Shown here: in pieces, positions 1 to 28,682 of the stretch | Layout: every line of letters starts with the position of its first letter | How positions within the stretch are numbered: the first letter of the stretch is position 1 | IMG/VR virus record: IMGVR_UViG_3300017971_000178 | Coordinates: 1-28,682 of that record | Source: a virus | Length of the DNA stretch: 28,682 bases | Direction: 5' to 3' (one strand) | The notes under the pieces: generated by a model | Told to the model about the DNA's origin: nothing | Seen by the model: the letters and a program-made list of their open reading frames with translations, nothing else | The model's database searches: none | Position numbers and translations under genes: made by a program

Positions 1-123
1 CGCCGATGCGGAAGAAAGTGTCCTGATGAATCGACAACTTCAACCAGGTGACCCCGTGCAATGGGTCACACCAACATCACATCTTGTAGGACGACTGGTC
101 GCCCACACTCGAAGCGGCAAGCC
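1..123. repeat. Terminal direct repeat, left copy (circular overlap)
   Basis: The first 123 bases are identical to the last 123 bases of the window. The repeat covers the end of the 96-aa gene and the start of the 62-aa gene, so the coding run is continuous across the join. This is what a linearised circular assembly looks like. A true terminal repeat of a linear virion genome is the alternative. Confidence 0.95.
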
Positions 124-214
124 TGTCGTGAGGCGGTGGGTGCCATCCAGAAAGATGTACGGATCGCCGCAGATCGTGGACGCGGTGGAACCCACTATGG
201 AGCAACTGCCATGA
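26..214 (+). CDS. Small hypothetical protein (62 aa)
   Basis: I do not recognise this protein. It is a 62-residue, fairly basic protein with a short beta-rich N-terminus (QLQPGDPVQWV) that resembles small phage proteins starting with a 'GDxV' strand, but no family can be named. In circular coordinates its ATG overlaps the stop of the preceding 96-aa gene (TGATG), and its own stop overlaps the start of the next gene (ATGA). It is therefore an internal cistron of the long rightward operon that begins near 25.4 kb. Translational coupling probably supports its expression, because the ribosome site is weak (GGAAG about 11 bases upstream). Confidence 0.75.
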   Translation: MNRQLQPGDPVQWVTPTSHLVGRLVAHTRSGKPVVRRWVPSRKMYGSPQIVDAVEPTMEQLP

Positions 215-555
215 GCGACGACCCCCACGACTTTGAGGATGAGCTGAACCGCATCATCGACGGCATCGAGGCCGGGCCTTGGACCTGGGAACCCAGCCCC
301 CATGAAACGTTCCTGCACGACGCCATCCAGGCTGGTGATCCATGCCCCGTGTGCGGGGGCGGCGAGCTGGTGCCTGATGATGACCTCGCTGACCCTGACG
401 CCGAAGGTTCCTGGGGTGCCGTTTGTCGGCAATGCCTGACGCAGATTGGTGTCGGACCTGTCCCGCCGCGCACCTACGTCACCACTGCACACTGTCGTGA
501 CGAAGAAGCCCTTGCGAAGTGGCTGCTGACGAAAGGCACCAGGAGCAAACCATGA
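211..555 (+). CDS. Lar-like zinc-ribbon protein (possible restriction alleviation)
   Basis: A 114-residue acidic protein with a four-cysteine zinc ribbon: C45-x2-C48 (DPCPVCGGG) and C72-x2-C75. These are followed by EEALAKWL around residues 98-105. The order CPxCGG, then CxxC, then a short helix ending in 'eeAxxxW' is the layout of Lar-type restriction alleviation proteins, which modulate type I restriction in enterobacterial prophages. The acidic N-terminal 40 residues are not typical of Lar, so the match is at the level of the ribbon. The chosen start (ATGA overlap, GGAG 9 bases upstream) fits the tightly packed operon. The two DNA methyltransferase genes directly downstream support a role in evading or tuning host restriction, but this is inference. 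Confidence 0.6.
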   Translation: MSDDPHDFEDELNRIIDGIEAGPWTWEPSPHETFLHDAIQAGDPCPVCGGGELVPDDDLADPDAEGSWGAVCRQCLTQIGVGPVPPRTYVTTAHCRDEEALAKWLLTKGTRSKP

Positions 556-1418
556 TACTGCGTCCCAGCCCATCCACGGCGCTGATCCACGGCGACGCAC
601 GCGAGGTGCTGCCGCGACTGAAACCCGGCAGCGTCCAGACGTGTATCACCTCACCGCCGTACTTCGCTTTGAGATCGTATGGCTCAGGCGACGGGGAGAT
701 TGGCACCATCGACCAGAGCCTGACCGACTACCTGAAAGCTCTACTGATGGTATTCCGTGGCGTGCGCGACGTACTTGCTGACGATGGTACGTGCTTCATC
801 GTGATCGGCGATTCATACACAGGCTCGGGGAAAGGCCCCGCCAGCAGCAAGAGCATGGTCAAGGGCACCGCTGAGCGGCAGGGGTATTTCAATCGGGCCA
901 CGAAAGTCGAGGGCCTTGGACGCAAGCAGTTGATCGGCGTGCCATGGCGGCTCGGGCTGGCACTCCAACGCGACGGCTGGATACTGCGCCAGCAAATCAT
1001 CTGGCAAAAACCGAACGCGCGCCCCGAGTCCATGAGGGACCGATTCACCAACGACTGCGAAACGGTGTTGATGCTGTCCAAGTCGCCGACGTACCAGTTC
1101 GACGCCAGCTTGGCAGTGGAGCCTGCGGCGGATGGCGCTGGCACCCGCAGGCGCAGGTCGGTATGGTCCGTGCCGATCAGTACGGGGGCGAAATCCGCTG
1201 ATGGCCAGGTCCACTCCGCGACCTTTCCACCCGCACTGATCCGTCCCATGGTCGAAGCGGCGACAACACCAGGTCAAGTCATCCTCGACCCATTCGCAGG
1301 GGCCGGGACCACGCTCGCCGTGGCGCAGGAGATGGGACGCAAGTCCATCGGCATCGAGTTGAACCGTGAGTACCTGGAGGCACTGGCAGTGCCGCGACTG
1401 AAGGAGGCAGCAGCATGA
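552..1418 (+). CDS. DNA methyltransferase, N4-cytosine/N6-adenine type (beta class order)
   Basis: A 288-residue S-adenosylmethionine-dependent DNA methyltransferase of the N6_N4_Mtase family. The catalytic motif TSPPYF (residues 33-38) comes first, and the SAM-binding motif DPFAGAGTT (246-254) comes near the C-terminus. This is the motif IV-then-I order of beta-class enzymes. The SPPY form is frequent in N4-cytosine enzymes but does not settle which base is modified. The ATG at 552 is preferred over upstream codons because it overlaps the previous stop (ATGA) and has GGAG six bases upstream. No restriction endonuclease partner sits beside it, so it looks like an orphan phage-type methylase protecting the element's DNA. 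The recognition sequence cannot be read from the sequence. Confidence 0.93.
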   Translation: MILRPSPSTALIHGDAREVLPRLKPGSVQTCITSPPYFALRSYGSGDGEIGTIDQSLTDYLKALLMVFRGVRDVLADDGTCFIVIGDSYTGSGKGPASSKSMVKGTAERQGYFNRATKVEGLGRKQLIGVPWRLGLALQRDGWILRQQIIWQKPNARPESMRDRFTNDCETVLMLSKSPTYQFDASLAVEPAADGAGTRRRRSVWSVPISTGAKSADGQVHSATFPPALIRPMVEAATTPGQVILDPFAGAGTTLAVAQEMGRKSIGIELNREYLEALAVPRLKEAAA

Positions 1419-2245
1419 AGTCCGTGAAGTCCGTCCTTAGATACCCCGGTGGCAAGTCCCGCGCCGTGAAGCACATCCTGCCGTGGATACCCGAGCAGAC
1501 GCAGGTGCTGGTCAGCCCGTTCTTCGGTGGGGGCAGCATCGAGTTCGCGTGGGCGGCGGCGAACCCCGGTGGGCGTGTTCTGGCCTGCGAAAAATTTGAG
1601 CCGCTTGCCGTGTTCTGGCAGCAGGCGCTGCGTGACCCCGTGCCTATAGCGGACGCTGCCGAGAAGCTGAGGCAGCGGATGACGCGGGGGCGGTTCCGGC
1701 ACCTGCAAGGGTTGCACACCACCATCCAGCACCCTGCCACCATGGCTGCCGTTTACTACTCACTGAATCGCAGTTCGTTCTCTGGTGCCACATTGAGCGG
1801 GGGAGCCTCCGACGAGGCCATCAAGAAGCGATTCACCAAGTCATCCATCGACCGGCTGAGAGCCTTCTCGGCACCGAACGTGGATGTGTGGCAGGACGAC
1901 GCGGTGCGGTGGCTCAAACCTGTGCTGCGTGATCTGTATCGTCGTCGCCTGCTACCCAACAGAGTGTTCATATACCTCGACCCGCCCTATTTCGCAGCGT
2001 CAGGTTTGTATGGGCACAATGGCAGCACTCACGACGACTTCAACCACGCCAAGCTGGCGGAGGTGCTGCGCCGTCTCGATGGCCTCGGGGTGCGCTGGCT
2101 GCTGTCGTACGACGACGTGAAAGCCGTGCGGGAGCTGTATTCCCGGTATGCCATAACGACCCCTGCATGGTCGTATTGTATGAGTGCCGACAAAGCGTCA
2201 AAGGAAGTTCTGATTTTCAGCACGGCAATGGAGGACGCGGCATGA
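1415..2245 (+). CDS. DNA adenine methyltransferase, D12 class (Dam-like)
   Basis: A 276-residue N6-adenine methyltransferase of the D12 (Dam/MboIIA) family. It has the N-terminal RYPGGKS motif (residues 9-15), which binds SAM, the motif I region SPFFGGGS (34-41, more often EPFxGGGS) and the catalytic DPPY at 189-192. These all fall in the alpha-class order. It starts at the ATG overlapping the preceding methylase stop (ATGA), with GGAG upstream, so the two methylases are translationally coupled. Two different methylase classes side by side suggest modification of two separate target sites, probably against host restriction. The Ser-Pro-Phe-Phe variant of motif I is slightly unusual but leaves the glycine core intact. 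Confidence 0.93.
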   Translation: MKSVKSVLRYPGGKSRAVKHILPWIPEQTQVLVSPFFGGGSIEFAWAAANPGGRVLACEKFEPLAVFWQQALRDPVPIADAAEKLRQRMTRGRFRHLQGLHTTIQHPATMAAVYYSLNRSSFSGATLSGGASDEAIKKRFTKSSIDRLRAFSAPNVDVWQDDAVRWLKPVLRDLYRRRLLPNRVFIYLDPPYFAASGLYGHNGSTHDDFNHAKLAEVLRRLDGLGVRWLLSYDDVKAVRELYSRYAITTPAWSYCMSADKASKEVLIFSTAMEDAA

Positions 2246-2394
2246 AAACCCGAAACCTGGTGGCGAAGCACCAGCGGCTGGCTGGGAAGGGCGGTGCCCA
2301 CACCGACCGCAAGAAGCAGCGCCAGACGTCGCGTAAGGCAAAGCACAAGGGGCGCTCGAAGCGCCCTTTTTCATGGGTACTCTATGTGGTGTAA
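2242..2394 (+). CDS. Small highly basic protein (50 aa), gene overlaps its own terminator
   Basis: A 50-residue protein rich in Lys and Arg (KTRNLVAKH at the start, then clusters of RKK and KHK). Short proteins beginning MKTRNxVAK with later DRKK are common in phages and proteobacteria, and their role is unknown. The ATG overlaps the Dam-like stop (ATGA) and has a strong GGAGG upstream, so it is the last cistron of the rightward operon. Its final codons run through the intrinsic terminator at 2350-2371, so the C-terminal residues KRPFSWVLYVV are partly encoded by the terminator. The functional product may end differently if transcription stops there. Confidence 0.7.
   Translation: MKTRNLVAKHQRLAGKGGAHTDRKKQRQTSRKAKHKGRSKRPFSWVLYVV
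2350..2371 (+). terminator. Rho-independent terminator of the rightward operon
   Basis: A 7-bp GC-rich stem GGGCGCT / AGCGCCC with a 3-base loop is followed directly by five T residues. It lies at the end of the nuclease-helicase-methylase operon, inside the last codons of the 50-aa gene. Confidence 0.85.
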
Positions 2395-2425
2395 ACTCGG
2401 GATCACCACCTGGAACCGGGGATTG

Positions 2426-2818
2426 ATGATGTCATCACCGCACTTCGACCGATGGTTATCCGATGCCGCCCTAGCCGAAGCCGCACCACGTATCCTGAAA
2501 CTGGCTGCCCACCTCGGGGTGACAAGCAGCTACGAACCCCCACCGATCCAGCGAGAAGCCGCCATCGCAGGAAAGCGCGGCAAGAAGGCCATCGACCTGG
2601 AACCGTTGCTGGCCTACTGCCCCTGCTCCACGGCTCCTGACGGGAGCATCCAGGCGTGTGAGCACATCCACCAATGCCGCGAACAGAAGTTGGCCTGCGC
2701 GGCGTTTCACAGGTTTACGTCCATAACGGGTGTCCCGTCGGCAACAAGCTCGTACTTGACGGCTGATCGCACACCATCCCGCCGAAGATATCAGCAGCTT
2801 TATCCGACCGAAGAGTAG
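2426..2818 (+). CDS. Hypothetical Cys-rich protein (130 aa)
   Basis: A 130-residue protein of unknown function. The N-terminal half is helical (WLSDAALAEAAPRILKLAAH). The middle has a cysteine/histidine cluster (AYCPCSTAP, then CEHIHQC and LACAAF), which could bind a metal. It is the only gene between the operon terminator and the convergent leftward block, so it needs its own promoter or read-through. The ATG at 2426 (a second ATG follows at 2429) is chosen because a purine-rich GGGGA lies just upstream and the helical domain begins there. I cannot name a family. Confidence 0.65.
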   Translation: MMSSPHFDRWLSDAALAEAAPRILKLAAHLGVTSSYEPPPIQREAAIAGKRGKKAIDLEPLLAYCPCSTAPDGSIQACEHIHQCREQKLACAAFHRFTSITGVPSATSSYLTADRTPSRRRYQQLYPTEE

Positions 2819-2824
2819 CCCCGC

Positions 2825-2864
2825 AAAGAAAACCCCACTCCACCATGGCAGTAGTAGAGTGGGG
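2825..2864 (-). terminator. Terminator of the leftward ejection-type block
   Basis: Read on the minus strand, an 8-bp stem CCCCACTC / GAGTGGGG with a 16-base loop is followed by TTTTCTTT. It sits between the convergent ends of the 130-aa gene (plus) and the 63-aa gene (minus). On the plus strand the stem lacks a T tract, so it mainly serves the minus strand. Confidence 0.75.
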
Positions 2865-2912
2865 CGAAACCCCGGCGTAGAAGGAGGGAAGCGCCGAGGG
2901 GCGTGGTACTTG

Positions 2913-3104
2913 TTACGCCGACGGTTTGCCGCCGCTGCTCACACCTGTGTAGCCATCAAAACCTTCGCCATCAGCGCGACCTTCGGGGTGCGTCAAATCA
3001 GGATCAGGTGCGTTCTTGGTTTCGCGTTTGGTGAAGCACTTCACGTCGCGCTCCGACACTTTCTCCACGCTGCTCTCAGCGCCTTTTTTCGCATAACTCT
3101 TCAT
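2913..3104 (-). CDS. Small hydrophilic protein (63 aa), last gene of leftward block
   Basis: A 63-residue, highly charged protein that starts MKSYAKKGAESS and ends in a Gly/Ser-rich tail. Small proteins of this style often end phage structural modules, but the function is unknown. The ATG at 3104 is chosen because GAGGTG lies six bases upstream. An in-frame ATG at 3110 overlaps the upstream stop (ATGA-like) and is an alternative. The terminator at 2825-2864 follows it, marking it as the distal gene of the leftward operon. Confidence 0.65.
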   Translation of the reverse strand: MKSYAKKGAESSVEKVSERDVKCFTKRETKNAPDPDLTHPEGRADGEGFDGYTGVSSGGKPSA

Positions 3105-3109
3105 CGTCA

Positions 3110-3484
3110 TCACCTCGTGCTGCATTTTCCGTTCTTGCGGTAGTTCCCCGCCCGGCGCTGATACGGCGTCGCGTGGACCGCACCGCCATCCGCGAGGTTG
3201 ATGGTGCCACCGACACCCTGTGCCGCCTTGGCGGTTCCAGCATCAGCGTGAACCGCCCCACCGTCCGCGAAGTTTTCGTAGCGTCGGCGCAGTGCGCCAG
3301 CAGCATTGCCCACGCCACCGCCGATCTTCTTCGCGGCAGCCTGCGCTTTCTTGCCCGTGGACTTCATCTTCTCGGACTTGGACTTCGCTTTACCTTCCGG
3401 CTTCGACTTCTCTACCGGACCATCTTCTTTCTGGCGCTCCCGCCTCGCGGCGAGTGCTTTCTGTACCTCAGCGATCGTTGCCAT
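3110..3484 (-). CDS. Basic phage-type protein with two ADGGAVHA repeats (124 aa)
   Basis: A 124-residue protein with a helical N-terminus (ATIAEVQKALAARRERQ) and a Lys-rich linker (residues 28-54, repeated KSK/KAK). A glycine-rich region follows, with two copies of ADGGAVHA at residues 73-80 and 98-105. Short 'F/YADGG' motifs of this sort recur in small virion-associated proteins of podophages, usually near head or internal-core genes. The function is not known. The start at 3484 has a good GAGGT seven bases upstream. The longer frame to 3616 would overlap the previous gene strongly and has no ribosome site. The strongly basic linker could contact DNA, but that is only inference. Confidence 0.75.
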   Translation of the reverse strand: MATIAEVQKALAARRERQKEDGPVEKSKPEGKAKSKSEKMKSTGKKAQAAAKKIGGGVGNAAGALRRRYENFADGGAVHADAGTAKAAQGVGGTINLADGGAVHATPYQRRAGNYRKNGKCSTR

Positions 3485-3486
3485 AC

Positions 3487-4158
3487 TTACCTCGCTTTGA
3501 TTGGTGGTTGATCGAGTTCGACCCACTGCCGAAACTGGTCGGCGGACATCCAAAAACGCGCATTGCCGGGGTGCTCCATCCAGCGGATACGCTCCGCCGC
3601 CGATGCTGCATCCCACTGCTCAGCCGAGGGCTTCACCCCATCTGCTAACCGTGCGGCTTTGGCCTGGCTGGGACTCTTCCTCCGCAGCAATGCTTCCTGG
3701 GCCTCAATGTTGTACCGGGCGGCGTCGCTAGGCGTCAGCCTCCGTGCCGCTATGTCGGCCTTCAGGTTTGCCACGTCCACATCGCTGGCGAAGTGGTTGT
3801 ACCGATGGCGATCCACGCCGCGCTCGGGCTTCTGGACGGGGATGGCAAACGTCTTCGCGTGAGGGATAACGCCGATGTCAGTAGGCGCGGCATCCGCGAG
3901 TAGCATTTCCTGCCGTTTCCCGTTGCGCCGCGACGGGGCCTTGGGCTTGGCTGCCTGGTCCAACGCCTGCTGCGTGTCCCCGTCCACGATAGGTACGCGC
4001 ACGAGCGTCGGCACCCCACTCGAGTTATCGACGGCATCGCGGTACTTCACTTCCCGCTTCGTGTGGGAACCAGGTGACGGTGGCCTTCCCATCGGTGCTT
4101 CCTGGAACGGCACGTTCGCCAGGTTCGCCGGTATCGGGTCCATGCCTTTTCGCTTCAT
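3487..4158 (-). CDS. Hypothetical phage protein (223 aa) in ejection-type block
   Basis: A 223-residue protein without a recognised family. The N-terminal half is low in predicted structure, with Pro, Gly and basic residues (MGRPPSPGSHTKREVKYRD). The C-terminal 100 residues are helical (ADIAARRLTPSDAARYNIEAQEALLRRK) and end in DQPPIKAR. The ATG overlaps the upstream stop in the minus direction (ATGA) and has a strong GGAGGTG six bases upstream. Position between other small genes of the leftward block suggests a virion or assembly accessory role. It is far too short and lacks the motifs for a portal or terminase, and it does not look like a capsid protein. Confidence 0.75.
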   Translation of the reverse strand: MKRKGMDPIPANLANVPFQEAPMGRPPSPGSHTKREVKYRDAVDNSSGVPTLVRVPIVDGDTQQALDQAAKPKAPSRRNGKRQEMLLADAAPTDIGVIPHAKTFAIPVQKPERGVDRHRYNHFASDVDVANLKADIAARRLTPSDAARYNIEAQEALLRRKSPSQAKAARLADGVKPSAEQWDAASAAERIRWMEHPGNARFWMSADQFRQWVELDQPPIKAR

Positions 4159-4634
4159 GCAGGCACCTCCACTTCGCGGAGTTCGAAGTTGCCCAACCCG
4201 TCGATATCTACAGGCATCACCACCTTCTTCATCTTCCTCGGCTGCACCGGCTGGCGGAACTGGGGATTCAGAGCGTCTTCACCCGCCTCCTGAGCAATAC
4301 GTGCCGCGTTGGTGCGGTCAATCTCCAACTCTACCTCGCGGAGTTTCACAGGATCGACGAGCATCTGGAAGCGTTTCAGCACCTGCTCGGTAGGCGACCA
4401 CGGTTCGTTCTGCTGATAAAACCGCTGCCAGTTCGCGGGGTCGGTCGCATAGGCGACGATGTGGGCGATGACAGCATCCTCAGCGAGCTGATTGGCGCGA
4501 AGCATCTGCTCCACTTCTTCGTGCCTGACAACCTGTTTGAGTGGCAGTCCCAGGCGCTTCAATTCAGCCACGCGCTCATCCGGCACGGCGACCAGTTGCC
4601 CCTCGCCCGAAGTAGCGTCAATGGTTACCCACAC
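4155..4634 (-). CDS. Hypothetical protein (159 aa) in ejection-type block
   Basis: A 159-residue, mostly helical acidic protein. It starts with a beta strand region (VWVTIDATSGEGQLVAVP) and continues with charged helices, including VEQMLRANQLAEDAVIAHIV. I cannot assign a family. The GTG at 4634 is preferred because AGGTG lies seven bases upstream and the codon overlaps the stop of the upstream 112-aa gene, implying coupling. A TTG at 4685 would make it 176 aa with a worse ribosome site and a 61-base overlap. It lies in the same leftward transcription unit as the 1944-aa protein. Confidence 0.7.
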   Translation of the reverse strand: MWVTIDATSGEGQLVAVPDERVAELKRLGLPLKQVVRHEEVEQMLRANQLAEDAVIAHIVAYATDPANWQRFYQQNEPWSPTEQVLKRFQMLVDPVKLREVELEIDRTNAARIAQEAGEDALNPQFRQPVQPRKMKKVVMPVDIDGLGNFELREVEVPA

Positions 4635-4963
4635 AGTTTTGCACCTGCGGGCAGCTTGGAAGAATTCTTCCTGGCCAGGGAGCAAATGTCCTCGTCGGTC
4701 ATGGACATCGGCAGATGCCGGTTCTCCAGAACCACGATACTCTTCGCCAGAATCTTTCCGTTGCCACCTGCCTGGAACCGCACGAGCACAAAGTAGGACT
4801 CGCCACCGGGCAGCGGATACGCCGCATGGCTATCGTCGATTTCACCTTCGTGTGCCTTCCGAAGAAGCAGAAGATTGTGCCGCGACTTGTTGACGAACCA
4901 GTCGGCGTCGGCGGCCGCCCACTCACGGGACGGATCAGTAGGAATTGCGGATGCTGCTTTCAT
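4625..4963 (-). CDS. Hypothetical protein (112 aa) downstream of the large polyvalent-type gene
   Basis: A 112-residue protein. An N-terminal segment with WFVNKSRHNLLLLRKAHEG is followed by a likely beta region (ESYFVLVRFQAGGNGKILAKSIVVLE) and a short helix near the end. No family is recognised. It starts at ATG 4963 with a near-perfect ribosome site (GAGGAGG), the strongest in the block, so it may be made in quantity. It is 28 bases downstream of the 1944-aa gene stop and shares its transcript. A co-packaged or assembly role is plausible from position alone. Confidence 0.75.
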   Translation of the reverse strand: MKAASAIPTDPSREWAAADADWFVNKSRHNLLLLRKAHEGEIDDSHAAYPLPGGESYFVLVRFQAGGNGKILAKSIVVLENRHLPMSMTDEDICSLARKNSSKLPAGAKLCG

Positions 4964-4991
4964 GATTACCTCCTCAGTTTGTAATCAGTGG

Positions 4992-7900
4992 TCAATACTC
5001 TCGGACGCCGAGGCGCTCGAGCAAGAATTCCTCGTTTTCGGTCAGGCCAACACCGCCCTGATCACCAGCCTTTTCCTGGCGTTCCTTCGACCGCCAAAGC
5101 GAATCCGTCGTGATTTCCAGTTCTGGGTACAGCCCATTGAATTTGTCGATGGCATCTTCGATCTTCATCTCGAGGTCGAAGTCCCCGTCGGCGACAGCAC
5201 GCCGCCACCTGGCCATCAGGAGGCGCTTCTCGTTCTTGATCTTGCGCGGCAGTGACCTGGCGGTGTTGATGCGCTCGTAAGCCCTGTTCACCTGTGCAGG
5301 TGCCATGCCCGTTGCCTGGATCACACGTTGCCAGCGGGGAATGTCCTCGGCGGCCAGGTACTCGGTGCCCGACAGGGACGTCACGCCTTCCTCGCCATAC
5401 CGAGAAGCCTTCGAGATATCCTTGAAGAACTTGGGCAAAATCGGTTCGATGGCACGCCAGAAGCCCATCTGGTCGTCTTGCAGCCGCTTATATACCTCGA
5501 ACACGTTGAAGCTGAGGTTGGCGAAGGGACCGAGGCGGTCGATGACGAACTTCTCTGCAAACTCCCTGCCCTGTTCATCGGGGACATCCAGCAGGAACAG
5601 GCTATCCAGTCCGATGCGTGATGCGGTGTCGATGCCAAGCGCGTTCACCGGCCCTTCCAGGATGAGGTGCCGCCAGAACGGGTCATCAATGTATTCAACC
5701 GACTGCTGCCGCAGCCACTGGTCGAGGCTGAGCATGTCGTCTTCATCTTCCTCGTCCCAGCCAATAGCCTCTGCTATCCACTCGCCGCCTGCGATGACAG
5801 CACGGATCGGCTCGGAAAGCACCGACCCCATCATCCCTGCGAACACGTAGTGGGTGCCGACCAAACCGGCCAGTGCCTTCCTGGCTTCACCCGGGGACAT
5901 CTTGTCGCTCCGACCCAGGCTGGCATTGGCCAGGCGGATAAACAGCCCGTATATCGAGTGGGCATACATTTGAAAGGCGACCATCGGGCGGGCGAGCGCG
6001 TAGCGGAACATGCGCGGTTTGTTGGTCGTCGAGTAATCGAACTGGGTGTCGCGCACCAAGTCCCGTGCGTACCGCGTCGCCTCGCGGTTGGCATCGGCCG
6101 TGGTCATGCCCTGCTGTGCGTTCAGTTCCTGTTCCAGGCGGAAGCCCGCGATAGCCGAAACAAACCTGTTGCTGAATTCGACGAATTGCGGCAACGAACG
6201 CGCCAGGTTCAGTGAAGCGTTCCACGTCGTTCCCACAACGCCACCAGTCGCCGTGCCGACCTGCTTCAGGTCTTCCACGAAGCCAATGTCCAGCAGGCCG
6301 CTCCATCTCACCGTGTCGAGCATCTTCGCTTCGGCGGCAGTGATGACGCCGCGCTTCTCCATCCGGGTCAGCGCCAACTTGAAGTCGGGGTTGCCCGTCG
6401 CCACCAGGTCAATCAGCTCCTTCATGAAGTCCGTCGTACTGTCGGGACCGCCACCCAGGAATTCAGCCTGCGCCTTGGTCATGGCCTTGAAGGCACGGAC
6501 GGGACCGTGGCGGGCCGACAGTAAGGGATAAGTCACCACCCATGGCTGGGTCGCGTTGATGAACGAATAGGACAGCGATCCCAGGTGCCAGAGGAACGTC
6601 ACCTCGGATATTTTCGACGCCGCCCTCTGCCAGATGCTGTCCAACCCGCTGGCGTCCATGTCGTCGCGGCGGATCAGTTCCTTCAGGATTGCCTCCACAT
6701 CGGTGACATCGCGGCGCGTGCCTGCGCGTTTCGTGGCCTTAATCTGCTGGCGCATCTGGTCAAAGGTATGCCGGATGCGCTGGGCGTGTTGCGCGTTCGC
6801 CTTGGCGTTCGCCATGGACTGGGCGTACACACTGAATGAACGGTCGAAATCCCTGCTGGCACCTCTGACCTTCCTCCTGTGCCTGCGAGCCTGAAGCACC
6901 GACGTGTCGGGCAGCATGTCGAGGAACGCACTCCGCAGCGCCTGCTGTGCGCGGGGGTCGTCCAGCTTGCCCTCTACCTGGAGCATGGCGCGACCCAGTG
7001 CCGACGTGTTGTCCGGCTTGTAGGAGTCCTTCTCGCTGATGGCATGGACCTCATACACGCCGGTCGCCTTCAACTCCTTCTGGGTCTTCTCCGCGTCGGC
7101 GAACGATTCATGGAACTCGACGATGCGGTCATTGGTCTCGAAGCGCCACTGCCCGTTGTCCATCTGTACCGGCGCGGATACCTGGAGCGTCGGATTCTCG
7201 GCTCTCAGTTCCGCGATGTCAGCAGTCGCGTCTTCATAAGTCGCCACCACGTAGTCCGTCACGTTCTCCGCCTCGACGATGTACTGGCCGAAACGCCGCA
7301 GCGGGAAGTACGGACCGCGTGTCCGCGCAGGGGCAGCCAGGTCAAGCAGTGTTTTCAGCGTGCGGGAGTCCGCAACGGGTTTGGTCTGGGTGGCACCTTG
7401 CTCATAGGCAAGGGCGTTCTTCCGCGCCTGCGTCAGCGAAGCGTGAATGGCCTGCGGTGTCTTGCCCTTGATGACACGGGCATCCACCCCCAGCGCACGG
7501 GCGGCGTTGACCATGTTCGCCGATACCAGGTCATTGAACAGCTTCTCGTTCTGGCGGTGGACGTCGGTGAATAGCTGCTTGGCACGGTCGGTCAGCAGGT
7601 TGTACTCGAGGCGTGCGATCTCCCAGTCCTTGTCACCCACATGCTCGTTGCTCGGGTGGTCGCGGGAGCGGTCGGGATACACCTCGCGGATGGTCGCGGT
7701 GTGCATGACGTTGTGCAGGTCGGTGCGCTCGGCGGGCTTCAGTTTCCGCCACTGGCGCAGGATGGCGTCTGCCGTCTCCAGGCTCTCGCGGGTACGGCGG
7801 GATTTTGACGTGTACAAGTTTTGCAGGTGCCTGATCGGGTTCACCCGCTTGCCGCCATGCAGCGGCTGGATGGGGGAGAATTCCTTGGCATACAGGTCCA

Positions 7901-10826
7901 CGATGTCGTGCTGCTTCAACCAGCCGACCAGTCCTTTCCGAGCGCCACGGGACAGCACCGGCCACTTGCGGCGTATCGCACGCGATGTCCTGGTGATGAT
8001 GTCGCTGCCGCCTCGGATCATGGCCTCGTCGGGCAGCACCCCAGGCTCGAACGGTTGTGCCGCCGGGCGGACTTCCTCGGCACGGCGCTTCTGCTCGCTG
8101 CGCTGGCGCGACTTCTCCTTGATGCGCTCCGCTTTCGCTTCCTTGCGCTCAGCTTTCTGGTCGGCGGCGCGTTGCTTCTGGCGGGCTTCCTTCTGCTTCT
8201 GGCGATCCTTCAGGGATGCCCGCTTGGCGCGTTCTTCTTCCAGGCGCTGGCGGTAGCGGTCACGGGCAGCTTTCAGTCGGGCCTTGCCCGCTTCCTTCTC
8301 AGCCGAAACATCGGCTTCCCGCCGGGCACGTTCATACGCCACATCGGCTTCACGCTCAGCACGTTCTTGCGCGGCAGCCTGCCGTGCGGCACGTTTCTCT
8401 GCCTGCCTGGATACCCCCCGCGTACTTAACGCTCCTGCTTCGTGAGCCTGGAGCGTAATCTGCTGCGCCGCCAGGTCGAGGGCCTTGTCGAGGTTTTCAC
8501 CTTTCGCCTTGCGGAGTTCAGCCGAAACCTTCGGCGACACACGGGCAACGGCGTCGGCCAGTTGCTGCATACGCCCACGCAGATCGCCCTTCTTCACCGA
8601 GAGGCGGTTAAGGGCTTCCAGGGCGTCGCGGGCGTCGGACACCACGCGGCGGAGGGGCTTCATCTCCCGGCGGATGTCGGCGCGGCGTTTCAGCCACTCC
8701 GAGCGCCGCTCGCGGCTCTGACCATCAAGCCCCTTGCTACGGGTGCGGTATGCCTTTTCCAGGCGGTCGAGGGTTTGCTGCCCCTCCGCAACGCGGCTTT
8801 TCAGGAGCCGCCTGGCGTTCTGGGCAACGGTGTCCAGGTTCTCTCGCCGCAGCTTCAGTCGCTGCGACGCCGAGAGTGTCGGGGTGGGGCGACGCGGGGC
8901 CGGGCGCTCGCCGAAATTCAGGTCTAGCTGTTCACCGCCTGCGTATTGCTCCCCGCCCACAGGCTGCTCATCAGGCGTGTAGGCCATGTCGTCGGCGGAC
9001 ACGGTGGTGTCGGGCGTTACCGGCGCAGGTTCCACACCCAGGATTCGCTCGAGTACCTGGCGGGCCATCTTGCGGCGGGCGTCGCTGTACCCAGGCTCGG
9101 TGCCGTCGGCAACACGCTCCAGCTTGTCGAGGATGTCCTCGGTCGTGGCACCGTCGAGTTCACGCTTCCGCAGGTTCCTGGCCAAGCCCTCATTCAGCCC
9201 GCGATTCTGCACACGGGGCATGATGTCTTCGTAGGCAGCCAGCGCCTCGTCGATCAGCGCGGTCTTTTCGGCTAGGACTTCATCGCTTTGCGCGGTCTGC
9301 CCATCTGCTTCGGTGCCGACACCGGCGTCTTCACCAGGGGCTTGGCCCGTCGCGGCTTGGTCGGCAGTGGCGCTGTCCGCAGTTTCCGGCCCGCCGTCAA
9401 ATGGTCCGCCGCCTCCAGGTTGCGGCTGCTCTGCTTGCCCGCCTTCCGATATGTCTTCGTCACCTGCTTGAGCCGTGAACCCGTCAGTGGGGGACGGCCC
9501 GGCCGATTCGCCACGTACTTGCCCATCGGTTTCTCCTGCATTCGCTGCCGCGCCAACGGCATCAAGATCGGGGTCCGCACCTGCGCCTTGCTCGGGCGAA
9601 GGCACCTCGGCCCCCATGTTGTTCGGCCCGTCGGTGGCAGCATTGATTGCGGCTGCCTCGGCGTCGCCGCTGATGCCGCCCGTTTCCACATCGGTACGGT
9701 CGCGGGACACGTATTTCTGCACACCGCCTGTTACCGCACCGACGGGACCGCCCAACACCGCGCCCTGCAAGCCTGCCTCGGCAGCGCCACCCAGGGTCGC
9801 ACCCCTCTCGGTGCCGAGGTGCGTGGCGGTGTACTCGCCAGATTCCTGGACGAACTCCGTTCCCATCTCTTTCGCAGCGCCGGTGGCAATACCGGCACCT
9901 TTGATACCGAACCGCTCCAGCAGCGTGGCAACGAGGGCAGTGCCTGCGCCGATGGCGTAGTCTTCCTGCCCAGGTTCCTCGCGCCCATCATTGGCAGCGC
10001 GTTCCGAGGCGATTTCTTCAGTGCGGGACAGGAAGTACGTCTGCGGTAGTCCGAGGGCGGCAACGCCGTCTACCATCGCAGCGGGGCCATGCTCCATAAC
10101 GAAGGAAGCCGTGGTGCCCATCAACCCGAACGGATTGCCTTCGTCCCAGGCTGTCTTCACATCGTCCCAGGCTGTGTCTTCGACGTAGCCGAAGTCGTGA
10201 CCCTTGGCCCATTCACCCACGATGTGGAACACGTCGCGCTCGTCTGCGCCGGTCTCTTCAAGCAGGCGTTGCATCTGCTCGGGGTTGCGGGTGTATCCGC
10301 CCGCGCCGCCTTCCCCCCAGGTGAAGCCACCCAGCGGTATGCGTTCTTCCAACCAGGCAGCGGGTTTCTCGGACGCCTCGTCCAGGAACTCAACGAAGTT
10401 CCCGACGAGTTCCGCGCCGCGTTCGCCCATCTTGCGAGCGAAGTTGAACGCGGGTGTATCAGGTTCGCCCCCGCTGGCGGCTGACTGGAGATCAGTTTCC
10501 GCCGCTGAGGAGTCGGCGGGACCAACGGGAGCGAATTCGGGTTCGACCAGCGGGTCGGATGACCACCAGTCTTCGGTGGCCTCGCCACCTAGTGCTGTAG
10601 CCGAGCGGTCGCCGTAGGTCGCACGGTCATAGCCCTCGTATAAATCCTGGATCGGAACGGCGTCGGGGTCTACGCCTTCAAACCGCACATCGGCGCGGGG
10701 GGTGAACTCGGGTTCGACCAGCGGGTCGTTCTCCCACCAGTGGTCCTCGTCGGGGTCACCCGAAGGTGGCGGGACAGGCGCTGCCTCCTGCACCAGCGGG
10801 TCGTTCTCCCACCAATTCTCAGCCAT
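4992..10826 (-). CDS. Large polyvalent-type protein, predicted injected/internal virion protein (1944 aa)
   Basis: A giant 1944-residue protein. In order it shows: three WW(E/S)xDPLV repeats at residues 5-12, 30-37 and 87-94; a glycine/alanine-rich segment (about 290-375) of the sort that can insert in membranes; a low-complexity acidic region to about 600; long charged coiled coils (about 645-775 and 805-915); a conserved helical region with PLRRFG near 1175, the PLxRFG motif of large phage proteins; hydrophobic helices near 1405-1435 and 1650-1690; and a C-terminus like LPD38 (about 1600-1944). Such proteins are known from podophages and other mobile elements as large polyvalent proteins, some of which are injected with the DNA. 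I see no lysozyme, polymerase or protease active-site motif. The ATG overlaps the upstream stop (TGATG). Finding it without capsid genes is the main oddity. Confidence 0.88.
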   Translation of the reverse strand: MAENWWENDPLVQEAAPVPPPSGDPDEDHWWENDPLVEPEFTPRADVRFEGVDPDAVPIQDLYEGYDRATYGDRSATALGGEATEDWWSSDPLVEPEFAPVGPADSSAAETDLQSAASGGEPDTPAFNFARKMGERGAELVGNFVEFLDEASEKPAAWLEERIPLGGFTWGEGGAGGYTRNPEQMQRLLEETGADERDVFHIVGEWAKGHDFGYVEDTAWDDVKTAWDEGNPFGLMGTTASFVMEHGPAAMVDGVAALGLPQTYFLSRTEEIASERAANDGREEPGQEDYAIGAGTALVATLLERFGIKGAGIATGAAKEMGTEFVQESGEYTATHLGTERGATLGGAAEAGLQGAVLGGPVGAVTGGVQKYVSRDRTDVETGGISGDAEAAAINAATDGPNNMGAEVPSPEQGAGADPDLDAVGAAANAGETDGQVRGESAGPSPTDGFTAQAGDEDISEGGQAEQPQPGGGGPFDGGPETADSATADQAATGQAPGEDAGVGTEADGQTAQSDEVLAEKTALIDEALAAYEDIMPRVQNRGLNEGLARNLRKRELDGATTEDILDKLERVADGTEPGYSDARRKMARQVLERILGVEPAPVTPDTTVSADDMAYTPDEQPVGGEQYAGGEQLDLNFGERPAPRRPTPTLSASQRLKLRRENLDTVAQNARRLLKSRVAEGQQTLDRLEKAYRTRSKGLDGQSRERRSEWLKRRADIRREMKPLRRVVSDARDALEALNRLSVKKGDLRGRMQQLADAVARVSPKVSAELRKAKGENLDKALDLAAQQITLQAHEAGALSTRGVSRQAEKRAARQAAAQERAEREADVAYERARREADVSAEKEAGKARLKAARDRYRQRLEEERAKRASLKDRQKQKEARQKQRAADQKAERKEAKAERIKEKSRQRSEQKRRAEEVRPAAQPFEPGVLPDEAMIRGGSDIITRTSRAIRRKWPVLSRGARKGLVGWLKQHDIVDLYAKEFSPIQPLHGGKRVNPIRHLQNLYTSKSRRTRESLETADAILRQWRKLKPAERTDLHNVMHTATIREVYPDRSRDHPSNEHVGDKDWEIARLEYNLLTDRAKQLFTDVHRQNEKLFNDLVSANMVNAARALGVDARVIKGKTPQAIHASLTQARKNALAYEQGATQTKPVADSRTLKTLLDLAAPARTRGPYFPLRRFGQYIVEAENVTDYVVATYEDATADIAELRAENPTLQVSAPVQMDNGQWRFETNDRIVEFHESFADAEKTQKELKATGVYEVHAISEKDSYKPDNTSALGRAMLQVEGKLDDPRAQQALRSAFLDMLPDTSVLQARRHRRKVRGASRDFDRSFSVYAQSMANAKANAQHAQRIRHTFDQMRQQIKATKRAGTRRDVTDVEAILKELIRRDDMDASGLDSIWQRAASKISEVTFLWHLGSLSYSFINATQPWVVTYPLLSARHGPVRAFKAMTKAQAEFLGGGPDSTTDFMKELIDLVATGNPDFKLALTRMEKRGVITAAEAKMLDTVRWSGLLDIGFVEDLKQVGTATGGVVGTTWNASLNLARSLPQFVEFSNRFVSAIAGFRLEQELNAQQGMTTADANREATRYARDLVRDTQFDYSTTNKPRMFRYALARPMVAFQMYAHSIYGLFIRLANASLGRSDKMSPGEARKALAGLVGTHYVFAGMMGSVLSEPIRAVIAGGEWIAEAIGWDEEDEDDMLSLDQWLRQQSVEYIDDPFWRHLILEGPVNALGIDTASRIGLDSLFLLDVPDEQGREFAEKFVIDRLGPFANLSFNVFEVYKRLQDDQMGFWRAIEPILPKFFKDISKASRYGEEGVTSLSGTEYLAAEDIPRWQRVIQATGMAPAQVNRAYERINTARSLPRKIKNEKRLLMARWRRAVADGDFDLEMKIEDAIDKFNGLYPELEITTDSLWRSKERQEKAGDQGGVGLTENEEFLLERLGVREY

Positions 10827-12055
10827 CAGGGTTTCTTCCGGAGGCGGCCGTCAGGGCCGTAGTAGTCTGTGCCCGACGGCAGCGATTCATAATCCGCTTT
10901 CGTCGTGATCGTAGGGGCATCACCGGGTCCGCCACTCACTCGGCTGCCTGCGGCGCGACCGCCGCCGGCCACGGGCGACAAGGCCGCTGCGTCGCCGCCG
11001 ACCCCGCGCAAGTCCTTGTCCGCACGGTCGAGGGCTTCCTGGAAGCCCATGCTGCCGCCGCTGGCGTCCATGTACTCCCAGGCCCGCCCCGTCAGGCGGT
11101 CGGGGGTAATGCTCTGGCGGTAGAGTTGCCGCTGGTCTTTCGACCCGGTGCGGCTGCGCGACTTGTGAAAGTCCGTGGCGTACTTCTGGAGGTCTTTCTG
11201 CGCCCCGCGCCTGTCCTTCGCCGACCAGGCATCGCTCGCTGCACTGCTGCGGGAACCACCAGATCGGTAATACTCGGCACGGGCGTCGGATGCGCCTGCG
11301 CTGGCCTGACGCTGACCGGCCAGTGCGCCTTCACTGGCGAGTTCGTAGGGGTGCATCTCGGCGGCGCGTTCTTCCTCGCCGCGTGACTTGGCGGTCGAAG
11401 CCCGCGTGGACTCCAGGTCAGCCATGTCCTTCGTGGACATGCCGAGGTACAGGTTCATCCATGCGTCGGGGTTGTACAGGGGCTGGGTCAGGGCGTCGAA
11501 TACTTCACGGTTGATGACCAGCCCGTTGCCCGTCGGGCGTCCGTCCTCGGGGTTCTGCTCCGCCATCAGGATCGACTGCCCGTCAGGGTGTGGCATACCG
11601 TGCATCTGCACACCGTCGGGGAAATAGGAATACATTTGCTGCGCCCCGAATGCAGCACCTTCCATGTCGCCTGCGTCCCATGCCCCCCGAGTCATTTCCA
11701 TCACACGGTTGGCATCGACGAACGCCCGCATGGCCAGGTTCTGCATCCCGCTGTGAAGTGTCTCTTCGTCAATGCTGCCATACTCAAACGCCTTGACCAG
11801 TTCCTGGCGGGCGGCGTCGTAGTCAGCAGCTTCGAAGTGCACCGGCTTTTCCATCTGCTCGGGCTGGAGCGGGCCTTCCACCTGGTCCTGCATGGCGGCG
11901 ACTTGCTCATCGGGGAGCGGGATCGCGCCGATCTGCACCTGTTCTCGCTCAGGGTTCATGGCCTCGCCGTACGCTTTCCGGCCCTTGCGCTCGCGTATCG
12001 CGGTGCCTAGCGCCTGCCCAGTCCGAATACCGCGATCCAGTGCTCTCCAGTCCAT
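10826..12055 (-). CDS. Phage internal/virion-associated protein with LPSGT-Y-PDG C-terminus (409 aa)
   Basis: A 409-residue protein. A basic N-terminus (GIRTGQALGTAIRERKGRK) is followed by a helical middle part, a Ser/Ala/Arg-rich linker (about 235-345) and a C-terminal tail with YESLPSGTDYYGPDG, then RKKP. Tails of the type 'Y-x-x-LPSG-T-Y-x-x-PDG-x-x-R-x-KP' recur at the ends of phage virion proteins, often next to a giant LPD38/PLxRFG protein, which is the next gene here. I infer an internal core or ejection partner. The start at 12055 has GAGAGGT five bases upstream, and its stop overlaps the 1944-aa start by one base, so the two are coupled. It is not a portal or capsid by length or motifs. 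Confidence 0.8.
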   Translation of the reverse strand: MDWRALDRGIRTGQALGTAIRERKGRKAYGEAMNPEREQVQIGAIPLPDEQVAAMQDQVEGPLQPEQMEKPVHFEAADYDAARQELVKAFEYGSIDEETLHSGMQNLAMRAFVDANRVMEMTRGAWDAGDMEGAAFGAQQMYSYFPDGVQMHGMPHPDGQSILMAEQNPEDGRPTGNGLVINREVFDALTQPLYNPDAWMNLYLGMSTKDMADLESTRASTAKSRGEEERAAEMHPYELASEGALAGQRQASAGASDARAEYYRSGGSRSSAASDAWSAKDRRGAQKDLQKYATDFHKSRSRTGSKDQRQLYRQSITPDRLTGRAWEYMDASGGSMGFQEALDRADKDLRGVGGDAAALSPVAGGGRAAGSRVSGGPGDAPTITTKADYESLPSGTDYYGPDGRLRKKP

Positions 12056-12066
12056 TTGTCTACCTC

Positions 12067-12522
12067 TCAGTGAATTCGTGGGCGCGGTGGCTCGGTGCCA
12101 GCACGCGGCATAAGAAGAAGGTTCAGCGCCCCGTCCTCGGCGCGTAGCGTCAGCACGCCGTCATCGCAGCCGACATGGAGCATCGGCAGGTCGGCTTCGG
12201 CCAGCACCTCCGACGTCTCGGTGAACGCTTCCATGAAGTTCATGCACCACCAGGCGTGGAACGCACACAGGCGCAACCGCTCGGCGGTGGGCTTCGCCGC
12301 CAGGTGACCCAGCGTCGCAATGACGAAGCGCCGCTGGAGCCTTTCAAAGTCATCCCCGACGCTGGTGTAAGTCTCATCCAGCCGATTCGCCCACCGATCG
12401 TAGAACCCGGCGCTGGCTATCAGCACGAAGCTGCCCGCAGGGGTGTGGAGCACGATGGGGATTTCGTCCACACCAATGTCGGCGTGGGCGAGGTCGGCGA
12501 GGGTCACGATGCGCGGGTTCAT
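12067..12522 (-). CDS. Hypothetical protein, first gene of leftward block (151 aa)
   Basis: A 151-residue protein that I cannot name. It has a beta-rich N-terminal half (IPIVLHTPAGSFVLIASAG), a helical middle with Trp/Cys residues (LCAFHAWWCMNFMEAF) and a beta C-terminal part (LTLRAEDGALNLLLMPR). It is the promoter-proximal gene of the leftward block, separated by only 11 bases from the 409-aa gene. ATG 12522 is the first good start, although no clear ribosome site precedes it. It may be leaderless or start elsewhere. Two palindromes lie just upstream in the divergent promoter region. Confidence 0.7.
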   Translation of the reverse strand: MNPRIVTLADLAHADIGVDEIPIVLHTPAGSFVLIASAGFYDRWANRLDETYTSVGDDFERLQRRFVIATLGHLAAKPTAERLRLCAFHAWWCMNFMEAFTETSEVLAEADLPMLHVGCDDGVLTLRAEDGALNLLLMPRAGTEPPRPRIH

Positions 12523-12546
12523 GACTCGAGGATGGCAGGCGTCGCA

Positions 12547-12575
12547 GGGTGTAAACACCCGTGAAATAAATTCAC
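12547..12575. promoter_or_regulatory. Two adjacent palindromes between divergent operons
   Basis: GGGTGT-AA-ACACCC (12547-12560) is directly followed by GTGAA-ATAAA-TTCAC (12561-12575). They lie between the leftward ejection-type block and the rightward 12.7-kb operon, close to both starts. Two abutting inverted repeats in a divergent promoter region are typical of regulator binding sites. The binding protein is unknown. Confidence 0.5.
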
Positions 12576-12587
12576 CCCAGTGATTTT

Positions 12588-12615
12588 TTGCCCTAATGCG
12601 GTTTTCTGGTAGTAT
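12588..12615 (+). promoter_or_regulatory. Predicted sigma70-like promoter of the 12.7-14.2 kb operon
   Basis: TTGCCC, a 16-base spacer and TAGTAT fit a sigma70-type promoter reading right. The first gene starts at 12744, leaving a leader of about 120 bases that holds no obvious gene. Confidence 0.5.
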
Positions 12616-12743
12616 CCATCCAACCGCCACAGCATCACCAAAGCGGCGTGCGGGACGGGAGGACAGCCACGGCACCTCTCATCCACGACACGATGGCAGG
12701 TCGATTCGCGGTCCAGGCCACCTCATGGGCAGGACTCTCGACT

Positions 12744-13124
12744 ATGCCGCAGCATCCGAACACACAACTCCGAATCATCCCTCCCGACACCCAGTGGCTG
12801 CGCCGCTACGTCACCAGGTCGCTGCGCCGCGTGGACCCGCCCGACGACTGGGACGACCCCGACGGTATCGAGGCATGGGCGCAAACGCTCACCTCGCGGG
12901 ACTGGCAGCGGATACGGCAGGCGTGGCGCAACCTGTGCTACCGCCAGCACCAGGCCAGGTCCGCCGACCCGGTGTCTATCCTGCGACGCAGGCACAGAAA
13001 GCTGGACGTCAGCAGCCCCGCCGTGGTGGAGCTGCTCAGGCAGGTACTCGGCCCCGACGCCCAGGAAGCAGTGGACTCGGAAGTGGCACGCATCCGCAGG
13101 GGTATCCCCAATGACGGCTCCTAA
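12744..13124 (+). CDS. Hypothetical basic protein (126 aa)
   Basis: A 126-residue protein rich in Arg and Trp. WLRRYVTRSLRRVDPPDDWDD and WQRIRQAWRNLCYRQHQAR are in the first 75 residues, and a helical tail follows (SPAVVELLRQVLG). I know no family for it. The basic, tryptophan-rich helices could bind nucleic acid, which is inference only. ATG 12744 has AGGA nine bases upstream. Longer in-frame starts reach into the leader and lack ribosome sites. It overlaps the next gene by 14 bases, so both are in one operon. Confidence 0.65.
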   Translation: MPQHPNTQLRIIPPDTQWLRRYVTRSLRRVDPPDDWDDPDGIEAWAQTLTSRDWQRIRQAWRNLCYRQHQARSADPVSILRRRHRKLDVSSPAVVELLRQVLGPDAQEAVDSEVARIRRGIPNDGS

Positions 13125-13578
13125 CCCCACCGGGCAGACCCTTTCCGCCGACGAGTTTCAGGACGCCCACCGCGAGGCAGTCGAGGCCGTGTCGCGGATG
13201 GAAGATGTGCTGGATGTGGCGGACGGGGAGGCACCGAAACAGAACCCTCCCAAGTCACGGAAGAAACAACTGCTGCTCGCCGCCGAGGTCATCCGGGTGT
13301 TGGGTGGCGCAGGCTGGAACATCAGCACCGTGACCGGCGACTTCCTGTTGCTAAAATCAATGGCAGCCCGCGTCCAGTCCGTCCGCGAAGCCGCCGCAGA
13401 AGCAGCAAAAGAGGCCGGACTCCCCGCCAGTGTAGCGAGGAGCACACAAACGGCGGCAGAACGCGCTACGAAGGGTGAGTGGGACGCCGTGCTGTTGCGG
13501 CTCTACAGCGAACTGACGCAGCAGTGGGACTGGCACCTCGATCACCTCGACGAACAGGTCTTCGGGCCTGATAACTGA
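13111..13578 (+). CDS. Hypothetical protein (155 aa)
   Basis: A 155-residue protein of unknown function. An acidic helical N-terminus is followed by a basic stretch (KQNPPKSRKKQLLLAAEVIRVLGGAGWN) and long Ala/Glu-rich helices (SVREAAAEAAKEAGLPASVARS). The C-terminus is Trp/His-rich (TQQWDWHLDHLDEQ). Start ATG 13111 has AGGGG upstream. The Lys-Arg patch followed by a helix could be a DNA-binding segment, but there is no recognisable HTH signature. It is the second gene of the rightward operon. Confidence 0.7.
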   Translation: MTAPNPTGQTLSADEFQDAHREAVEAVSRMEDVLDVADGEAPKQNPPKSRKKQLLLAAEVIRVLGGAGWNISTVTGDFLLLKSMAARVQSVREAAAEAAKEAGLPASVARSTQTAAERATKGEWDAVLLRLYSELTQQWDWHLDHLDEQVFGPDN

Positions 13579-13596
13579 AAACAGGAGAAATGACTG

Positions 13597-13989
13597 ATGG
13601 CAAAACTGACTGGACTGGGCAACACCGAAGCGGTTCTGCACTGCGGTACTCGAGCAATAGTGGGTGAAGCGGACCTGACCGGCACAGTTGAGGTGCAGGC
13701 AGCGAGCGCGGAGGCACTGCTGCGCGGCATGGCGCGGGCGGCTGAACTGGCGTTGTTCGACCTGAAGATGCTCCGCGCACAGGCAGGTGAACTGGTGAAG
13801 CTGGTGGAAGGCGGTGTCGTGAGTGTGGACGATATCCCCGAAACGCTGACACAGGTGATGATGCTGATGGGACAGGGGTCGCTGCGGTCGCTGGCGGCGG
13901 GTGCCGGGATGGAGGCGATGTCCGAGGAGCAGGCGGTTGATATCGAAGCCGAACTCGACGAGATCATCAAGCAGGCGTTCGGTGAGTAG
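13597..13989 (+). CDS. Hypothetical helical protein (130 aa)
   Basis: A 130-residue protein. A short beta region (TEAVLHCGTRAIVGEADLTG) precedes long amphipathic helices (ALLRGMARAAELALFDLKMLRAQ) and an acidic C-terminus. The family is not recognised. It has a very good ribosome site (CAGGAGAAA before ATG 13597) and starts 18 bases after the 155-aa gene. The helical, Met/Leu-rich composition suggests oligomerisation. It could act with its neighbours in replication, packaging control or immunity, but nothing in the sequence decides this. Confidence 0.75.
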   Translation: MAKLTGLGNTEAVLHCGTRAIVGEADLTGTVEVQAASAEALLRGMARAAELALFDLKMLRAQAGELVKLVEGGVVSVDDIPETLTQVMMLMGQGSLRSLAAGAGMEAMSEEQAVDIEAELDEIIKQAFGE

Positions 13990-14215
13990 CAAGCAGCAGT
14001 TCGGTTTGTTCCCGCGCCCGGTGTTCGTCGTCGATACGCTCGGCGAGGTATGTCACGCCTGCGGCCGCTACGAACGCACAGTCAGTTTTGATGCGCCCGG
14101 CAGGGGTTGGATACATCTCTGCGAGGGCTGCCTGGCACGGGGGATCGAGGCGCTGGCAGAGGCCAACACGCGGGCGCGGGCTGCACAGAAAAGAGAGTCG
14201 GGGTTCGACCGCTAG
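13982..14215 (+). CDS. Small zinc-finger protein (77 aa)
   Basis: A 77-residue protein with a four-cysteine metal site: CHACG near residues 20-24 and CEGC near residue 46, enclosing a short beta hairpin (RTVSFDAPGRGWIHL). It ends in a basic helix (ARAAQKRES). Such treble-clef or ribbon folds are common in small phage DNA- or protein-binding factors. The GTG start at 13982 overlaps the stop of the 130-aa gene (GTGAGTAG), consistent with coupling, and no in-frame ATG gives a better start. Its end overlaps by four bases with the end of the convergent repressor-like gene. Confidence 0.65.
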   Translation: MSSKQQFGLFPRPVFVVDTLGEVCHACGRYERTVSFDAPGRGWIHLCEGCLARGIEALAEANTRARAAQKRESGFDR

Positions 14216-14541
14216 TCCAGCCCCTCCCAGGGGTCCAGGTCACTGCGGGGCGGGGTGAGGTCAGCTTTGCGGCACACCTGCCGTAGCCATGCAAGGTGGC
14301 TACGCCGCAAGGTCACGTCTTCGGTACGCAGCAAGTGGCAGTAGGTTGCGAACGCGCTGGGGTTGATGTCCACCATGTTGGCAAGGGCGATGGCTGTGTC
14401 TCCTCGAGGAGTGGAGCGGCCCTGTATCCAGTGGGTCACGGCAGCCTTGCCTGTCACACCGAGGCGTTCGGCAAGAGCCTGGTTGCTGGAGAGGTGATGC
14501 CTCTGCTTGGCGAGGTCGATGAGGGCTTTGAAGTACGTCAT
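14212..14541 (-). CDS. HTH repressor-like regulator (109 aa)
   Basis: A 109-residue regulator with a helix-turn-helix in the N-terminal half: ALAERLGVTGKAAVTHWIQG at about residues 22-41. A helical segment follows (DTAIALANMVDINPSAFATY). The pattern matches small XRE/Cro-like phage regulators, possibly the DUF3693-type group. ATG 14541 has AAGGA upstream. The longer frame to 14595 would begin inside the 26-bp repeats. It faces left, away from the 15-kb control region, and its upstream DNA carries the iterons and a GTACAG-N6-CTGTAC palindrome. The likely role is to repress itself and the divergent rightward genes (ArdA, integrase), like a phage immunity repressor. It has no peptidase domain. 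Confidence 0.8.
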   Translation of the reverse strand: MTYFKALIDLAKQRHHLSSNQALAERLGVTGKAAVTHWIQGRSTPRGDTAIALANMVDINPSAFATYCHLLRTEDVTLRRSHLAWLRQVCRKADLTPPRSDLDPWEGLD

Positions 14542-14592
14542 CGTTCGGGTTCCTTGGTGGTCTTGGTCTTCGTCGTGGCCTTGGTCTTGGAT

Positions 14593-14737
14593 CACGTATT
14601 GCTGTCGTGACCTTGGTCGCCGTGACCTTGGTTCACGTATTGCTGTCGTGACCTTGGTTCACGTATTGCTGTCGTGACCTTGGTTCACGTATTGCTGTCG
14701 TGACCTTGGTTCACGTATTGCTGTCGTGACCTTGGTC
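14593..14737. repeat. Iterons: five 26-bp direct repeats plus a partial copy
   Basis: A 26-bp unit beginning CACGTATTGCTG and ending GACCTTGGTT starts at 14593, 14634, 14660, 14686 and 14712. The last four are in perfect tandem, and a half unit (CGTGACCTTGGTT) fills the gap after the first. They lie immediately upstream of the HTH gene start. Tandem iterons of this size can be replication-initiator sites, partition sites or cooperative operators. The adjacent AT-rich stretch near 14930-14990 fits any of these. Confidence 0.9.
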
Positions 14738-14763
14738 CCCTGGCGGGGCTGCCGTCAGGGATA

Positions 14764-14781
14764 GTACAGAGAGGACTGTAC
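14764..14781. promoter_or_regulatory. Palindromic operator candidate, copy 1 (GTACAG-N6-CTGTAC)
   Basis: A perfect 6-bp inverted repeat with a 6-base centre, located between the HTH gene with its iterons and the rightward genes. An identical pair of half-sites with the same spacing occurs at 15175-15192. The two frame the control region, a common arrangement for a repressor that also acts by looping. Confidence 0.6.
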
Positions 14782-14939
14782 ATCATTTCAGATGGAATTG
14801 AAAATTGCCCCGAGATTAGTAGGGAACCTTGAAGGAAGACCGGGTGGGGGGCCTCGCCCGCCGACCCTAGGGGGGCGGGTCACGAGGTCACGACGCCACC
14901 CATCCAAAAAAATCTACGCCACCACTCAACTAATTAATA

Positions 14940-14967
14940 TTGTGTCTCAATATATGTGATGTATATA
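14940..14967 (+). promoter_or_regulatory. Possible rightward promoter in control region
   Basis: TTGTGT, 16 bases, then TATATA, inside an AT-rich segment. The distance to the first rightward gene (15260) is about 290 bases, so another promoter nearer that gene is likely as well. Confidence 0.35.
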
Positions 14968-15060
14968 CATACACTTTCACTTAATGACCTTGTGTACCTG
15001 ATCACATAATCCATTCTGACATTCGTGATACACACCTAGGGGTATAGCGTTGCCATCGAA

Positions 15061-15147
15061 TTACCAGGTGGACCCGGTGCGATTGCCGTCGGCTTACCAG
15101 GTGGACCCGGTGCGATTGCCGTGGCGTGACCCGGTGTACCTGGTAAT
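15061..15147. repeat. Two 29-bp direct repeats plus an inverted third half
   Basis: An identical 29-bp sequence (TTACCAGGTGGACCCGGTGC followed by GATTGCCGT) occurs at 15061-15089 and 15094-15122, a spacing of 33 bp or about three helical turns. Just after, ACCCGGTGTACCTGGTAATT (15128-15147) is an inverted, slightly diverged copy of the first 20 bases. Two direct and one inverted site at helical phasing suggests cooperative protein binding. Confidence 0.85.
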
Positions 15148-15174
15148 TGGATAGCTGGGTTTCGTGATACAGAG

Positions 15175-15192
15175 GTACAGATAAAGCTGTAC
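15175..15192. promoter_or_regulatory. Palindromic operator candidate, copy 2 (GTACAG-N6-CTGTAC)
   Basis: Same half-sites and spacing as at 14764-14781, located 68 bases before the start of the 96-aa gene and so well placed to control rightward transcription. The six central bases differ between the copies, which indicates that the arms are what is conserved. Confidence 0.6.
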
Positions 15193-15259
15193 TTATTAGT
15201 CCACTGGGGGTATCTTCAGAGGTGCAGCAATCCCGCTGCGGTACTCAGAGGAAACACCC

Positions 15260-15550
15260 ATGTTATCTATTGAACGACAGGCACAGCACTACGCCTCACA
15301 CATTCAGAGAACAGGCAAGCGGATTGTGTATCTGTGGCCTCGTACCAAGTTGATGACGTCGCGTGCCAATCAAGCCCGGCTGCATCTGCTCGCGGCACTA
15401 CTGAATACAGGCACAAGGGCATACGGCTACACACAGGCGCAACGCTTGGACCAGCTTGAACAACTGGCACTGAAGGCGGGCTACTGCCTGAAAGAAGTGG
15501 ACGGCGAAGGCTGGGCCGTGGAAGTGGAACCCAAAACCGAAGCGGCATAA
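15260..15550 (+). CDS. Hypothetical protein (96 aa) upstream of ArdA
   Basis: A 96-residue protein with a basic N-terminus (IERQAQHYASHIQRTGKRIVYLWPR) and a C-terminal part (GYCLKEVDGEGWAVEVE) that may form a beta hairpin. No family is recognised. Its leader ACTCAGAGGAAAC is repeated exactly before the ArdA gene, so the two genes share the same ribosome-site context. It is the first rightward gene after the control region and is followed by a hairpin at 15556-15589. A role in early establishment along with ArdA is plausible from position only. Confidence 0.7.
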   Translation: MLSIERQAQHYASHIQRTGKRIVYLWPRTKLMTSRANQARLHLLAALLNTGTRAYGYTQAQRLDQLEQLALKAGYCLKEVDGEGWAVEVEPKTEAA

Positions 15551-15555
15551 CGAGA

Positions 15556-15589
15556 GAACCCCAGCGGGAGTGCAGCCCTGCTGGGGTTC
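15556..15589. terminator. Hairpin between the 96-aa gene and ArdA
   Basis: A 10-bp perfect stem GAACCCCAGC / GCTGGGGTTC with a 14-base loop. There is no T tract, so it is a weak terminator at best and may instead be an RNA-processing or stabilising stem between two cistrons. Confidence 0.45.
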
Positions 15590-15619
15590 GTTGCCATTGA
15601 ACTCAGAGGAAACCAAGTA

Positions 15620-16108
15620 ATGACGACTCAACTGTATATCGCAAACCTGGCCCAGTACAACGCAGGACGCCTGGTCGGTAGATGGATCGACGCTGACCAG
15701 GATGCTGACGACATCCGCACAGAGATAGCCGAGTTCCTGGAATCGACCGGCGGCGAAGAGTGGGCTTGCCATGACTATGACGGGCTGCCGAGTAGCCTTG
15801 GCGAATGGCCTGACCTGGACCAGGTGTCCACGGCGGCGAGCCTGGTAGAGGAACACGACGACGCGGGGCGGGCCTATCTCGAGTTGTTCGACTCTGAACA
15901 GTGGAGCCAGGACGACTTCCTGGAACGCTACGTCGGAGAGTTCGAAACACGGGCGGCACTAGCCGAGGACTTGCTGGAGAGTACAGGCGAACTCTCAGAG
16001 ATGCCCGAACGCCTGGCCTACTACTTCGACTTCGATAGCTACGGCAGGGATATGGAGGTTGGTGGCGACGTATGTCGGCACGGTTGTCAGTGGTTCTGGG
16101 CTTGGTAG
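15620..16108 (+). CDS. ardA: ArdA-family antirestriction protein
   Basis: A 162-residue, strongly acidic protein. ArdA proteins mimic B-form DNA and bind type I restriction-modification enzymes, letting incoming DNA escape cleavage. The family pattern is clear: LYIANLAQYNAGRLVGRWID at residues 5-24, EEWACHDYDGLP at 46-57, a helical middle with ALVEEHDDAGRAY-like residues, FLERYVGEFET near 109-119 and YYFDFDSYGRDMEVGGDV near the end. The length is typical. The last residues (RHGCQWFWAW) look different from the usual C-terminus. The ribosome site AGAGGAAA precedes ATG 15620. Together with the Lar-like protein and the methylases it gives the element several layers of anti-restriction. Confidence 0.92.
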   Translation: MTTQLYIANLAQYNAGRLVGRWIDADQDADDIRTEIAEFLESTGGEEWACHDYDGLPSSLGEWPDLDQVSTAASLVEEHDDAGRAYLELFDSEQWSQDDFLERYVGEFETRAALAEDLLESTGELSEMPERLAYYFDFDSYGRDMEVGGDVCRHGCQWFWAW

Positions 16109-16145
16109 CGACCAGCTCGCCAGGGACGGCGAGACTAGGCCCAGA

Positions 16146-16164
16146 TGCCTACAAGTTGCCTACA
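16146..16164 (+). promoter_or_regulatory. Integrase arm-type site, left copy
   Basis: TGCCTACAAGTTGCCTACA, an exact 19-bp match to 16389-16407. Each copy contains two TGCCTACA boxes 11 bases apart, one helical turn. Paired boxes on both sides of an attachment core are the expected layout of arm sites bound by the integrase N-terminal domain. Confidence 0.75.
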
Positions 16165-16225
16165 TGGCCCGCAGCCGTCGTGATGCAGATCGGCGGAGCG
16201 CCTGCCTAACTGACTGTTTTCAAAA

Positions 16226-16285
16226 TGGTGCCGGGGGCGGGAGTCGAACCCGCATGTGGTCACCCACGGTGGATTTTGAGTCCAC
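16226..16285 (-). other. attP core: 3' part of tRNA-Leu(CAA)
   Basis: On the minus strand this reads as the 3' two-thirds of a tRNA-Leu: anticodon stem GTGGA/TCCAC with loop CTCAAAA (anticodon CAA), long variable arm (GTGG-GTGA-CCAC), T arm GCGGG-TTCGACT-CCCGC, acceptor strand CCCCGGC and ACCA. Beyond the anticodon stem the similarity to a tRNA stops: the expected D arm is absent and the putative 5' acceptor strand pairs in only five of seven positions. A partial tRNA next to an integrase gene marks the recombination core. Integration would rebuild the host tRNA-Leu(CAA) 3' end. The exact crossover boundaries cannot be read from this sequence alone. Confidence 0.8.
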
Positions 16286-16388
16286 AATTCGCACCGTGCC
16301 AGGTGGCTGAGCCGACAAGTAATTGCTTGATATTATGGGTATAAATAGTAGTGGGAACGTAAGTACCTGGTGCGCCTGGTGCTGCGGG

Positions 16389-16407
16389 TGCCTACAAGTT
16401 GCCTACA
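16389..16407 (+). promoter_or_regulatory. Integrase arm-type site, right copy
   Basis: Exact copy of the 19-bp sequence at 16146-16164, in the same orientation, 19 bases before the integrase start codon. Binding of integrase here could also block its own promoter or translation start region. Confidence 0.75.
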
Positions 16408-16425
16408 ACCTCGAGGGAACAAACG

Positions 16426-17628
16426 ATGGGGAACAAACGGAAACTGACAGATGCAGTGATTGCCAGGCTGGCACGGCCAGAGAAAGGTCAGCGCCTGGTG
16501 TGGGACCAACAGCAGCCCGGTTTCGGCGTGCGATTAACGCCGACGGCGGTGTCGTTTATTGCCGAGGGCAGGGTCAACGGGAAAACCAGGCGAGTGACCC
16601 TTGGTCGATCACCGGCATGGAAATGCGCGGACGCCCGCAAAGAGGCTGCCAGGCAGCTCGTGGCGATGGCGCAAGGCATCGACCCAGCCATAGCCAGGCA
16701 AACGCGGCAGACGGCAGGGGAGAGGACGCTACAAGCGGTGCTGGATGCGTACCTGGAATCCCGCGACCTGCGAGATACCACGATCAGGGATTACACACAG
16801 ACGGTGAAGCACTGGAGCAAGGATTGGCTCGCCAGGGACGTCACGACCATATCTGAGGTCGAAGTCCTCAAACGTCACGCGCATATCAAGAAGCGGAGTG
16901 AATCTCGGGCCGACTCCTGGGCCAGGATCATGCGGCTGCTGTTCCGCTATGCCCGCGCAGTGTTGAGGGATAGCCAAGGTCAGCGTCTCATGACGAGCGT
17001 AGCCACAGATGTGCTGTCGGAAACCAGGGCCTGGCGGAAGCCGGTACGGAAGCAGCGGGTCGTCAGCGACCTCGGTGCCTGGTGGCGTGGTGTCGATCGC
17101 CTCGAGAACGATAGCACCAGGAAGCTGCTATGGACGCTTGCACTCACTGGCATGAGATTTACCGAGGCGGCAACGCTGCGCCAGGTGGACTGGGACTCTG
17201 CACGCGCAATCATTACTGTGCTGAGAACAAAGAGCGGGCGTCGGCTGGAGCTGCCCGTCGGCACCTGGCTGGCCAGGCTGCTCGACGGCTGCGAGGGTCC
17301 GTACCTATTTCCGTCACGCATGACGGGTAAGCCGGTGAGGGACATTCGCGCCGCCATGGCCAGGGTTACGACGACAGCAGGCATCCAGGATTGGACTCCG
17401 CACGACCTGCGTCGCGGGTTCATCACGGCTGCATCGCAGATAGGCGTCGGAATTTACGTCGTCAAGGAACTGGTGGGGCACAGCTCGAAGGGTGGCAATG
17501 ACCCCACATGGGGATATGTCGTACGCGACTTGTCTGCCCTTCGCCAGGCGATGCAGCGGATCGAGGACCACTTCCTGATACAGGCAGGCGTGGCAGGCGC
17601 GAATGTCGTGGCCTTGCGCCAGGCGTGA
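16426..17628 (+). CDS. int: Tyrosine integrase, P4/DUF4102 type
   Basis: A 400-residue site-specific tyrosine recombinase that integrates and excises the element. The N-terminus is an arm-DNA-binding DUF4102-type domain (KLTDAVIARL, then QPGFGVRLTP and ARKEAARQLVAMAQGIDP). A core-binding domain follows at about 95-190. The catalytic domain carries R244 (TGMRFTEA), K269 (RTKSGR), H326-x-x-R329 (PHDLRR), H352 (LVGHSS) and the nucleophile Y364 (WGYVV), so all active residues are present. ATG 16426 is chosen for its GAGGGA ribosome site. Longer frames overlap the arm site. The adjacent attP with tRNA-Leu(CAA) sequence gives the likely target. Full length and intact motifs suggest it is active. 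Confidence 0.95.
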   Translation: MGNKRKLTDAVIARLARPEKGQRLVWDQQQPGFGVRLTPTAVSFIAEGRVNGKTRRVTLGRSPAWKCADARKEAARQLVAMAQGIDPAIARQTRQTAGERTLQAVLDAYLESRDLRDTTIRDYTQTVKHWSKDWLARDVTTISEVEVLKRHAHIKKRSESRADSWARIMRLLFRYARAVLRDSQGQRLMTSVATDVLSETRAWRKPVRKQRVVSDLGAWWRGVDRLENDSTRKLLWTLALTGMRFTEAATLRQVDWDSARAIITVLRTKSGRRLELPVGTWLARLLDGCEGPYLFPSRMTGKPVRDIRAAMARVTTTAGIQDWTPHDLRRGFITAASQIGVGIYVVKELVGHSSKGGNDPTWGYVVRDLSALRQAMQRIEDHFLIQAGVAGANVVALRQA

Positions 17629-17633
17629 TGTTG
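17615..17633. repeat. 19-bp direct repeat at integrase 3' end, copy 1
   Basis: TGCGCCAGGCGTGATGTTG includes the last codons and stop of the integrase gene. It recurs exactly at 17787-17805, 172 bases away, with hairpin DNA between the copies. This suggests a local duplication or an insertion at this point. Confidence 0.85.
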
Positions 17634-18006
17634 AGCAACCGGCGTGCGATCTTGTCCGCGATTACCGACTCGGGCATATGGGCTATTTGGTAAATCGTGA
17701 GGACGGATTCACTTGGCAAACTTTGTTCAACTGAACAAAGTTTATTCGCCTGCTCTCCTATAGTAACTAGCTTGTAAGCAGTAGACTGCGCCAGGCGTGA
17801 TGTTGTTCATCGGCCGTTTTCGGCCCTTTAACAACAACTTGCGATTTTTGGCCCGGACCCGGGCCAACGAACCAGAAGTCCACCCCGATCAGTGGCTTGC
17901 GATTTTGTTCCCGGGTCCGGAAACCGAAAGCCCATGGATACTGTGTGCTAGTTGCGAGAAGCCTCCAGGGCGGCTACACTCTGAGTCCTGCAACCAGGAG
18001 CACGCA
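17634..18006. other. Non-coding hairpin cluster II downstream of integrase
   Basis: About 370 bases without a gene. Hairpins: AAACTTTGTTCA/TGAACAAAGTTT (17718-17743, 12-bp arms), nested TGTTGTT/AACAACA around CGGCCG/CGGCC (17801-17836), TTGGCCCGG/CCGGGCCAA (17848-17867) and GTTCCCGG/CCGGAAAC (17907-17924, one mismatch). CTTGCGATTTT precedes the last two, 58 bases apart. The GGC-AAACT and CGGCCG-TTTT-CGGCC elements resemble those of the 24-kb cluster. Confidence 0.75.
17787..17805. repeat. 19-bp direct repeat of integrase 3' end, copy 2
   Basis: Exact repeat of 17615-17633 outside any gene. It leads straight into the nested hairpin starting at 17801. Confidence 0.85.
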
Positions 18007-18369
18007 ATGTCCAAGCCAAACGACTTCCACACCTGGGTGAAGCCGCCCCAACCAGGCGCTCTCCACACCAGGCTCCCCTATGCCTGCCAGTGCCAGAAGT
18101 GTGGTGAGCGCCTGGCGGAGGGCACCCCGGTCGTCATCATGACGATACGCGGATTGGAGACTATCCGTGGCATCCCACGCAGGATGCGAACCCAGGCATC
18201 ACTTTGCGAGGCGTGCGCGGAGGACGTGACGCGGTTGCCGCGCCTGTACCGGGACTTCGAGCGCGAGTGTGAGTGCTGCGGTCGCCCGATGCTGATCCGT
18301 CGAAGTACCGGCACCTACTCGACACCCAGGCGGCGGTACTGCTCACTGAAGTGCGAGCGTCATGGCTGA
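18007..18369 (+). CDS. Protein with two zinc-binding cysteine clusters (120 aa)
   Basis: A 120-residue protein. The first metal site is probably C29-x2-C32 with C67-x2-C70 (CQKCG, then CEAC). The second is C88-x2-C91 with C112 and C116 (CECCGRPM, then YCSLKC). Basic residues around RRMRT and RRRYCS suggest nucleic-acid contact. The arrangement is reminiscent of small phage recombination or HNH-like zinc proteins, but no catalytic motif is visible, so no function is assigned. ATG 18007 has AGGAG seven bases upstream. The longer in-frame extension would run through the hairpin cluster and is rejected. It overlaps the next gene by eight bases. Confidence 0.8.
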   Translation: MSKPNDFHTWVKPPQPGALHTRLPYACQCQKCGERLAEGTPVVIMTIRGLETIRGIPRRMRTQASLCEACAEDVTRLPRLYRDFERECECCGRPMLIRRSTGTYSTPRRRYCSLKCERHG

Positions 18370-18622
18370 CGACATCCTCGAGGAGCTGCTGGACCTGGTA
18401 GATAGTGCCGAGGACGTCCCGTCCGCACGAGAGAGATCGCGCCTGGGCGGACAGGCCCGCAGTCGGACTTGCAGGGAGCGGCGTGTGGGGCTGTGTCGGC
18501 GGTATCGCGTCCTGCGAGCTGCTGGCCTAAGGCCCGAGGAGTGCCGGTTGCAGATCATGGAGGAAGAAAACGCCGCTGGGCGGTCAATTTCGCTCAGCTA
18601 TCTTCAACACCATATCAAGTAA
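18362..18622 (+). CDS. Small basic hypothetical protein (86 aa)
   Basis: An 86-residue protein: acidic helix at the start (DDILEELLDLVDSAED), then an Arg-rich segment (SRLGGQARSRTCRERRVGLCRRYRVLRAAG) and a helical end. I do not recognise it. The start lies inside the end of the zinc-protein gene (ATGGCTGA overlap), so the two are coupled and may act together. The Arg-rich helix could bind DNA or RNA. The operator-like inverted repeat and promoter for the AlpA-like gene follow directly. Confidence 0.7.
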   Translation: MADDILEELLDLVDSAEDVPSARERSRLGGQARSRTCRERRVGLCRRYRVLRAAGLRPEECRLQIMEEENAAGRSISLSYLQHHIK

Positions 18623-18634
18623 AAATGCGGGTTA

Positions 18635-18666
18635 TATCGTATGTATGAGGCTCGAGGCATACGATA
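18635..18666. promoter_or_regulatory. Inverted repeat TATCGTATG / CATACGATA (operator candidate)
   Basis: Perfect 9-bp arms (18635-18643 and 18658-18666) separated by 14 bases, ending directly before the -35 element of the promoter in front of the AlpA-like gene. It is a good position for repression or activation of that promoter. Confidence 0.65.
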
Positions 18667-18667
18667 G

Positions 18668-18696
18668 TTGTTTACAAGCCTTGGCCGGGCTATACA
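18668..18696 (+). promoter_or_regulatory. Sigma70-like promoter of AlpA/primase operon
   Basis: TTGTTT, a 17-base spacer and TATACA, 37 bases before the AlpA-like start codon at 18734. This is one of the best promoter matches in the window. Confidence 0.65.
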
Positions 18697-18733
18697 ATCG
18701 GTAACCGTCTTCCGAAAGTTTAGCGAGGCGGTT

Positions 18734-19000
18734 ATGCCAACCAACCCCCACGAACCAATCGTCCGCAAGGCTATCGCACCGGCAGTGCTGCGGTCAAAAC
18801 CTTCGAGCCTTTACCTCGGCATACCCGAGGGTCAATTCCTGAAAGGAGTGGCCGCTGGTCGCTTCCCGCAACCGCTCAAGCCCACGGGACCGAGGGGTCC
18901 AGAGGTGTGGTTGATACGCGAGCTGGACGCTCTCGTAGAACGGCTGGCTGCTGAAAGAGATCAGCGCCTGGCCAAGGAGAAAGATTCCAACGCTGCATAA
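18734..19000 (+). CDS. AlpA-like DNA-binding regulator / excisionase candidate (88 aa)
   Basis: An 88-residue protein with a winged helix-turn-helix of the AlpA/HTH_17 kind: SLYLGIPEGQFLKGVAAGRFPQP followed by GPEVWLIRELDALVERL. AlpA-like proteins act as excision activators or transcription regulators in P4-like satellites, prophages and islands. Here it would partner the integrase for excision, or switch on the primase gene just downstream. ATG 18734 has GAGG before it. Promoter and inverted repeat lie immediately upstream. A strong hairpin at 19004-19028 separates it from the primase gene. Confidence 0.85.
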   Translation: MPTNPHEPIVRKAIAPAVLRSKPSSLYLGIPEGQFLKGVAAGRFPQPLKPTGPRGPEVWLIRELDALVERLAAERDQRLAKEKDSNAA

Positions 19001-19003
19001 AAA

Positions 19004-19032
19004 ACGCCTGTGCTGACGACACAGGCGTGTTT
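19004..19032 (+). terminator. Hairpin terminator/attenuator between AlpA-like and primase genes
   Basis: Perfect 9-bp stem ACGCCTGTG / CACAGGCGT with a 7-base loop, followed by GTTT and preceded by an A tract. It begins three bases after the stop codon. The short T run suggests partial termination, so some transcripts may read into the primase gene. Confidence 0.7.
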
Positions 19033-19122
19033 CCCAAATCGCTGGGCAGGCAGCAGAGCTTTCCTCAAGCACGTTCATTATACACTGCCGCTTGCCCTCC
19101 ACGAAGAAGTATGGAGGAGAGT

Positions 19123-22100
19123 ATGGTCACACGCGAATTCCTGGCGAGGGTATGGCCCGAACTGCCAGAAGGCGCACGCTACGTAATCGCCAAGCCCAAC
19201 GGGTTTCACCCTGACGGGAAGCCGAAGTTCAGGAACATCGCCCGCGCTTCGATCAAGCAGGCTGCGTCCACGGCGCTGGCAATCTCCAAGGACAACGAAG
19301 AGGCGTTCTTCGCTACCCACATCTTCGCAGGCGGGGAGAACTGGCAGCGGCGTGGCGACCAGGCTGGCGGCAGCAAGGTGTTCTACCTTGATCTCGACTG
19401 CGGACCAGGCAAGCCGTACGCCACCAAGAGAGACGCCGTTGCGGCGGTGGGGACTTGGTGCAAAACCGTTGGGCTGCCTATCCCCACAATCATCCTGTCA
19501 TCCGGCAACGGCGTCCATGTGTACTGGGTCATGGACAGCCTCGTGGACGAGGACGCCTGGCTGCCCGTCGCCAAGGGCCTGAAGAAACTCTGCCACGACC
19601 ACGATCTGCTCGCCGACGACACCGTAACGACAGACCCCGCAAGAATCCTCCGCCCGCCAGGTACGCGCAATCACAAGAAGCCCGAAGCCCCGAAGGACGT
19701 CGAAATCCTGAAGCAACGCGACGGGGACTATGACTTCCAGGAATTCCGTGACCGGGTGGTCAGAGCCTGTGGCGGCAAACTGCCCAACGGCTCCATGACA
19801 GAAGCCCCACACATCGCCATCAACGTCGGACCCGACCAGGAATGGCCGAACAAGGTTATCGTGGAGTCGGTCCTCGACCTCAACGCGGGTGTGAACAAAC
19901 TCGTCGAGCACCAGGACGCGGAGGGGCGACGGGACACGTCGCTCAGTAGCTGGGACTCCTCCATCGCGCTTTCCTGCGTCAATGCGGGCATCACCCCGGA
20001 CGTGATCGCCCAGATCGTCGCCTACCACCGCCTCAAGTGGCACGATGATAAGGACAAGTGGAACCGCGCCGACTACCTGGAACGGACCATCGCCAACGCC
20101 ATGGCGGTACATGCCTCTGAGGATTCGATGGACACCGCAGCGGAGCAGGCGGCTTCGCGTGCCGACGCCATCGAATCAGCGGTTACGGCCGCCACCGAGA
20201 ACCCGAAGCTGCGGAGCGTCCTCATCAGGGCCGTGGAGCTAACCGAGGCAGACTACGCCCTCCAACGGAAGGAGCTGGCAGAAGAGGCCGGGATGGGGGT
20301 GCGAGACCTGGATAAGACCGTCAAGCGCACACGAGAGCAGGTAAACAAGAAGAGGAAGGTCCACGCATACGGATTCACCATATCCGCAGGTCGCATCTGC
20401 GAGGAGCGCGAGAATTTCGACGGCAAAATTGAGGAGGTCGCGCTATGCAACTTCGCTGCGCGGATCGTCCACGAGGAGATTGAAGATGATGGGTACAAGG
20501 AAACCCGGACCTTCACGATAGAGGGCGAGGATATGGTCGGGCGACCGTTCCCCACGATTCACATCCGCGCAAGCGACTTCGACACCATGAACTGGGTCAC
20601 GGCGCAGTGGGGCGCGAACGCCATCATCATGTCGCAGCGGCGTGGCAGCAAAGAGATTCTGGCCGAGGCCATCAAGCATCTCTCGGCTGTCGGAGCAGAC
20701 GGGGGGAGGATACCCTCAAACCGCGTGTATCTGCACACGGGGTGGCGTCGCATTGACCAGGAGTGGACGTACCTGTTCAGTACCGGCGGAATCAGCCGCC
20801 ACGGCTCGGTAGAGGGCGTATCCGTGGAGTTACCTGATTCCCTGCGCCACTACCGCCTGGAACTGCCGGAATCGCCCCAGGAGCTGCGTGAGGGCATCAC
20901 GGGGCTACTAAACGTCCTGGACGTGTACCCCAAGCAGCCTGGCATCGGCTACGCGCTCCTGAGCGACGTTTTCCGCGCCCCTACGAACGAAATCACGCCG
21001 ACACGGCACACCTTCTGGCTGGCGGCGAAAACGGGGTCGCTGAAGTCGGCGGTAATCCACGCAATGCTCCAGGCATATGGTGCCTGGCCCCCGGACGAAT
21101 TTCCGGCCAACTGGCAAGGCACCGCCAACCAGATCGAACACGCCGCCGCGATGGCCAAGGACATCTGGTTCCCCATCGACGACTACAAACCAGGGACGGG
21201 GGGTCCGGGTGCCAGCAGCGAACTCGGCAAAAAGGCGGAACGGCTGATCCACCACGGTTTTGCCAACAGGCAGGCCAGGGGAAGGATGACGGCGGACATC
21301 AAGGAACGCCCATCGTATATCCCTCGAGGTACGGCGGTCACGACAGCGGAGGAAGTCCCGTTGGGAGAAAGCCTCCGTGCCAGGCTGGTGATCGGTGAGG
21401 TCGAGCGGGAGCACGTTGACCTGGAGGCGCTCAGCCGACTCCAGGCGGCGGCGTACAGCGGGGTATTCATGAAGGTCATGGGTGCCTACGTACAGTGGCT
21501 GGCGGGCGGCATGGGCACACTGAAGGTGGAGGTTGGCAAATTTCGCGGCAAGGTCGAGTTCTCACACTCGCGCCATGCGGACACCCTGGGGTCCATGCAC
21601 GAGGGGTTGAGGCTGTTCCTGAAGTTCTGTGTGGACAACAAGGCCATGAAGAAGGAGAAGGCTGCGGAGATGCTGAAGGCGGGAACAGGCGACCTGGTGC
21701 GCCTGGTGAAGCAGCAGAAGCAGTACCTGCGGGACTCCGACGAGACGGCGATGTTCCTGCGACTGCTGCGGGAGATGCTGGCCTCGGGGATCATCAGCCT
21801 CCAGCCGACGACGCCGCTACCGGCAAACGTCTCGGCCAGGAAACTGGGGTGGGTACACCAGAGTACGGATCGGAACGGGACGATCGCACAAGTCCCCAAG
21901 CCGAACGCCACGGGGGTGGGCTGGTACGACCCGAAGGCGGACGTCGTGTACCTGCTGCCGAAGATGACCTACGAGAGTATGCAGCGGGCCGGGGGGAAGG
22001 CGCTGGCGTTCACTGAGCGGACGATTGCGAAGCGACTGATGGAGAAAGGGATGCTGGCGGCGCACGGCAAGGACGGGGAACCCACAGTAAAGAAACGGAT

Positions 22101-22158
22101 GGGCGCGGGAGCGGTCCAGCGGGTCATCGCACTATCAGGCAAGGCAGCGGGTATGTAG
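19123..22158 (+). CDS. Primase-polymerase / DUF927 helicase fusion (replication protein, 1011 aa)
   Basis: A 1011-residue replication protein. The N-terminal third is an archaeo-eukaryotic-type primase-polymerase: metal-binding D90-L-D92 (FYLDLDCG), S126-SGNGVH-H132 and DPARILRPPGTRNH from 171. The middle carries a linker with helices (about 330-440). The C-terminal part matches DUF927-like helicases: Walker A KTGSLKSA near 636-643 and Walker B PIDD at 684-687, with further conserved helices to about 800. It would prime and unwind the excised circle. ATG 19123 has GGAGGAG upstream. A second ATG at 19111 is possible. The non-coding region after the stop carries a 25-bp inverted repeat, a natural candidate for the origin it acts on. 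Confidence 0.92.
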   Translation: MVTREFLARVWPELPEGARYVIAKPNGFHPDGKPKFRNIARASIKQAASTALAISKDNEEAFFATHIFAGGENWQRRGDQAGGSKVFYLDLDCGPGKPYATKRDAVAAVGTWCKTVGLPIPTIILSSGNGVHVYWVMDSLVDEDAWLPVAKGLKKLCHDHDLLADDTVTTDPARILRPPGTRNHKKPEAPKDVEILKQRDGDYDFQEFRDRVVRACGGKLPNGSMTEAPHIAINVGPDQEWPNKVIVESVLDLNAGVNKLVEHQDAEGRRDTSLSSWDSSIALSCVNAGITPDVIAQIVAYHRLKWHDDKDKWNRADYLERTIANAMAVHASEDSMDTAAEQAASRADAIESAVTAATENPKLRSVLIRAVELTEADYALQRKELAEEAGMGVRDLDKTVKRTREQVNKKRKVHAYGFTISAGRICEERENFDGKIEEVALCNFAARIVHEEIEDDGYKETRTFTIEGEDMVGRPFPTIHIRASDFDTMNWVTAQWGANAIIMSQRRGSKEILAEAIKHLSAVGADGGRIPSNRVYLHTGWRRIDQEWTYLFSTGGISRHGSVEGVSVELPDSLRHYRLELPESPQELREGITGLLNVLDVYPKQPGIGYALLSDVFRAPTNEITPTRHTFWLAAKTGSLKSAVIHAMLQAYGAWPPDEFPANWQGTANQIEHAAAMAKDIWFPIDDYKPGTGGPGASSELGKKAERLIHHGFANRQARGRMTADIKERPSYIPRGTAVTTAEEVPLGESLRARLVIGEVEREHVDLEALSRLQAAAYSGVFMKVMGAYVQWLAGGMGTLKVEVGKFRGKVEFSHSRHADTLGSMHEGLRLFLKFCVDNKAMKKEKAAEMLKAGTGDLVRLVKQQKQYLRDSDETAMFLRLLREMLASGIISLQPTTPLPANVSARKLGWVHQSTDRNGTIAQVPKPNATGVGWYDPKADVVYLLPKMTYESMQRAGGKALAFTERTIAKRLMEKGMLAAHGKDGEPTVKKRMGAGAVQRVIALSGKAAGM

Positions 22159-22249
22159 GGACAAGGGATGGAGGGGCCTCGCCGCCAGGTGGCGAGGCCA
22201 GCACGGAGAGAGGCGGGAGTAAACATACACACAGAACTGTAGAAAGGCG

Positions 22250-22401
22250 TGTTGACGTTGTTGTCGATAATCCTGGGAGGGACACCTGTCTGGGACGCAC
22301 TTGTTTTTCAGGAGCGCCAATACATTACATACATATAATTCAAAAAAAAGGTCTTCGCGCGAGGTCTCTCTTTCCTAGGATTATTGTGAACAACGTCAAC
22401 A
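22250..22401. repeat. Imperfect 25-bp inverted repeat around 102 AT-rich bases
   Basis: The arm TGTTGACGTTGTT-NNNN-ATAATCCT (22250-22274) is the reverse complement of 22377-22401 apart from three mismatches in the middle four bases. The interior has a run of eight A residues and TATAAT. This could be an origin, a replication termination site or the ends of a tiny mobile element, but no target duplication is obvious at the outer edges. Confidence 0.85.
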
Positions 22402-22595
22402 AAGGAGGTAGGTAGGGTAGTTTGCAGGGTTCTATATGTTTTTTATCAGGCAGGCTGTGGGGTACAGCCCCGTTCGGAGTCCGAAATCTGTTTTGTGTGT
22501 ATGCCCTGCCCTTGGGCACAAGGTCACGACTGTTTAATAAGTAGGAAACAAACTGCCCCTGGTTCTTATTGTTTAGCACCTATAGAACCCGTTCC

Positions 22596-22640
22596 TGCAC
22601 ACCTGGTCGGGAGGTCGTTACAGGAAAGTCCAGGTGTGCA
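22596..22640. repeat. Inverted repeat TGCACACCTGG / CCAGGTGTGCA
   Basis: Perfect 11-bp arms with a 23-base loop, 38 bases from the 3' end of the leftward 91-aa gene. There is no T tract on either side, so it is more likely a protein-binding or RNA structure than a simple terminator. Confidence 0.7.
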
Positions 22641-22677
22641 TGGACATGTACACCCTCTGCATGTTGTGCACGAGGCG

Positions 22678-22953
22678 CTACACCAAGTCAGGCAAATTGC
22701 TCATGCCAAATCGGTCGTTCGGATCATCCACATCAACTGTGTCAGCCTTCGTGGCCTCAGCACCAGGTTCACGAGGTCGCTCCAGTCCTGGAATGTTGAT
22801 CGTCAGTATGGAGTCCCGGTCCCTTATGACCTGGCCCCCTAGTGCCCTCTCCCTGGCTTCCTCGAGGGGTTCGTCGCTGTAAGCCATCACCAGGTGCCAG
22901 CGCGGCTCTGCGTTCCCCTCAGGGGCGTATCGCCGCAGGATGGCATCCGCCAA
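22678..22953 (-). CDS. Small hypothetical protein (91 aa, TTG start; possibly frameshifted 5' end)
   Basis: A 91-residue acidic protein (ADAILRRYAPEGN, WHLVMAYSDEPLEEARERALGG, ILTINIPGLERP) of unknown family. There is no in-frame ATG, and the only start near the 5' end is TTG at 22953. Upstream, a different frame reads ATG AGC GAC and so on for eight codons (MSDAEIEA) from 23021 and then meets TGA. Shifting back one base there would join it smoothly to the open frame (LKAELGAGGP, then the 91-aa protein). The gene may therefore be about 114 aa with a frameshift or sequence error. It follows the DUF5681-like gene in the same direction. Confidence 0.55.
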   Translation of the reverse strand: MADAILRRYAPEGNAEPRWHLVMAYSDEPLEEARERALGGQVIRDRDSILTINIPGLERPREPGAEATKADTVDVDDPNDRFGMSNLPDLV

Positions 22954-23046
22954 AGCCTTCCCGGTGGTCGGCCCCCCTGCGCCCAGTTCGGCTTTCAGGC
23001 CTCGATCTCGGCGTCGCTCATCGGCCTATTGGCCTCGTGACCTTGG

Positions 23047-23952
23047 TCATTCATTTATCACCGCCTTCGGTGCTGGCAGCAGCCCCATCTCCCTCGAGAG
23101 TGCCATCAACCTGTGGTCGTTCGTCACCCTGGCTGCCACGAGGACTGGGTGCTCCTTGCTCGCAGCAAGCTGGTCCATGAAGGAGCTGAACACTGCCGCT
23201 TCGCTGACCTTCGCGCTCTGTGCCAAAACCGAGGTCACCAGGTTCGCGTCTTCGGCTGAGATGCCACCGCGCAGCATTTCCTTGGCCACCTCAGCAGCCA
23301 TGTTCGCCGGGCTTTCGTCGGCCAGATCGGGACGGTTGATTTTGGTGGATGGTTTCGGTGGGGGAGTCGTGTACTTCAAATAGAGTTGCATGGCTCCGAG
23401 GTTCCCTTCCTCCGACATCGCTTTCAGTTTGTCCAGCACGGCTGTGACGCCTGTCGTGGCGTGGTGTAGCTGGGTCTGTGCCACGATCTTGGCGGCAGCC
23501 TGCATCTCCTGTTCGAAAGTCGGACCCTTGGCAGCTTCTTCTGAGAGCACTGTTTTGGTGGCGCTCTCCAAGGCTTCCTTCACTTCGTTGTCACTGGCTG
23601 CCACAGCAGGGCTTTTACGCGGCCTACCAGGTCCACCGGGGCTTCCTTTGAGTATTCGCCCTGTGGTGGGGTCTTTCTTGAGGTTGAATCCGTTATTTCT
23701 CCGTTTTTTAGCGTGTGTATTGCCCTTTTTGGGTTCGGGGTCACCGTTTTCTATCGGCAAGGTCACCAAATCACCAGGTTCCGTCCCGTTTTCTTCACCA
23801 AAAACGGTAGTGCCCTCACCGTTTTCATTCGTACATTCGCCAAAAAACGGGCTATCACTAGCCCCCGAGCCATCCCGTTTTTCCGAAAACTCGGCACCAT
23901 GTTTCTCGATCTCCTCCAACCCCGCACTCAAATCCGCCGCATCAACAAACAT
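23047..23952 (-). CDS. DUF5681-like protein with GRPR motif (301 aa)
   Basis: A 301-residue protein. Residues 1-85 are low complexity (acidic, then Lys/Arg/Asn-rich). GSPGGPGRPRKS near residue 105 is a basic glycine/arginine motif like that of DUF5681 phage-associated proteins. A helical part follows, with NLGAMQLYLKYTTPPPKPS and then GGISAEDANLVTSVLAQSAK, which fits the family's later segment (a 'PPRKxxP' turn and a helix before 'aeLa.Lv'). The function is unknown. Such proteins are often near packaging or mobile-element genes and may bind DNA. ATG 23952 has GAGGTG five bases upstream. The N-terminal coding part is dense in inverted AAAACGG/CCGTTTT pairs, like the hairpin region next to it. 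Confidence 0.72.
   Translation of the reverse strand: MFVDAADLSAGLEEIEKHGAEFSEKRDGSGASDSPFFGECTNENGEGTTVFGEENGTEPGDLVTLPIENGDPEPKKGNTHAKKRRNNGFNLKKDPTTGRILKGSPGGPGRPRKSPAVAASDNEVKEALESATKTVLSEEAAKGPTFEQEMQAAAKIVAQTQLHHATTGVTAVLDKLKAMSEEGNLGAMQLYLKYTTPPPKPSTKINRPDLADESPANMAAEVAKEMLRGGISAEDANLVTSVLAQSAKVSEAAVFSSFMDQLAASKEHPVLVAARVTNDHRLMALSREMGLLPAPKAVINE
23786..23882. repeat. AAAACGG / CCGTTTT inverted pairs inside DUF5681-like gene
   Basis: CCGTTTT (23786-23792) pairs with AAAACGG (23801-23807). CCGTTTT at 23819-23825 and AAAAACGGG at 23843-23851 also pair, and the latter pairs again with CCCGTTTTT at 23874-23882. GGGCT/AGCCC (23849-23864) is nested inside. They cover the codons of the low-complexity N-terminal region. 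Confidence 0.7.
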
Positions 23953-24465
23953 CCCGTCACCTCACACACCTATATAGATACCCCGAATTCTAGCCCCCGC
24001 ATCAAAAGCTCACAACTGCGCGAGCCTGTGCGGGGTCAGTGCCCGTGCCAGCGCCCAGTGCCGATGCTGAGCAAGAGCCGTTTCCGGCCGTTGCTCAGCA
24101 CTACCCACCACACCACCAGGGGGATAGGTCAATCGGGGCGATCCGTGATCATGATCGGGATGGCACCGATTGGCCATTTGGCGCATTTGGCTTCGGGCAG
24201 GCAAACTCTGTGCGGCGGCACAGAGTTCTCAGGACGCCCAGCGCCAGCGACAGGCGGGCAAACTTTATGCGGCTGCATAAAGTTCTCAGGACGCCCACCT
24301 CCAGCGGATGCTCACAACCGGCCGTTTCCGGCCGATGGTGGACACTAGCTATGAGGTCAATAAGAGAAGAGGCTCGCACCGTGATCCAGGAACCTGGTGG
24401 CCACGCCGACGTGGTGAACTCGTTTCAACTGCAACGAGTTCCAGACCTGCGCTGCCAGTTATCAG
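23953..24465. other. Hairpin cluster I, upstream part (non-coding)
   Basis: About 510 bases without a gene. Hairpins: GCTGAGCAA/TTGCTCAGC (24066-24099); nested CAATCGG/CCGATTG around GATCATGATC (24130-24172); AACTCTGTGC/GCACAGAGTT (24204-24227) and AACTTTATGC/GCATAAAGTT (24261-24284), which share flanks; CGGCCG-TTTC-CGGCCG (24319-24334); and GAACTCGTT/AACGAGTTC (24416-24441). Open frames here are by-products of the repeats. Confidence 0.8.
24204..24297. repeat. Pair of related hairpins with compensating stem changes
   Basis: Two units 57 bases apart. Both read GGCA-AACT…AGTT-CTCAGGACGCCC outside and differ inside: CTGTGC-GGCG-GCACAG in one and TTATGC-GGCT-GCATAA in the other. Three stem positions changed together with their partners, so pairing is kept. 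This is direct evidence for selection or copying of the structure rather than of one fixed sequence. Confidence 0.85.
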
Positions 24466-24885
24466 AAACCTCGTATTGCGGAATTTCCGCAGTCCGAGGT
24501 TTTCTCGGGGCTTGGTGACTGGCGACTGCGGAATTTCCGCAGTCCCCGCTTTCTCGGCCGCGCCGCCCCCGATCTACTGCCAGGACTTGGTGACTGGGGA
24601 CTGCGTTTTAACCGCAGTCCCCACTTTCTCGGGCTTCAGAAACTGCGTCGTGCGATTAAATCGCAAACCGCACTTTGTCAGGTGCCGGAAACTGCGTCGT
24701 GCGGAAATTCCGCAGTTCGCACTTTGTCGGGCTTCAGAAACTGCGAACTGCGGTTAAACCGCAAACCGCACTTTGTCAGGTGCCGGAAACTGCGAACTGT
24801 CCACCGTTGACAGACCGCACTTTTGTCGGACTTCAGAAACCTCGTATTGCGTTTTAAACGCAGTTCGACCGACACACTTCCGACC
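24466..24885. repeat. Array of eight nested palindromes, 49-50 bp period
   Basis: Units start at 24466, 24516, 24591 (after a 26-base insertion), 24640, 24689, 24738, 24787 and 24837. Each has an 8-base outer arm (AAACTGCG or AAACCTCG type, pairing with CGCACTTT or CGAGGTTT), a 3-base gap, a 15-base inner palindrome such as TGCGGAATTTCCGCA, TGCGATTAAATCGCA, TGCGGTTAAACCGCA or TGTCCACCGTTGACA, a 3-base gap and the outer arm again. Twelve-base linkers GTCAGGTGCCGG and GTCGGGCTTCAG alternate in the later units. The inner stems differ but stay self-complementary. It is not a CRISPR (no constant repeat with unique spacers, no cas genes). Confidence 0.9.
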
Positions 24886-24994
24886 GTCGGGTCCGGGACG
24901 CAGCTACCGCGAAGTGTGAGGGTCGCCCTGCCTCACCCCTCGTGGCCAAGGCGAACCGTCAGGAGGGGTATGCAAAAACTCTCCCCCTGGGACA

Positions 24995-25279
24995 TCAGGA
25001 GAACGACATGAACCCTACGCTGGGGGTGGGGGGTACTTCACGGACGACGCCCATGTACCGCTTGCCGCCCCGCTCGAACTCGACAGCCGACCACCCCGCC
25101 GCGTGGAAAAAATCCTCGATCTTTTTTGCAACCGTGTAGTTCACCGAGTTGCGGATGTCCTCGGCCCCGCACGCCTCACACTTTCTATAGGTCGGGCCGG
25201 AAACGCCTGCTGCCTCGCAGATGTCCCCCTGTGTCAGTCCCGTACCGGCACGCAGCATCCGCAGTTGTGTCCCGTTCAT
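24995..25279 (-). CDS. XRE-type HTH regulator (94 aa)
   Basis: A 94-residue regulator with an N-terminal helix-turn-helix: QLRMLRAGTGLTQGDICEAAGVSGPTYRKCE at about residues 5-35, the usual pattern of XRE/Cro proteins. A helix (VAKKIEDFFHAAG) and a short beta C-terminus follow. The start ATG 25279 has GGAG upstream. It is divergent from the nuclease-helicase operon, with only 165 bases between, where a promoter and a GAAATATTTC palindrome lie. It is therefore the likely local repressor of that operon. Its 3' side borders the hairpin cluster. Confidence 0.82.
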   Translation of the reverse strand: MNGTQLRMLRAGTGLTQGDICEAAGVSGPTYRKCEACGAEDIRNSVNYTVAKKIEDFFHAAGWSAVEFERGGKRYMGVVREVPPTPSVGFMSFS

Positions 25280-25361
25280 ATCTATCCACTCCGTATTTTT
25301 TGACCCCAGCGGGTGACAGGGAGGGTATCAAAATTTCGACAAAGGAAAAAGTATTGGGGGG

Positions 25362-25371
25362 GAAATATTTC
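25362..25371. promoter_or_regulatory. GAAATATTTC palindrome (operator candidate)
   Basis: A perfect 10-base palindrome ten bases before the -35 element of the rightward promoter and within the divergent intergenic region of the XRE gene. It is a plausible binding site for that regulator. Confidence 0.4.
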
Positions 25372-25380
25372 TGGGAGCGG

Positions 25381-25409
25381 TTTACTGCTTAATCAATTCG
25401 TGGTCTAAT
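25381..25409 (+). promoter_or_regulatory. Sigma70-like promoter of the nuclease-helicase-methylase operon
   Basis: TTTACT, a 17-base spacer and TCTAAT, 35 bases before the nuclease start codon. It probably drives the whole rightward operon through the join to the terminator at 2350. Confidence 0.6.
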
Positions 25410-25444
25410 TTGCGAAAGTCAAAAAACGGGTTTGTCCAAAGGGC

Positions 25445-26194
25445 ATGGATAATCGGATGGCGGAGTACCCCTCGGACGAGGAGATTGCAGCGTTGATCGC
25501 CGAGGTCGAGCGTGGATACGCCGCGCTGGAAGCCGCGAAACAGCAGGTCAGGGTCAGTAGTCCCGAAGCCTTGGCTGGTTCGGGGTTTCAGGTGGTATTT
25601 GCCCGTGCCCCGTTGCCCCTGCCTCCTGTGCGGATTGTCGAAACCCTGGCACACGCAGTGAAGCGTCAGAGTCCGCATCGGGGTCCGTCCTACGGCATCG
25701 AAACGGAGTACCGGGGGATTACGTTCGCCAGTCGCGGCGAGGCGCGGTGGGCAGTTGTGTTCGATGAGTTGGGGGTTGAAGCCGTGTACCAGCCGTTCGA
25801 ATTGCGGGGTTACATCCCTGACTTTTCGTTGCCGGATCGCGTCGGCGGAGGGCAGGTACTGGTAGAGGTGAAAGGGGGCTTTTCCGCACTGGTGGAGTTC
25901 TCCGATGCCATGGAGAAAGCCGAGCGGGCGCTGCGGGATTCTGTCAGCAGTGAGCACGACTTTCTGTTCCTGCCGCAGGCTCCCTGGGACGCTGGCGGGG
26001 AGGCTCGTATCGGGTGGGTGAAGCCCTTCGGTGGTCCCCCCGTGGAGTGTGGGCTGGTGGCTTCCAGTGACCCACCCACAAGGTGGCAAGGGGGAGAGGT
26101 CGCGTACCTGCCCGTGCCGCTCGGGGGTGGGGTGTTGTCGTTCGATGAAATTCAGGCGTTGTGGGCGAAGGCCGAGAACGTCACGGCTTACTGA
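25445..26194 (+). CDS. PD-(D/E)XK-like nuclease domain protein (249 aa)
   Basis: A 249-residue protein. After an acidic helical start, residues about 90-160 carry the nuclease-like core: RGEARWAVVFDELGVEAVYQ (conserved Glu near 99), YIPDFSLP (Asp 126) and LVEVKGG (Glu 141, Lys 143). The order E, PD, ExK is the PD-(D/E)XK signature of a common phage endonuclease family. The C-terminal 80 residues are less conserved. It probably cuts or trims DNA, but the substrate is unknown. It is 13 bases before an SF1 helicase gene, so the two proteins may work as one nuclease-helicase unit in recombination or defence. ATG 25445 is favoured by promoter spacing; ATG 25457 is possible. Confidence 0.82.
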   Translation: MDNRMAEYPSDEEIAALIAEVERGYAALEAAKQQVRVSSPEALAGSGFQVVFARAPLPLPPVRIVETLAHAVKRQSPHRGPSYGIETEYRGITFASRGEARWAVVFDELGVEAVYQPFELRGYIPDFSLPDRVGGGQVLVEVKGGFSALVEFSDAMEKAERALRDSVSSEHDFLFLPQAPWDAGGEARIGWVKPFGGPPVECGLVASSDPPTRWQGGEVAYLPVPLGGGVLSFDEIQALWAKAENVTAY

Positions 26195-26207
26195 AGAGGG
26201 GGGTTAG

Positions 26208-27848
26208 ATGGGAACCATTCCGAAAGACCACGCGGACATCTACAGGCAGCTCCATGGTGCTGGCCAGAGAGTCATGGTGGAGAAGCCTGCTGGCGCAGGT
26301 AAAACCACGTTGCTTCGCCAGATAATGGCGTTGCTTCAGGCGAGTAGCACCAGAGCGGTGGATTCGTCATTGTTCTACGGGCCTGCGGTGAACCAGGTGT
26401 GCTTGGCGTTTAACCGTGAGGCAGCGGCGGAGCTACAAAGCTACCGCCTGCCGTCGGGGGCGGTGCTTCCGGCGTCCACGATGCACTCGCTGGGGCTTCA
26501 GGCCCTGCTGCGCCTCGGTCGGCAGATGAATACCAACGACTCGGCACATATCGCGGCCTTGCAGAAAGCCTGGAACGAGCGGCTGAAAGAGGCGGGGTCC
26601 ACCATCGTAATCCCGCAGGCAAGGGTCCGCGATGCCTATTACCTGGCACAGGCGGGGATGAAGGTCGGGATCGTACCGGCCGACAGTCAGTTCCTGGCGA
26701 ACACGGTGATTGAAGATTCGGCTGACGGGTGGGCTGAAGCCGCCCGTATTGCATCGCGCCGTCCTCCCGACGATGTAACCGTCGAAGATGCACGGGTGGT
26801 GATGAACCTCTACCTGGATGGGGATGTGAACCTGATTGGGTTTTCACACCAACTGTGGTTGCCCGTCGCGTTCGGGCTGAAGCCCGCGCAGCCCTACGAT
26901 CTGGTCGCTGTGGACGAGGCCCAGGATTTGTCCCCGCTGATGCACGCCTTTGTGGACAACCTGCTGTCCGACAACACGAGGCTGCTGGTGGTCGGGGATC
27001 GTAATCAATCCATCTACGGGTTCCTCGGCGCGATGCCGTACTCCATGGAGCAGTTCCAGAAACGCTTCTCCCTGCCGCTGATCCGCCACAACGTCACGTA
27101 CCGATGCTCGCAGGCGGTTGCAGAATACGCACGTTTGGTAGTGCCGGATTTCTACGCCCGCGAGGGTGCGCCAGAAGGCGAGGTGAACGATGTGGTTACC
27201 CCCGTCACCTTGCCGACAGGGTTCGAGCCTGGGGATATGGTGCTGTGCCGTAATAACGGCCCGCTTCTTGTGCTGGCCTTGCGGGCGCTGGGCGCGGGCG
27301 TCCCGGTCGGGTTTGGCAAGGACCGTGAGGGCAAGTCCGGCACTGAGAAAATCCGGGCGCTCGCCAAGCGGGGCTGCTACGGGGGAACTTCGCCGTCCGA
27401 GGTGCCCCTCAGCGACGCTGCGAGCCGGTTTTCGTACCTTGCGCGTGAGAACAGTTCGCCCCAGCTTGAGGACATGGCAAACGCTGTGCGGGAGTTGGCG
27501 GCGGGGGGGTTGAGGACCATGCAGGACTTGTTCGACCTGCTCGACGCCGTTGACGGGTCCGAAGCGAAAATCAACCTGTACACCATCCATGGCAGCAAGG
27601 GGCTTGAAGCCGACCGCGTTTGGATCGTCAACCCTGGGTTAATCCCCAGCCCACACGCTGCTGGGGTAGTCGAGAACATGCAGCAGGAGTTCAACTTGGC
27701 CTATGTGGCGATGACTCGTGCCAAGCACACCCTGAACTTCATCCGCCTTAATGGCACCTGGTTGGGGACTGGTAATGCAAAAGCCGCCGTGCCCACGCTC
27801 TGGCATCAGGCGTCCCGGTACGTCGGTGGTTTCGACGACGCCGCGTAG
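26208..27848 (+). CDS. Superfamily 1 (UvrD-like) DNA helicase (546 aa)
   Basis: A 546-residue SF1A helicase. Motif I PAGAGKTT (K32) binds ATP, AFNREAAAEL matches motif Ia, and VDEAQD (D236-E237) is Walker B. GDRNQSIYGFLGA is motif III-like, TYRCSQ motif IV, IHGSKGLEAD (about 460-469) motif V and AYVAMTRAKHT (about 500-510) motif VI. It is shorter than UvrD/Rep (about 700 aa), lacking large inserted subdomains, like many phage-encoded copies. It likely unwinds or translocates on single-stranded DNA in 3'-5' direction, as is typical for the family. Good ribosome site (GAGGGGGG) before ATG 26208. Linked with the nuclease gene in one operon under an XRE regulator. Confidence 0.93.
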   Translation: MGTIPKDHADIYRQLHGAGQRVMVEKPAGAGKTTLLRQIMALLQASSTRAVDSSLFYGPAVNQVCLAFNREAAAELQSYRLPSGAVLPASTMHSLGLQALLRLGRQMNTNDSAHIAALQKAWNERLKEAGSTIVIPQARVRDAYYLAQAGMKVGIVPADSQFLANTVIEDSADGWAEAARIASRRPPDDVTVEDARVVMNLYLDGDVNLIGFSHQLWLPVAFGLKPAQPYDLVAVDEAQDLSPLMHAFVDNLLSDNTRLLVVGDRNQSIYGFLGAMPYSMEQFQKRFSLPLIRHNVTYRCSQAVAEYARLVVPDFYAREGAPEGEVNDVVTPVTLPTGFEPGDMVLCRNNGPLLVLALRALGAGVPVGFGKDREGKSGTEKIRALAKRGCYGGTSPSEVPLSDAASRFSYLARENSSPQLEDMANAVRELAAGGLRTMQDLFDLLDAVDGSEAKINLYTIHGSKGLEADRVWIVNPGLIPSPHAAGVVENMQQEFNLAYVAMTRAKHTLNFIRLNGTWLGTGNAKAAVPTLWHQASRYVGGFDDAA

Positions 27849-27881
27849 TTTCCGTCAGGTAATACAAAAAGGAGAGGACGA

Positions 27882-28298
27882 ATGTCCCAACACGCAATTC
27901 TGATCGACCCGTGGCGGCAACGGTTATTGCCGCTGGAATACGCCGAGGGGGAATACTGGGGGGATGCGTTCATGGACGCGGTGCGTCGGCACATCCCCGA
28001 GCACCCAGGAAACTGGCAGTGGGACATCGACATGGCAGGGTATTTCGTAGTGCCCGCTGGCGGTGTTCAGTTTTCCGTAGCCGTGGACGGCGGTAGTGCG
28101 ATCCGCACCGACTGGAAGGCCACGCCAGAGTCGTTCCGGCACTCGCACTACCTCGAGGACTTGATTGGGCCTGGCATCATCCTGCCGCCCGATGCGGGCG
28201 ACGTGAACGTAGTGACCGGCGGGTTCGTAGAAGCGGACTTCGAGGGGCCACTGCCGCTGGACCTGATCCGCCCGCACATTAACTGGAGAGCAACATGA
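27882..28298 (+). CDS. Hypothetical protein (138 aa)
   Basis: A 138-residue acidic protein with many aromatic residues (LEYAEGEYWGDAFMDAVRRH, GNWQWDIDMAGYFVVPAGG). A likely beta-rich middle precedes a C-terminal tail PLDLIRPHINW. I do not recognise the family. It follows the helicase by 33 bases with an excellent ribosome site (AAAAAGGAGAGG) and overlaps the next gene by four bases (ATGA). Its acidic, compact character is compatible with an inhibitor or DNA-mimic role alongside the anti-restriction genes of this operon, but that is speculation. Confidence 0.75.
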   Translation: MSQHAILIDPWRQRLLPLEYAEGEYWGDAFMDAVRRHIPEHPGNWQWDIDMAGYFVVPAGGVQFSVAVDGGSAIRTDWKATPESFRHSHYLEDLIGPGIILPPDAGDVNVVTGGFVEADFEGPLPLDLIRPHINWRAT

Positions 28299-28585
28299 CC
28301 GAGCAAACCATTGAGAGTTACGTCTGCGAGGTGGTGCCCGACCCCACCGACCTGCGTCGTGCCACCTTGGCGCAGGCGATGTGGAAGGTGCTGGAAGAGC
28401 GGCGCAGGGCACTGGACTTTGACCAACCGTTTGACCGCCTGATTCTGGAGTGGGCACACGCAGATGCAGAACGCCACGAGGCGTATGAGGTGTATAGACG
28501 CGCCAACCATAAAGCCGAGGCGGCGTGGCGCAAATGGCTGGACACCCTGCCCAAGGGACCGCCGATGCGGAAGAAAGTGTCCTGA
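28295..28585 (+). CDS. Hypothetical helical protein (96 aa)
   Basis: A 96-residue, mostly helical protein: LAQAMWKVLEERRRALDF and then ILEWAHADAERHEAYEVYRRANHKAEAAWRKW form long charged helices that may make a coiled coil. The family is unknown. It begins with an ATGA overlap and ends with TGATG overlapping the 62-aa gene across the circular join, so it links the right end of the window to the left end in one operon. Confidence 0.75.
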   Translation: MTEQTIESYVCEVVPDPTDLRRATLAQAMWKVLEERRRALDFDQPFDRLILEWAHADAERHEAYEVYRRANHKAEAAWRKWLDTLPKGPPMRKKVS

Positions 28586-28682
28586 TGAATCGACAACTTC
28601 AACCAGGTGACCCCGTGCAATGGGTCACACCAACATCACATCTTGTAGGACGACTGGTCGCCCACACTCGAAGCGGCAAGCC
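28560..28682. repeat. Terminal direct repeat, right copy (circular overlap)
   Basis: Exact second copy of bases 1-123. Base 28560 corresponds to base 1, giving a unique length of 28,559 bp. The last 98 bases (from 28585) contain a partial second copy of the 62-aa gene that starts at 26. Confidence 0.95.

Follow-up and report, generated by a model that had tools for sequence, protein, structure and literature searches.

What keeps the two arms of a palindrome changing together from one copy to the next in a tandem array within a phage intergenic gap, and is that symmetry read in DNA or in RNA, or by nothing at all? The window analysed here, the complete 28,682-base linear virus contig IMGVR_UViG_3300017971_000178, is probably a fragment of a temperate phage, since neither a terminase gene (its large subunit included) nor a capsid gene was recognised in it. 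Its genes include those for a tyrosine integrase, an XRE regulator, a UvrD helicase, which forms an adjacent pair with a nuclease-like gene, and a primase-helicase with a RepB_primase_C domain. The largest protein (4992-10826, minus strand) is a PLxRFG polyvalent protein, whose C-terminal half is related to the giant PLxRFG/DarB-like proteins of ~60 kb phages infecting Rhizobiales, Serratia, Klebsiella and Pseudomonas. Two neighbouring DNA methyltransferases, of the N6/N4 type and the D12 (Dam-like) type, are located at 519-2245, and the protein encoded at 15620-16108 matches the anti-restriction family phrog_2059 (E 7e-28).

The array (24466-24873) occupies part of a non-coding gap of ~1 kb (23953-24994) between two gene units and consists of eight 37-bp nested palindromes in tandem (Table 1). 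Each unit comprises an 8-base outer arm, a 3-base gap, a 15-base inner palindrome, a gap and the second outer arm. This shared plan, put forward in the original prediction, aligns gap-free over 37 columns in all eight units, but a perfect 8-bp outer stem is found only in unit 1. The predicted number of units also stands, whereas the proposed uniform spacing of 49-50 bp does not: the start-to-start distances are 50, 75, 49, 49, 49, 49 and 50, with ~25 extra bases between units 2 and 3. Tandem Repeats Finder reports periods of 49 and 98 and recognises units 4-5 and 6-7 as two copies of a 98-bp dimer with ~90% matches. The two linker types alternate across units 3-7 but only there, and mostly by way of this single duplicated dimer. 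In units 2 and 3, the outer arms pair weakly and the 3-base gap is closed by GAC/GTC; units 4-7 have a fixed outer-arm C.C mismatch in common, and inner-stem mismatches are limited to one each in units 3 and 7.

Table 1. Features of the palindrome-bearing gap and its surroundings (positions in the window)
Feature	Positions	Strand	Description
AEP-type primase-helicase	19117..22158	+	RepB_primase_C domain; candidate user of single-stranded hairpins
301-aa protein, array flank	23047..23952	-	GRPRK stretch; no family at useful E-value
Promoter-like TTGTGA-17-TAGAAT ahead of 301-aa gene	23987..24015	-	consensus match only, chance level
44-bp family, copy 1	24060..24103		nested palindrome, TGCTGAGCAA...TTGCTCAGCA around GCCGTTTCCGGC
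57-bp repeat, copy 1	24196..24249		perfect 10-bp hairpin AACTCTGTGC-GGCG-GCACAGAGTT at 24204-24227
57-bp repeat, copy 2	24253..24306		perfect hairpin AACTTTATGC-GGCT-GCATAAAGTT at 24261-24284
44-bp family, copy 2	24304..24347		both members of two pairs differ from copy 1; weaker outer stem
Single hairpin	24416..24441		GAACTCGTT-8-AACGAGTTC, just ahead of array
Unit 1	24466..24502		perfect nested palindrome AAACCTCG-TAT-TGCGGAATTTCCGCA-GTC-CGAGGTTT
Unit 2	24516..24552		inner GGAATTTCC; gap closed (GAC/GTC); outer arm weak
Linker, units 2-3	24553..24590		38 bases, ~25 longer than other linkers, giving the 75-bp interval
Unit 3	24591..24627		inner TGCGTTTTAACCGCA, one T.C mismatch; stem continuous through gap
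Unit 4	24640..24676		inner GATTAAATC; 3x3 internal loop; outer-arm C.C mismatch; 98-bp dimer copy 1, first half
Unit 5	24689..24725		inner GGAAATTCC; dimer copy 1, second half
Unit 6	24738..24774		inner GGTTAAACC; dimer copy 2, first half
Unit 7	24787..24823		inner TGTCCACCGTTGACA, one C.T mismatch; both partners exchanged in inner pairs 3 and 4; dimer copy 2, second half
Unit 8	24837..24873		5' half like unit 1; inner GTTTTAAAC; 3' outer arm lost
Terminator-like hairpin after HTH gene	24982..25003	-	consensus match only, chance level
94-aa XRE-type helix-turn-helix (HTH) protein, array flank	24995..25279	-	

Eight tandem repeats with co-changing arms are real and unusual. Watson-Crick pairs occupy 54 of 56 inner-stem positions and 47 of 64 outer-arm positions. 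The inner stems had been claimed to differ between units while remaining self-complementary, and a covariation check on the aligned units, proposed at the same time, bears this out: both partners change in eight of 15 pairs, compared with 3.8 +/- 1.1 in column shuffles, none of which (0/500) reach eight; the covariation score is 0.45, against 0.145 for shuffles and at most 0.18 for slid registers; and permutation of half-stems among units yields p = 0.0006 for the inner stem and p = 0.002 for the outer stem. It should be noted that the independent events are fewer than the number of units, because the units are related by duplication; ~6-7 such events were counted by eye in the array. The array folds far better than its dinucleotide shuffles on both strands (z -7.8 on the plus strand and -7.2 on the minus strand). 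On the plus strand, three of the 104 standard pairs are G.U, none of them in an inner stem, and G.U pairs are few on either strand. The symmetry extends to columns 18/20, which pair in 8/8 units despite lying in the loop of any hairpin, a weak point when taken alone, as the units fall into approximately three centre classes.

The statement that structure rather than sequence is kept holds for the centre of the inner palindrome only, while the half-sites, outer arms and linkers do retain their sequence. The half-sites TGCG/CGCA are present in seven of the eight units, and the centre between them varies in both halves together. The pattern TGCGN7CGCA occurs seven times in the window, each time inside the array, where 1.3 occurrences are expected and none of 100 shuffles reaches seven. 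When sister units (U1/U8, U2/U3, U4/U6 and U5/U7) are compared, 17 of 112 frame positions (arms and linkers) differ, against 22 of 60 in the inner 15 bases (p = 0.002). Only the inner centre is thus free in sequence while staying symmetric.

The structured feature is larger than first described and begins ~400 bases ahead of 24466, with two further repeat families in the same gap (24060/24304 and 24196/24253) that demonstrate the same kind of paired changes. In the 57-bp repeats, both 10-bp stems pair without a mismatch and exactly two compensatory pairs distinguish them, and 20 of 20 arm pairs in this family are Watson-Crick. The region 24030-24990 as a whole also folds far better than its shuffles, with z -8.6 and -9.7 for the two strands, and its minus strand contains two hairpins with GAAA tetraloops.

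Conventional explanations by coding or termination were rejected. With codon scores between -0.21 and -0.01 per codon, the open reading frames across the array lack the coding signal of this phage, whose neighbouring and other genes score 0.12 to 0.25. An array of intrinsic terminators does not agree with the absence of any terminator-like site inside the array, where T runs reach 3-4 only, and on neither strand did a weak consensus scan reveal a promoter-like match directed into the array. The 301-aa flanking protein was considered as a terminase small subunit, an identity unsupported by family searches (the fold model was too poor to use), and a packaging site beside its gene is likewise unsupported.

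Searches for relatives agree with the earlier statement that the array matches no known family. Rfam covariance models applied to 22000-26000 returned only mir-2253 (E 0.69, below the cut-off) and nothing else even at E 1; no relatives of the array were found in phages, and none in plasmids beyond two 26-28-base chance pieces. As exact patterns in viral contigs, two array patterns gave nothing and a third matched eight stretches, by eye none within a repeat array. A covariance model of the unit gave no match in 50 kin records and two weak matches in 10 whole genomes, the better of which appears to be an unrelated long palindrome; this search of related elements identified no second carrier. 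No copies of the array were detected elsewhere in the window. The suggestion of a self-spreading palindromic element is disfavoured because no copy occurs elsewhere in the window or in the searched collections. Close relatives of the phage were likewise absent from viral contigs with the primase, UvrD, 301-aa and PLxRFG proteins as single queries, and from genome contigs with the primase, while the 301-aa and 249-aa proteins were found in none of 369 genomes of one class. The kin loci, 80 viral and 31 genomic, were those obtained with a primase alignment. A simple hairpin counter, a weak detector by which the window scores five hairpins in 400 bp, assigned the same score to L014, L107, L108, L109 and L111; on inspection, L109, L014 and L107 possess scattered unlike hairpins without tandem units. 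One kin viral contig has a strong hairpin, which may be a terminator, a short way upstream of its primase match (L061:9800-9950). These empty searches carry limited weight because the window is the only known carrier.

We tentatively favour, at somewhat less than even confidence, a cis-acting site for phage DNA transactions, in which the units would act as protein-bound dyads or extruded hairpins. A putative phage protein would read the conserved half-sites, arms and linkers, either as dimers binding each dyad on double-stranded DNA or as a single-strand enzyme acting on hairpins extruded during replication, for which the AEP primase of the phage or the adjacent pair of UvrD helicase and nuclease-like protein are candidates. 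The array may then serve replication, packaging or segregation rather than expression, and the symmetry of the dyad centre could result from selection for pairing, template-switch mutation, or both. This DNA-site reading is consistent with covariation beyond shuffles, slid registers and permutations, with nearly exclusive Watson-Crick pairing in the array and the 57-bp family, with dyad symmetry reaching the central base, with a conserved frame around a variable centre in sister units, and with the lack of coding-level codon scores. The phage also has its own AEP primase with a RepB_primase_C domain, for which RSF1010 RepB' sets a precedent. The position of the array between terminator-like and promoter-like matches points the same way, but both of these consensus matches are at chance level. 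Several further observations weigh against a DNA site: no related array was found that would show a kept place or form, the units are related by duplication with few independent events, a protein that reads sequence leaves the symmetric centre unexplained, the 49-50 bp spacing is not a whole number of helical turns, and the array seems dispensable as the main origin, given another stem-loop (22249-22403) in the place expected from pRN1 and BIP-1.

The symmetry could also have arisen without function, if template switching created the palindromes and maintained their symmetry, and tandem duplication increased their number, in gaps where repeats grow. A single template-switch event can produce a perfect stem or a compensatory change of several bases (PMC8794818), and in this array the centre changes hit neighbouring pairs together, the alternating linkers derive mostly from one duplicated 98-bp dimer, and another gap in the window also contains tandem repeats (26-bp and 33-bp arrays). 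It is thus a serious rival for the symmetry, weakened, however, by a C.C mismatch left uncorrected in six units and by a 3x3 internal loop that stays largely unpaired in six units while its letters change. Three separate palindrome families within one ~1 kb gap also speak against it, as does the retention of frames around changing centres, although much the same picture would be expected from a mutation hot spot at the palindrome centre. On balance, we regard a wholly functionless origin as rather unlikely. More ordinary double-stranded sites, bound by the neighbouring 94-aa HTH protein as its operators or centromere, would account for the HTH gene directly adjoining the gap and for 15-bp dyads with the fixed half-sites. 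We rate this explanation as very unlikely: the dyad TGCGN7CGCA occurs nowhere in the window outside the array, the HTH promoter region included, no ParA-like partner gene was recognised near the array, and neither the paired changes nor the nested outer arms would be explained.

At the RNA level, the region could encode a structured non-coding RNA, up to ~950 nt long, that forms a series of hairpins and acts as a protein sponge, a scaffold or a leader of the 301-aa gene. Folding of 24030-24990 far beyond shuffles, the GAAA tetraloops, the paired changes across three hairpin families and the precedent of the large ornate RNAs GOLLD and ROOL (PMC12286853) argue for such an RNA. The Rfam search, empty even at E 1 save one match below the cut-off, argues against it, together with two strands that fold about equally well, the lack of a promoter-like match into the array on either strand (in a weak scan), and a centre whose symmetry continues into the loop, beyond the reach of hairpin pairing. 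Stems of RNA usually contain clearly more G.U pairs than the few observed here on either strand, and the DNA site is favoured over an RNA, which we consider unlikely, because the pairing is almost purely Watson-Crick. The scarcity of G.U pairs and the symmetry of columns 18/20 together lean toward a DNA-level constraint or a mutational origin. Another reading, to which we give a similarly low probability, is that a fixed frame with interchangeable inner stems is selected for pairing and read structurally by a phage enzyme, as single-stranded DNA or RNA, which would make the array a new kind of phage element.

Should the pairing be under selection, the array offers eight paralogous hairpins within one genome, in which evolution has separated frames from inner stems, and would make it possible to ask directly which part is recognised by a phage enzyme. 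Should the symmetry come from template switching instead, this is a compact case of covariation without function and a warning for covariation-based RNA discovery.

Among known repeats, CRISPR was excluded by the original prediction, in agreement with a frame that varies between units and a variable part that is self-complementary. Similar to REP/BIME elements, the array is composed of short extragenic palindromes in tandem; unlike them, it has no GTAG/CGTC foot, no recognised RAYT transposase and no other copies in the window. The missing foot was correctly predicted, as most units start with AAAC and end with TTT, and CGTC is confined to the interior of units 4 and 5. Iteron, operator and centromere arrays share regularly spaced dyads beside a gene for a DNA-binding protein, but keep their sequence, whereas here the dyads are nested and their inner centre varies symmetrically. 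Other repeats of the window include 4.5 perfect tandem copies of a 26-bp sequence, CGTGACCTTGGTTCACGTATTGCTGT (14586-14736), beside the start of the repressor-like gene 14212-14595, with a core, CGTGACCTTGGT, recurring near 23040. At 15050-15144, 33-bp repeats with ACCAGGTGGACCCGGT-type dyads, the third reversed, precede a plus-strand gene at 15260 and look like an immunity operator array.

GOLLD and ROOL are RNAs of large size that occur in phages. These ornate RNAs form homo-oligomers (PMC12286853) and resemble the array as long, non-coding and highly structured stretches of similar size, but each is a single ornate fold rather than a repeat array, and the array has no Rfam match. The putative origins of pRN1 and phage BIP-1, both of which encode AEP replication proteins, each consist of a single large stem-loop that closely follows the replication gene on its 3' side (PMC4234260). 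Like the array, this stem-loop belongs to an element with an AEP primase-helicase and keeps structure without sequence (PMC4234260); in contrast, it is a single stem-loop of ~100 bp directly 3' of the gene, whereas the array lies ~2.3 kb downstream of the primase stop. By analogy, an origin role of this type fits better with the stem-loop at 22249-22403 (-60 kcal/mol, ~30 paired bases per arm, long loop), located ~90 bases downstream of the primase-helicase stop. Kin do not as a rule share such a stem-loop 3' of the primase, the median z across 71 loci being 0.4. Finally, the RepB' primase of plasmid RSF1010 reads the stem-loops ssiA and ssiB, which serve in single-strand initiation (PMC4434180; PMC4234260). 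There is one such site per strand, with sequence-specific contacts, as opposed to eight tandem units here; like the units, these are sites of ~40 nt, with a hairpin and single-stranded flanks, and RepB' shares its type of C-terminal domain with the phage primase.
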